NCBI GenBank assembly: GCA_029834535.1
Contig: JAQMWT010000268.1
Coordinates: 62,001 to 126,000, forward strand
Source of the DNA: Chrysophaeum taylorii
Lineage: Eukaryota > Sar > Pelagophyceae > Pelagomonadales > Pelagomonadaceae
Length of the DNA stretch: 64,000 bases
Reading direction: 5' to 3'
Shown piece after piece: positions 1 to 64,000 of the stretch. A program made the translations under genes and the position numbers. The notes under the pieces are model-generated. The model saw only the letters and a program-made list of their open reading frames with translations, ran no database searches and was not told where the DNA came from. Position 1 is the stretch's first letter. Each line of letters begins with the position of its first letter.

Positions 1-901
1 CACGTCGTCTAAAATGACGATCCTTTCGCGCTGGCGCGCCCCGGTTTTCAGACGATTTCAAAAAGCTGCGATTTAAATACGTCTAGGGAGGTCCCCTCTT
101 CGACGTACAACGGCATGCCATAATGTGCGGTGTAGTAACACGGAAAGTCTCACGAGTGAAACTGGCCCTGTACGACGGGCTTGATTTTACTGTAATCTCC
201 CTGACAGACGACAAACAACCCGTGGAAGACGGAAGCGCGGAGTGCCGCGTGATGAGGCAAATGGTGTCAGAGGCTCAAGTATGGGGTCTTCGAAGCAGAC
301 GCCGCGGAGCAGGCCGTGGTCTACAACACGAAAGGTGCGAGCAAAAATTGGACAGTGGCGTGCGTTGTCGAAGACTGTGAGCGAATACGCGAAACCAGGC
401 TTGTAGTACGTGTGGCCTTATTCGCATAACGCGCGGTGACCGAATCCGAAACGGTCTTGGTAACGACGGCGTCGGGTAGCCAAAGGTCCTGGGGAACGAA
501 GTGGTCTGGCTCCAGCTGTGGGCGGGGAAGCGCGACCGAATGGCGCTCTCGAGATCGCTCCCATCCAGTGGGTGTCGAGCAAAAATAGCCAGCCATCCAT
601 GTTTGCTGCGAAGAGAGGAGAGGGCCAGCCCGCGAGGAGTTCTACCACCGGTCATACGCGGAGTGGTGTGACGTCCTGCTGGGCGGGCACGCTGGTCTGG
701 GATGCCTAAGAAAGCGAGATGGTTGAAGAAGGTTAGAGCGTACCCGCAGCACTACAACGAGCTCGCCTCGGACGCGACTCTTCGACGCCGGCGGGAGGGG
801 ACCGTGGAGCGGCTGCGCATACCACGCAGAAACGGATGCGTCTTGGTAGGTTGAGCTTGTTGCGCGCGCGAAATATTATGCGCTCAGATCGAGAAAGGGA
901 C
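1..901. other. No supported gene; 3' flank of the large modular gene
   Basis: No reading frame here shows a recognisable domain or credible coding texture. Around 656-705 there is a short stretch (TGTGACGTCCTGCTGGGC and following) that matches the middle of the family C repeat found at 29-31 kb, so at least this part is old repeat debris. The remainder is unassigned. Confidence 0.5.
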
Positions 902-2929
902 TTATAGTCTGTGCGCTGCAGAGTGCCCGAGCATCTCCTTCTCCGACTCGCCATCGACGGCGGGTGATTCGTCGACGATAGATAACGATACCGACGAGAA
1001 GATCAAACCAGGGACGATATCAGGAGCCTGCTGCGAGCTCGGAGACGAGTCTCTTTCGCACGACGAACCAAATACCGCGTCTGTCGCGTTAGTGTTCTCT
1101 CCGACATCAAGTGTGACGTCTTCTGGTTCGCTTCCGGAATCGCAAAGCTCGTCGCCTCTCAGAGAATAGTCGGAAAAGCCGCCAAGGGTTTGGAATGAAT
1201 CTCGGTCGACATCTCCTTCTCTGCTTGGATAGGGAATAGTGCCCCTTTCGTTTTGAGAAGTTTAAGGTCGAGAGGTTCAACCATCTCGTCTTCTCCGTCA
1301 ACACCCAAGACTTTCAGGCCGATAGGTTGTACCTGAACTTCCCGTTTGTTTGTTGTAGCTGCTTTTTTCCTTAAAGTTGCGTCCGTTACCGCGCTCGAGG
1401 CACGCGGCCAAGGCATACAGCAGGACAACGACGTTAGTAAGCGCACCGAGTTCCGTGGCGTAATCGCGCTCGTATGACTTGTACACGTATATCTCAACTT
1501 GGTAACGAGATGAAGACAGGAAGGGGTGATCGTCACTCCCGTAATCCATTAATACAACTGCCAACTCACCACCCCGTTGAGACACTTTGCGCGCGACGAG
1601 TTGTACCATGGGAGCAGCACCAAAAGCCATGGATTCGTGGTGCAAATGACCATGAGGACGGAAGCATACACAACACGTTGAGCATTCATCGCCTTGGTGT
1701 TAAGAAATTTTTGTTTGGCGCATAGCCGTGGTCATTGAAAGTAACGTGCTGCAGGCGCAGCGAGTGATTCATAGCGAACGAGAGCACAACTCGAGCAGAT
1801 GTGATTGAGAGACCGGTCCAGAAGAACGCCCAGCGTCAGTCGACGCTGCGGAAGCAGACGAAGAGACCATCGCACCCGGCATCAACCACGGCAAAAAATA
1901 GGAAAGTGACCGTGGAGACTTTTTCGCCGAACTGATAGCACATCTCCCTAGTGATAAGTCTTCGTTCGCGCAACGCTGCGACGATGACATACCATCCCAC
2001 GAGGGTGAGCAGCAAAATAAGCACCAAGCAGTCTTCCTGGTTTTCGACTGAGGCGTGGTACCCGGCTGACGCTGTGTCCGGGGCAATGTCAATACGCTGC
2101 ACGTACATCGTAGGCCCGAGCGTCGGCCCCGGACTTGGTTGCGGCGTGGATGTGGGCCTCGGCGAGCTCGTCGGCTCATGCGAAGGCATAGCTGTCGGGA
2201 GGCCCGTGGGACTTGTCGAGGTCGTCGGCCCACGCGAAGGTGAAATCGTGGGTATTACCGACGGTGCCAGAGTGATGGTCGGTGCTGCACGTGGGCACGC
2301 GGTCGGCGAGAGCGAACTGCCTACCTGGAACGTCCCCGTGTAAAACTCGTACATCCCCCCAGGTTCGATGCTGACGCTTGTCGAAGAAAGGAATCGTCGG
2401 GTGCGCGAGTCTCATGAACTGGCCAGCAGATTTCGCCGTCCAGACGTGAGCGTTGGGGTGATATACGTTACGATGCGATAGTCCTCGCTGAAGCCCAGCG
2501 TCGGTGCTTCGACCGTGTAGTTCAACGCCATTGTGGTTTCAGTACTCGCCTCTACAAGCAGTGTTACATTCGCCTCAATAAGATCAGAGATTTCAAGGCA
2601 TGGATTGTCTGCGTCTCCGGCAGCACACAAATATGCCGTGGTTTTGACCTCGAGGGCAGCCGTCGATTCAAATGTATACGAAAGCGCAAGCTCATCTCCG
2701 ACGATAATCTGGGTGCCGGCAGTATCGAAGTCGACCTCGGTACCATCGGGGCCGAACACGGTCGTCTGCGTGAGCTCGAGGTTGAACGACGTGGGTTGAC
2801 TTGCTGGTGCTAAAGTGCTGTTCGGAGGGTCGCACAACCCCGACCAGCCGCCAAACACGAAGTTTCGACCACTCGGCTGCACACACGGGAGTAATTAAAA
2901 ACACGCGTCGAACTTAATTAACTCACCTG

Positions 2930-5345
2930 GTCGTTGCAATCTTCGCACTCCACTTCGAGCATGATCGAGAATTTCGTCTGGGGACCAATGAACGCAATCA
3001 ACACAGAGCGGTCGGCTTGGTTGATTGGAAAGTACTGACTGAGGCGCTCCTCGTCGTCGAGGCACTGCTGACATTGGTCACACGTCACAACGCCCAGGCG
3101 CGAACTCGTGGGATTGTCGCATAGAAAGCCGGCCCTCGTGGAACAAAAAGCGACGGAGCTTCCCACGCCTCCCGCGCATGTTTCGGACTGCTCGGCGACG
3201 AGCAACGTCGAAGTGTCTGAGATAACGTGATAGTGAAATTCATCGTCGTCGACGCAAAAGCTTTCGCGCTGCACTGAAGGATCCGTTTGTTGGTCGATGT
3301 CATACACGGTGAAAGCGAACCTCTCAAGTTCCACGGCATCGCCCGTGACGCTGTCGAAAAACGAAAAATCAAGAAACGCTCGCGCGTTGTCTCGGACGTT
3401 TACCTTCATGAAATCGTGCCATCTTCCGTTGTAAGACGCGTTTGCCACCTGATACGATTCAGCACCCTCGGTCACGGACACTACGAGGTCGAGTGGATTC
3501 TCGTTGTGGGGAGAATCGACCACGATACTCTCGAATTGGATCACCTCTTTCAAAATCGTTTCTCGGGCCTTTTCCTCCAAGGTTGTTACGTGTAATCGTA
3601 GCGTCTTCGATGTCAAAATCGTTCTCAACCTCGGATTCGCAAATGTCCCAAACGCGTGGCTCACAAAGCGACGAACGCCCACCAAACAAAAACTTCCAAC
3701 CGCGAGGCTGCACACACAAATAAAAAGCGGTTCACATAAAACGACGCGTAAGTTACACAACTCACAAATCCATCGTTTGTTAAGCAGTCCTGGTCGCATA
3801 GCGCTTCGAACATGATAGAGAACTTCTCTTGAGGCCCAGTGAACGCGAGCGTGACCGCACGCGCAGATTGGTCGATGGGAAAGTACGAGTTTAAGCGCTC
3901 AAAACCATCTATACACTGCTGGCACTCATCACACGACACAGATTCCAACGTCGATGTTCCAGGATTGTCGCACAAGAAGCCATCCTCGGAAGAACTAAAC
4001 CTGACAGCAGAAGAACCAGCACCCCCAGCACACGATTCGGATAGTTCTTCAACGAGTACCGAGGAGTCTTCCGAGAGAATATACTGATAGAACTGATCGT
4101 GATCAATGCAGACACGCTCGCGCTGTCTCGTGGGGTCAACTTGCTGATCGATGTCGTACACCGTTATGACGAACTGCTCGAGATTAACAAATGCGCCGGT
4201 CACGCTGTCGTAGAACTCAAAATCAAGGAACGCTCGCGTGTTGTCGCGTACGTTGACTTTCATGAACTCATCCCATTTACCATTGTAAGTTGAGTTGGCC
4301 GCAAGATATTCAGTTCCACTCGTGACAGAAACAACTAAATCGACTGGATTCGCGCTGTTGGGCGATTCTGGTACCAGTTCTTCAAAAAGGATCACTTCTA
4401 AAGGGTCATCGAATTTCGGACCTTGTCCTCCAAGATTATTAAATAAGATTGGCGAACCTTCAATTTCGAGGTTGTTCTGTACGTCTTCATCGCAGACATC
4501 CCACACAACAACATCGCACAATGACGAACTTCCGCCAAGCAGAAAGTTCCGACCACGAGCCTGCACAGGCAAAAAAATATGAGTAAGCACACATTCGAGA
4601 AGTTAACAGGCTTACCCGACTGTCATGGCAGTACTCGCACACTACCTCGAGCATGAGTGAAATTTTCGATTGCGGGCCAACGAATGCGAGCGTGACGGCA
4701 CGCCCGGATTGGTCAATAGGAAAGTATGGACCGAGGCGCTTTTCATCTTGAAGGCTCTGCGGACATTCTTCGCATGTCACAACATCCTATTTTGACGTCA
4801 TAGGATTGTCGCACAAGAAGCCAGCCTCGGTGGAACTGAATCTTATCGAGCTACCTGGTTCGCTCGCACATGTCACGGACTGCTCTTCGACCAACAAGTT
4901 CGACGAGTTAGACATTATGTACTCGGAGAGCTCATCGCCGTCGATGCAGAATCGCTCGCGCTGCACTGAAGCGTTGACATTTTGGTCCACGTCATAGATG
5001 GTGATGAAGAAACTCTCAAGCTCGACTGCAGCGCCAGTAACACTGTCATAAAACGAGAAGTCGAGGAACGCTCGCGTGTTATCGTGAACATTGATTTGCA
5101 CGAAATCAGTCCTTTTGCCGTTGAACGAAGAGCTCGCTGCCCGATACGGCTCTGCAGCTGTATCAGACACTGAAACGACAAGATCGACCGGGTTGTCGCT
5201 GTCAGTCGAATTCGGCACGATGCCAGCAAACCGCATAACTGGGTCGACATCAGTTTGCGGACCCTGGTCTCCGAGGTTGTTTAACGTCATGATTGACGAT
5301 TCAAATTCCAAAATACTCACAACATCGGTATCGCATAAATCCCAC
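2930..5345 (-). repeat. Three tandem copies of a roughly 250-residue extracellular module (coding)
   Basis: Each module opens with a C-D-x-D-V type segment, then NNLG-x-x-GP, NPVDLVVSV, a stretch with VNVRDNTRAFLDF, a YDIDQ segment, FLCDNP, C-x-x-C-Q-x-C and YFPIDQ, and ends in a short Cys cluster. The copies lie at about 5345-4616, 4560-3766 and 3707-2927. They are separated by the 55-nt and 58-nt introns, with the 50-nt intron after the third. One intron per module boundary in the same position is a typical footprint of module duplication by exon shuffling. I do not recognise the module family. Confidence 0.85.
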
Positions 5346-6219
5346 GCTGCATTCGGCGCATTCCTCGGAGTCTGCAGAGATGATGTGCCGGCAGCGGCAA
5401 CTGGGCTTATCGTGGGAGCAGTAGGTAAATGTGAGCGCTCAAACGAAGGAGCAAGAGACGGTGCAGATGATGGCGCAGACGTGGGCTCGGAGGATCTGGC
5501 GAGAAGTGAATTTTGCAGTCGAGACCCGAAATCGGTGCTAGGGACTGACGTTGGGTTCGGTTCGCACGTGCATTCGTACCCTCCACTGTAGCCTTGCCCA
5601 TGGAGTTCGATGCCTTCGAAGTCGTTTCCGTCGTGTGACTTGGCGACAATAAAACCGTCGACGTAGCCTATGCTTTGATTCAAGAGTACAACTTTGGCAA
5701 ATGGCGCGAGGATCGAAGGTCCGAATTGTCGACCTCCTCCATCGGTGACCTGAACGTCTACTGTTCCGAGGAAGATTGCCAATGTTGTCCCGTTGTTGTC
5801 GGGTTGAGCGTCGCCATAGTCAAACAGGCTCCACGTGTCGCCTTCTTGCTAGGTGACGACGTACACATTTTCCGATGGCTCAATTGCAAGTGCAAGCGTG
5901 TCAATGTCCTCCCAGTTCAACCAACCAGGGAGATGCGTCGTATTTACACCGCTTTGAAAGCTTGCATTGATGAACGGAAGTCCATTGAGAACGTAGCTCG
6001 GCCCGTCATCCTGATAGTGCAAGGCAATTCTGATACTGTTATTCTTGTGCGTTCGCGACAGATTTCCACCGACAACAGTAGCCCGGTAGGCCGAGCCTGT
6101 AATTTCCGCATCATCTCGTTTGATAAGAGAGTACTTTAGGAATTCGACAATCAGCCTGCTGAACACGCTGTTATCCGTGCACGAAAAAGTGTCCAATGCG
6201 GTTGAGCACAGCGCACTCG

Positions 6220-8260
6220 AGGAATTAGAAGTCGGTGCCAAAGACGACTGCGACGTGGGCGAGGATTTCGGAGTCGCGCTCGGTCTAAGTGAGGGTGCAA
6301 ACGTTGGAACCAACGAGGGTCTCTTTGCTGGCAGCGCCGTGGGCAAGCTCACAGCCGAACCGGAGAGGCCGACGGCCGGAGTTGAAACCGGCGCTAAGGT
6401 TGGGGCCACAGTCGGCGCCGAGGTCGGCGCCGAGGTTGGCGTTGCAGTCGGCGCTGCGGTCGGCTCCGCGTTTGGTTGTGAACCCGGAACTGACGACGGA
6501 CCACTGGTTGGGTAGGGCCAGGGTCTTCTCGTTGGTATGGACGAAGGTGCGTTCACTGGCGAATCTGAAGGACTGCCAGTCGGAGCAGACATCGGTACTG
6601 AAGTTGGTGAGGCAGAAGGCGTCACACTCGGCCCTGAAAATGGTGCACTAGTGGGGCTGGACGAGGAGGTACTCGACGGTATCGCCGTGGGCATGCTTTT
6701 TGGCAACCTTGAGGGACCGCCAGTTGGAAACGGCGAGGGTGCCGGGATCGGCGAGGTAGTCGGCTTCGCGCTCGGTCTCGCAGACGGCGAACTAAATGGA
6801 ACTGAGCTTGGCGAGGCACTCGGCGCCACTCTCGGCACGGCTGATGGAAAACTAGTGGGGGCAGCGGACGGAGTAATAGTTGGCAGCGCCGTGGGCATGC
6901 CCACTGGCGAGTCAGAGGGACTGTCAGACGGACAAGACGACGGCAACGGCAATGGCGACACAGTCGGCGCCGCACTCGGTCCCGACGATGGAGCACTAGT
7001 CGGCACCGCACTCGGATATGACGTCGGCGCAGCGCTCGGCCCCGAAGAAGGCACACGAGTCGGGGCCAACGAAGGAGTGCTAACCGGCAGAGCCGTCGGA
7101 GCGCTCATTGGCGAACCCGAGGGAATAAGAGTCGGAGATGGTAATGGCGGCAAGCATGGCGTGGCCATCGGCGCCGAAAGCGGTTCTTGAGATGGCGCAC
7201 TACTAGAGGGCGCCGATGGAGTACTCGTTGGATGTGCCGTGGGCGCGCTGATTGGCGAACCCGAAGGAGCCACAGTCGGAACTGACACTGGCGCCGAGCT
7301 TGGAGAGGCCGTAGGTGCCGGAAGCGGTCCTTGAGATGGCGCACTCGTGGGGTTCGCCGATGGAGTACTCGTAGGCTGTGCCGTCGGCGCGCTGATTGGC
7401 AATCCCGAGGGACTGACAGTCGGAGCTGGCGATGGCGCCGAGCTTGGCGAGGCCGTCGGTGTACTCGCAGGCAGTACCGTGGGCGCGCTGATTGGCGAAC
7501 CCGAAGGAGCCACAGCCGGAGCTGGCACTGGCGCCGAGCTCGGAGAGGCTGTCGGCGCTTGAAGCGGTCCTTGAGATGGCGCACCCGTGGGGCTCGCCGA
7601 CGGTGAACTCGTAGGCAGTGGTGTTGGCGCGCTGATTGGCAATTCCGAGGGACACACGGTCGGAACTGTAGATGGTCCAAAACTCGGCAAGGGAGATGGT
7701 GACGTGGTCGGTCCCGCGGATGGAGCACTAGTTGGTGCAGACAAGGGACTACTCGTTGGAAGCGCCGAGGGCATACTCACTGGCGATCTCGAGGGAGTGC
7801 CAGTGGGACAAGACGATGGCGCTGGTGTTGATGAGGCGGCCGGTTCCGCGCTCGGTCGCGCTGATGGAGCACTTGTTGGCACCGATCTCGGGTATGAAGT
7901 GGGCACAACGCTCGGTCCTGAAGATGTCGGGCCGGGCGAAGGAGTGCTAATGGGCCGTGCCGAAGGTGAGCTACTTGGCGAACCCGACGAGGGACTGCGA
8001 GTTGGAGCTGGCGACGGCACTCCGATCGGATAGAATGTCGGTAAAACGGTCGGCCCTGCCGAAGGAAAGCTAGTGGGGCTGGCTGAAGGAATGCGCGTTG
8101 GCAGTGTCGTGGGCGAACTGATTGGTGCGCCCGAGGGATTGACCGACGGAGCTAGCGTTGGGACTGAAGTGGGCAAGGCAACCGGCGCTACACTGGGCTC
8201 GACCGAAGGCAGTGACGACGGGCCAACCGTGGGCGCGGACGTCGGCGTGTTCGTTGGCCG
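6220..8260 (-). repeat. PSAPT low-complexity repeat domain (coding)
   Basis: This tract encodes about 680 residues of degenerate 6-8-residue units of the type P-S-x-A-P-T-x-x-P inside the large modular gene. Proline-serine-threonine stalks of this kind are common in surface proteins of stramenopile algae and are expected to be extended and O-glycosylated. The opposite strand is open over the same length only because the repeat keeps stops out of other frames; those plus-strand frames (Gly-Val-Asp-rich) are shadows. Confidence 0.9.
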
Positions 8261-9199
8261 GCAGGTGAAGGTGGTTTCTGTCGGCGCGTCGACGTGGTAG
8301 GATGGTATGACATCAAGGCCTTCAATGTAGTTAGATTCAAAAGTCCGGATGCTGAAGTCGAAAAGGGAATCAAAAATGGAATTGTAGCCGAGTTCGGCAA
8401 ACGAGGAAACCAAGTTACCAGAGGAATCCATAAAATACACAGTAATGTTGCCTTTAGCCAAGTTTCCGAGTCGCCACGATATCTCGCTAGGATAGTCCCC
8501 TTCGGTGACATTGATCACGTACGAACCGGGAACGTCGCAGTGTATGCACACTGCCTGCGTCCCTTCGGAGCCGCTCGTCAGCGTCTTCTGCTCCACCTCG
8601 CAACTCGAACATTCTGCGTTGCGGATCGCGAAGCACTCCTCGTTCCAGCCGTCTCCGTAGTCGTCGTACATTTCAAAGTCGATCAGGGTCCCGGTGCACG
8701 TCGTCTTGTCCGAGAAGGTTGTCGCGCAACCATCGTCGGAAATGTCATACACATGGTATGAGTACGAGTAGAAATGGTCGTCGTCGTCGTAGTTGTAGTC
8801 GTCGTCATTCGAAACCGCGGATTGCCCTCCTACACGCGCCGTTAGTTCTACTCACAATCAGAAATTGACACTGCGGCTCGCCCAAGACGACGCGCAACAT
8901 GCTTGGCACGGCGGCCAATCCCAAGAGCCAAGTCATTTCCCACGTCTGGCTTCTGGCAGACAAATTGACGTGTATTGGAGTAAGTATTATATTCTCGAGC
9001 CGCAGTACAAGGACGGGGCAGTACTGGGTTTTGAGGTGCCCCGTGTACGCACCTTGAGGCGGCAGCCGAGCATTTGGAACAGTAAGGCTGATTTTTTTGA
9101 CTTTTAGCGGGTGGAAAACCCACCACAGAGCGGAAAGAAGAGACTGTGTCAGATAGTACCGTTTTACAAATGCGGACATCAAATTCAATGGCATTCACG

Positions 9200-10240
9200 A
9201 CATAGAGTGCGCCGAGTTAGTCGTCCTGTGCACCGCCCCACTGCGACACAGGATGCAAACCATTTTGCAAGCTGATACCACGCACTGGGTCTCCGTGCTG
9301 CCCCCCGCTCCGACCCATCACGCACACCTCGCTCCCAAATCGCGAGGCAAGGTGCTTTGCTGCACCGGTTCCCGTCAGCCCGGCCCCGATCTTCGCGCAC
9401 CAAACCCGCGTCCCCGACTCCGCGGGGGGGGGGGGCTGAGATGGATGATACCCTCGGCGGAGTCGCTGTCGCGGAGTTGCGGGTTTTAGGTGAAGAGAGG
9501 AGCGGGGTTAACCCTATACGGCGCATGCACCTTGCCGTCGAACGTACAAAGTGCGACGTCCTACTTGGGCAGGCGGCCTGGGTTGGACTGTACGACGAGG
9601 GCGGCGAAGGCGCACCGAACCCGGCCTCGGGGCCCCGCCCGCGGTTGGCCTCAGTGATGTTGGCGCAGCCGCTGTCGACCCACATCCGTTCGGCGATCCG
9701 TGGTGCGCAGGACGAACTCGTGGCACGTTGTCTCGCTGGCCTCGCCGAGGGCGCCGAAGAAAAAGACGACGCCATCGACGGTACCGAGGCTGCGCAAGCT
9801 TTTCTCGACGGAGGATTCTGGGCATCAGCGGCGTCTCGACGGCACGCGGTGCAGCGTACGCACGTGTAGCAGTTCGAGGGACTTGTCATAAATCCGAAAC
9901 CCGCAGGGTATCAGATCTCTGAGGGCCCAGAAAGCGCGATAGGATGCGCCGGGCGAGTCCTCTCGAAGGAAGGAAAAGAAGCATCTCCTCATCCGAGCGG
10001 CGACGGTCGGCGTCGTAGTCTCCAATGCAGTGAAACAGGCCGTGAAGGAGCGACGACCCGAGTTCGCGCCGTTGCAGCCAGCGCCGTCTTTCGATTCGTC
10101 CCAGAGCTTCGTCGGACGACGCGGCAATCGCGGTGCGGGCCAAGTTCGAGCCACACGAGACACCAAAACACTGCATATGCGACGCGCATGCTTAAGGTCG
10201 AGGACGGATTGGTTCGAGAACTCGATCAACACCTACGTTG
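9200..10240 (-). mobile_element. Old relative of the family C repeat
   Basis: The minus strand at about 9400-9890 encodes a segment containing SGCANITEA. It corresponds to SGCANFTEA in the most complete family C copy (31.8 kb), with matching flanking sequence such as GACGTCCTxCTxGGxxxGGCGGCCTGGG. Divergence is heavy and no intact frame remains. The part up to 10,240 has an open minus-strand frame of retroposon-like texture but no recognisable motif. A run of G (9425-9434) lies inside. Confidence 0.45.
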
Positions 10241-10720
10241 CCGACGGCGAAGACCCCGAGTCGTCCAGCCCGACGAGAAGACTTTACCGCGAGAATTGTC
10301 GTCGAGCAGAGTAGATTTCCAGCTTCAGGTCTTCTGCCAATAACGCCCATCAAATCGCCAACTTGCTAATAATAATAATTGCCGTCGTAGTCCTGCAAGC
10401 CGAGGACACAAAATCGTCTCGCAATGTAAGCGTAGAGAATGGTAATGCATTATGCTCGCCCGATCCATCGAGCAGCCGCGGTACCCCGTATCGATCCGCG
10501 ACAACAAGATCATTTATTCGCTTTTGGTGATGCATGTTTGGGACCACCACCTCGCTGATCAGCGAGGCCGAATCTGCAAGAATCGCAGGAAACTTCATCC
10601 CTCTTGTCTTTAAATGTCGACTTCATCCCTCTTCCTCTTAAAAAGCTGCTGCCGCAGCTCTCGTCGTGTCACCTGAACCTCAACCCTCCCGTAGTAGCGT
10701 AGCGTAGCGTAGCGGCGGCG
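10241..10720. other. Intergenic, upstream of the phosphatase gene
   Basis: No gene is visible. Just before the ATG at 10,721 there is a short GTAGC pentamer run (about 10,688-10,711). A promoter is expected in this gap but no TATA box or other element can be named. Confidence 0.5.
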
Positions 10721-11611
10721 ATGAGGTTTGTGTTTGTGATTCGACTAGCGCTGCGGATCGCGCGGCAGATAATGGTCGCTGGGCTGGCTTTGGAGTCGCT
10801 CAAGGCGCTCCGGCAGAAGCGGCTGGAGATCGAGCCCGTCGAGAGGGCGGCGGGGAGCAAGCTAAAGACGGTGTTTTTGATCCGACACGGCGAGAGCGAG
10901 TGGAACGTCGCGCAGCGACAGTTCGACGTGGTGGGAATGTTCGGGCAGTTCGACCACGGGCTGACGAACCGCGGCGCGCGGCAGGCCGAAGCGCTGCGGC
11001 GACGAGTACGCGGCGCGAACAAGACGGATGCGGCGCGTCTCGAGTTCGAAGGCGCGACGCGCGTATACTGTAGCCCGCTCACGCGCGCCGTCCAGACGGC
11101 GCTCATCGCCCTCGCGGGGCACAGGGCCCTGCGAGACCGCGGGTTGACCCTGGCCGACGATCTCCGGGAGCTCGTGTATCCCGTGGGCGGATTCGACTCG
11201 ATCAAACGCAATCCTCTGGACGCGTCGCTTCGACGCGCGCGCGACACGCTCGGACCGCGCCTCGCGGGCCAGATCGAGCGCGGCCGGAGGTATGTGGACG
11301 ACGAGGTTGCCGCCGCCTGGTACGCCGAGACCCGACGAGGGGCGGCCTCGAGGCTCGCGCGCTTCGTTTTTACCACGCTGTGCGGTCCCGAAGGCGACGA
11401 CGACCCGGTCATCGTCGTCGGCCATTCGCTGTTCTTCATGGCCTTGGTGAACAACTTCGCCTCCGAGCACCTCCGGGTCCAGGACCCCGTCGCGCGCCGC
11501 CTCGCGACTTCAAAATTGGACAACGCGGCCGTCGCCAGACTTACCCTCAACTGCTCCGAGCCCCGCTACCCCGTCGTCGCCGTCGAAATGTGTTTTACCG
11601 CCGTCGCTTGA
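10721..11611 (+). CDS. Histidine phosphatase superfamily (phosphoglycerate-mutase-like) protein
   Basis: This is a single-exon gene of 296 residues. The catalytic RHG signature FLIRHGESEWN lies at about residues 50-60, with the nucleophilic His. It is followed by LTNRGARQAEAL, the substrate-pocket stretch VYCSPLTRAVQTALIAL and the second catalytic His in VVGHSLFFMALVNN near residue 235. These are the four landmarks of the family, which includes cofactor-dependent phosphoglycerate mutases, fructose-2,6-bisphosphatases and broad-specificity phosphatases. The substrate cannot be told from sequence. The first 40 residues are hydrophobic/basic (MRFVFVIRLALRIARQ) and may be a targeting sequence or membrane anchor. 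The 3' end overlaps the convergent gene at 11,595-12,041 by 17 bp. The frame is intact. Confidence 0.85.
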   Translation: MRFVFVIRLALRIARQIMVAGLALESLKALRQKRLEIEPVERAAGSKLKTVFLIRHGESEWNVAQRQFDVVGMFGQFDHGLTNRGARQAEALRRRVRGANKTDAARLEFEGATRVYCSPLTRAVQTALIALAGHRALRDRGLTLADDLRELVYPVGGFDSIKRNPLDASLRRARDTLGPRLAGQIERGRRYVDDEVAAAWYAETRRGAASRLARFVFTTLCGPEGDDDPVIVVGHSLFFMALVNNFASEHLRVQDPVARRLATSKLDNAAVARLTLNCSEPRYPVVAVEMCFTAVA

Positions 11612-12041
11612 GTCGTAATTCGTTGGCCGGGATCACCGCAGGCGCCGTGTCTCTGGGGGGAGCGAGGTGGTACCTGAGGTCCTCGACGACTTCGGGGGGT
11701 AGGACGGCCTCTCGCGACTCCAAAGGCAGTCGCGCTTCGAGCTTAGCGTGCTCCCCTAACTCTACCTCCACAGCCACAAACCCCTCCTCGATTCGAACCT
11801 TGCTGCTCTTCGCGAGCCCGCGCCCGAGGTCCGTCCCAAACTCCTTGGGCTCGTCGTACTCGACGCCCATGGCCACCGCCGCCTCCATCAGCGCCGCCTC
11901 GTCGAGGCTCGCCGTCGCGTACCGTTCGGGGGCCACGCAGCTCACGCGCAGCCGCCCCTCGCCCGCGCGCACCAACAAGATGCTATCCTCGCTCACGTGC
12001 CGCACCGGGCCGCACAGTTCGGCTTGAAGAGCCTCGATCAT
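11595..12041 (-). CDS. Hypothetical protein, 148 residues
   Basis: This intact single-exon gene runs ATG at 12,041 to TAA at 11,595, in the same GC-rich codon style as the neighbouring phosphatase, whose stop it overlaps tail-to-tail. The protein begins MIEALQAELCGPV, alternates short hydrophobic and polar stretches suggestive of a small beta sandwich, and ends in a basic patch (ELRLKRRR). There are no signal peptide, membrane segments or repeats. I noticed a faint overall likeness to the small head domain of the XRCC4/PAXX superfamily but no diagnostic residue, so no function is assigned. The convergent overlap with the phosphatase suggests very compact gene ends here. Confidence 0.6.
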   Translation of the reverse strand: MIEALQAELCGPVRHVSEDSILLVRAGEGRLRVSCVAPERYATASLDEAALMEAAVAMGVEYDEPKEFGTDLGRGLAKSSKVRIEEGFVAVEVELGEHAKLEARLPLESREAVLPPEVVEDLRYHLAPPRDTAPAVIPANELRLKRRR

Positions 12042-12073
12042 CGTGACGAAAACTAACCAACCGCCTCTCCTGT

Positions 12074-12084
12074 GATAACTAACT

Positions 12085-12121
<37 letters not shown>

Positions 12122-12255
12122 TCGGACCTCTCCCAGGCATGGGAGCCAGGCTGGGCCTGCAGTAGCCGGTCCAGGATCACAGAGCAAAACCACACAGTTG
12201 GGGGAGAGGCGAGGGATGAAAAGGCGTTGATGGCGGACCGCCACTGCGCGCGGTC
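12074..12255 (-). mobile_element. LINE family A fragment, 5'-truncated
   Basis: Starting with a (CTAA)n run (the element's 3' tail read from the other strand), the sequence matches the 3' end of the LINE-A copies at 36-53 kb, through CATGGGAGCCAGGC and GGCGGACCGCCACTGCGCG, then stops. The visible piece is about 180 bp and is more diverged than the copies further right, so it is an older insertion. No clear target-site duplication is seen. Confidence 0.75.
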
Positions 12256-12563
12256 TTAACGCACCCAAAAGCACCCCCCCCCTCTTAGCAGTCGACCTTT
12301 ATTATAATAAATAAATACCCCCACCGGGCGCGAACACGCGGGCACCCCTCCAGCAACTGAGGGGTCCACGTTCATCAAGGACCCCGCCGAGGGGCTAACC
12401 AGCAGAGCCAACGACGACTACGATTGTGTGGTTTACTGTATTTCGCGGTGGTTGTATCCCTGTGGACGTTCGCGGGGTCCAGGGCGAGGTTTTCGATCTT
12501 GATGTCGGATAACGGGCCGACAACGGCGCTCTTGTTCTTGCTCAATCGCTGTCCAGGCCAACG
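12256..12563. other. Intergenic, nothing recognised
   Basis: Contains a C-run and an AT-rich patch (TTATAATAAATAAATA near 12,300). No gene or repeat family is recognised. Confidence 0.4.
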
Positions 12564-13123
12564 TCAGCGCAGCTTCGGAAGAAGCTTCGCGCTGGTCGTG
12601 GTGTCGGCTGAGCGTGCTCGATTCCCTCTCAGAGCAATCCCATCGTGAAGCAACTGGTCCCGGAGCTTGCCTATCTCGCGCTTGCCGTCGTTGCCTCGTT
12701 CCTCGTCCTCGTCGTCGAGCGCGGCGCGGCGTACGCGGCGCTGCTGTTCGAGGTCCAACTTATACTGCACGCGCGCTGCCTCGAGATCATTCACCAGGCG
12801 GCACTGCTGGCGACCAGCTCCTCTTCCAGCTTGTCGTCGCGCTGTGCGCTTGGAATAGGGCGACAGTCGTCGCCGCGTTATCGACGGAGGCCGCAGCCTC
12901 GTTTTGGTCGACTCAACGGCCTCCGTGAAGCTGATTTCTTAGAGGACAAAGTCGGCGCGCGAGATGACCAGCGGATGCGGGTAATCAAAGTGTCCACGAG
13001 CTCACTCAACTGACGCGTATAGCTGCAGAGCAACGCAGGCAGCTGCTCCTTCGAGGCTCGTACCGCGTCCCGATTCTCGACGGCGTCAAGCTGCGCAAGG
13101 ATATCAAGTCCCTGCGGTGGCAC
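12564..13123 (-). pseudogene. Possible coiled-coil gene or remnant
   Basis: Two minus-strand frames have protein-like texture. One (about 13,123-12,970) gives LDILAQLDAVENRD and SYTRQLSELVDTL. The other (about 12,794-12,564) gives a charged helix-forming stretch (LEQQRRVRRAALDDEDEER). They could be exons of a coiled-coil protein, but the splice between them is not evident and both frames end without a familiar domain. Treat as a weak call. Confidence 0.25.
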
Positions 13124-13322
13124 GTGTGACTTTTGTTTTCGACAGCAATAACGACGGTGGAGATTTTGAGATTGTGATGGTGGTCCTGGGATCGTCTTCG
13201 TGTTATACCTTTGCGAACGACATCGATCGCGAGTTGCGCGCGTCTCTCGCGCTCTCTACCGGGCTGCTAGGGAATCCGCGGAAGGACAGTTTGTGGAACT
13301 CGACTTTTATTTTTCTTTTTGG

Positions 13323-13655
13323 TGCCGAACCTGCATCAGCTTGCGAGGGCATTCATCCCCTAGTAGGCGTATGTTGGCACCTGTTCGCCCGCCTCCCTCG
13401 CGGGGCCTGTTGGAAGCCGGGACGTTCGCAGCAGCGGGACGGTTTATCTCCCGGGGGCGCCGAAGGAAAAAGTTAACGACGAGATGCTCGTCCGTCAAGT
13501 CGCGGTCTCCGCGCCGCATGGCGACAGGCATCAACTCTCCCCCGATGCTCGTTTCAGCGCCCCTCGTCTGCACGCCCTGTGATTCTAATCCTGCGCCGCA
13601 ATGGCGTTGGGATGAGCTCCATGCACTGGGCTGGCCTACAGGCAGCTAGTTTTGG
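13323..13655 (+). mobile_element. LINE fragment intermediate between families A and B
   Basis: The body (CTTGCGAGGGCAT, CGGTCTCCGCG, CGCATGGCGA) matches the LINE-A copy at 44.4-44.7 kb. The 3' end (CATGCACTGGGCTGGCCT then CTAGTT) matches the LINE-B tails at 15.9 and 19.5 kb. The two families are therefore branches of one lineage. The copy is 5'-truncated and decayed. Confidence 0.65.
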
Positions 13656-14072
13656 TGCTGTCCCGGAGCACGGACCGCGCTAGGATCATATGGGCAGCAT
13701 GGGCACTGGCGCGGGCGACGCAGAAACCGGCCGAAGCGCAGGCGGCAGGTATAGGTGACGGGCTTCGGGCTCGCGTCCGCCGGTCGGTGCTTCAGAACGT
13801 CTAGTCCTAGGCCTGCCCCGGAGTTTGTAGAAGAGTGCGTCGAGGGCGGGCGGCAGACTATTCGCGGTCAAGGCCACCAGGGTCTTCCTTCATGTCTGAG
13901 CACACCCTGCGCGACGTTACACCGTCGAGGGGGCGAGTTACAAAAACCTTGCCTGATACGACCAAGCGTGCCACGGGCACGAAAACCGGTGTCTCGCCTT
14001 GTCGCGCCAAGATGATGTGCTTCAGGGTGCACCCGTGTGGGTGGGTACTGTTCGTCAAGCTTTACCTCAGTT
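13656..14072. other. Intergenic, nothing recognised
   Basis: No frame with a recognisable domain. It may contain the continuation (second exon) of the small minus-strand gene at 14,073-14,339, but no convincing splice site pair was found. Confidence 0.35.
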
Positions 14073-14339
14073 TCAGATATTCGACGAAGTGCGTCTACCA
14101 GGAAAGACAGACGAGATCGGCGAGCGATTTCTAATGACCCAGCGACGCACAATTGCGCCTAGGTTGTGGGCGCCATCTAGAGAAAGGGATAATAGACCAT
14201 GCGGTGGGACGAACCGAAACTCCTGCGACGGCTTCGGTGCCTTCACCCAAAAATCAGCCCAGAAAGGAGTCCACTGTGCGCAAAGAGCACTGAATCCAAC
14301 GAGCGCGACAGCCCCGGCTGGGACTTTGGCCGCCGCCAT
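14073..14339 (-). CDS. Small hypothetical protein with N-terminal hydrophobic segment, 88 residues
   Basis: An ATG at 14,339 opens a frame starting MAAAKVPAGAVALVGFSALC, a short basic/alanine start followed by a hydrophobic stretch of about 15 residues. This looks like a signal anchor or the single membrane helix of a small organelle protein. After it come WADFWVKAPKPSQEFRFVPP and a basic C-terminal third. It could be a complete small membrane protein or the first exon of a longer gene. There is no family assignment. The frame's texture is clearly better than that of other frames here, which is the only support. Confidence 0.35.
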   Translation of the reverse strand: MAAAKVPAGAVALVGFSALCAQWTPFWADFWVKAPKPSQEFRFVPPHGLLSLSLDGAHNLGAIVRRWVIRNRSPISSVFPGRRTSSNI

Positions 14340-14479
14340 GTCACGACCACCGAATCCTCTACCATTCGACCTCCACTCTCTAAAGAACCCACTGGCAGGC
14401 TTTCTGCGTGGTGAATCACAGTTGACTATCTAGCTCTCACACGCCCACCCAGAACGGCGCAAATCCTCTTCCCGGTTCA

Positions 14480-15920
14480 CCTTGTCGAGTCTCTCCAACA
14501 TCGTGCTGATGGCGGCCCGTGGCCGGTGTGGAGCGGGTGCGGATGACCCTTCTTGCACGCATTTCTGCCATGGCCGGCATTGGTTTGTGTCACCTTCGAG
14601 CGGGCGGCGCCGTATGTTTGATGGAGCATGCTACACTTTGCTGACGCAGCTTGGCGTTGCGCGCCTTCGTGCATATGGGCTTGCGGATCGGATGTTGTTG
14701 GTCTTCTCACTTTGCTCGTCCGGACGTCTTTTGTCGACCCATACATGTCGCGTGCCATGCAGGTTAATTAAGTTCCTCATGGCGCAGTTAGCCACCCGAC
14801 AGCGCTAGGGATTTAATGTCCCAGATCACACGTGTCGCTGCTGTCGCCGCCCTGAATCTTCCGAGTCGCTTCACCATCTTCTGACTACATGCCTACATCC
14901 CACTTTGGCGACGGCGAGACAGTGAGGTGGGTACTCTGCTGCTCCATCCTCTTTTATTCGCGAGCATGACTATACAGGTCTGGTTGACTTCTCGTCTCTC
15001 TTCTTCCCGAACTTCCCTTACTTTTGATTAACGACCGCGACGTTCGTCTGCAATTCCCGTCGCATACGGCACCGACGCTGCTAATATTTTTTTTGCGCGG
15101 TCGTTTGCCCGCGGAGCTTATCGACATCCTTGTTGCTTTTGACGTTGATACGATAACGCGTGGTTACCTTGTATTATTCTCTCGACATTTGGCCGCCACG
15201 CCCGGACCAAACTATGGCGGCCTCTTTGGGAGGTCTGGCATCATGCTGCGACCGTCTCCTAGCGTCGTCTTGTCGTGTTCATAACCACGCCTGCCGCTAC
15301 TCTCTCTGCTTTTTTTCGATTCCCTAGAACACTTATAGCACTTCTTGCTTCACTCCTCCTTCCCCAGCTCCCCTTTTCGTAATTCTACCGCCCCCTTTGC
15401 GTTCTTGCTTCGTCCTTGTTCCCCTCTGCGCTCATCCATTCTGGCTTTCTTGAGCCTACTGGAGATGCAAACCACAATAATAAGAACTAGAGCTTCCACA
15501 AGCCTCAGCCCGAGAGTCCCCACTCGTCTATCGGCACCTGGATCAGTAGCAGCTCTCCTCCAAGTACCATGTTAGGTAGTCTCGCAATCGAGAGCTCTAC
15601 CGAACACCAGCTCTCTTCCCAGTACCATATTACGAAGGGAAATAGTCTCGCAGTCGCGAGCCCCCCCATCCCCAACAACACCGCGTTGATTTCTTCTTCA
15701 TCATACAACCTTATCCCTTTCGCCAAATTCCTCACACCAACGAAGACGTGGTACTCACCCTCGCTCAAAACACAGAGACAACTGGCGAGAGACCATCAAC
15801 TCGCCCTCAACCCTCCTTTCAAATCCCCCTCGTCTAAAAACCTAAAGGTGACTCTGATTCCACGCGCCACAGCGCTGGAATTAGCCTACGCCCCATGTAT
15901 TGGGCTGGCCTCTAGTTATT
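14480..15920 (+). mobile_element. LINE family B, long 3' part
   Basis: At about 14,825-14,930 one plus-strand frame shows CRCCRRPESSESLHHLLTTC, the C-x2-C-x-H-x-C type knuckle found after the reverse transcriptase of many LINEs. From about 15,725 the sequence matches the other LINE-B 3' ends (CxxxGxGACAACTGGCGA, then GTGACTCTGATTCCACGCGC, then ATTGGGCTGGCCTCTAGTTA). I read this as one 5'-truncated, badly decayed LINE-B copy. Inside it, 15,548-15,665 holds an imperfect local duplication beginning AGCTCTCxTCCxAGTACCAT. Confidence 0.5.
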
Positions 15921-15931
15921 AGTTCGGCACA

Positions 15932-16768
15932 TCAGTCTTCTTGTTCCTGGACCCAAACGCGGACATCCTCATGACTCGAAAAGGCACATACCGCTTTGCG
16001 CCAAGGGCATCCGTTTGCGCGCGCCCACTTGAGGACGTCGAGATGGCCGAACCACGCTGCGCTGAAGCAGGTGGATTCGTCCCACGGACACTCGTTCGCG
16101 CGCATCCACTTGAGGATTTCGAGTTGGCCGCGGGCTGCTGCTTGCGAGCACCCGTCGACAAAGGGAGACGGACAGCCGTTGGTGAGCGCCCACTTGAGAA
16201 CCTCGAGCTGGCCGAAGCGAATGGCACACTCGCGCACGCGTCGCAGAGCCCGGACCTGCTGGCGACGAGCGTGTTGGCGAAGGAACCAGTCAATCCAGTT
16301 GATGGCGCCAAGCTCGACAAACTCGTCGAGATCTTCGAGGCTTCCCGGGGGATAGTGCCGGTGCACACCCCGCGGCAGGTGGACGTTTTCGTCGATGTCG
16401 GGGTCGAAACTGTTGCCCGGGATCATCAGCTCGAGCAGCCGGTTTTTGTGCTTGTTGACTCCGACCTTGTCGAATAGCTTCGAGATTTCGACGAGGTGGG
16501 ATTGGTCCGTGATCCGCTTTCGGACTAGAGCGTCGAGAGCTCCATTCGAGGCGCCCTCGAGAAACTGGAACAGCCAATCCTCGTTGGCGTCGACCAGCTC
16601 GCGCAAGCGGGTGGGCTTGTCGGCCTCGTCGTCGTCGAGGCCGTTGAGCAGCGCGAGGGGTTCCATGTTGATAAGTAGTGCGAGTGCCCTGCTACGTTTC
16701 GCCTTCTGCTGGACCGGAATCGGCTCGTGCTGGTGCGCGAGCATCTTTTTTTGCGGGAGCGATGTCAT
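15932..16768 (-). CDS. Ankyrin-repeat protein, 279 residues
   Basis: The frame can be extended to an ATG at 16,840, but the first 24 codons lie in the neighbouring LINE-B tail (ATGCATTGGGCTGGCC). I therefore start it at the ATG at 16,768 (MTSLPQKKMLAHQ). The N-terminal two thirds has a charged helical region (ELVDANEDWLFQFLEGAS and KLFDKVGVNKHKNRLLEL). The C-terminal part has at least three ankyrin repeats of the algal type: FGQLEVLKWALTNGCP, RGQLEILKWMRANECPW and FGHLDVLKWARANGCPW. It ends with HEDVRVWVQEQED. Proteins of this class are greatly expanded in stramenopile algae and in giant viruses of protists and are thought to act as protein-binding scaffolds; the partner is unknown. The frame is intact. 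Confidence 0.75.
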   Translation of the reverse strand: MTSLPQKKMLAHQHEPIPVQQKAKRSRALALLINMEPLALLNGLDDDEADKPTRLRELVDANEDWLFQFLEGASNGALDALVRKRITDQSHLVEISKLFDKVGVNKHKNRLLELMIPGNSFDPDIDENVHLPRGVHRHYPPGSLEDLDEFVELGAINWIDWFLRQHARRQQVRALRRVRECAIRFGQLEVLKWALTNGCPSPFVDGCSQAAARGQLEILKWMRANECPWDESTCFSAAWFGHLDVLKWARANGCPWRKAVCAFSSHEDVRVWVQEQED

Positions 16769-16799
16769 CTGAAACTTTCTTAGCTTCAACAGACGCCAG

Positions 16800-17160
16800 G
16801 ACTTTTCTTCTATACCAGATAGAGGGCCAGCCCAATGCATAGGGCGTAGCCGCGCGTGGGATCAGAGTCATCACCGGGCGTTGAGCTAAGGGAGGATTAA
16901 GGGCGAATTGTTGGTCAATCGCCAGTTGTCGCGGTCTTGAGGAAGGGAGTACCAGGAGTTTCGTCTGCGAGTTTCGCCTGTATGTGGAATTTGCGGAGTG
17001 AGTGAGTGTGTGCCTTGTTGAGACCCCGGCCCTATGTGAACTGTGGAGATCCGCGGGGGTGTTCGTGCAGTATTGAGGACACTGGAAGGTGCTCCCGGCC
17101 GCCGAAGGGCGCCCGCCTCCCCGTGATGCCGGTGTCTCAAGATCGGGCGCAATCACATCA
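16800..17160 (-). mobile_element. LINE family B 3' end
   Basis: On the minus strand one frame gives SWYSLPQDRDNWRL, the W-x-x-LAxDRxxWR signature near the C-terminus of LINE reverse-transcriptase proteins. It is followed by GTGATGACTCTGATCCCACG and the GCATTGGGCTGG tail. The (TTAG)n tail is lost. The end abuts the ankyrin gene's start region, which therefore lies partly in LINE sequence. Confidence 0.6.
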
Positions 17161-17658
17161 GACCGCGAAGGCGACCGACGTGTAAAATCAAAAAGTCGGG
17201 ACGCACACCGTTGTCGACGAGACGGTGGCGTAGGCCCAGGATAGTAGCAAAATTTGGGGCCAATGCCGACGTGGGAATCCAAGGCGGCACGGTGGTGAGC
17301 GAGAGCGGATGTGGCAGAACTACCCCGGTGGCAGCGAGACCACGCGGATGACAACTCGCGTGGCGGCCGCGCGAAGAGAGGCGGATGCCGGCGGTGTCGT
17401 CGGCGCCAGAGGTGTGGCGTAGTTTTTTTGAGCGATCAGGTCACAATAGGACCGTAGTCGCCTGCATCATCGCTTCGCTCTAGTATCAAAACATCGCGTT
17501 CTATTTTTACCCCGAAGCGTCGTCGTCGTCCGAAGTGCCGGCCGGCCGGCCGCCCTAGGTGTGATGATCCGATCCATATGGCGCGACATCCAATCCACCC
17601 GTCCATCCATCCCTCGAGGTGTTGTTAATGTGCTTCAAGGCAGGCAGGTACAGTAACA
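17161..17658. other. Intergenic, nothing recognised
   Basis: This is the 3' flank of the WW-domain gene. A GGCCGGCCGGCC palindromic run lies near 17,540 and AT-rich sequence near 17,490. No gene is seen. Confidence 0.45.
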
Positions 17659-18756
17659 TTACAAGGGCCCGGATAGACGAGAATTTAAATGTCTTCGGAC
17701 GGGACCCGGGGTCCCGGCGCCGCGTTTGAGCATTTTGGGTTTGGCTTTGATGTCGCGGCACTTGGGTATGTGGCGATCGGCAGCTTGTTGGTTGAATCGG
17801 CGTTCGCAGTGCGGGCACTGCACGAAGGTGGGGTCGGGGGCGGAGGGGGCCATTGGTGGGGGCGGTTTGCCGGCCTTTTCGGCGGCGGCGGCGGCGCGCA
17901 TCGACTTCATCGCCGAGCGGAGCTGGTCGCTCTGGGCCTTCCACTTGGACGGCGGTTTAAGGTCGCGCTGTACGGCGGCGATGCCCCGCTTGACAAGCTG
18001 TCGGTCCTCGGCCGTCGCGGCGATACCCTCGGCGCGATGGGCGGCCGCGTTGTAGGGCTGGCGTCGCTTCTGGGGCGCGCACTTGGGACAGCACCTGATG
18101 CCGTGCACCTTCTCCATCTTGTCCAAGGCCGTCTCGGCCATCGAGCGGCCGCATCGCACGCAGGACTCGGCCTGGACGGGCTCCTCCTTGGTTTCCTCGT
18201 CGTAGCGCCAGAGCGTGCGGTAGCGGTCGTCTGTCGGCTTGCGCCACGTAGACTCGCGCCGAGCCTCGTTCCGGTAAAACCACTTGCCGCTTTTCGAGTC
18301 CTTGTGCTTTGTCCACCCGGCGGGCAGCTCCTCGTTTTGCTGCCGCTCGTCGCGCTTCGTCCGCATCGACAGCTTGAGCGACGACAAACCGCTCTTCTCC
18401 GAAGACAGAGACCTCCCCGAAAACTCCTTCGAGGACGTCTCCGCCAACGACACCTCCGCCGCCTTCTCCGAGGCGGCCTGCGCGAGCGTCGCCAAACGCC
18501 GCGCCTGCGACACCGTCAGACTCCTCCCGCGGAGACCCTCCAGCCACGCCTCGAACTCCCCCTCGCTCATCGCCGTCGGCACCGCCGCCGCCGCCGGGGG
18601 CTCCTCCTCCTCCACGGGCGCCTCCGCCGGCCGAACCCACGTCGTCTTACCGCTCGCCAAGTGGTGGTAGTACGGCTTGCCCGTCTTCTTGCACGTGTGC
18701 TCCGTCCACCCCGGACAAACCTCGCGGTGCCGCCGACGCCGGCCCCCCTTGTCCAT
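17659..18756 (-). CDS. Two WW domains plus C2HC zinc-finger protein, 365 residues
   Basis: Intact single exon from ATG 18,756 to TAA 17,659. WW domain 1 is at residues about 15-45 (PGWTEHTCKKTGKPYYHH, then TTWVRP). WW domain 2 is at about 145-175 (LPAGWTKHKDSKSGKWFY, then STWRKP). Each has the two spaced Trp and the aromatic pair. A four-Cys zinc site follows near residue 200 (VRCGRSMAE with HGIRCCPKC). The C-terminus carries a C2HC finger (QCPHCERRF, 12 residues, H-x3-C) with a basic tail, as in the ZC2HC1 group. WW domains bind proline-rich peptides, so this is probably an adaptor, perhaps linked to RNA processing or transcription, but that is inference. The central region is Ser/Lys-rich with likely coiled coil. 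Confidence 0.8.
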   Translation of the reverse strand: MDKGGRRRRHREVCPGWTEHTCKKTGKPYYHHLASGKTTWVRPAEAPVEEEEPPAAAAVPTAMSEGEFEAWLEGLRGRSLTVSQARRLATLAQAASEKAAEVSLAETSSKEFSGRSLSSEKSGLSSLKLSMRTKRDERQQNEELPAGWTKHKDSKSGKWFYRNEARRESTWRKPTDDRYRTLWRYDEETKEEPVQAESCVRCGRSMAETALDKMEKVHGIRCCPKCAPQKRRQPYNAAAHRAEGIAATAEDRQLVKRGIAAVQRDLKPPSKWKAQSDQLRSAMKSMRAAAAAEKAGKPPPPMAPSAPDPTFVQCPHCERRFNQQAADRHIPKCRDIKAKPKMLKRGAGTPGPVRRHLNSRLSGPL

Positions 18757-19284
18757 CTCGCCGTTTGCCCGTCGAGGCCCGTTGGACCATGCCCGTTGGA
18801 TACCTTCTTCGGAACTTGAAGGAGGAGTCGACTAGACTTGAACTTGTTTGCCTTCCTCACGTCCTGGTCGTATGACACATCTGCTTGTGATAAATCGATC
18901 CATATCGTCGCCTTGGTCGCTCGCTCGCTCGCTCGCCGCCGCTTCCGTCGCCGCGTCGATGTGTCTCACTCTCGTTTCGAAGCAGGATGCCGCACGCAAT
19001 AGGATCGTGCCAATCGCTGTGTGCACTGTCGACAGCGCTGCGGAGGCGTACGGCGCGCACACAGCCCACGATAGCGTGCTTGCTTCCTCTTTCCTTCCTT
19101 CCTTCCTTCCTTCCTTCCTTCCTTCCTTCCAAGGTTTTATTATCGGTGAGAAGTAGCATTGTTGAACGACAGATTCATTCGCGCGCCGAAGAAGAAAAAG
19201 AAACGAACATAAAGCCATTCATCGGGCGTCGTTGGAGCGTTCGGACGGGGGACGCAGAATGAAGCTCGCGACCAAGTTTGTTGT
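18757..19284. other. Intergenic with (CTTC)n microsatellite
   Basis: A tetranucleotide run, CTTCCTTC repeated, lies at about 19,095-19,132. The minus strand reads as Lys/Glu low complexity there, so no gene is inferred. This is the presumed promoter side of the WW-domain gene; no element could be named. Confidence 0.5.
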
Positions 19285-19495
19285 CAGTCAAAGCGCGCGC
19301 GTGTCTGTCTCAAAAACGAGGCGTACAAACCAAGTTCTGGTATGCCCTCGACCGCGGCGACAGGCTCCCCACCGTAGGCTCCCCCTTTCAGCAACCCTCT
19401 TCTGTTCTGATCCCGCGCGCCTGCCCGGCGCTGGTAATCAATAAAAAACATACACCCCATGCACGGGGCTGGCCTTTAGTTAGTTAGTTTGTTTG
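19285..19495 (+). mobile_element. LINE family B 3' end
   Basis: A plus-strand frame gives TKFWYALDRGDRLPTV, the relic of the W-x-x-LAxDRD signature. It is followed by TCTGATCCCGCGCGCC and CATGCACGGGGCTGGCCTTT, with an (AGTT)n tail at 19,478-19,497. The copy is about 210 bp long and 5'-truncated. Confidence 0.65.
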
Positions 19496-20201
19496 TTAGG
19501 TGATGAAGACATAGTTCGTAGATCTATGCCCTGGAATGATTTGGGGAACACGCTCGTATTTCTTCTTGCCGCGAATGTCGACTCCGTGCCCTTCATGGAG
19601 TCGTCTGAGCCGTCGTAAATAATCACAGTCGGCAAGCACTACTACGGATGAGTATGATTGGGATGGCCGGATTGATTGATTGGTTGTTTGTTTGTTTGTT
19701 TGTTAGTTTCAACCCGAGCGAACTCCAAGGTGGTCAACGCTCTTTGTATTCGGGCAGTGAGTTGCTGACTGATTACAGCCTTCTTTATGAGTCGGTGGTG
19801 GAGTACCTACCTATGGCGATCTACTTACGGGAAAGACCTGACGGTGCTTCCTCCTCACGCGTCGTCGGCGGCGTTGGATGGATGGTGTGCGCGAAAGGAA
19901 CGGCAACGGGAAGGTGAACCAAGCCACGGATGATGATGATGATGATGATGATGATTTTTTTTTTTTTTTGCCTCCGCACGCACGCGGGACATGCAGGCCA
20001 CAGAAGGCTTCTTCCTTCCATTTATTTGTAAGCGTGCGTTGTTAAAAGTAAAAAGGTAAAAAAAGTGGTGACATAAAAAAAAATCTGGTTCCGTTGGAAT
20101 CCGTTGTTCGGATGTTGAAGTGCTCGAGGTTCCGTCGTTGAAGTGAAAAAGGGGACACCGGAACGTCATTCCGGTAGGAGAGGAACTGTGAGAGCAAGGA
20201 A
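19496..20201. other. Intergenic, promoter side of the basic protein gene
   Basis: Contains (TTTG)n at about 19,682-19,702, (GAT)n at 19,929-19,956 and a T-run at about 19,957-19,969. No gene is recognised. The transcription start of the gene at 20,202 should lie here, but no motif stands out. Confidence 0.5.
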
Positions 20202-21501
20202 ATGCCGCCAGTGCGCGCGAACCACGCGATCGCGATGGAGCGCCAGGTGAGGAATTATGACGTTGGCGTGGATGAGGTGATCTTAGGCCCGGCGGTCCCC
20301 GACGCAACACCACAAGCGATCCCCCGCGAACTCGCGGACGCCATCGCCAAATTTGGAGAAACAGTTATCGAAACGTCCGCTCAAATCGCCGCGGTCGGCG
20401 TTCAACGAGCCCAAGGCAGCGGTGCGACGGCGGTCCCCCGTGCTCCAGGCCCCGAAAAAGGCCGAGAAGAAGCCGGTGCGCAAGCCGTCGATCGACGACT
20501 GCGACGCGGAGCTCGAGACGATCTTGAAGAGCAAGAAAGGCGCGTCGGCGGGGCCGCGGCCCCGGAGCGAGCCGCAGAGGGCGTCCCCCCAGAAAATCCA
20601 TCGCCCCAGCCGGCGGCCCGCGAAGGACGCCCTGCGGGCGTCGCTCCAGCGCGTCCTCGACCAAGAGAGTCCGACCGTTCGAGACATAGAAGAGCTTCAA
20701 GCTTTGCTCGATTCGAGGAAGCAGCAGTTGCTCGCGCCCCTTTCGAAGACCCCCGAGCTCGACGCGGAGGTGTCGCGGGCTTTGGCAGACGCGTCGGACG
20801 GCAGTCCCGACGACACGGCGACGGCAAAGATAGAGCGCGACGAGCACCCGGAGCCTCTCGTCTTTTTCACGCGCAAGGATTCGCGCCTCGAGCGCCTCCA
20901 GCGCCTCCACGCGACAGCCAAGGCTCCGACCGACCAGATGTTCAGCTCGGCCTACGCCCAGCGCCTCGCGACCGCGAAGAAAAATCCACCAGTGAGCAAA
21001 AGGAAGGACGTCGACCCCCGATCCACCCTCAGTTCCCCCGAGACCGTCATCTCCAGCGTCTCCGACTATACGGCCTGGAGCTGTCCCAGCCCCCGCTCCC
21101 CCAACCACGTCGAATTCTCCTACCAGCCCCCGCCCTCCTTTGTCCCCCGCATCCGTCTCGAAGCCCTCAGGTCTCCTCGCCGCTGCGACGCCGTTCATTC
21201 CCCCGACCCAAACAAATCTGTCTCGACGCTCCACAGCCCCTGCTCCGCCTTCACCCCGCGCTCCTCTGCCTCGGACGATCACCACCTTCTCAAGCCGCCG
21301 CCCCGAAACAACAGCACCACTAACAGCGCCTATCCTCGACTTCGCGCCAGCGCCGCCCTGCATGCGGTGGCGGCTGCCGCTGCTTCTGGCGGCGGTGCTC
21401 AACACCCCGCCTCAAATTCGGCGGCGGCGGCGGCGGCGGCGGCGAAACCCCCGGCCCCAAAACCGCCCCCTCCCATGGAGGGGTCTTTCTCTTCCTTATG
21501 A
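20202..21501 (+). CDS. Basic Ser/Pro/Ala-rich protein with a 40-nt intron
   Basis: Exon 1 is 20,202-20,246 (MPPVRANHAIAMERQ). The intron is 20,247-20,286 (GTGAGG ... ATCTTAG, 40 nt). Exon 2 is 20,287-21,501, joined in phase 0. The alternative unspliced frame from 20,202 runs to 21,323 but loses sensible composition after the intron, so I prefer splicing. The protein is about 420 residues. It has a basic N-terminal third (KRPLKSPRSAF, KKAEKKPVRK), a central charged helical part with LDQESPTVRDIEELQALLDS and DSRLERLQRLHATAKAPTDQ, a Ser/Pro-rich third, and a C-terminal poly-Ala and PPAPKPPPP tract ending MEGSFSSL. This resembles cytoskeleton- or chromatin-associated disordered proteins. No domain is recognised. 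A (TCC)n run follows at 21,537-21,563. Confidence 0.65.
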
Positions 21502-21684
21502 TGTTGATGATTCAGACGAAATGAAATGACCAACCCTCCTCCTCCTCCTCCTCCTCCTCCTCCTATCTGCAGCACTCGCGGCCTTTCTTCTCGTCTCTCG
21601 AGAGAGACCATCCCATCCACCTTTCGTCGAACCCCTCCCCCCTGAACAAACCAACTGTCCACTTGTATTGAGGAAGGTAACTAA

Positions 21685-22083
21685 TTAAGAGCCCAGCCCA
21701 ACGCGCGGGACATAATAGGCTGCTAATCCGAGCGCCGTGGGTTGCGAGTCGCCAGGCGTTTGGTTAACGCTGTTTTCGTACAGACGCGACTTGATGGTCT
21801 GTCGCCAGATGTCACGGTCACGAGCGAGGGGGCACCACGTCTTCTTCGGTGTTTGGAATTTGCGGAGTGCCTTGTTCAAAGAAAGGAAGAAAGAAAGAAA
21901 AAAAAAAAGAAACCCCGGCCGTACGTGAACTGTGGGGACCCGGGCGTTCTCTAGAGGCGCACCAAGAGGAGAGCACCTTGAACGAACCCGAGCGAGGCGG
22001 TTACAGGGGATGCGGGCAACGTGGCCTGCCCAGCGGGAGTTGTTGTCGGCGAGAGATGTAGGTATCGATAGTCTCCTGGCCAA
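21685..22083 (-). mobile_element. LINE family B 3' part
   Basis: The minus strand encodes RWAGHVARIPCNRLARVRSR and then KTWCPLARDRDIWRQTIKS. These are the RWxGHVxR and W-x-x-LAxDRxxWR signatures from the region after the reverse transcriptase in LINE ORF2 proteins. The sequence ends in the family tail (GGGCTGGGCTC). A purine-rich run (about 21,880-21,912) interrupts it. This is the clearest evidence that families A and B are LINEs. Confidence 0.75.
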
Positions 22084-22671
22084 GGCGCGCTGGTGGAGGG
22101 TTGCAGTTTTGATGTTATGTTTCCAGGTTTTCTGGCGACTTTTTTAAACGCGGCACAGAGTGCGTGCGCGCTGTGAACGAAATCATCGTCGGTGATAGTA
22201 GAGAACCTCGGTTGTAACTACGCGCCACGGAGGAGGATGGCGAGGATGAGACCGACGTAGACAGGTTGCTTGGCTCGAGCAGAGACGTATCTCGAGGCAT
22301 AATCCATATCCCCGCACGAACGCCCGATGCTCCAGCAGCTGAAAGACTGAGCTGCCGCACAGCACGACTAATTTCGTCATCTTACGGTGCAACACTAAGC
22401 TCACCACGGACTGGCCGCTGTGCTATATCTTCAATGACTCCTGCGCCAAAACAAGGTTGGGTGCCTATTGTATTTTGGCAAAGTGTGCACGGAATACTAG
22501 ACTTAGTGTTGTACTTCTGCAGTGAAATCATCTGCAGTCTCTAATGCTTTGTTTCAGCTCCACCCTTTAATAGGGGGGGGGGGGGTAAGGAACCAGGGGG
22601 TTCCGTGCGCAGCCCCCCCTGCCACTGAATGCCCAATGAAAGTTGATAGTCGTCGAAAGGGGCTTGTGGTC
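22084..22671. other. No gene recognised
   Basis: Unassigned sequence of lower GC. A run of about 13 G lies at 22,570-22,583, close to the start of a dispersed repeat. Neither strand shows a domain. Confidence 0.4.
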
Positions 22672-22765
22672 GAAACTGGTTCGCCCGCCCCTCTTAGCCG
22701 GACCAACGCGACCTTTCAAATAGCCCGAACCGCGGATGGTTCCCACCACACGGCCAGCCCGGTGC
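22672..22765. repeat. Dispersed repeat shared with 57.1 kb
   Basis: The segment with CCGCCCCTCTTAGCCGGACC, CCCGAACCGCGG and CCACCACACGxCC recurs at 57,121-57,205 in the same orientation with about 25% divergence by eye. Two copies are too few to define ends; the family is unnamed. Confidence 0.5.
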
Positions 22766-22869
22766 TCACGTACGCACCATCTACGTAGACGTGCGCGTCG
22801 ATGTCAGACTGAACGGACGCGTTGGGCACGTCGGCGTGGTACACGGGGAGGTTCTTGTAAGCAGCAATG

Positions 22870-25800
22870 GCTAAGACGACGCGTATAGCAGTCATCGTTG
22901 CCGACTAAACGTCCCAAAGAAATCGGCGCCAAGCGAGGCTAAGAAGCCGCGCAAGACTAACCGGGCCTTGTGCTTGATGTACTCGCCGGAGGAGTTCGTC
23001 TTGATCTTGAGGACTAGTCGACTGTCGATTGGACGAGTCGAGAGACGAGTCGAGGCATCGGGTAGAGCTAGCTTGAAACAGCCGAAGCGGACGATGTCGT
23101 GTAGTTCTTTTGGCAAGTTTTGCGATCGCCTTGATGTAGGCTTGTCGACCTTTAAGTGTAAGAAGCCCTTGTAAGCAATTGAGTTTGTACTGGTCCATAG
23201 AGATGTCGGCTCCTCGCACTTTGTATGCATCCGGGCCTACAGTGGCTGGAGAGCCATAGTTTAACAACTTTTTTTCGGGTCGAAGTAGTGTACCTCACTT
23301 CAGGATAAGCGTGCGTGGAACAAGCGGAACGGGTAGATGAGTCCGGTCCCAATTGAATCAAGGGGAGTGGTTCCTCATGAAGAACCTGAGTGATGTACTC
23401 GGTGGAAAAGAGGAGATATTCCTCCAGGTCAGTTAGGGAAGATGATGCAGAACCATATTCAGAAGATGCCCATGGGGTGTTTGTGTTATGACCGATAAAA
23501 CAGGTGGGTGTCAGGAAGGCATAGGCGTATTGCAATGGAGAGACACCGAAAGCAGCAGCAGCGTGTGTCAACGAACATGGCGGTATGTGACGGTGGAAGA
23601 AAACGAAAGGGAGCTCCATCCGTCGTAAGGTGGTAGGCTGGCAGCACATTAGGTTTGCGAGAACACACAATCGAGTAGTGGGTAACGAGATAGAAGATCG
23701 GTGCGCAAAGGAAGGAGGTGTTGTACAAGCAAAGCCTGTTCCCCCTCTGGGCTGATAGCTGTCCAGTGAATACCACCAGAGATGTTGAGGGCGGAGAGGG
23801 TGGGAGATTGAAATCGAGAAGACGATGCTGAAGGTCGCATCGAAAATCAGCGAGTTTGCCACCAGTGGATTTGTAGGCGCCAACAGTAGAGGCTTGAAGC
23901 CGAGCAGAAATGGAGGCCATGGATGAGGAGGCTTTGCGTTGGTTGGGGCGCCGAGAACCTGGGACAAGCTCAAGATTATCTTGTGAAAACAGGTCCTTTT
24001 AGGATGGAAGTAGTGGTGGTGGCGAGAGATTATCGTCATTGACGGTTGGTGGAGCGGTAGGAGCAGTGTTAGAAGTTGACTGAGACGAGGACGGAGCGGG
24101 TGCGGGTTGAGGAGGAGATGAAGGAGCAGGAGTAGTGGGTTGCCCCCTCTGAGTTAGATTCCGCCTCTGCAACGCATCATCGGGATCATCATCTCGATCG
24201 GGTGTAACTTCGAAAGATTGGGTTGAGCATCAGTTGGATGAGCATGTTCAGGGTCAAGTATGGAGCGCTTTAGCATATAATTGAAGATGAGCGTGGAGGA
24301 GCCGCGAATTTGCCCGTTTTCTGGGTTGAGAACGACGTCAGCTTGATGATCAACGTGTGGGGACACAAGCGGATTGTGCGCATTTGCGCAGCAGAGGTAA
24401 AGATACCTGCGGCGCGAAGGTTCATACTTGTGATGCTCATGTGGCTCCAAGATTAGGAAGTATTCACTGCCGATGATCTTGAGGTAGGTCATGTTGAGGG
24501 GTGCTAAGTTGGTTATGCAGAAATTGTTGAAGTCTTACCACAGCATGATGAATGCGTTCAAGAGTTGCATTTGGGAGAAAGTTATACTGGACTGTGTGAA
24601 TGACAGCCCAAGGGAAGTGGATGGCAGGCTCAACAATCTTAGCACCACGGTAATGGGCATTGAGAAGGTTACGAAGGCGGGTAGAGGAGGCGGAGGCAAT
24701 GAAGCCTACACTTTGCTCTACGTCGTGGTTAAACGAATGAAAAGATAAAGCGGAAAGGCGATGAGGTTAATGCCTTTGTCAACACGGTACGGTGTGGTGA
24801 CATGTCGGCTAAAGTAAGGCCGAAAAGCGTCAGAGTAGACTGTTCGTAGATGGACGTTGAGTTGGGTTCTGTAATTGTTATACAGAAAGTCTAGTGCCTG
24901 TGTGAACTCAGTCGCATTGGTTGTGCGCGTGAAGAACGCGAGAAGAAATTTTGACAGTAGTTCTTTAAATAAAATGATGTGAGTAAAGCCGCCCCATTCA
25001 GAAGGAATGGTGACATAGCCACCGTCGCCAGCCCAAACTTCACCCGGTTGGTGAGTTTGTTCAAAATTGGGCTTGGTAAAATTAAAGTGATCACGGCCAT
25101 GTCGTTTGTTGTGACTTATGCAATCGATGCAGATGTCGCGGTACGGGATATCACAAGCAGAAAACCCGGGACGTGCAAGTACGTCAGGGGTTTTTGTGGC
25201 GACATTGTCAGGGCAGTGATGAGTACGGAAGCGGTTTGCCCGCTCTTTAGCATTTTGATGTTCCACTGTGCCGTGCTGTAGGACTTTGCGAGGAATAGAC
25301 CTTGCGGGAATGTGCTTTTTCCTACGCGCGCTGAATTTAAGTTCCGTACGCGGATCTAAGGAGGGTATATTTTCTGCGTCGTTAGAGGCGTCGTCAGCAT
25401 GTTCATCTGAAGCTGCTGAAGTAAGTGCTTCTTCAGGTGCATTGCCAGAGGAGCGGTAGTTTAACAACATTTCGGTCTAGCTTCGGTTGGCGATGCGACT
25501 CATGAATGCGCACGCTTGGGAAATAGTACCACACCTGTTACTGAGGTGAGACAACTCATAAGTGATGAAGGTAGACTCATACGTCGTCTTCTGTAGTGCA
25601 GCATCATGCTGGATATTAGGTGCCAACATAAGAGACTTCATGTCGAAAACTATGCGACAGAGGTGAGTATAAAGAAAGTGATATAAGTACCAGCTGGCAG
25701 TGCATTGCCCAGAAGGTCGCAGCAGAGATCACTCTTGAGGGACAGCAAGAGGGGCTCTTGCGCACGGGTATGGTTGCTGGCACGTATAAGTTCTGGGCCT

Positions 25801-28800
25801 GTTGGATAACGTAGCTTTCCATTGCGAGGATCAAGTAGGATAATGTTGGTATAGCCACGTATGGTAGGTAAGGGGGCGAGCATGGAATGAATCTTAGAGC
25901 CAAGCTTGCGATCACTGTTCCGGAAGTAGCCAAGGTAGCGACTATGGGACAAGTGATAGTCTTCCAGTGCGAAATGTTTGTACCTAAAGCAGAAGTGATC
26001 GTTGGTAGGATCATAAGTTACACAGTGCGGAATAACAAGATTACAATGGGCAAGAAGACTCTTAATGGCAGGAAGATTGCTATGAGCTGTATTGACCTGA
26101 GGATACGCCTGCACAAGCCAAAGGTAGCCTTGAAAAGGTTCTAGATGTATGGACTTGTCAGCAGAGTTATCGGAAGGAGTCCGTGTATAAGTTGATCCAA
26201 GTAAGTCGATTGACGCTTTGTACTTGATAGTATTGTTTTCAACAAGGAGGTTGCCGTCGGCGTGTTTATCTCCGGTAAGGAAGTAGATGTTGTAGGTGGT
26301 GGATGAGTTTTTAAGAATAAGCTGAGTGCAGATTGGTTAGTTTCGAAAATCGTGACATAATAGGACACAAGAGTAGGTGAGTTAGGCAAAGCCTGGCGAG
26401 GCATTATAGAGTGTTATGAATGCTTTGAGTCGAATGGGATTAGAAGAGCCAGGTAGTGGTTTATTGGAGGTGCGCTTGAATCCCACGTTGTGATAGGTGC
26501 ATTCGGAATGTGAGTTATGTGTGGTTTGTTCGAGAGCTTGTTGGGAGTGAAGCCTGAGAAACAGAAGGTTTGGAGTTTCAAGCTCACTCATGCTCCAACG
26601 AACAGATCCTGTGCGAGAGTATAGTGGAAAGGTTTCAGGTGAAGTCAGAATCGGCGGGTCTGGGTATACTCGTATCCAATCCTTGGCTAGGTCTTTCGAC
26701 AACCAAGGAGATTTTGGAATAGCAGAGAGATCGTCTTCTATATCTAGAAAGCTTTTGGGGTGTTGATTGGGCCAGGAGAGCATGTTGATGTTGCCTGTGT
26801 TATACCTGCGGGCAACACACATCCACCTTTCTCGAGATTGATAATCACCGCAGAGAAAAGTTGGGAATCGGTCAAAGACACCAGCCGTGTAGTTTAGGGT
26901 GGCATGGATAAGGTTAGCCGCAGAGATATGATCACGATGTACCTGTTAATGAGGAGGTGTCGTCTCTGCTAAGAGTACGAGGGGGTTGAGCAGCTTGATG
27001 ACGGTTAGCATGCTATCGAATAGGGCATCGTCCAGAAGGCTGGTCAAATCAGAAGTTTTGGTATTCTTCAGGAAACTCCGGTTAGTACACCGAGGGGGGT
27101 GTGATTTCTAGAATATCACAATACAGTTCGACTCTCCTCGTCAGTGATAGAGTGGAGATGATTTATAAAGGAGGGGAGGGATTGGAAAATCAGCACATCT
27201 GGAAATCGTATTCGTAACATGCGAACAAGAGTATCATCGGACTCGACAACAACTTTAACATTGATGTTCAAGGCTAAGTCATTATTGACTTGCGAGAGAA
27301 ACGCAGGAGTTGATAAACCAGAACATAGGAACATGACAGACGGTTTACGGAATTTGCCATTTTCAACAGATATGAACACTGGTCAGGAATGCGGTCACAC
27401 CGGCGGTGTCGTGTTATTGCGAGCGTATTCATTATCCTTGCGAAGGTTAAGTAGTAAAGGGCGGAGCCAGGGACGTGAAGGCAATTTGGTCATGAGGTAC
27501 GAATAATTTTGACAAATGTCTCTATTCTCATTGTAGCGTTTGAGCGGAAAAGCCAACGATCTTAGCTCCATGTTCCTGTCACGAGCTAGCGTGTAAAGTA
27601 AACAAGGTAGTGCCGATAATTCGTGGTCCACGAAATGGATAGGTATTTTAGCGTCTTTGTCGATAGTACTTGTTAGATTGGACAAAAGCGGCTTTTCGCT
27701 ACAATTAAGAGTTATTGTCAGTTGAGCTTTGTTCCACTTTGATGCGGAAAGGATGAAGAGATGACGCCCTTTCACTGGTTGCATAGTCAATTCTCACATA
27801 ACCGATACCAGGACGAGCTGGTGACGGTGTCACAATGTTCCTAGTCAGCATTAATTGCGAGATCTGCTGTTGACCTGTAGCAGCTTGAACAACGGGAGCG
27901 ATTTTAGGATCGACAGGGACAATATGGTTTAAGAGTAAACTCAAAGGTTCAAGGCGGAGCGGGCGTGGAAGGGGGGCAGCTCAGAGTGGTCAATCAGAGA
28001 TTCGAGAGCAAAGGAAGGTGGGGCGAGTGGGCGAGTAAGCGAGAGCTACTTACGGCACGATGGCGCCCAAGACGACGAATGTCAGTGAATATGGTTAGGT
28101 ATTGCAAAATCGAAAGTTGTCATCAAGGATATTGATGCACAACTATCCAGTTATAGGAATTGGCAATAAGGGCGCAGTTTATGATCCCTCATGTATTTAG
28201 TTAGGAATGCATTCTCGCTGTGGACACTGGTGGACGAAATGCTTACTGCAAACAGACTGAGCTGACTCATTAAATTGGACGGGATGATGACTCTGGTGAA
28301 GGTGATTGGAGCTACCAGAGGAGTCGGTTCCCCATTGTCAGTGCCCATGCCATTTTCAATGTCAAAGGGTGACAGTAGTCCAGTATTTGAAGATTGAGTC
28401 TGAGTAGAGTTAGATTGATCCGAGATTTGTGCTGAGTTGTGACGGCACATTGCTGCTGTCACGTGTGACGAAAGCATATGCAACTGAGGATGCAGCTTAG
28501 CAATAGAGTCTTCCGTGAAGTGTACGGGAAGCGAAGTCGCGGTTGCGTCAGTATGACCATCGGGCGTTGTCGCCTTTGAATACGAATTGGGTTCAAGAAC
28601 AGCAGTCTGTTCTGCCCCATAGTTTAACGACATTTTCGGTCGAAAGCAGATGTGTTTAGGCGTCATGAACAATATCTTCGGCATAATTAAGTTGCTCATT
28701 AAGGCGAAGAACTTCGGTGTTATCGTCCGAAGCGCATGTAGTGATGATGTCTGCAGAGTGCAGTAAGGTGTTGAGCAATTTGTCTATGTTGTCCTGTAGT

Positions 28801-29345
28801 TAAGAGGTAGTTGCGTTGTGAGGGGCATGACGAGAGAGCTCTTTGTACTGCGCTTTGAGTGCATGCGCTGTATGTTTAGTGCGATCAAGAAGTTTCATAT
28901 CTGATCGGGCGGGGCGATCGGAAGTTCGCGCATACACTGGTTTGTCATTAGACAGACCAGGACCACGGGATTTGGTAACATAAGAGTTGCCAGGACGATA
29001 GTAGCTCAGATCATTGCGAGAAAACGGCCGACTCGCATCTTTGGCGTTTCTGAGGCGCCTACGGTTAAACGAGGGTTTGGAAGATCCAGTGGTTGCAGCA
29101 GCTAGAGACATAAAGACGTGAGCCGTATGGTCAAGCTCAGTGTCAGTGTCATCCGGCAGCTTAGTTTGTAGTACTTTTGGTTTTTGACGGATTGATAGAC
29201 CCTCCACATAGGGTATCCTAGAGACAGGAGGCTACAGGCGCCTTTTGTCTTCAGAGTTGATGGAAACGGAATTGTAGGGGTCCAATGCAAACTCCAGTAT
29301 GTGGGATGATTCAGACGGGTGACGCAGGTCATTCGACTCAGGTTG
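22870..29345 (-). mobile_element. Degenerate Ty1/Copia-type retroelement with a C5-methyltransferase-like segment
   Basis: This is a minus-strand fossil, clearly lower in GC than the gene-bearing part. In element order: a gag-like basic region (29.3-28.8 kb), a linker region (28.7-28.1 kb), a segment with C5-cytosine-methyltransferase-like motifs (about 27.4-26.4 kb), a zinc-binding pre-integrase region and integrase (25.4-24.7 kb, e.g. PGEVWAGDGGYVTIP), a linker (24.5-23.3 kb) and the start of the reverse transcriptase (about 23.2-22.9 kb, GEYIKHKARLVLRG). It is truncated on the right by the family C array and has no recognised LTRs. It is broken many times (ten or more) and old. A motif around TAGTTTAAC recurs three times, at about 28.62, 25.45 and 23.25 kb. 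Confidence 0.7.
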
Positions 29346-29349
29346 AGCT

Positions 29350-31860
29350 CTTGGAGAAGGGTGACGTCCTGCTGGGATCGGGCGGCCTGGGTGGGGTTCC
29401 CCGAGGCGGCGACATGGGTGAGGGCGGTGAGGGCACAGCGAGCCCGGCCTAATGCGCTGGCGACCCCCCACTCAGCTTGTCTTTAAATGTCGACTGCTAA
29501 GAGGGGGGCACTCAGTTTGTCTTTAAATGTCGACTGCTAAGAGGGGGGTGTGTGTGGGGAGCATGAAGGATGTGGGTGGGTTTGTGGGGTATGAGGGATG
29601 TGCCTGACGGGCGGAGATAAGTACGCGGGACCTAGTCGGGGTCATCGCCGAGGCGTGGGCAGGCGAAGAGAGGACGGGCCCCGCCCGTAGGTCGTACGCA
29701 TGCTGCCGCCGGACGTATGTGCGACGAAGGGTGACGTCCTGCTGGGATCGGGCGGCCTGGGTGGGGTTCCCCGAGGCGGCGACATGGGTGTGTGGGTGAG
29801 GGCGGTGAGGGCACAGCGAGCCCGGCCTAATGCGTTGGCGATCCCCCACTCAGCTTGTCTTTAAATGTCGACTGCTAAGAGGGGGGCACTCAGTTTGTCT
29901 TTAAATGTCGACTGCTAAGAGGGGGGTGTGTGTGGGGAGCATGAAGGATGTGGGTGGGTTTGTGGGGTATGAGGGGTGTGCCTGACGGGCGGAGATAAGT
30001 ACGCGGGACCTAGTCGGGGTCATCGCCGAGGCGCAGGCGAAGAGAGGACGGGCCCCGCCCGTAGGTCGCACGCATGCTGCCGCCGGACGTATGTGCGACG
30101 AAGGGTGACGTCCTGCTGGGATCGGGCGGCCTGGGTGGGGTTCCCCGAGGCGGCGACATGGGTGAGGGCGGTGAGGGCACAGCGAGCCCGGCCTACTGCG
30201 TTGGCGATCCCCCACTCAGCTTGTCTTTAAATGTCGACTGCTAAGAGGGGGGCACTCAGTTTGTCTTTAAATGTCGACTGCTAAGAGGGGGGTGTGTGTG
30301 GGGAGCATGAAGGATGTGGGTGGGTTTGTGGGGTATGAGGGATGTGCCTGACGGGCGGAGATAAGTACGCGGGACCTAGTCGGGGTCATCGCCGAGGCGT
30401 GGGGCAGGCGAAGAGAGGACGGGCCCCGCCCGTAGGTCGTACGCATGCTGCCGCCGGACGTATGTGCGACGAATGGTGACGTCCTGCTGGGATCTGGCGG
30501 CCTGGGTGGGGTTCCCCGAGGCGGCGACATGGGTGAGGGCGGTGAGGGCACAGCGAGCCCGGCCTAATGCGTTGGCGATCCCCCACTCACGGTAGATGCG
30601 GCGAGTTTGGGCCGCCTTTGCCTCTGTGAAGTCTTCTTTTCACTACTAATCGACAGATGTTTGTCTGTCTGTCTGTTTGTTTGTTTGTCTTTAAATGTCT
30701 TAACTACTAATCGACAGATGTTTGTCTGTCTGTCTGTCTGTCTTTAAATGTCGACTGCTAAGAGGGTGTGTGGGGAGCATGAAGGATGTGGGTGGGTTTG
30801 TGGGGTATGAGGGATGTGCCTGACGGGCGGAGATAAGTACGCGGGACCTAGTCGGGGTCATCGCCGAGGCGTGGCAGGCGAAGAGAGGATGGGCCCCGCC
30901 CGTAGGTCGCGCATGCTGCCGCCGGACGTATGTGCGACGAAGGGTGACGTCCTGCTGGGATCGGGCGGCCTGGGCGGGGTTCCCCGAGGCGGCGACATGG
31001 GTGAGGGCGGCGAGGGCACAGCGAGCCCGGCCTAATGCGTTGGCGACCCCCCACTCACGGTAGTCTGTCTGTCTGTTTGTTTGTCTTTAAATGTCGACTG
31101 CTAAGAGGGGGGGGTGCGTGTGGGGAGCATGAAGGATGTGGGTGGGTTTGTGGGGTATGAGGATGTGCCTGACGGGCGGAGATAAGTACGCGGACCTAGT
31201 CGGGGTCATCGCCGAGGCGTGGGGCAGGCGAAGAGAGGACGGGCCCCGCCCGTAGGTCGTACGCATGCTGCCGCCGGAGGTATGTGCGACGAAGGGTGAC
31301 GTCCTGCTGGGATCGGGCGGCCTGGGCGGGGTTCCCCGAGGCGGCGACATGGGTGAGGGCGGTGAGGGCACAGCGAGCCCGGCCTACTGCGTTGGCGATC
31401 CCCCACTCACGGTAGTCTGTCTGTCTGTTTGTTTGTCTTTAAATGTCGACTGCTAAGAGGGGGGGGTGCGTGTGGGGAGCATGAAGGATGTGGGTGGGTT
31501 TGTGGGGTATGAGGGATGTGCCTGACGGGCGGAGATAAGTACGCGGGACCTAGTCGGGGTCATCGCCGAGGCGTGGGGCAGGCGAAGAGAGGACGGGCCC
31601 CGCCCGTAGGTCGTACGCATGCTGCCGCCGGACGTATGTGCGACGAAGGGTGACGTCCTGCTGGGATCGGGCGGCCTGGGCGGGGTTCCCCGAGGCGGCG
31701 ACATGGGTGAGGGCGGTGAGGGCACAGCGAGCCCGGCCTAATGCGTTGGCGATCCCCCACTCACGGTAGATGCGGCGAGTTTGGGCCGCCTTTGCCTCTG
31801 TGAAGTTGGCGCAGCCGCTTGTCACCCAGGTTCGCGCAGCGATGCGCTCTACGCATGTTT
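29350..31860 (-). repeat. Tandem/nested array of family C (retroposon-like) units
   Basis: About six long units (roughly 320-420 bp, beginning near 29,520, 29,897, 30,258, 30,749, 31,085 and 31,437) alternate with 36-bp stubs. Read on the minus strand each unit ends ...CTTAGCAGTCGACATTTAAA followed by a (GACA/AACA)n tail. The upstream part has an open frame with SGCANFTEAKAAQTRRI and LTALTHVAASGNPAQAARS, ending at a TAG (GACCCCGACTAG). Units differ mainly in how far they extend away from the tail: 36 bp, about 340 bp, and about 420 bp for the last. That is the pattern of 5'-truncated retroposed copies landing in one another's tails rather than of simple unequal exchange. The encoded protein is unrecognised. 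Confidence 0.75.
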
Positions 31861-31865
31861 GTTTG

Positions 31866-32511
31866 TCCCTCGATTTAGGGTAAGGATCAGGTTAGGCGCG
31901 AGAGTAAAGGATCAGGTAGGCGCGAGAGCCAGACAGTGATCCTCCAAGCCGTCTACGGCGACCTCGCAGACTATTTCCACGACCCGCGGCGGCTCTTTCA
32001 GCGCGCCATTCTCACGCCCCGTCGAAACGATGTTGTCGATGCTGACAACGCGCGCATGACCGCGGAGACGAGGCGTCGGAGTTCTTTTCGGCTGACTAGG
32101 CTGGGTCGGAAGACGACGCCTCGCTCTTTACAGTAGAGTTTTGAACTCCCTGACAACCAACGGCATGCTGACTTTGATCGCGAGCTTAATGTCTTCGCAA
32201 TCTCGACCCGTCGCACGGCCACTGCAACGGTACCAGATACATGATCGATCTTGTTGTTGTCACCGAGGCTCCTCCAACCTGTATCCCGTAAGGCCCGCCG
32301 ACGCCAAACGATCACCAAGAGCCAGGGCCAGACGCCCCGCGAGGTCGGCGTCCTCTTGGCGAAGCCCGTCTTCTGCCACGTCCAGCTCTACGTGGCTCTC
32401 TGTCGATCGGCAACCCCGAGGATATCCTCTTCTGAGTCGACGACTCCACCCTACCCCACACGTGCTGCGCAATACCGATAAGCCCCCTCCCGGCGTCTAC
32501 ACGCGCACTGT
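31866..32511 (+). mobile_element. PIF1-like (Helitron-type) helicase C-terminal block, copy 1
   Basis: Plus-strand frames carry the late motifs of PIF1 helicases: LFQRAILTPRRNDVVDADN and, after frame changes, a TINKSQGQT-type motif (here [20 protein letters not shown]) and a QLYVALCRS motif ([16 protein letters not shown]). In eukaryotic repeats such C-terminal PIF1 domains belong to Helitron RepHel proteins or to telomeric PIF1 families. No Rep domain or Helitron ends are present. The block begins at CCTCGATTTAGGGTAAGG after a (TTTG)n run. It is broken. Confidence 0.75.
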
Positions 32512-32852
32512 AGGTGAACTTACTGGGACCAGGTGAACTTACTGGGGTTTGAGATTGGGATTAGGTGAACTTAGTGACCAGGTGAACTTACTGGGACCAA
32601 GTGAACTTACTGGGGTTTTTAGAGTGAACGCAAAGGCTAGCGGCGTGTACGGATCAAAGCAGCTTAGATTGGCGGAGGTGAGAGCGACGAGCTCGAAGGA
32701 GAGTGGGGTGAGTGGATGTGAGCACGAGTGGGCTTACGCCGAACTTACTGGGGTTAGAGATTGGGACTAGGTGAACTTACTGGGACCAGGTGAACTTACT
32801 GGGGTTAGAGATTGGGACCAGGTGAACTTACTGGCGAACTTACTGGCCTGCA
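32512..32852. repeat. GAACTTACTGG satellite after helicase block 1
   Basis: About nine copies of GTGAACTTACTGGG-like units alternate with GGGACCAG and GGGTTAGAGATTGGGACTA spacers. A non-repeated core (about 32,620-32,735) lies in the middle. The same organisation follows helicase blocks 2 and 3. Confidence 0.85.
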
Positions 32853-32902
32853 CTTGTCCTAACTACTAATCGACAGATGTTTGTCTGTCTGTTTGTTTGT
32901 CT

Positions 32903-33558
32903 GTCCCTCGATTTAGGGTAAGGATCAGGTAGGCGCGAGAGTAAGGATCAGGTAGGCGCGAGAGCCAGACAGTGATCCTCCAAGCCGTCTACGGCGACCT
33001 CGCAGACTATTTCCACGACCCGCGGCGGCTCTTTCAGCGCGCCATTCTCACGCCCCGTCGAAACGATGTTGTCGATGCTGACAACGCGCGCATGACCGCG
33101 GCCTTTTTTTCCCGGAGACGAGGCGTCGGAGTTCTTTTCGGCTGACTAGGCTGGGTCGGAAGACGACGCCTCGCTCTTAACAGTCGAGTTTTCGACTCCC
33201 TGACAACCAACGGCATGCTGACTTTGATCGCGAGCTTAAAGTCTTCGCAACCTCGACCCGTCGCACGGCCACTGCAACGGTACCAGATACATGATCGATC
33301 GTGTCGTTGTCACCGAGGCTCCTCCAACCTGTATCCCGTAAGGCCCGCCGACGCCAAACGATCACCAAGAGCCAGGGCCAGACGCCCCGCGAGGTCGGCG
33401 TCCTCTTGGCGAAGCCCGTCTTCTGCCACGTCCAGCTCTGCGTGGCTCTCTGTCGATCGGTAACCCCGAGGATATGCTCTTCTGAGTCGACGACTCCACC
33501 CTACCCCACACGTGCTGCGCAATACCGATAAGCCCCCTCCCGGCGTCTACACGTGCAC
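32903..33558 (+). mobile_element. PIF1-like helicase C-terminal block, copy 2
   Basis: Nearly identical to block 1 over its whole length, starting again at the CCTCGATTTAGGGTAAGG boundary after a (TTTG/TCTG)n run. It differs by scattered substitutions and small indels, including a CCTTTTTTTCCCGG insert after GACCGCGG near 33,100. It retains LFQRAILTPRRNDVV and [17 protein letters not shown]. Confidence 0.75.
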
Positions 33559-33913
33559 TGTAGGTGAACTTACTGGGACCAGGTGAACTTACTGGGTTTA
33601 GACATTGGGACTAGGTGAACCGAGTGACCAGGTGAACTTACTGGGACCAGGTGAGCTTACCGGTGAGCTTACCGGGGTTTTGTGACAACTCAAACTTAAA
33701 GGTTGGCGGCGCGTGCGGATCAAAGCAGCTTAGATTAGCGGAGGTGAGAGCGACGAGCTCGAAGGAGAGTGGGGTGAGTGGGTGTGAGCACGAGTGGGTT
33801 TGCCGGGATAGAGATTGGGACTAAGTGAACTAACTGACCAGGTGAACTTACTGGGACCAGACCTGAACTTACTAGGGTTAGAGATTGGGACTAGGTGAAC
33901 TTACTGGCCTGCA
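33559..33913. repeat. GAACTTACTGG satellite after helicase block 2
   Basis: Same alternating pattern as the satellite after block 1, but more diverged (GTGAGCTTACCGG variants). It ends in CTTGTCCTAACTACTAATCG and a TTTG run that leads into a short family C stub at 33,962. Confidence 0.8.
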
Positions 33914-34021
33914 CTTGTCCTAACTACTAATCGACAGATGTTTGTTTGTTTGTTTGTCTGTCTTTAAATGTCGACTGCTAAGAGGGGGGTGTGTGTGTGG
34001 GGAACATGAAGGTTTGTTTCA

Positions 34022-34488
34022 AAAGGTGAGGGTAGGAATGCCGGTCCTGGTGTGTGCGAGTGCCCGGGGCTATATATACCCCGGTGCTTCCCCATCATAG
34101 TGAAACGTGAACATCTGGGGCGAGTCAAGCATGTATGCGAGACGGTGGGGACCCAGCAAACGACGACGCCATCTGCTTAAGATGAATCTGCTTAAGATGA
34201 ACATCTGCGTCGGAGATGAACATCCGGTCCAGGTAAGTGAAAGCGCCCAGATGAGGGGGTCTAGTGTGTGTGCTAGACGATGGGGCTCCAGCAGTTGGCG
34301 ACGGCAACTGCTTCGAAGGCACTCACACACTCCTTGCGGCGCAGCGGTGGGGCGGATTCGAACGCGCGAACCACCTCGAGCGCTTTAAGGGCCCATAACC
34401 AAAAGGTGGGTTATGGACCCAGAAAGGTGAGGGTAGGAATGCCGGTCCTGATGTGTGCGAGTGCCCGGGGCTATATATACCCCGGTGT
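34022..34488. mobile_element. Small element with 63-bp direct terminal repeats (TRIM-like)
   Basis: An almost identical segment (AAAGGTGAGGGTAGGAATGC through GGGGCTATATATACCCCGGTG) lies at 34,022-34,084 and 34,424-34,486, with about 340 bp between. The repeats contain a TATATATA box inside a CCCGGGG palindrome. Next to the right repeat, read on the minus strand, lies a tRNA-like stretch (GTTCGAATCC preceded by CTTAAAG). It may be a primer-binding region or a tRNA-derived piece, but the stems do not pair well. The layout fits a terminal-repeat retrotransposon in miniature; no coding capacity is seen. Confidence 0.45.
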
Positions 34489-34514
34489 GTTTGTCTGTCT
34501 TTAAATGTCGACTG

Positions 34515-35143
34515 CCCTCGATATAGGGTAAGGATCATGTAGGCGCGCGAGCCAGACATTGATCCTCCAAGCCGTCTACGGCGACCTCGCAGACTGTTTC
34601 CACGACCCGCGGCGGCTCTTTCAGCGCGCCATTCTCACGCCCCGTCGAAACGATGTTGTCGATGCTGACAACGCGCGCATGACCGCGGCCTTTTTTCCCG
34701 GAGACGAGGCGTCGGAGTTCTTTTCGGCCGACTAGGTTGGGTCGGAAGACGACGCCTCGCTCTTTACAGTCGAGTTTTCGACTCCCTGACAACCAACGGC
34801 ATGCTGACTTTGATCGCGAGCTTAAAGTCTTCGCAACCTCGACCCGTCGCACGGCCACTGCAACGGTACCAGATACATGATCGATCGTGTCGTGTCACCG
34901 AGGCTCCTCCAACCTGTATCCCTTAAGGCCCGCCGACGCCAAACGATCAACAAGAGCCAGGGCCAGACGCCCCGCGAGGTCGGCGTCCTCTTGCCCAAGC
35001 CCGTCTTCTGTCACGTCCAGCTCTACGTGGCTCTCTGTCGATCGGCAACCCCGAGGATATCCTCTTCTGAGTCGACGACTCCACCCTACCCCACACGTGC
35101 TGCGCAATACCGATAAGCCCCCTCCCGGCGTCTACACGCGCAC
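34515..35143 (+). mobile_element. PIF1-like helicase C-terminal block, copy 3
   Basis: Third copy of the helicase block, beginning CCCTCGATATAGGGTAAGG directly after a family C stub. It keeps AILTPRRNDVVDADN and [20 protein letters not shown], the latter closest to the canonical PIF1 motif. Compared with copies 1 and 2 it lacks the duplicated AAGGATCAGGTAGGCGCGAG at the head. Confidence 0.75.
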
Positions 35144-35552
35144 TGTAAGTGGACTTACTGGGACCAGGTGAACTTACTGGAACCAGCTGAACTTACGGAG
35201 GTTAGAGATTGGGACTAGGTGAGAATAGTGACCAGGCGAACTTACTGAGACCAAGTGAACTTACTGGGGTTTTTAGAGTAAACTCAAAGGTTAGCGGCGT
35301 GTGCGGATCAAAGCAGCTTAGATTGGCGAGGGTGAGAGGGACGAGTTCAAAGGAGAGGGGTGAGTGGATGTGAGCACGAGTGGGCTTACGCCGAACTTAC
35401 TGGGGTTAGAGATTGGGACTAGGTGAACTTACTGGGACCAGGTGAACTTACTGGGGTTAGAGATTGGGACTAGGTGAACTTACTGGGACCAGGTGAACTT
35501 ACTGGGGTTAGAGATTGGGACTAGGTGAACTTACTGGCGAACTTACTGGCCT
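35144..35552. repeat. GAACTTACTGG satellite after helicase block 3
   Basis: Same pattern as the satellites after blocks 1 and 2, with a longer homogeneous run at 35,390-35,550 in which GGGTTAGAGATTGGGACTAG and GTGAACTTACTGG alternate three to four times. Confidence 0.85.
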
Positions 35553-36284
35553 CCACTTGCATTGGTATTATATAAAGGGAGAAGTCAAGTTTCCAACCAC
35601 CATATATGTTTGGTCACCGAAAACCCTCAACAAGTTTGGTCACTTAAGTTTGGTCAATCCGTCTCTTGGTTGACTAAACTTGTACTCTTCGAGAGCAAAC
35701 ATACGGTTCGCTGACAAAACAAGGCCCGCCGTGATCAAGCTTTCAGCGGTTCTGCATGTCGCGCTGTGAGTCCGGAGCGTCCTTCGACTTCGAAACGAAC
35801 ACGGTATCGATGCGGGCTTCGCTCAGGTCGAGCGGGAGCGTGGTGGTAACACGCCGACGTCGGTTGACCACGACGCCGAGAAAGAAACAAGAAGTCGCGT
35901 GCCCAGACGAAGGTAAACGACTGTGAGAGATCGCCGAGTACGCTGTCGCAGCTCAGAGCGCGCAAATACGAGGCACCACTTTACTCGATCTAACCAAGAT
36001 GCCAAGTTCAGCATGTGTGTTCTCGAGGCCGACTTGCAGCAGTCACACAAGTTGACGGCGTTTACAACATGGTCTACAGCGCGACAGCGCTGTCGTTCAA
36101 GTGCTATATGCAAGATGCAGCTTTTATGTGCGTGCTGCTCGTTGTGATGTGCAAGTAGGCAATACCGTCACGTGTGCTAAAAGGCACACCTGCTCCGAAC
36201 CTTCTTGCCGACAAAGATCCAGCTATAGCGCGAAGCACTTCTGCGAGGCCGTGTCGGTCCTCATCAAGGGCTTTATGGAGGGCA
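35553..36284. other. Unassigned, with AAGTTTGGTCA motifs
   Basis: Four AAGTTTGGTCA-like motifs lie at 35,588-35,670, the same word that clusters at 37.8-38.0 kb beside the hAT transposase. A TATATAAAG box precedes them at about 35,571. The rest (to the LINE-A insertion) has no recognised frame. Confidence 0.4.
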
Positions 36285-36297
36285 AGTCAGGCGGCTC

Positions 36298-36592
36298 GCT
36301 GGCCGGTTAGCACCCGGAAAGTCCGCGCTGGGATGGGGTTCGCTCGGTTGGGCAGAACGCGACGGACAGGTCGATTGTTCATGGACCAACACGTCCGCGG
36401 CCTGCGACGCTTTTGCACGACCTCGCACAAGACCGCGCGCAGTGGCGGTCCACCATCAACAAGTCCGTCCTCGTCCCTCGCCTCTGCCCCAACTGCGTGA
36501 TTTTCCTCTGTGATTCCGTACCGGCTCCTGCCGGTCCGGCCTGGCTCCCATGTTCGGGAGACGTCTGAAGTTAGTTAGTTAGTTAGTTAGTC
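36298..36592 (+). mobile_element. LINE family A, 5'-truncated, with 13-bp target duplication
   Basis: The copy is flanked by AGTCAGGCGGCTC at 36,285-36,297 and 36,593-36,605, a perfect 13-bp target-site duplication. One plus-strand frame reads LLHDLAQDRAQWRSTINKS, the LINE C-terminal LAQDRxxWR signature. It is followed by PNCVIFLCDS, the CCTGGCTCCCATG tail region and (TTAG)n. The start lies inside the family's body, so it is 5'-truncated as expected for target-primed reverse transcription. Confidence 0.85.
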
Positions 36593-36605
36593 AGTCAGGC
36601 GGCTC

Positions 36606-37769
36606 TTCTCGGCACATGCGTTTGATAGATATCTGCAACGATGTCATCCGCTAAAGGCACGAGATGACGAACCGGGATCGTTCGCTGTAGTCTGTCCTAA
36701 ACATCGAACTAATAAGGCGCATCCGAATAATCTTGGGCGACGAAACAGCGTGGTATCAGCGATGTCTTACGCAGGCCTTGTTTGTGGATGTTGTTCTGTG
36801 AGTATTCGCATGTTGATGCGTGTGTATGGGCAAACTTGGTGGCATTCAATTTGGTGTGATCAAATTTCGAACAATCACATCAAACTTGTCATATTTTAGG
36901 CTCGTACTGATCATGACTGGGTTAGAATTACAGGGGTGGTGTCAGCGATCTCTTTCGGAGCGAGGCTGTCGACGTCTTGACATCCCTTCGCGCCGCAGCT
37001 TGTATTTGCCGACTTTCTCGTACAGTGCTCGACGGTGCAGCAGCAGCGGGAGATCTTGCGGCAGGGAGGGGTTGTCGAGATGCGCGAGGAGGAGGATGAT
37101 AAGGAGGTGTTCACTTACGGTCGTGCGAGTTGTTTATGCTGGCGTAACGGCACGTGCTCGCGTTGCCGTCCCATGATCAAGCTGGACAGCTAACTCCGGA
37201 TCGGGTACGCGACGATGAGGAACTCCTGCGTGGTCCTGTACGGCCCCGCACAAGTGTGGGACTACAATCTTTGGGTGCTCCTGGGGCGGTGCTCACGCAG
37301 TTTCTCGAGGTCGTCGAGTTTCGCGTTCTCGACCCCGAGTCGATTATCAAAGACGCGCTACCTCTCGAGTTTTGGGATGCAGAATGGGGTGATCCGTCTC
37401 ACGCAGACCATGTTAGTCTGGTGTCCGATGTCCGCTTGTTGCTGAAGAATGACGCAGCACGACCACGGCAACACCACCGTGGTGAGTCGCGGTTTGGGTG
37501 GCTTCTACGAACGATGGAAGGTACGAGAATGGGCCCAGCTTAAGTACGCCAAGCCGTGGGAATCTGCTCTCGGGGCCGCGTGTCGCTGCCCGCTCTCCTC
37601 GCGTATCGCCACGCTGTCTTAGGACGGACCTCCTTCTAAGGCGGTCATGGGGGTGGGTGCCCATGCCGCGCGTGTAACGCCACGGTAGATTCTGCGTGGC
37701 TGCAGCACCTAGCTCTCGTTTTAAAAGCATTTTCGCACCAAATGCGCTCACGCGCCCCCTTAAAAAGCC
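36606..37769. other. Unassigned
   Basis: No gene is recognised. CAAACTTG/CAAATTTC words at about 36,830-36,890 echo the subterminal motif cluster at 37.8 kb. A plus-strand frame near 37,300-37,440 (VEFRVLDPESIIKDALPLEF) has protein-like texture but no family. Confidence 0.35.
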
Positions 37770-38035
37770 TTCTTAAGTTTGATTTAAAAAGCCGAAGTTT
37801 GGTCAATACTGAGGAAGTTTGAGGAGTAGTGATCAAACTTGTTGACCAAACTTACAAGGAAATTAATCAAACTTGAAGGTTTGATTGATCAAACTTAATG
37901 CAACTTCGGAGTGATCAAACTTAACTGACCAAACTTCTATGGAAAGTGACCACACATGTGAGTTTTTCCTTAATCATACATCAAAATCGAGCAAACATGA
38001 AAGAAATTCACCAAACTTTTTGACCAAACTTGACC
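37770..38035. repeat. Cluster of AAGTTTGGTCA / TGACCAAACTT motifs
   Basis: About a dozen copies of the word, in both orientations, lie within 265 bp directly downstream of the hAT transposase remnant. Short subterminal repeats in both orientations are typical binding sites of hAT transposases, so this is probably one subterminal region of that element. Confidence 0.6.
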
Positions 38036-38052
38036 GATCCCTTAAAAAAAAA

Positions 38053-39260
38053 CGCCTATGCAAAATTAGACAAATCGGAAATGCTCTCGTCGTCGAGCAC
38101 TGCGGCGACGAAGGAGGCGTCAACGGTGACTGCGGCTGGGTCTTCGTAGTCGGAGCGCCCGGCCTCGAGAAGGGGCTCGTCCTCGTCGTGGCAGTTGCTC
38201 AGCGCCTGCATGAGGAAGTCGCCGAGCTCCTCAGTGCACTTGTTGAGGAGGCGGAGGTTGACATAGGTAAAGAGAAGGCGATGGAAGGTGAGGGTGTAGA
38301 GACGGTTGCTCGTCTTGGTGAGGATGAGCTTGAGGGTCTTGCAGACTCGCTCGACGTCGGCAGACTGGACAGTCATCTCGTCGATGCGGATGGCGATGCA
38401 GGTGATCTTCGGGAATTGCTTGATGCCGGTGAGTCGCCAGTCGTCGGCGACGAACATCATCCGCGACTGCTTGAAGATCTCGCGCTCGGTGGACGTCTTG
38501 AGTCGCATGTTGGCGGGCGGTTTGATGAGGGACTGCTTGCGTTCGATGAGCACGCCCCACTGGCCCCGGCGGTGAACAATCTACTTGAGCTCGGTGAAGG
38601 CCACCTCGCGATCAGTAGAGTCTGGGTAGAACCGCTCGATTAACTTGATGCCGTGGTCTTCCCAGTCTGTCACATTAAGAAGCTCATCATACGTTGGCGT
38701 TGTGAATGGGTCTACCAGCCAGGCGAAGATGTGCAGCGAGTCCAGGAGACCAACCTGCCGCAATGGAGAACGGGAGAGCGCATCCGACAACAAACTTGGT
38801 GATCGTCGCGGTGATGCGCTGTGCACGCGCGTCGTCACAACGGTCAAAGCAGCGAGTGACCCGGGCCTGCTTACTCTTACTGCTCGCGGCTAGCTCAAAC
38901 TCGGCTGTTCGCTTAGAGGGGACGCAGATCGATTCAGACTTGGCGCACGTCACCAGTTCCGTGGCCCTCTTCTCCATCGTGCTCAAAAAGCGTCTTCGTC
39001 GTACTGGTGGACTTGGCGACGCCGATTTAGACCTCATCAGTACTAAACTTGCACACAACAATATAATCCGCCCAGTACGACGCCGTCCATGTCTGCGTCT
39101 CCTTCGAATAGGTGCAGCCATGCGCCGCACAAGAATACGTCGTTTGATTCTCGGAATTCGTAGGTCCCTTGACGACGTAGTCCGCGACGATGCTCTTTTT
39201 GCGACCAACCTTCGGCGCCATCGACGCAACCGCCTCTCAAAAGTACTGGACAACCAAGTA
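38053..39260 (-). mobile_element. hAT-family transposase remnant
   Basis: Minus-strand frames in order: a BED-like zinc-finger region (VGRKKSIVADYVVKG, then CAAHGCTYSKETQTW) at about 39,220-39,030; ITKFVVGCALPFSI (38.8 kb), matching the conserved LPF segment of hAT transposases; LDSLHIFAWLVDPFTTPTYD (38.75 kb); and a C-terminal helical region with RVCKTLKLILTK and NLRLLNKCTEELGDFL, ending at 38,056. The frame changes at least twice and one boundary could be a short intron. The right end seems to be cut by the TIR element that starts at 39,313. It is broken. Confidence 0.6.
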
Positions 39261-39312
39261 CTGACGCGCTGAGAGGGTTTTCAAAGCGAAAATTGAAAAA
39301 ATACAAACGAAA

Positions 39313-40085
39313 CTACTGTAGGCCGTTTGGCGAATAGTAATTCTGGGGCCGCAGTACCCTACGTGTCCGTTCGCTAAGTATATAGTCGGTTTGTGGGAGT
39401 CAGTACTTTAGGTGCGTGTCCGTTGGCGAAGTATATAGTTGCTTTGTGGGAGTGAGTACTTTAGGTGCGTGTCCGTTGGCGAAGTATATAGTTGTTTTGT
39501 GGGAGTCGATACCTTTAGGTGCGTGTCCGTTGGCTAAGTATATAGTCGTTTTGTGGGAGTCGATACCTTTACGTGCGTGTTCGTCGGCGAAGTATATAGT
39601 TGTTTTGTGGGAGTCGATACCTTTAGGTGCGTGTTCGTCGGCGAAGTATATAGTTGTTTTGTGGGAGTCGATACCTTTACGTGCGTGTTCGTCGGCGAAG
39701 TATATAGTTGTTTTGTGGGAGTCGATACCTTTACGTGCGTGTTCGTCGGCGAAGTATATAGTTGTTTTGTGGGAGTGAGTACTTTAGGTGCGTGTCCGTT
39801 CGCTAAGTATATAGTTGTCTTGTGGGAGTCAGTACTTTAGGTGCGTGTTCGTCGGGGAAGTATATAGTCGTTTTGTGGGAGTCGATACCCTTACGTGCGT
39901 GTTCGTCGGCGAAGTATATAGTCGTTTTGTGGGAGTTACGTAATAGTTTATCAGGGAGTGGTGCTGTAATAGTTACTTTTTCGAAAGTCGTGTAATAGTT
40001 TATCGGGAGCCAAATAGTTTTGAGAATCGGAGAGAACAATTTGGATGCTGTCCGTTAAGCTGACGCAGCCGTCCGTTAACGGATC
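39313..40085 (+). repeat. Left inverted repeat, built of about eleven 54-bp units
   Basis: Units share GTGGGAGT, a TTAGGTGCGTG or TTACGTGCGTG word, TCCGTTGGC or TTCGTCGGC, and AAGTATATAGT. The two unit subtypes (T-A-G and T-A-C forms) alternate irregularly. The inner 150 bp (TAATAGTTTATCAGGGAG and GTCCGTTAACGGATC) is unique. Because 54 is a multiple of three, the array is open in all frames, and those frames are not genes. Confidence 0.9.
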
Positions 40086-40117
40086 AACTAGGTTCAGGCG
40101 TCGGTGTACAGGCCACT

Positions 40118-40512
40118 ACCCTAACCCTCCGATCGCTAACCGCATGGTTGCGGAGGACGGCGCCTAACACGCTTGCTCCCTGCGGCGGCCCCTGCCGTCC
40201 CGGAGTGAGACGGTGCCTCCTCGCCTCCCGGGCTGGCCAGGTAGCACCCGGAAAGTCCGCGTTGGGATGGGGTTCACTCGGTTGGGCAGAACGCGACGGA
40301 CAGGTCGATTGTTCGTGGACCAACACGTTCGCGGCCTGCGACGCTCTTGCACGACCTCGCACAAGACCGCGCGCAGTGGCGGTCCACCATCAACGAGTCC
40401 TCGTCCCTCGCCTCAGCCCCAACTGCGTGATTTTCCTCTGTGATTCCGGATCGGCTCCTGCATGTCCGGCCTGGCTCCCATGCTCGGGAGAGGTCTGAAG
40501 TTAGTTTAGTTA
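40118..40512 (+). mobile_element. LINE family A, long form, with 12-bp target duplication
   Basis: Flanked by GTACAGGCCACT at 40,106-40,117 and 40,513-40,524. It starts ACCCTAACCCTCCGATCGC and ends in a (TTAG)n tail. The start coincides with that of the copy at 53.3-53.7 kb, so about 400 bp seems to be a full-length, non-autonomous unit rather than a random truncation. Confidence 0.85.
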
Positions 40513-40524
40513 GTACAGGCCACT

Positions 40525-41770
40525 CAACACCACGTCAGTTTTTCTTTACGTCAACTTGCAGGCTCGCAACGGTCTTGGTTTGTGAGGCTCATGATTGTGG
40601 GCGACGGGAGGACTGGAAGCTCCAATCGTGGCCCGCGGCGTCTGGCTAGAGGACTGGAAGCGCCAGTCGTTCGTGGCCCCGACGAATGGGTCCTCGACGA
40701 GCACGTGCATGGCGACGGGTGTGGACACTGACGGCCAGAATGGCGAAGCTGCTGAGGTGATGACGACCATCTGTGTCAGGCTGCATCGCGACGGCGCCGA
40801 TCGGTGATCCAAGTCCGCGTCACGAAACGAGCCAGCGACACGGTTGGCAACTCGGTGAAGTTTCACGGCGACGCCACGCGATTTTGTAAGCAGCTGGTTA
40901 GATGACCTTCGAAGACGTTCGCATGAGGCGCGCGACGACGGCCGCACCGATGTGTTCGAAACCCACGGCAATGTGGTGGCTTGTGTTGGGTTCTATATTT
41001 GATGACTCCGGTCGGGTGACGCGCCATGCAAGTGGCACGAATGTGGGCGCGCGCTCAACATTTCGCACGTCAACATCCCTCACTGACGTTCCGGGCGCAC
41101 AAACTTCTGTAAAGCCGCCTACGAAGACAACCGGCGGTTTGCAGATTGAGACGACGGGCCGATCAGACCAACACCGTGTGTTCCGCGACGAGCCCAAAGT
41201 GTGCCCCCGACCAACCATAAAGCCCAGCGCATTTGTTTCGTTGAAACCACCGTGACGGTGCGGCTGGTTGCCTATGGTTTACAATTTCATGCCACGTCAA
41301 AGGCCCGCACCGACACTGAAACGCAGCCACTGCCGCCCTGCTCCCTACTTCGCCAGCAAGAAGCGGTACCCCATAGAGCACCTCACCATCAAGGGATTTG
41401 TCGTCCCAGTCTCTAGGCCAACGCCTGCATCCGTACGCCCGGCCCCTTGCGGCGTTCTCTTGCGATGATCGTGCGTCTCGCGGGCGATTGCGCGTCGGCA
41501 CCTGCACACCGCGCCCTCGAGCATTCGCTTCGCTGTTACTCCTTCGTATACTGTGACGACGTCTTAAATGTTTGTGTGAACACCGCGCCTTTTCTGTCGT
41601 TTAGGAGGGGTACACGCGACGAGCACGATGCGCTCCGACAAGAGTCCGATGATGCTCGGGCGAACTGCACAGTCCGCGTTTGTGTCCACCTTGGTGCTTT
41701 CTCGCATGACGTCAACGCACCGTAGTCAGTCTAACCTTTGAGTTACTCCTAAACCCTTGTGTAAAAAAAA
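40525..41770. other. 5' flank of the integrase-core gene
   Basis: No second gene could be supported; frames on both strands lack domains. The 20 bp before the ATG hold an A-run (GTAAAAAAAA). Confidence 0.4.
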
Positions 41771-43155
41771 ATGCAGGTTGGAGACGATGTGTCCATCGAC
41801 GGAGATGATTCAGGTCACTCGAACCTGACGCAAGCGGAGATCGTGAAGCTTGCTATCGAAGAGGGCTGCCGTCCTTGCCAGGTCTTCGACCGCCTCAGAG
41901 GTGCGGGCTTTTGCGTCACGCGCAGCCGCTTGCGCACCCTGTTGCAAAAACAAGGCTTCGAGGGGTACACCGGCATAAGCGATGACGATCTCGTCAAGGT
42001 GACCTGTCTGTCTCGTGTCGCAGACGACTCCCCGCACATTGCGCAGGAAGTCTGCGACATCTTAGAGCAGCAGCATGGCCGCATCGGTGGCACTGTGGCT
42101 GCTGGGGCTCTACGTGCGCGAGGAATCATCGTCCAGCGTCGGCGGCTGCGTGCTGCATTGCACCGAGCCCGCGACTTTTCGGCGAACACGCCGACCGCGA
42201 CACGAAGGCCGACGTACTTCAACGGCGTGGCGCCCGACTTCGTGTGGTGCCTGGACTCGAACTGCAAGCTCGCCAAATTCCGTATCTACTTCCACGCCGT
42301 CATCGACGGCTTCTCGCGCTTATGCAAGTTCCACTACGCCACGGTGCGGCTGGACTCGGGCACCCTGTTTCAAGGGTTCCTCAAAGAGCTCCTGCTGCTT
42401 GGACATGTCCCTCACCACCTTCGGCTCGATCGGCACAGGGGCTGGTACGGCATCGAGGATTTCATGTGGGCACTCATGGGCGAGCGCGACCCAGACCTCG
42501 TGCCGGTCGGCAACGGCGAGTATGTGCTCGTGGACACAGTCCAGCACGGCAAGTCGACGCATAATACGCCCGTCGAGATCCAGTGAGGCCAGTGTTCTGA
42601 ATGGAAATTTGCTGCTGCGATGAAGAATAGTGCTAATGTTGAGATAAGGGTTCGCGCAGGTGGCGGTTCCTGAACGAGACCACGGCGAAGTGGTACAACG
42701 AGTTCTGTCGCCTGCAGCGCGACGGGCTCCTCGCGCATGAGAATGACCCCGACTTCGACGTGGACATCTGGTGCCTCCACCGTGTATACTTGGGGCCATT
42801 GTGCGAGAACGTCAGTGAGCACTACCGCGCCCTCAACTTTCGACCGCGGCGATGCTCTAGCCGCAATCCGTTCTACGTTTCGGGTTCGCCGGTTGATGTG
42901 TATCGGAAACATCCGACCGTCCGCGAGAACTTCGATATCCACCGTATTGATGCGGTACTCCTAGACCTTGAGGACAACATACACATCGAGCCAGCCCCGG
43001 CCGAGGGCTACGAGCGCTCCCCTCTGGAAGGAACACGCTGGGAGGGACGCCTCGAAGGCGCTGTCGCTACTGTACGTGCGTCTAGGGAATATTCCTTGCG
43101 CACCAAGTACCTCTTACTACGAATGGTTGTCCACGAGTTTCTCGACGCCGACTAA
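41771..43155 (+). CDS. Integrase-core (DDE) transposase-like protein, spliced, 435 residues
   Basis: Exon 1 is 41,771-42,582 and exon 2 is 42,660-43,155, with a 77-nt intron (GTGAGG ... CGCGCAG) containing a TGCTAATG branch-like word. There are two N-terminal helix-turn-helix-like regions: residues about 18-62 (LTQAEIVKLAIEEGCRPC ... RLRTLL) and about 95-131 (AQEVCDILEQQHGRIGG ... RRRLRAAL). The catalytic core from residue 155 has the first Asp in VWCLDSN, DGFSRL, and the second Asp in LRLDRHRGWYG. A Glu follows in HNTPVEIQ, close to the splice junction, where the related eukaryotic proteins have HNQRIERLW. After it comes a C-terminal helical region with DIWCLHRVYLGPL. It belongs to the large group of integrase-core proteins found in fungi, animals and algae whose transposons are poorly defined. 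It should bind the element's inverted repeats and catalyse its movement. The frame looks whole. Confidence 0.75.
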
Positions 43156-44374
43156 TGCTAATTCACGTGAATCAGCCCCATGGCACGAATCTCGGCCGCG
43201 GTCGACAGCAGTTGGTCGACTGATTGGCTGGGTAAGCTGGGTAAGCTAGGAATGTGTCGACTGTTTTGCGCACGTGTTCCAACAGGGGAGCTAGAGCCTG
43301 GCAAGAAAGTGTGGACGGGGGATGTGGCGAAGGTGTTCCTTGATCCCCGAGTTTCACTTTTCAGGGAGGGTGCTGATCTTGGTGTTGATTTCCTCGCGGA
43401 TGCCGGCGTCGACGTCGCATCGAGTATCTCAGTCCTCAGCTTCGAGGCGCTACGAATGCGCTCGTGTCGCGAGGATGCACCACCGCATCCGTTTTGCAGG
43501 CGCGCCGCAGTAACGGCTATTGAGGCGCGCAAAGACGGTCACACGCTAGTTCGCCTTGTGAGAAATGGAGACAAGGGATGCGGAGGGTGTCGCAAGCGTG
43601 CTGTCGTACATCTTTTCCTGAGTTGTCTCAATGTTCGAAAACTTTGACAAGTTCTCGACCACGAGAGCTTTGAGGATGCCGGTCCTCGAGGTCGTTGTTG
43701 AGAAGGAGGTGCTCGGCGACGGCTCGCATCATCACATTCCCGCGGCGAGTGTGAGCCCCATATTCTCGGACCGGCACGTGGAAAATCCGCGTCAGGATAG
43801 CGCACTCGTGTGCTTCTCTTTCGTGCCCATCGTACGTGTGCCCGTGCGACGAGACTTGGTTAATGCTGCGCAGGTCGGACATGTCCATGAGCTCGCCAGT
43901 ATTACTATCAGGGTTCAACATTTTCTTCATCTTGAGGCGGGCCTCCACCATGTCTTCGACGGCAACCTCGACTACGACTGGGCTCAGGTGATTTTCCCTC
44001 AGATGCCCAACACGACGGGTGAACACAACAACCCTGGACACGACACGGACGGTAACGCCGAATCCGGTGGCGAGGCTGACGATAAGGAGCCCTTAAGCCG
44101 CTTGCCGCCGACATCCAACGACTAAGCCTCACTCTGGTCGTATGTCGCAGCCTCGTACTCAGCCACTCAAATCGAGTTCACTCCACATGTCAGCCTCGAA
44201 CACACACTCCCTACTACCGTGTCGTAGACGGTCAAAATCGCGCGAGACTCTTGCAAAAGAATGTTTGCATATACGCAAGTGCCGCAATGACTAGCACAAT
44301 GTTGTTGCGAGTGGCTTCGGGTGCGGACACAATGCAGGCGCATATGTGACGCGGAATGTCCCTTACCCTGATCG
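43156..44374. other. Inner right part of the TIR element, no clear gene
   Basis: A minus-strand frame at 44,041-43,628 (MLNPDSNTGELMDMSDLRS and HECAILTRIFHVPVREYG) has reasonable protein texture and might be a second element gene read towards the left, but no domain is recognised. The plus strand 43,180-43,647 is open but looks like the shadow of it. Confidence 0.35.
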
Positions 44375-44718
44375 CCGACCGCATGGTTGCGATGGAGGAC
44401 GGTGCCTCCTGAACCTGCGCCTTGCGAGGGCATCCGTCCCCCCGGCGTAGGTTGGCGCCTGTTCGCCTCCCGGGCGGGCCGGTTGGCAGCCGGAACGTTC
44501 GCGGTGGGACGGGATATGGCCGGGGGACGCTGAAGGAAGCGTTAACAGCGAGATGGTTGTCAGTCACATCGCGGTCTCCGCGTCGCATGGCGATTGATTG
44601 TCACTCTCCGCCGACCGACCTTTCGGCGCTCCTCGTCTACAGGCCCGTGATTCCGGACTGGCTCCTGTCGGTCCGGCCTGGCTCCCATGCTCGGGAGAGG
44701 TCTGAAGTTAGTTAGTTA
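44375..44718 (+). mobile_element. LINE family A, diverged subtype, at the inner edge of the right TIR
   Basis: Starts near ACCCTGATCGCCGACCGC, contains GCGGTGGGACGGGATATGG and CGGTCTCCGCGTCGCATGG (shared with the 13.3-kb copy), and ends CATGCTCGGGAGAGGTCTGA with a short (GTTA)n that runs directly into the TIR's GATCC. No target duplication is obvious. Confidence 0.7.
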
Positions 44719-45584
44719 GATCCGTTAACGGACGGCTGCGTCAGCTTAACGGACAGCATCCAATTTGTTCTCTCCGATTCTCAAAACTATTTGGCTCCCG
44801 ATAAACTATTACACGACTTTCGAAAAAGTAACTATTACAGCACCACTCCCTGATAAACTATTACGTAACTCCCACAAAACGACTATATACTTCGCCGACG
44901 AACACGCACGTAAGGGTATCGACTCCCACAAAACGACTATATACTTAGCCAACGGACACGCACCTAAAGTACTGACTCCCACAAGACAACTATATACTTA
45001 GCGAACGGACACGCACCTAAAGCACTCACTCCCACAAAACGCCGACGAACACGCACGTAAGGGTATCGACTCCCACAAAACGACTATATACTTCCCCGAC
45101 GAACACGCACCTAAAGTACTGACTCCCACAAGACAACTATATACTTAGCGAACGGACACGCATCTAAAGTACTCACTCCCACAAAACAACTATATACTTC
45201 GCCGACGAACACGCACGTAAAGGTATCGACTCCCACAAAACAACTATATACTTCGCCGACGAACACGCACCTAAAGGTATCGACTCCCACAAAACAACTA
45301 TATACTTCGCCGACGAACACGCACGTAAAGGTATCGACTCCCACAAAACGACTATATACTTAGCCAACGGACACGCACCTAAAGGTATCGACTCCCACAA
45401 AACAACTATATACTTTGCCAACGGACACGCACCTAAAGTACTCACTCCCACAAAGCAACTATATACTTCGCCAACGGACACGCACCTAAAGTACTGACTC
45501 CCACAAACCGACTATATACTTAGCGAACGGACACGTAGGGTACTGCGGCCCCAGAATTACTATTCGCCAAACGGCCTACAGTAG
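44719..45584 (-). repeat. Right inverted repeat, built of about twelve 54-bp units
   Basis: Inverse of the left repeat: GATCCGTTAACGGAC, the unique inner part, then ACTCCCAC and CTATATACTT units to the terminus CCTACAGTAG at 45,584. It is 93 bp longer than the left repeat owing to unit-number change, with one partial unit near 45,035. The similarity of the two arrays despite being tandem repeats implies recent origin or gene conversion. Confidence 0.9.
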
Positions 45585-45596
45585 AAACGATATAAT

Positions 45597-45922
45597 AACT
45601 AACTTAACTAACTTCAGACCTCTCCCGAGCATGGGAGCCAGGCCGGACCGGCAGGAGCCGGTGCGGAATCACAGAGGAAAATCACGCAGTTGGGGCAGGG
45701 CGACGGACGAGGACGGACTTGTTGATGGTGGACCGCCACTGCGCGCGGTCTTGTGCGAGGTTGTGCAAAAGCGTCGCAGGCCGCGGACGTGTTGGTCCAC
45801 GAACAATCGACCTGTCCGTCGCGTTCTGCCCAACCGAGCGAACCCCATCCCAGCGCGGACTTTCCGGGTGCTAACCGGCCAGCCCGGGAGGCGAGCAGGC
45901 ACCGTCTCACTCCGGGACATAT
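45597..45922 (-). mobile_element. LINE family A, 5'-truncated, just outside the TIR element
   Basis: Flanked by AAACGATATAAT at 45,585-45,596 and 45,923-45,934, a perfect 12-bp target duplication whose left copy begins exactly at the TIR element's last base. The copy is in reverse orientation with the (CTAA)n tail first. It breaks off at CACTCCGGGAC, so it lacks the ACCCTAACCCT head. Confidence 0.85.
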
Positions 45923-45999
45923 AAACGATATAATATCAAAATAATATCGATATAAAACGAAATTATATTTTGGCCCGTTATAAAAAACGTTTCAAGCTG

Positions 46000-46268
46000 T
46001 GAGGAAGCTATGACACTTACCCCTGCACCACGTATCCAGTATCCATACGTCTTTAAATGTCGACTGCTAAGAGGGGGGGGTGTGTGTGGGGAGCATGAAG
46101 GATGTGGGTGGGTTTGTGGGGTATGAGGGATGTGCCTGACGGGCGGAGATAAGTACGCGGGACCTAGTCGGGGTCATCGCCGAGGCGTGGGGCAGGCGAA
46201 GAGAGGACGGGCCCCGCCCATACGTCTTTCTCTTATCGCTAGTCTAACGCCTCATTCCATTCGTAACA
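46000..46268 (+). repeat. Copia 5' LTR, with a family C piece inside
   Basis: TGAGGAAGCTATGACAC ... CATTCGTAACA. Without the inserted 164-bp piece and its 11-bp duplication it is 94 bp and equals the 3' LTR at 51,392-51,485. Confidence 0.9.
46055..46218 (-). mobile_element. Family C piece inserted in the Copia LTR
   Basis: AAATGTCGACTGCTAAGAGG ... GGGCCCCGCC, identical in layout to the tail side of the family C units at 29-31 kb. It is flanked by CATACGTCTTT at 46,044-46,054 and 46,219-46,229. The 3' LTR has a single CATACGTCTTT with no insert, so this is a proven insertion with an 11-bp target duplication. It shows that family C is mobile and active after the Copia insertion. Confidence 0.9.
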
Positions 46269-49200
46269 TGGTACCAGGTGTCGTCGGCGGTCGAACGACT
46301 GCTTGACTTCACGGATAACGGCGACTCCTCCTCGGCTTCAGTTCATTGCTACGTGTTCGGTTCATTATCGTTTATCATGTCCTCGATCGAAATTAAGGAT
46401 AGCAAGCTTTCGCACAAACTTGATGCCTTCAGCGGTGCGCGACATCTTTTCCACCACTGGCCACGTCGTCTCGCGAACATGATCATCTCTACCGGCGATC
46501 ACATTATCTCGACCAACGATCCTTGGACTAGCATCTCAGCATCTCGCTGCTCTGAAGAAGACTTTCGCGTCAAGCAACAACGTTGATATCTATGACAACC
46601 GGGACATGAACTTCACGCGAACAACATGCCAACCGCGACATGAACTTCACGCGACTTTACAAGCGCATTACCGATGTCTACATGGGCCGTGGGGATCGCG
46701 TAGCGAACTTCCTTAACAAGTTCATCACTGGTGTTCAAGTTGCTCGGCATCATCAAGATTCCCCTGACGCACATGCATTGCAATTGCTTCAGACGAAAAT
46801 CCCCGACTCGCTCTTGTCTAAGGATCTCATTGCACTTGATCCTAAACTGCGCACATATGATGGTTTCGTTGATCGCCTCCACAGTAAAGTTTTTGATTAT
46901 CTTCAGACCAAGTCTGCGCATGTCCATGCCACGTTCCGTGAAAGTCCCCGTCATCGTGAACGTTCTAACTTTTGCGGTCGTCATCCTTCTGATAAGTACT
47001 TTCATCGCTTCAATGCTTTGCGCTCTCAACAACGTTCTAGCCCACGCCCCCCCTTTTCGATCATCATTTCGTAACCCACCTTCATCTTCACGTGGTTTCC
47101 ATCGCAAGCGCCCACGCCATACTGATCTTTGTCACTTTTGTGGTATTCCTGGCCATCACCAGAAAGATTGTCATAAGCGCCAGCGCTATTTGCTCTCACA
47201 AGCCACCGCCCGCCCTCGGCTTCAACACCAATACCCACGTCGGTCAAATTCCCAATACCCATCTCGGTCCAATCCCCAATACCCACCTAGGCCCCATCCA
47301 CCCTTCTACCAACACCATCTTTCCGCCCCCATTCCACCCTTGCCTCCATCTCAATCCTCTCCGCCGCTCCTTGCGCTGCCACCCTCCACCACACGCTCTG
47401 TCCCGCCTTCCACCGCTGTCACCCTTCCTGACCCATCCCTTTCTGCACCTACCTACCCCTCTTACAATTTCCATCTTCTTTCCATCTCTCCCTCCATTCA
47501 CCAAGTCCTTTACTCCACCAATGCCCTTACCGCTTTGCTCACCGCTCGTGAGCGCGACTACCTTCACAGCACCAACCTTCGTCTCGTTGTCTATGATACC
47601 GGCGCCAACGTCAACCTTTTTAACTCTCCCGCTGGTTTCACTGACCTTGACAACAGTCAACAGCATTCCATCACTTCTGCTATCGGCACTGGCTCTGTTT
47701 CTTGTTCTGGCACTGCTCACTTAACGTTCCCTTCAATTGGTCCTCTTGACAATCGTGGTCTTCCTTCTCCTGCACCCACTCTTTCCGCCCCTCATGGTAT
47801 ACATGTCGCGTTCCCGCATACCCTCATCTCTCCTGGCCTTGGTGACAAACGGATTCTTTCGGATCATGCCCTTGAACAAGTTGGTTACGATTGCCACACC
47901 ATTCAGGCCGTTGGCCCTGCTTATCCGCAACGTATTTTACGTCACCGCCAAACGCATTACATTATTCCCCTGCTTCGTCGCTGTGGTCTTCTTTTGATCG
48001 TCTGTTGGATCGGCAATACGACCGCTGCGCCCTACGCGGACTACGTTTCGCCTTTTGTGGCATTTTCTTCTTGCCCCCGTGTCAATGACCCTTGTGCGTT
48101 TCCCGCTGTGTCTCAACGCACTCAACTTACCTTCGACCTTTGGCATGCTCGTCTTGGTCATTATAGTCCTCCCTATCTTCGGCGTTTGTCTTCTCTTGCT
48201 GTTGGCGCACCGTTTTTCCCGAGCTCCGCGTCGCTTTCTTTTTGTCCTGCTTGTGCTCTCGGTAAAATGCACGCTGCGCGTGTTGGCCAACGTAAAGCTC
48301 ATGCTTCCGCTTCCACTTCGCCTCCTTCCTCCGAGCCTTTGTCTCGTCCACGTGCCGTTGCGCCCTACCTTATTATCCACGCCGATCTCATGTTTGCCGG
48401 CGTCCCATCCTTCATATATCAAGATCGCGCGATCCTCACGTTTGTCGATGATCATACGCGCCGCCGCACGCGTTACTTTGCTCCACGACACGATGCCCTT
48501 ACGAACGCTCGTCAACTCGAACTTTTTCTGTCTACCGTGGTTCGCCCATTCGGATATCGCATTGCCCTCATCTACACCGATCGTGACCGCTCTCTTATGG
48601 GCCAATTCGAAACCTTCTGTCTGGGCAACAATATTTGCCCTTAAGCGCGCTCCGGCGGCACAGTCCAAAACTTCACAGGCGCACGCTTTTTCCGGTGTTG
48701 TGGAACGCTCTCATCGCGCAACCGCTGATATTACTCGCACTCTTTTGGTACATGCGCACCGTCCACCTGATTTTTGGCGTTGGGCCATGGAAACGGCTGA
48801 CTTCATCTCTGAGCGTATGCCAAATGCCTCTAATCCTGGATATATGACGCCATACGAAATGCTACATGAAACTTTACCGCGTGTCGATTTTCTTCGTGTT
48901 TGGGGCTGTCCTGCTGCAATTCTTACTGGCGACAAATGGCCTACCAAAGCTATAACCGGTATCTTCATTGGGTATCCCTCTGCAGGCCCTGGATATCGCA
49001 TATTGCTTCAACGCCCCACAGGTCCTGTCATCCACACCTCGATTGATGTTGTTTTTGACGAAAATTTCGCTCTGCGTAAGTCACTGTCCACTCAACCCCT
49101 TCCTCCGTCTCTAGTGGATTCTCGTTTTCCTGACTTGTTTTATCACGTCCCTCGTTTATCTTCGGCCGTGGGCCCCATGTCTTCTGTTTTTGATGCTCCG

Positions 49201-51391
49201 GAGCCGGCCTTATCGGGACTGATCATCCCTGAAACAACTCAACCGTCACTGAATACACTGTTACCGGACAATACGAAACGTGCACCATTACGTCGTGCCA
49301 AACGGGGCCGACCGCGCAAAGTCGACCAACGCGCGTTACAACAACCAACAAACTTTTATACGGGCCATTCTGTTTCATCCTGTCACAATGTCGATACGGG
49401 CCATTCTGTTTCCTCCTGTCACGATGTTGATTCTGTTTCCTCTGTCGCTTCTGTTTCCTCCTGTAACTCTTTGTATGTCTCTTCTGTTAGCTTTCGTTTG
49501 TTAGTTCATTATGTCTTCCTTCCCCTTTGTTTAGCTAACACCCTTGTTGATCCCTATGCACACGTTTATTACTCTGCTTCCGAAGAAATGTCTCAGTATT
49601 CAGACCTTGACGAAACTACTATTACTTCCACCCATTTACGTGAAGCTTTAGCTCCGACCAATCCTGAGCGTCCTGGCTGGTTGCAAGCCATCGCTAAAGA
49701 ATACAGCTCTCTTGGTCTGCTTGGTTGCTGGGATGTTATTCGCCTTCCTTCGACTTTTTCTGGCAACATTTGTACCCTCAAGTGGATCCTCCGCAAGAAG
49801 TATGACTCTGGCCGCTTCAAATCGTACAAGGCTCGCCTAGTCGTCCGCGGTTACACCCAGGTTCACGGCATTGATTATCATGACACCTACTCACGGGTTG
49901 CCAACATCGCCACGATCCGTTTCTTTCTAACCTTTGTCGCTGTTCATGACTGGGATTTGCACAAGTTGGATGTCAGCTCCGCTTTTATTCAAGCTCCCAA
50001 TGACGAAGACATCAGTGTCTGGCCACCCGAAGGCTATGCTCCTCGCCAACCCACGGATGGTTCCAAAATCGTTTACAAGCTCCGCCGCTCTTGGTATGGG
50101 TGCAAACAAGCTTGTCGCAATTGGTGGCTTTATTTGGAACGCTTCCTTCTCAATGATTGTGGCTTCGTCCGCGGATCTGGTGACACTTGCCACTACAAGC
50201 TCGTGCTCAATTCTACCGCTGTGCTCCGTCTCGTTTTAGTCTTTGATGATCTTCTTGTGGCGCACCCTCGTCATTGCATTGGCCATTACCAAGCCTTTTT
50301 CCCCCGTTTCCGCGCTTTCACTGACGTCAATGAACTTGATCTCACCTCTTACGTTGGTCTTCGCATTACGCGTGATCGCCCTCGGAGAACCCTCACTCTT
50401 GACCAATCCCATGCTATCCGTGAAATCCTTACCGAACATCGCTTCATCAACAGTAAACCCGAACTCACTCCCGCTCCCAAAGGTCTTCATCTTTCTGCGG
50501 CTGATTGTCCTACTCCTGGTTCTCCAGATCACATTTTCATGGCACGCATCCCTTTTCGCCGTATTGTTGGCTGTGTCCTCTTCATCTCCATCATGACTCG
50601 CCCTGATATCACTTGGTTCGTCAATCAGTGTGCGGGTTTTTCCCACTATCCTGGTAAACCCCACTGGCACGCTTTATCCCACACTCTGCGTTATCTCAAC
50701 GGTTCTCAGGATCTTGCCCTTATTCTTGGTCGCGATTCTACCCTTCGTCTCTGTTGTTATTCCGACTCCAGCTGGGCCGACGACCCTGATGACCGCCACT
50801 CGACAACTGGTTTTTGTTTTCTCCTTGCTGGCTCTATGATAGCCTACTGCTCCCGCTCGCAGTACTTACTTGCCCGCTCTTCTCTTGAAGCTGAATTGCT
50901 CGCTCTTTACGCTGCTCCTGCTGAGCTCTCTTGGCTTCTCAAACTTTTTGATGACTTTGATCTCCCTCGTCACACGGTCCCAATGTATGTTGATAATAGC
51001 ACGACCGTCACCCAAGTCCGTCTCCAATGTCTCACACGGCGCACCCGCCATATTGACATTCGCTTTTACAGTACCGCCGAATATCATCGCAACCACATCA
51101 TTGATCTCAAACACATACCCCGCCTTCACAATCTTAGCGACATTTTCACCCGCAGTACGGAAGCTCCTTCCTTCCTCCGGCTTCGTGCTCTTTACCTCAC
51201 TTCGTGATCTTCGCCCTGATCTCTGTTGTTTTTCTTTCTTGCCACAATGCCTCTATGACGTCTCCTCAAAGCTTCTCCTCTGTGAGCGTCTCACTTACCC
51301 TTTCTTTTTTTCCTTTTTCTTTCTTTTTCCAGCACCTATATGAGGACCTCACTTACCTCTTTTCCCTTTTCTTTCTTTTCCAGCACCTGCG

Positions 51392-51485
51392 TGAGGAAGC
51401 TATGACACTTACCCCTGCACCACGTATCCAGTATCCATACGTCTTTCTCTTATCGCTAGTCTAACGCCTCATTCCATTCGTAACA
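51392..51485 (+). repeat. Copia 3' LTR
   Basis: 94 bp, TG...CA, preceded by a pyrimidine-rich tract with two CAGCACCT words (51,330-51,390). It serves as the empty-site reference for the insertion in the 5' LTR. Confidence 0.9.
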
Positions 51486-51492
51486 CAAGCTG

Positions 51493-54400
51493 TTCAATAT
51501 ACAGAGCACCCTGCTTTAGATGACGAGGGGAAGCTGATGATGAAGCATCTAATCTCGTATTCGTGGGCAATTCCCGATGATGTGATGAGACCTGCTGATT
51601 TTCACCTGAAGTGACGCTCCGGTTCAAAGAAGAGAAACCGACTCCCGTCAAACTCTCGCCATATCGGTTGTCGAAAGAAAAGATTGAATGTTTGCGGATG
51701 CAGATTGAAGAATGGGCCCGAGACGGAGTTATTCGTCCTGCGAATTCTCCATGGGGTTTCCCTATTTTGATGTTGCCTAAGAAAGGTGCTGAGCCTGGCA
51801 CTTCCAATGCTTACAGGGCAGCTGTCGACCTACGGCGCCTCAACGCATTGCTCAAGGATGATAGCTGGCCGAGTGTGAGCATGGCTGACGCGTTGATGTT
51901 TCTCATCGATAAGTTCCGTCGTTCCAGTTTGGATATTCGTTGGGGCTATCACAATTTACGATTGTCGCTAGATGCACAAGATGTGGTCACCTTCACTAGT
52001 CCTCTGGGAGCGTTTAGCTACATGCGTCTACCTTTGGGAGTCAAACCAGCCGGAAGTTTGTTCCGTAAGCAGCTGAACACTGACTTGTCGAAATGGCTAT
52101 ATCGTGATCAAGTGGCATATATCGACGATATTCTCGCGGGTCACACAGATACAAAGAATCACTTGCAGTGCCTTGTGCAAGTTATTCCCCATCTCGCCTT
52201 GAAAGGGCACAGCGCCAAGATCAAGAAGATCCATTTTATGCGAGAAGTCATTGAGTATTTGGGTCATTTATCCACCCCGAAGAGACTTCTTCCATCACCA
52301 AGGTCTTTAGAAGCCATCAGACACATGCCAGTTCCTGGCACTTTGTCGGATGCTGACCCTAAGAAGCAAGTGCGGTCTTTCCTTGGAATGGGGAGTTCTT
52401 GCCGGCGTTATGTAAGGAATTTTGCGAAAGTTGCAGAGCCATTAAGACAACTGACGTTGCCGGACGTGAAATTCAAGTGGACGATAGAGTGTCAGGAAGC
52501 TTGGGATACCATCATCGAGGCTATTGTCACTTCGAAGGGTGTCTACCATCCTGATTACTCGTTGCCTTTCTACATTCGAACTGATGCTTCCGCGCATGGG
52601 TTGGGTGCTTACCTATTTCAAAAGGTACCAGTCGTTGCCGACGATGGAAGAGAAAGAATAGAAGAGAGAGTTATTGAGTACTGGAGTCGAACCGTGCCTA
52701 AGTCGATGAGGAAGTATGATCCTCGGCGCTTGGAACTCCTCGCAGTAATCTCCGCTCTTGAAAATTTCCGCTTTTATATCGAAGGTCATCAGACGAAATT
52801 AGAGACGGATCATCGTAATTTAACGTTTCTTCGGGATTCGAATCATACGTCTGGACAGTTAGCACGATGGACTATGCGGCTTGCTGCGTTCGACCGGGAG
52901 CTCGGATACAAGCCTGGAAATTCCCCTGGCATGCGCATCCCGGATTGTCTGTCGCGCAGCACTATCGACAAGTTGATCGAGAAAGACGAAGACGGGGAAC
53001 CAATCACCGAAGCTTATTTGATCTTCCAAGAAACCCCCACCGATGTACCTGACACAGCCTGTTTAACCTTCTCTTCGGTGACGATGCCTATACCGACGGA
53101 CAGCGGACCCACCGCAGCTATGGCAGCAGTTAGTACGCGACAGAATGTACAACCGCCTCAATTCTCGTACGAGTCTGAGCCAGTTGACTCCGTCGAACGT
53201 CTTCCTTTTGCGGATCAAGCTGAGGATACGATCACTCTCGATGAGATAGCGAAAGAACAAGCTGAAGATGACACATGCAAGCGCTAACTAACTAACTAAC
53301 TAACTAACTTCAGACCTCTCCCGAGCATGGGAGCCAGGCCGGACAGGCAGGAGCCGATCCGGAATCACAGAGGAAAATCACGCAGTTGGGGCTGAGGCGA
53401 GGGACGAGGACTCGTTGATGACGGACCGCCACTGCGCGCGGTCTTGTGCGAAGTCGTGCAAAAGCGTCGCAGGCCGCACACGTGTTGGTGCACGAACAAT
53501 CGACCTGTCCGTCGCGTTCTGCCCAACCGAGCAAACCCCATCCCAGCGCGGACTATCCGGGTGCTAACCGGCCAGCCCGGGAGACGAGCAGGCACCGTCT
53601 CACTCCGGGACGGCCGGGGCCGCCGCAGGGAGCAAGCGTGTTAGGCGCCGTCCTCCATCGCAACCAACGGTTAGCGATCTCAGGGTTAGGGTTGCAAGCG
53701 CATCAGACGAAATCTCGATTCTGAACAGAAAGATCAAGACGAGCAGTCATCCGTACCGTATGAAGTTGATAACAACGTGCTGTATAAGGTCGATGATTCG
53801 GATTCTCAACGTCTAATTGTGGTCCCTGAGTCGATGCGAAAGCGTGTAGTCGCCATGCATCACCGAGGATCGTTCGGAGGCCATGTAGGACGAGACTCCA
53901 CAGCGAATCAAATCTTAGAACGGTATTGGTGGCCAAACGTCTCATCATCAGTTAATGAGCTCGTCAATGCCTTCATTATTTGCCAGAAGATTCGATCCAC
54001 CTTGCCTAAGCGTCATGGCTTGCTCTGTCAACCGAGTCGCGTCGGAGATTGCTATGTCCTAGGTATGGATCTGATTGGGCCTCTGCGAGGCGCTGACCTG
54101 TACACGTACATACTCGCGATGTACGATGCAGCATCACATTTCTTGAAATTACCTCTGATTAATACTAAACATGATTATTCAATTTTGAGCGCGCTTGTGG
54201 ACAAGATTTTACTTGAGGGGTGTCTCCCACGGTGCATAGTCACGAATAATGGAAATGAGTTCGCGAACAGGTTATTTCGCACGTTTGTTCGTCAATTCAA
54301 CGCACGTTATCGTACTGCCCTTCCGTATCACCCTCAGAGTAACCACACTGAACGTGTCACCCGATTTATCAAAGCCTTCTTGCGAGCTGCGATCGATGAA

Positions 54401-55560
54401 CAGCGTCAGCCAGATTGGTCGAATTTCCTCCCATATGTGGCATTCATGTACAATAGGATGTACATTCCGGGAACGAAGATTTCACCTTTCATGATGCGTA
54501 CTGGCAAGCAACCCCTGTTACCACCCGATTACAATCTTTTGAGTGAACAGCGTGATCTACCGCAATCACGTCATCAGATTTTGGTGGACTTTAAGAACAA
54601 GTTTGAATTTTATAGTCGACTCGTTACACGAGCTCACCGCAAAGCACAGGAGAGCCAAAAACTCAACTATGATGCCCACCAAATTGACCTCCAGTTTTCC
54701 GCAGGTGATTATGTTCTGCGTTTCGTGCCTTAGACGCGCCACAAGCTACGTCCCATTTGGCGCGGGCCTTACATAGTTACCAGAAAGATCTCTCCGATCG
54801 TTTACGAAATTCAGGACGTCAACGACGATGATGCTGACTCGGTTGTAGTATCTGTACAACAGATTGTGCTTTTGAAAGTGCCAACCATCGACACTTCTTC
54901 AGCCCCTCTGCATTTACCTTCAGTCCGCGACCGTTTCAAACATGGCAAGTTCGTGATTTTCAGGGTTAAAGGACGATCCAACGCGCGGAAGAAGCGTATC
55001 TACGTTGCCGAAGTCTATGAAGAATATGATCATGACAATGATACAGTTGCGCTTCACTACTATACCGATTTGGGACCGCGCGATGATCCTCGTGTTTTTG
55101 ATCCTACTAAGCCTCTGGCTGAGCGACGTTTAAGACCAGAATACAAGGACCCTGATGGAGGTAGCTTCACACGCCTACGACCAAACATGGAGGGCTGTGA
55201 ACCCTGTGTGACTGATTTTCGCCCGGATGAAATCGACGTCCTCGTCAGTAACTTCGGCCTCCACAGCAACAAAGTTCCTGCTGATGTAGCTGACCGAGCT
55301 TATCGTACCATTCGTGAGCGTGACCTTCGTCGCCCTTGAAGTCGAGGACGACTTCATCTCAAGTAGGGGGCTCCTGTGGCAGTAACGCCCATCCCCCCAC
55401 TTGCCTGCCTGCCACTTGACTTACCCTGATTGTTGCCGTGGTACTGACCTTGCAATTATAGGGGGGGTGTCCCCTTGAGACCCTCACCTGCGCTTCCACT
55501 GAACCCAATGTACCAGACATTTGTACTGCTTTCTTGCTGTCTGGTCCCTGCCGCCCTGCC
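51493..55560 (+). mobile_element. Ty3/Gypsy retrotransposon, 5' part missing
   Basis: Parts in order: reverse transcriptase (51.6-52.3 kb; LPLGVKPAGSLFRKQL, VAYIDDILAGHTD), RNase H (FYIRTDASAHGLGAYLFQ, LETDHRNLTFLRD), a LINE-A insertion, then integrase (53.8-54.7 kb; zinc-binding HHRGSFGGHVGRDST, ALPYHPQSNHTERV). A C-terminal region at 54.87-55.34 kb (FVIFRVKGRSNARKKRIYVA) may be a chromatin-binding tail. A purine tract AAGTAGGGGGCT and TGTGGCAGTAACGCCC at about 55,362-55,390 probably mark the start of the 3' LTR; its end is not found. Gag and protease are not present in the window. It is broken a few times besides the LINE insertion, and is older than the Copia next to it. Confidence 0.85.
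53285..53692 (-). mobile_element. LINE family A, long form, inside the Gypsy element, 9-bp target duplication
   Basis: Flanked by TGCAAGCGC at 53,276-53,284 and 53,693-53,701. It is in reverse orientation: (TAAC)n tail first, then the body, ending at the head AGGGTTAGGGT (inverse ACCCTAACCCT). The length of about 408 bp and the head match the copy at 40,118-40,512. Confidence 0.9.
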
Positions 55561-55639
55561 AGTTCCCGTGCTCGCCGCCCGCTACTGCTCAAGCCTCGAA
55601 CTCTTAGTTTCATTCGCGTTTTGGGGCGAAGGAGGGGTC

Positions 55640-55960
55640 GTGACTTGAGTGGGGTATTTCTTCCATTAGATGATGTGAACGACCTCGGTGTCTTCATATT
55701 CTTCTTCCTCAACATCCATCTCGGGAGAGTCATCGGGGATGGTGCTCTCGGTGTTTTCGAACTCGCTCTTGGCGAGGTCGCTGTACTTGATCCGGGCCAC
55801 CTCCATTAAAAATTCTTGTTCATGCGCAGCAGGGCAACTTTGTCCGTCTCACCTGCGATGAGCAAGGTGTTTCCCTCGGTCAGTACGAGATTTCCCGCGC
55901 TCAAGCAGCGCTCACAGAAGCTCTGGGCGCTATGGGTACAAATCGAAACCCTTGAGCCTC
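55640..55960 (-). mobile_element. hAT transposase C-terminal fragment
   Basis: The minus strand gives QSFCERCLSAGNLVLTEGN, then TDKVALLRMNKNF. It matches the dimerisation region of hAT transposases (SERVFSxAGxxxTxxRxxL, then KxVxLxxN). An acidic tail (DVEEEEYEDTEVVHII) follows. No ends are found. Confidence 0.6.
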
Positions 55961-56180
55961 ATCGACATCATCCTCCGCCTCTAAGTACTGCGGCTCCACA
56001 TACACGTAGACGAGGTACAGGGCAAGCGTCAGACCGTCAGATTTCAGGCCTCGGTGAAGTGAATGTGAAGTGAATACTAGTTGATAAAATCAAAGTGAAG
56101 TGAATGTGAATGTGAATGTGAAGTGATGTGAATTAGTGAAGTGAGCAAGTGATTGCTTAGTGAATGTGCAACGCTGAATT

Positions 56181-56243
56181 CTTGTCTTGTCTTGTCTTGT
56201 CTTGTCTTGTCTTGTCTTGTCTTGTCTTGTCTTGTCTTGTCTT
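56181..56243. repeat. (CTTGT)n microsatellite
   Basis: Twelve perfect CTTGT units in a row. It is open in several frames but not coding. Confidence 0.95.
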
Positions 56244-57120
56244 TCATTCGCGCGTGTCCGGCCGCCCTAACCGAAGGCCACAATACGCAGGTGTGGTCCC
56301 AGTAATTATAAGGTATCCCGAACAAAAACATCATTATGAAGGCTGCTTCCGTCGTGGCCCAGCGGGTGCGGTGAATCCGAGGCTCTTGACCCCAAAAGTA
56401 TCGGAGGGGCTCCAACGCTCCCAAGCCAGGCGCCTCATCGCGAAGGCGCGTTGGTGCCAGGGGTCTGAACTGGCGGTGCGTCGCGGAGGCCACGACCTGT
56501 CTTCTTCGACCGCCTGGCGAATCCCGGCATCGCGGTAATTCTGCTTCGGCACGTGCTCCGGGGCCGCTTCACTATCCCGGCCACCCAGCAGATGCACCTC
56601 GATGCATATTACAGAGCCGAAATTGCGTCTCGGCTGCACGAGCACAGCGAGCGCTTGCTTGATGTGCACACGGAGGCTGCGGAGCTCTGGTTCGACAGCC
56701 ACCTGTAGTTACTCAAGGAGGTCATGGCCGTGAAAAAGGTCGTGCGGGCCCTTGAAATGTAGTTCAATGGCAACGTGAGATCCTACGTGGGGCGCCCTCG
56801 TCTACCGCCAAAGCGCCAGCATCATTTGTCGACGTTGCGGTGCTAGCGGCATCTTGAGTTGCGCGTGCCACTCTCGAGTCGTTCAGATGCGAGGCGACCC
56901 CTTGCACCGGTAGCAACCCGTCGAGACCCTTGACCAGATCCTGTCGCAGCTTGGTGCGAAGCTGGCCCACTTGCCAACGCCGCTGGCAAGGCCATGTTGC
57001 CCGCATTCTCAGGAACCGTGACCTTTAGGAGATGATTTCCTTTTCGTGCACCTTCAAACGTTCCCACGATGCACATACGGCCGGTGTCTCAACGAGGCAA
57101 TCTGTATTGGTTTTTCTCAG

Positions 57121-57205
57121 ACACCCGCCCCTCTTGGCCGGACCAGGGGCCTCAACAACCCTTTCTCCCAACCCGAACCGCGGGTGAAACCACCACACGC
57201 CCGGC
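57121..57205. repeat. Dispersed repeat shared with 22.7 kb
   Basis: CCGCCCCTCTTGGCCGGACC, CCCGAACCGCGG and CCACCACACGCCCGG match 22,672-22,765 in the same orientation. Confidence 0.5.
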
Positions 57206-57531
57206 GCACGCAGCGTTAAAAGAAAAAAAAAAAAATGTGTTCACTTCACTTTACTTCACTATCGCCAAGTAGGTCGACGTGTTCACTTCACATCACTTCA
57301 CTAGACTTGCTTAGTGAAGTGAGCCGTGTTCACTGGGAGGGCTTAGTGAATGTGCTACGCTGCAAGAATTGTGTGTCGGCGGATGTATGCCAAAATACAT
57401 ACATGTAACAACAACAACAACAACAACCAGAACAAGAATAACAAAGGGTGGAGGGTTTCGGGCCATGAACACTGCTTACCCTTTTAACACGACACAAGAT
57501 TTTCTCGAATTCCGGAAAGTTCTGGTTGAGC

Positions 57532-60243
57532 ATGGAGGATCCACGTTACGCACGTTACGTGGCGTCGTGCGAGGATCTCGTATATAATCTGACGGGCAGG
57601 CTCGTGCCCGACGGCATCAAGCTGCTGTCGCTGGTCGGGCGCCACCGGGACAAGATGCGGCGTGGTCCCGAGAAGTTGGCCCCCCTGAAGACGAAGTGGA
57701 AGGACGCGCGATCCTATGCGTGCGCGTTTTTGCCCGGTGTGATCGACGAGTTCCGCGCCCAGCTGAGCCGCGACCAGGAGGAATCGGTGGAGGTGCGCAT
57801 TTCGTTTAGCGAAGACGGAGACGGAGCGAGGAGGAGCGAAGACGAAGACGGAATGACGAGAACGGGGCTCGAGCCGTCGTTGGAAAAGGACGCATTCATG
57901 CCGGGGGAGGTATTGATGTGCGCCGACGGGCGCCAGGAAGGCACCTTGGGTTTTGTCGTGTCGGTGCCCGAGGAAGACGACGACAAGTGCTACAAGGCTT
58001 TATTTTTCGCGTCGGACGCGAGGGCCGGAAGAGCTAGCGTCGTTCGGATTGGTGCTATCATTCCAACGTGGCGTGTTCTTTGCGCGATTCAGCATATCGC
58101 AGCTCAGGGGTCGCCGCTCGTCGACTTGGTCATCGGACCCCCACCGCCGCCCATCGCGAACGACGACCGCTTCGAGGCGCGAGAGTTGTACCCGGCGCAA
58201 CGAGACGCGGTCAGGCGAGCGATCGCGCGTCGAGGGAGGAGAGGCCCGCAGACACTGTTGCTGCACGGGCCGCCGGGGACTGGCAAGACCACGACCAGTG
58301 CGCGCATCGTCTTCGAGCTCGTGCGTCGCCTTGGTGGTGGGGAGAATAAAAAAATTCTCGTGTGCGCGCCTACGAACGTCGCCGTCGAGAACAACGTCTC
58401 AAAGTACATCGAGAAGCACGCGCCCCCTCCTCTTGATGTTCTCTGGCTCGTCGGCGACGACAAGGACGAGGCCTTTCGAGCGACCACCGAACCGGCGCGC
58501 AAAGCGGCGCTGGGTCGTCGCGTCGATCTTTTCGTTCGCGAAGCACTCAAAAAACCGGACCACCTCCTTGGAACGTCATCAGAGGAGGACGACGAGGAGA
58601 GGAAAAATCTCGGTGTCGTCGCCGCGTTAAAGGACGAGAGGCTGCGCGCATTCTTGGAGAGGATGCGGTCGCAGCCGTGGGGAAGGAATCTCGTCAAGGC
58701 AGCCGAAGCTTTCTTCATAAATCGTGCAAAGGTGATCTTTTCGACCGTGTGCGGCGCCGGCCGTCCTCTCCTGAATGGGCTCTCCTTCGAAGACGTGGTC
58801 ATCGACGAAGCGGCGCAGTGCGAGGAGGCATTGTCGTTGATCGTGCTTCAGCGGCGCGAAACCCAGCGACTCGTCCTCGTCGGCGATCCAAAGCAGCTTC
58901 CGGCGACCGTGTTCTCGTCGCGCTGCCAGGATGCGGGCTACGCTTCGAGCTTGATGGAGCGGCTGGACTCGCAGGGCTGGAGCCCAGCCCACAGCACCTT
59001 TCTAAACATCCAGCATCGCATGCATCCCGAGATATCCTTGTGGCCGAATCACCGATTCTACGATGGCTGCCTCGTCGACGGCCCCTGCACCCTGGAGAAG
59101 ACGACGAAGACGAGCGTCTCCTCTCCTTCTTCTTCTTCTTCTTCTTCTTCGAAGCAGCAGCAGCAGCAGCCGTTCGTCTTCCTTCACGTGGCCCAAGGCA
59201 GCGAGACCCGCGACGAAAAATCGCTGAGCCGGCAGAATCGAAGCGAGGCCGCCGTCGTGGCCGCGTTAGTCAAAAAAATATTTTCGAGCACCAAAAACAG
59301 TCGCGCGCCCACTCCCACTCCCACTCCCACTCCCGAGGATGACGATCAGATATCAACCGGTGTCGTGACTCCTTATCGTGCGCAGCGCGAGCTCATCAAA
59401 CGAGAACTCGGAGAGGATCTCGGAGGCAAGATCAACGTCGACACGGTCGACAGCTTCCAAGGCCAGGAGAGGGACGTAATTATCGTGAGCGAAGATTCTT
59501 TTTTGCGATGTTTTACGAACGAACGAACGAACGACTAGGTGTCGACGGTGCGGAGCAACGAGAACGGCGACATTGGGTTCTTGAAAGACGCGCGCCGCAT
59601 GAATGTCGCGTTGACGCGGGCAAAGCGGCAGCTGGTGGTGGTCGGGAACAGCGAAACGCTGAGCTTAAGAGACGCGAATTGGCGAAGCCTGGTCGAGAAC
59701 GCGCGCGAGAGGAAGTGCTTTTTGCATCTCGATGAAACAGGCGAGCTGCAGAGGACCAAGCCCGTGCGACGAGCCCTCCGTGCAGACAGCATCCAACGCT
59801 TCATGCGCGCCGAACCGTCGAAATACTTCGAGGGGCTGCTCTGGACCGCGAGTTTCTGCGGTGATTTCGGGACGCAACTGTCGACGAGAATTGGCGACGA
59901 AGACGCGCGAGCCAAGGTGCTCGAAGCCATCCACTCGCTCCTCGAAGGCCACTGGCCACGCCGGGAGAGGAGAGAGTCTTTTCACAACTCGCGCGCGGGC
60001 CGCGCCGTTCACGTGCTCCACGTAAACCAGCTCGTCGGCATCTTCTGGACGGTCGAGCTCCAAGAGCGGGGTCGCCAGGAGATCCGATTTTGGGGGGTGC
60101 TTCCTCTGCAGGATTCGTCTGAACGGATGGTGCGTCGGATCGTGCGGTATCGCGAGAGTTTGAGCGACGAATACGCGCGGAAGACGGAGCGACGCGACTC
60201 GTTTGAGATCTCGAGGTTCAAGCCAATCGAGTTTCCACCTTAA
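57532..60243 (+). CDS. UPF1-like superfamily-1 helicase, 885 residues
   Basis: The start is ATG at 57,532 ([18 protein letters not shown]). The intron is 59,485-59,538 (GTGAGC ... GACTAG), 54 nt and divisible by three; its last codon-like TAG is not a true stop. Motifs in order: Walker [16 protein letters not shown] (about residue 245), Ia [11 protein letters not shown], Walker [66 protein letters not shown] and [21 protein letters not shown]. This is the full set for the UPF1/IGHMBP2/SETX group, which unwinds RNA or RNA-DNA hybrids. Ser and Gln runs near 59,128-59,170 come from (TTC)n and (CAG)n. After the helicase a roughly 150-residue C-terminal domain ([18 protein letters not shown] ... 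RFKPIEFPP) ends at TAA. The same frame continues straight into a UvrD-like helicase, so the gene was probably once fused to it. The part up to the TAA has no lesion. Confidence 0.85.
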
Positions 60244-61780
60244 TCCAACGACGGACCACTCCTCGAGGAGGAGTCTATCGACGAGCAGCCTCTGACCAAC
60301 GCGAAGGTGATGGAATTACAACCGCACACGCTCCAGCTGTTGGTTCGAGGAGACTTCTCGGAACAGAAGTGTGGTTTTCGCCTCTCGGCCGAAGAGAAGA
60401 CTCTTGTCGAAACCGAGGGCAATCTGTGCGTCGTCGCAAAAATGTCAAGAACGACTCGACACTCGCAGCTTGGTGCTGGCTCGGTCTGGGACTGGCAAGA
60501 CAAACGTATTGCTCGAGCGAGCTCTGTGGCGGGAGACGCGCGCGAGAGAGCTGCTCGACGAGGGTGTTGCCCAGATATTCATCACCGCGAGTCCGAGGCT
60601 CTCTACGTCTCTGAAAGAGATGTTCGACAGTCGATTTTCTTCTTCTTCTTCTTCTTCTTCTTCTTCTGGAATTCTGGAATTCTGGAAAATAATCATCGCG
60701 TTCGGTTCGTCACCTTCGACGAGCTCGTCCGTAGCCTTCACGCGAGCGCGTTTGGCCGCGAGTGCGAATTCGCGACATCGAATTTCCATTCTTTCTGGCG
60801 CACCTTCGACGACAAGCTGACGCGAAAGTTCTCCGAGCAACTCGTGCGCTCCGAGATTGTGTCGACGATAAAGGGACGTCGCGAGACCCTCGAGAACCGC
60901 GAGCCATGGCTCTCGCGCGAGACTTACGTCGAAATCGTGCGCCAATCGCGGCGAGCCGACGAACTGAGCGAGGCCGACGCTCTGTCGGTTTACCGCCTTT
61001 TTGAAGCGTACGAGAAAGCCAAGCGAGGAGCCCTCGACACCAACGACGTCGCGCATAAGCTGTTTCGCCACTTTTTCCGAGACGACGACGACGACGACAA
61101 TAATCGTCCTTCTCTACCGGAGAAGTACGACTTTGTCTACGTGGATGAAGTGCAGGATTTGACGCCCGTCCAGCTCGCGCTCCTTCGCGTCCTCGCGAAA
61201 GACACCAAGGTACCTAGACATAATCATGAAATAGAATCGTTGCATTTTGCAGCAGGTCGGGCTCTCGTTCGCGGGCGACTCGGCGCAGACGATTAGCGGA
61301 GTTTCGACGTTTCGGTTCGAGGCTCTCAAGGACTTGTTTTACCACGTTTTCTTTGCCGCCACCGACGACGGCTTCAGCCGCCGCCAAAAGAGTGCCCGAG
61401 CTCAAGACGTCGACCAGCGACTACAGAACGCACTCTCGAATCCTCGCGCTCGCGAATAAGCTCACGTCTTTCGTTACGACCCACTTCCCAAAAAGTATCG
61501 ATCGGCTGCAACCGGAGGTCTCGCGCGCGAGCGGACCAAAGCCTCTCGTCATCACGTCGGGCGGCGCTGCTTACGTTGGGGAATTCTTCCGCGACGGAAC
61601 GCCCCGCGACTTAGGTGCGGAACAGGTCATTCTGGTGCGTACCAAATCTGAGGTCGACGACCTCGAGAGGAAGGGCGTAGAAGCACTCACCCTGACCGTC
61701 CTCGAGTCCAAGGGCCTCGAGTTCCAAGACTGTCTCCTCCTCAACTTCTGGAAGTCCAGCACCTTTGATTACTGGCGCGT
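60244..61780 (+). pseudogene. UvrD-like helicase half of a split UPF1-UvrD fusion
   Basis: In frame after the TAA at 60,241-60,243 comes PLLEEESIDEQPLTNAKVME and KTLVETEGNL. A 43-nt intron (60,426-60,468) joins this to LVLARSGTGKTNVLLERAL (Walker A). Then follow FVTFDELVRSLH, Walker B YDFVYVDEVQDLTPVQLALL, a second 43-nt intron (61,210-61,252), QVGLSFAGDSAQTISGV, STSDYRTHSRILALANKL and VLESKGLEFQDCLLL, ending near DYWRVLYGV. This is the TRANK1/UvrD-type set. Lesions: the in-frame TAA, an 8-bp tandem duplication (GGAATTCT twice, 60,668-60,683) that shifts the frame just after a (TTC)n run, and a one-base shift near 61,388. The C-terminus with the arginine-finger motif is missing. The first half shows no damage, so the protein may survive as a UPF1-only form. 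Confidence 0.7.
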
Positions 61781-62239
61781 TCTGTACGGCGTCATAACGG
61801 CTATCTGTGGTTTTATTCGCGAAGTGCTTGAAGATCTCGTCGTACACCCTCCGACACAACGCTGGTTCGTCAAACTGCAGGTCTGTTTCGTCCGGGTTGA
61901 GCTGATAGGAGAGATGCCACATTCAATAAAGGCATATGTACATATCAGTTAGGATTGTAAACGACAGCGTTAAATTGCTGTTTTAAGTACGCGACATCGT
62001 TAGACGAAATCGTTAGACGAAACAGTTTCATAAAAGCTAAAAGCAATGAACATGATAGTGCGCGTTTTGTTAGGAAGGTAGTGTTCGTTGTACACATTTG
62101 TTATGGGTGCCCGTGTTCGTTGTACACATTTGTTATGGGTGGCCAGGCCGCGAGCGCTGGTTTGTTCACACTCTCTTGATTGAAAATGTATACAGGAAAG
62201 TTGTATACGTATATTGATAAGTATGCCAGTCAGCATGAG
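61781..62239. other. AT-richer repeat-derived flank
   Basis: The helicase similarity stops here. 61,920-62,240 is AT-rich and has a 29-bp direct duplication (GTGTTCGTTGTACACATTTG and on) at about 62,084 and 62,112. A minus-strand stretch (NPDETDLQFDEPALCRRVYD, 61.9-61.8 kb) has protein-like texture of unknown origin. Confidence 0.4.
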
Positions 62240-63690
62240 TTAAAGCGAACATGGACACTGGCGCGTTGATTCTGCCGTCAAAGGCAAGTTCACAAGGATG
62301 GGTGATGTTAAGGTTACGTTCACCCTCCTTGAAGCGATCGTTGATTCGGGGCGAACCGCACGAACTTCATTATCATAGCAGACAGTGGCCAACTGTGCAA
62401 CTTCGCGATCAAGAAGATGTGGGGACGCTCCAGCAGCGAAATGCCAGACCTGATATTCAGGAGGCAGATCATCAACTGATCCCAGGTTAAATTCCGCCAC
62501 TTTGGCGTTTTGCCAATCGAGGAAGACCTGGTCAAGAATCCTGTTGCGCAAGACTTCATAGTCAGCGCAGGAGCTTGCGTAGGCTTCGTACGAGTCGTAC
62601 TCGAAGAGGGCGTCCGCGTGATGGAAACGGAACATCTAACGAATTTGTCGGATCTGCAACGAAACCTTGCGGCTTTGAAGTTGGAAGTCATTCCCATCAT
62701 TGAGAAGATCAACAACGGGCGCTTCAAGCTTAAGGATGTCTGCACCCGTGACTGCTTTGAACCTGCGGGTTCTGTCAGAGCAGAGTTGAGTTGACTCCTC
62801 CTCGACATTCTAGGGGGCTCTGTCTATCGGGAGTCTATGTACAATCATCGGTTAGACGATGGAAGATGCATATCTAGCAGCTGACCAAGCTGTGATTCCA
62901 AGCAGTGTGAAGTTCGCACTGACAGGCATTTTCTTTAAGGTTGTGCTCTCTATATTGAGAGAGAGCTTTTTAGTGCATCATCGTTGAGCGTCCAGGTGCA
63001 CATACCCAAAATATTCCATAGTGCGCGTGCAATCAGTGCAGTTAGACAGAATACACGCACACCAACACTATTACGACAATACGAAGACATATAGACAGAC
63101 ACACATAGTCACGCGGTCTTAACGGGTGTGGTGTAGCTATGTACAACCCATGTTAATTAAGCGTATATACAAGCGTGTTGCATGGCGAGGCTAGACTGGC
63201 GCGGTGACAGTCCAATATCCATTGGTTACGTGCATGCAACACAGGATTCTTATGGGACCGCTGGGCCTGGGACTATTTGATTTGGTAAAAAGCAAAGAAG
63301 AAGGGTAAGGAAGAGATCGCATTCTCAACGGGCGGAATAAGAGCGGAGTCTGCAGATTTCTCTGCAAAGCCATCTCAGTCATATGCTTGCGCACACATAC
63401 CACATCATCTGCGCAGGTGTTGAGCGCGATCAACTCACTCTCACGAGTAGAAGTAGCAGTGGTGGACTGGAGCTTGGATTTACACTTGACAAGGCAGACA
63501 GATAAATTGCAGAGCCAGTCGCACTTTCCCTGTCATGTTCGTAAGACGGAGCATTATCAGCATCCACGAAAGCGACGAGCGGGTCAAACATCCCAGAACT
63601 GACCTGCTCTGTAGTGTAGTCCATCATGGTGGCCATATCAGTGCGGTTGCCAATAATAGATCGAAGGTGATCCAACATCGCACGAGCTTT
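62240..63690 (-). mobile_element. Ty1/Copia fragments
   Basis: At 63,640-63,400 the minus strand shows Copia RNase H texture (DPLVAFVDADNAPSYEHDRE, SATGSAIYL, LIALNTCADDVVCVRKHM). At 62,760-62,400 a different part reads DNGNDF-like and YEVLRNRILDQVFLDWQNAK, perhaps gag of another copy. They are fossils with many breaks. LTRs were not found. Confidence 0.55.
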
Positions 63691-63694
63691 GGAG

Positions 63695-64000
63695 TCTTAA
63701 CTACTAATCGACAGATGTTTGTTTGTTTGTTTGTTTGTTTGTTTGTTTGTTTGTCTGTCTGTCTTTAAATGTCGACTGCTAAGAGGGGGGTGTGTGGGGG
63801 AGCATGGAGGATGTGGGTGGGTTTGTGGGGTATGAGGGATGTGCCTGACGGGCGGAGATAAGTTTGTCTGTCTGTCTTTAATGTCGACTGCTAAGAGGGG
63901 GGGGTGCGTGTGGGGAGCATAAAGTTGTCTGTCTGTCCCTCGATTTAGGGTAAGGAACAGGTAGGCGCGAGAGTAAGGATCAGGTAGGCGCAAGAGCCAG
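63695..64000. repeat. Nested family C stubs leading into a PIF1 block
   Basis: TAACTACTAATCGACAGATG, (TTTG)n, then a roughly 100-bp family C piece, a second roughly 40-bp stub beginning TTTAATGTCGACTGC, and finally CCTCGATTTAGGGTAAGG, the head of the PIF1-helicase block, running off the window. Same grammar as at 30.6-33 kb. Confidence 0.85.

Follow-up and report, generated by a model that had tools for sequence, protein, structure and literature searches.

A recently mobile IS3-like DNA transposon with minisatellite arrays in its inverted ends from Chrysophaeum taylorii, most probably of the IS3EU/GingerRoot superfamily

Results

Organization of the locus

We analyzed a 64,000-nucleotide stretch of the genome of the pelagophyte alga Chrysophaeum taylorii (contig JAQMWT010000268.1, positions 62,001 to 126,000 of the forward strand; here called the window), for which an initial annotation had proposed a DNA transposon with long minisatellite inverted repeats around an integrase-core gene. 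Its features, in window coordinates, are as follows.

39309..39313, no strand: left target-site duplication GAAAC; two paralogous sites that lack the element contain it once
39314..40085, forward: left terminal inverted repeat, 772 bp, begins TACTGTAGGCCG
39362..39936, forward: left array of 53/54-bp units with 11 GTATATAGT motifs (TRF period 54 bp)
41771..42582, forward: transposase exon 1, with a putative N-terminal HTH-like part and residues D162, D220 and E269
42583..42659, forward: intron, 77 nt, GT..AG, inside the Q271 codon, two residues past E269
42660..43155, forward: transposase exon 2, stop codon TAA
44350..44365, no strand: deletion scar, where ~7.6 kb of copy C53, including module B, is missing and ~10 bp of filler (44353-44362) is present
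44719..45583, reverse: right terminal inverted repeat, 865 bp, ends CGGCCTACAGTA
44868..45535, reverse: right array of 53/54-bp units with 12 motifs and one 94-bp step (TRF period 54 bp)
45584..45588, no strand: right target-site duplication GAAAC

The element measures 6,270 bp (39314-45583), with termini TACTGTAGGCCG...CGGCCTACAGTA. Its inverted arms pair in two blocks, 39313-39731 with 45166-45584 (419 nt, 99% identity) and 39764-40085 with 44719-45040 (322 nt, 98% identity). The inverted repeats, initially given as 773 and 866 bp, were confirmed as arms and corrected to 772 and 865 bp, with true ends at 39314 and 45583; likewise, the exact 18-bp inverted termini stood as inverted ends except for their outermost C and G, which belong to the GAAAC duplication of 5 bp as its final and initial base, respectively. 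The 24-base terminus occurred 27 times in the genome at three or fewer mismatches and its reversed control was found 0 times, which rules out a chance inverted repeat. The proposal of about a dozen GTATATAGT units in each arm agreed with the 11 and 12 motifs observed. These are spaced 53-54 bp apart except for the 94-bp step, and the right arm, compared with the left, lacks one unit and contains an extra partial block.

The integrase-core protein and its relatives

The single spliced integrase-core gene that had been noted was found intact, with two exons (41771-42582 and 42660-43155) and a 435-aa product (P0001); the GenBank protein CTAYLR_005536 of C. taylorii differs from it at 1 of 435 residues and has the same splice. 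Comparison with integrase and transposase profiles, which had been suggested as a check, gave a match to PF24764 (rva_4) with an E value of 3e-17 and 63.3 bits against a gathering cut-off of 26. Similarity to NCBIfam families lay far below the curated cut-offs both for P0001 (IS481, 1.5e-5; IS3, 2.4e-4) and for the two relatives P0007 and P0008 (IS3, 2.1e-8 and 1.4e-9; IS481, 8.6e-6 and 3.8e-6). These relatives came from a search with the core of the protein, in which they were the two found besides the query itself among 176 candidates; a whole-length search recovered the self-match alone among 7,992 scored candidates. P0007 is a transcript-derived protein of 437 aa, 59% alike, whose source label, mmetsp, we take to denote a marine eukaryote transcript. 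P0008 (337 aa, from a metagenome by its source label) is 61% alike over two thirds.

All three proteins share D162, D220 and E269, of which D162 is the first catalytic D. Inspection by eye found no H-H-C-C array in the transposase, and its sole CxxC, C33/C36, is absent in P0007. The AlphaFold model of the protein was poor (mean pLDDT 42.9), and P0008 gave a sub-cut-off match to HTH_21 (E=0.025); from the helices in this poor model and the weak match in P0008, we infer that the N-terminal part may be HTH-like. A search of solved structures with the transposase gave two hits (E 0.73 and 0.82), which were judged to be chance. Viral contigs gave no pattern match with P0001 and 25 pattern matches with a three-protein profile, of which 0 were confirmed, and phage records searched by tblastn gave no match. 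When the gene was compared with the decayed copy C48, mismatches were equal over the codon positions (109/386, 104/387 and 103/384), giving no signal of selection. For two small open frames (43171-43647 and 43622-44125), no Pfam family exceeded the cut-off among the frames scanned.

Copies of the element and confinement of the gene

A 288-bp left-arm probe gave at least 75 matching pieces on at least 20 contigs of the 70.8-Mb genome, and 18 of 20 loci were examined (the window and 17 others). Both ends were present in nine of these 18. The window copy (C268) and C6 have identical flanks and, in both, another dispersed repeat ~39.9 kb further on; they were therefore counted as one site, leaving eight distinct two-ended sites. 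Copia-like copies are separate insertions.

The PF24764 profile, with all 85 candidates scored, identified six places in the genome (C268, C6, C53, C62, C113 and C684), every one of them inside a copy of this element. A query with P0007 recovered the same six gene copies, with 16 of 16 matched pieces, on seven contigs, lying inside element copies, and gave weak matches (E 0.003 and 0.005) to a seventh gene copy, decayed, at C48; with the window protein this copy matched at E 9e-43, and one diverged terminus is present there. Thus, the search for further copies that the initial annotation had proposed found the termini together with the gene elsewhere, and all six PF24764 places lay within the element. 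These six places also rule out a domesticated single-copy gene. All six genes match the window gene at 99.7-100% and reflect recent spread. The frame is open in four (C268, C6, C53 and C684), and single-base deletions are found in C113 (one) and C62 (two). The published C. taylorii genome comprises 71 Mb in 702 contigs (PMC10366177), and a term search of the main text of that report found no word starting with 'transpos' or 'repeat'.

Variation of the arrays

In most two-ended copies, each arm holds 9 to 15 GTATATAGT motifs, often in unequal number between the arms, when exact matches are counted, a count that misses mutated units. The low values were four in the right arm of C677 and two in each arm of C480. 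In line with the suggestion that the minisatellite expands and contracts, motif number differs both between arms and between copies. Homogenization between the two arms of one copy was not supported: its own partner was the closest arm for five of 16 arms, plus one tie. Within the unit, each base of AAGTATATAGT showed 97-100% conservation with either anchor block, in sets of 210 and 206 units drawn from 17 loci (only units with 70% or greater likeness to the consensus were kept, which removed 13 of 223 and 163 of 369 anchor hits), and a few other positions in the 53/54-bp unit alternate between bases. This conservation would be compatible with binding sites and equally with recent common origin. 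The retention of arrays at these loci is no evidence of a role, because the loci were found with an array-bearing probe.

Target-site duplications and unoccupied sites

Perfect duplications flanked the element at five of the eight distinct two-ended sites. Four are of 5 bp, namely GAAAC at C268 (the same site as C6), GAGAT at C62, AAAAG at C53 and TACTG at C281, and one is of 6 bp, CTGCAC at C113. Of the remaining three sites, C480 matches at four of five bases, and C677 and C333 have none. Comparing the flanks of several copies, as had been proposed, gave a duplication length of 5 bp at four of the five clean sites and 6 bp at one, with three sites imperfect or lacking a duplication. All nine two-ended loci start with TA and finish with TA; the left end reads TACAG in C333 and TACTGTTGG in C677.

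When the flanks of C53 were joined with one AAAAG retained, the match ran through the junction in every one of the 40 copies of a dispersed repeat that were scored, out of 289 candidates; in the six aligned by letter, the unoccupied paralogs read CAAAG or CGAAG, against the AAAAG duplication. For C268, the matches listed included two unoccupied paralogs with exactly one GAAAC, continuing 8-9 bases past the junction, and for C62 they included four, which continue ~6 bases or more past the junction and read GAGGT or AAGGT, against the GAGAT duplication. The joined flanks of C480, compared with the genome, matched only themselves. These unoccupied paralogous sites fit insertion of the element, the exact duplication being seen in those of C268 and not in those of C53 and C62.

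A longer two-module form

Copy C53 is 13,742 bp long and contains ~7.6 kb of extra sequence between the points equal to window positions 44352 and 44363. Most of this is a segment of ~5.8 kb, module B, which is found again (98-99% identity) in C281, C199 and C333, all without the transposase gene; C416 contains a ~1.1-kb part of it at 95-96% identity. The diverged copy C48, of which one end was seen, is collinear with C53 through the transposase, the intervening part and module B, in pieces that are 72-97% alike, mostly about 77-88%. Because C48 is diverged and yet collinear with C53, the two-module form is old. The window copy had been called a complete or near-complete element, a description that holds poorly: because the 13.7-kb C53 and the diverged copy collinear with it contain a further ~7.6 kb, the window copy is a product of internal deletion in which the transposase was retained. 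The same deletion junction is found in the window copy, C6, C62, C113 and C684, and a different deletion end is common to C281, C199 and C333. Clean duplications flank both the transposase-only derivatives C268, C62 and C113 and the module-B-only derivative C281, indicating that each kind has moved; module-B derivatives without the transposase gene presumably moved in trans.

Module B contains an orphan open frame of 750 codons in C199, whose length suggests a working gene. Five GenBank models (C199, C281, C53, C333 and C416) were the sole proteins found for it among 7,997 scored candidates. The four module-B pieces or proteins scanned gave no Pfam match, and the AlphaFold model of the module-B protein had a mean pLDDT of 28.4. 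Mismatches by codon position in this frame gave no signal of selection, either against C281 (9/9/6), C333 (9/9/4) and C53 (6/7/4) or against C48 (44/325, 44/332 and 41/327), and nothing aligned in C416. Without a codon-position signal, the coding status of module B is weaker than its open length implies.

Discussion

The inverted ends, the duplications and the dispersed copies with the gene inside support the initial view that this is a DNA transposon. We conclude that it is a recently mobile element of the IS3-like DDE kind, which most probably belongs to the superfamily IS3EU/GingerRoot. The TA..TA termini, together with the IS3-like sequence, point to this superfamily, and the placement, which draws on profiles and termini, is the most likely one. 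Points that weigh against our reading are the duplication of 5 bp where IS3EU usually has 6, the three two-ended sites with an imperfect or missing duplication, the inexact unoccupied paralogs of C53 and C62, and the lack of a codon-position signal against the decayed copy. The element had been assigned to a poorly described group; the group is better given a name, most likely IS3EU/GingerRoot (PMC10045372). Neither of two other element classes agrees with the window copy: no Polinton/Maverick gene was recognized in the frames scanned, and an LTR retrotransposon is rejected by the inverted orientation of the terminal repeats, with no reverse transcriptase recognized in the frames scanned.

At the sequence level, our results show integration at defined ends with staggered cuts of 5-6 bp, as well as the spread of derivatives. 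In the mechanism that we propose, the 435-aa protein would bind the ends through its putative N-terminal HTH-like part, and the 53/54-bp arrays may supply numerous additional binding sites close to both ends, for the protein itself or for a partner. Cutting of the ends and their joining into staggered target sites would fall to the DDE domain, and gene-less copies could be mobilized in trans. On this view, the longer two-module element came first, and the window copy is a transposase-only derivative. The donor site could be left either by cut-and-paste or through a copied circle, as in IS3 elements. We found 0 junctions of joined ends of the IS3 type in the assembly, a result of little weight, since such circles are not expected among assembled contigs.

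The arrays might instead be a passive minisatellite that expands and contracts with no role in transposition, which is compatible with our main conclusion. Differences in motif number between the arms of one copy and between copies favor this, as does the reduction of C480 and one arm of C677 to 2-4 motifs; the 97-100% per-base conservation of AAGTATATAGT speaks against it, with recent common origin as an equally good cause. Overall, we consider a passive array possible, if somewhat on the doubtful side. At the other extreme, module A, with the IS3-like transposase, and the orphan protein of module B could act together on the 53/54-bp end arrays as a two-component transposon, in which an ancestor carried both, A-only and B-only derivatives complement each other in trans, and array length tunes transposition. 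We regard this scheme as speculative and rather unlikely.

A further reading would place the element in a separate, unnamed eukaryotic superfamily of IS3-like origin, distinct from IS3EU/GingerRoot and marked by 5-bp duplications and minisatellite ends. The duplication of 5 bp at all but one of the five clean sites, the slightly better NCBIfam score of P0001 as IS481 than as IS3, the D-D and D-E gaps of 57 and 48 residues and the scarcity of relatives (two of 176 candidates besides itself, none among 7,992) are in its favor. However, the IS3 score exceeds the IS481 score for P0007 and P0008, a 6-bp duplication is present at one site, the TA..TA termini match the IS3EU/GingerRoot description, and neither the lack of HHCC nor the position of the first D contradicts it (PMC10045372, in the passages cited), and such a superfamily therefore seems improbable to us. 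Even less credible, and in our judgment very improbable, is that the integrase gene was caught, as cargo or after domestication, between inverted repeats moved by another transposase, for example that of module B. Module-B copies without the integrase gene do exist at C281, with a clean duplication, and at C199 and C333, and C199 has the 750-codon open frame without a Pfam match. Against this, the integrase gene was found only inside the element, copies without module B are present at C268, C62 and C113 with clean duplications and also at C684, and the protein has the conserved D, D and E together with IS3/IS481 profile similarity.

In a stramenopile alga, integrase-core proteins of the PF24764 type can now be assigned to a mobile element that has exact ends, a target duplication and unoccupied sites. 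What is new here is that the window copy is a deletion derivative of a longer two-module element. Activity can be tested with the near-identical copies whose frames are open, and the need for a second module with the split into A-only and B-only copies. Our limited literature search did not find the combination of an IS3-like transposase with Foldback-like ends, nor a report of IS3EU with tandem repeats in algae or stramenopiles; a term search of the main text of an Ectocarpus transposable element survey found no mention of IS3EU (PMC12477816).

Prokaryotic IS3 and IS481 elements are compact, with short terminal repeats, no intron and no arrays; the likeness of the present protein to them is at the profile level, over the catalytic and upstream region. 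As summarized in the passages cited (PMC10045372), IS3EU elements have TA..TA termini, a target-site duplication of usually 6 bp, no HHCC motif and a first catalytic D 100-300 residues from the N-terminus, and GingerRoot elements mostly have TA..TA termini and 6 bp and likewise lack HHCC. The present element resembles both in its IS3-related DDE transposase without HHCC, its TA..TA termini and its short duplication; the absence of HHCC and the position of the first D agree with IS3EU but are common to other families and so are not diagnostic. Its duplication, of 5 bp at four clean sites and 6 bp at the fifth, departs from the usual 6 bp of IS3EU, and it also differs in its ends, which are long arrays. 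IS3EU elements of rust fungi are described with ends TAYGG..CCRTA, terminal inverted repeats above 30 bp and further genes, the TET-bearing ones carrying TET/JBP and an alpha-kinase (PMC12730594); by Pfam, neither was found in the module-B proteins scanned. IS481EU, reported from parabasalids, shares a eukaryotic IS3/IS481-like transposase (IS481 profile E=1.5e-5 here). Its duplications are given as ~4, ~15 or ~25 bp, its termini as TNT..AYA or TGT..ACA and its terminal inverted repeats as mostly below 50 bp (PMC10045372), and it was ruled out because the TACTG..CAGTA termini and the 5-bp duplication disagree with it.

The closest parallel for the ends is found in Galileo and other Foldback elements, which share long, internally repetitive inverted repeats and deletion derivatives. 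In Galileo, tandem repeats inside the inverted repeats expand and contract and are unequal between arms, with secondary transposase sites proposed; in Galileo F, the two arms hold different numbers of units, as do different copies, and deletion derivatives are described (PMC3573991). Tetris is presented in its title as a Foldback transposon and a source of satellite DNA building blocks (PMC4079207). Galileo differs in having a P-superfamily transposase, in its Drosophila host and in its unit and termini; no P-type family was among the profile matches listed for the transposase, which include rva_4 and IS3-like families. Tandem-repeat inverted ends are thus already known from Galileo/Foldback elements, and the idea that such arrays may serve as a platform for transposase binding is, in principle, not new, having been discussed for Galileo (PMC3573991).

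Retrotransposon insertions at the element copies

At least six copies of the transposon (on contigs C62, C520, C333, C199, C480 and C48) carry, within their inverted-repeat zones, insertions of a retrotransposon family that is called Copia-like here for the resemblance of its frames. The LTR of the copy in C62 is 96 bp long, and three 5-bp duplications (GTAAT, CAAAT and AGTTT) were read by eye at insertions of this family. With up to 2 mismatches allowed, the LTR start occurs 911 times genome-wide. Across the 18 element loci (the window copy and 17 others), 19 LTR starts were found, 6 of which abut the inverted-repeat zone, while a seventh, in C677, lies 7 bp outside the element terminus. Insertion into the inverted-repeat zones may be targeted, but the loci themselves were picked via the element. 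A related copy also lies beside the window element, among the following repeats.

Repeats within and around the window element

32512-35537, 19-bp unit AGGTGAACTTACTGGGACC repeated in arrays
40119-40514, 44365-44718 and 45598-45918, dispersed repeat whose end resembles GTTAGTTAG
45998-51485, related Copia-like copy, starting ~415 bp to the right of the element
51611-54733, open frames, Gypsy-type-like

The frames in the last of these stretches look like those of a Gypsy-type reverse transcriptase and integrase. The flanks of the element insertions in C113 and C281 are similar to the 19-bp-unit arrays, so repeats of this kind can act as targets. At C415, a locus of ~2 kb holds diverged array units (the 53/54-bp repeats) in both orientations, with poor termini, and is perhaps a shrunken foldback derivative. 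Finally, two copies of the dispersed repeat lie in direct orientation inside the window element and one, inverted, just outside it; by appearance, this repeat resembles a SINE or LINE tail.
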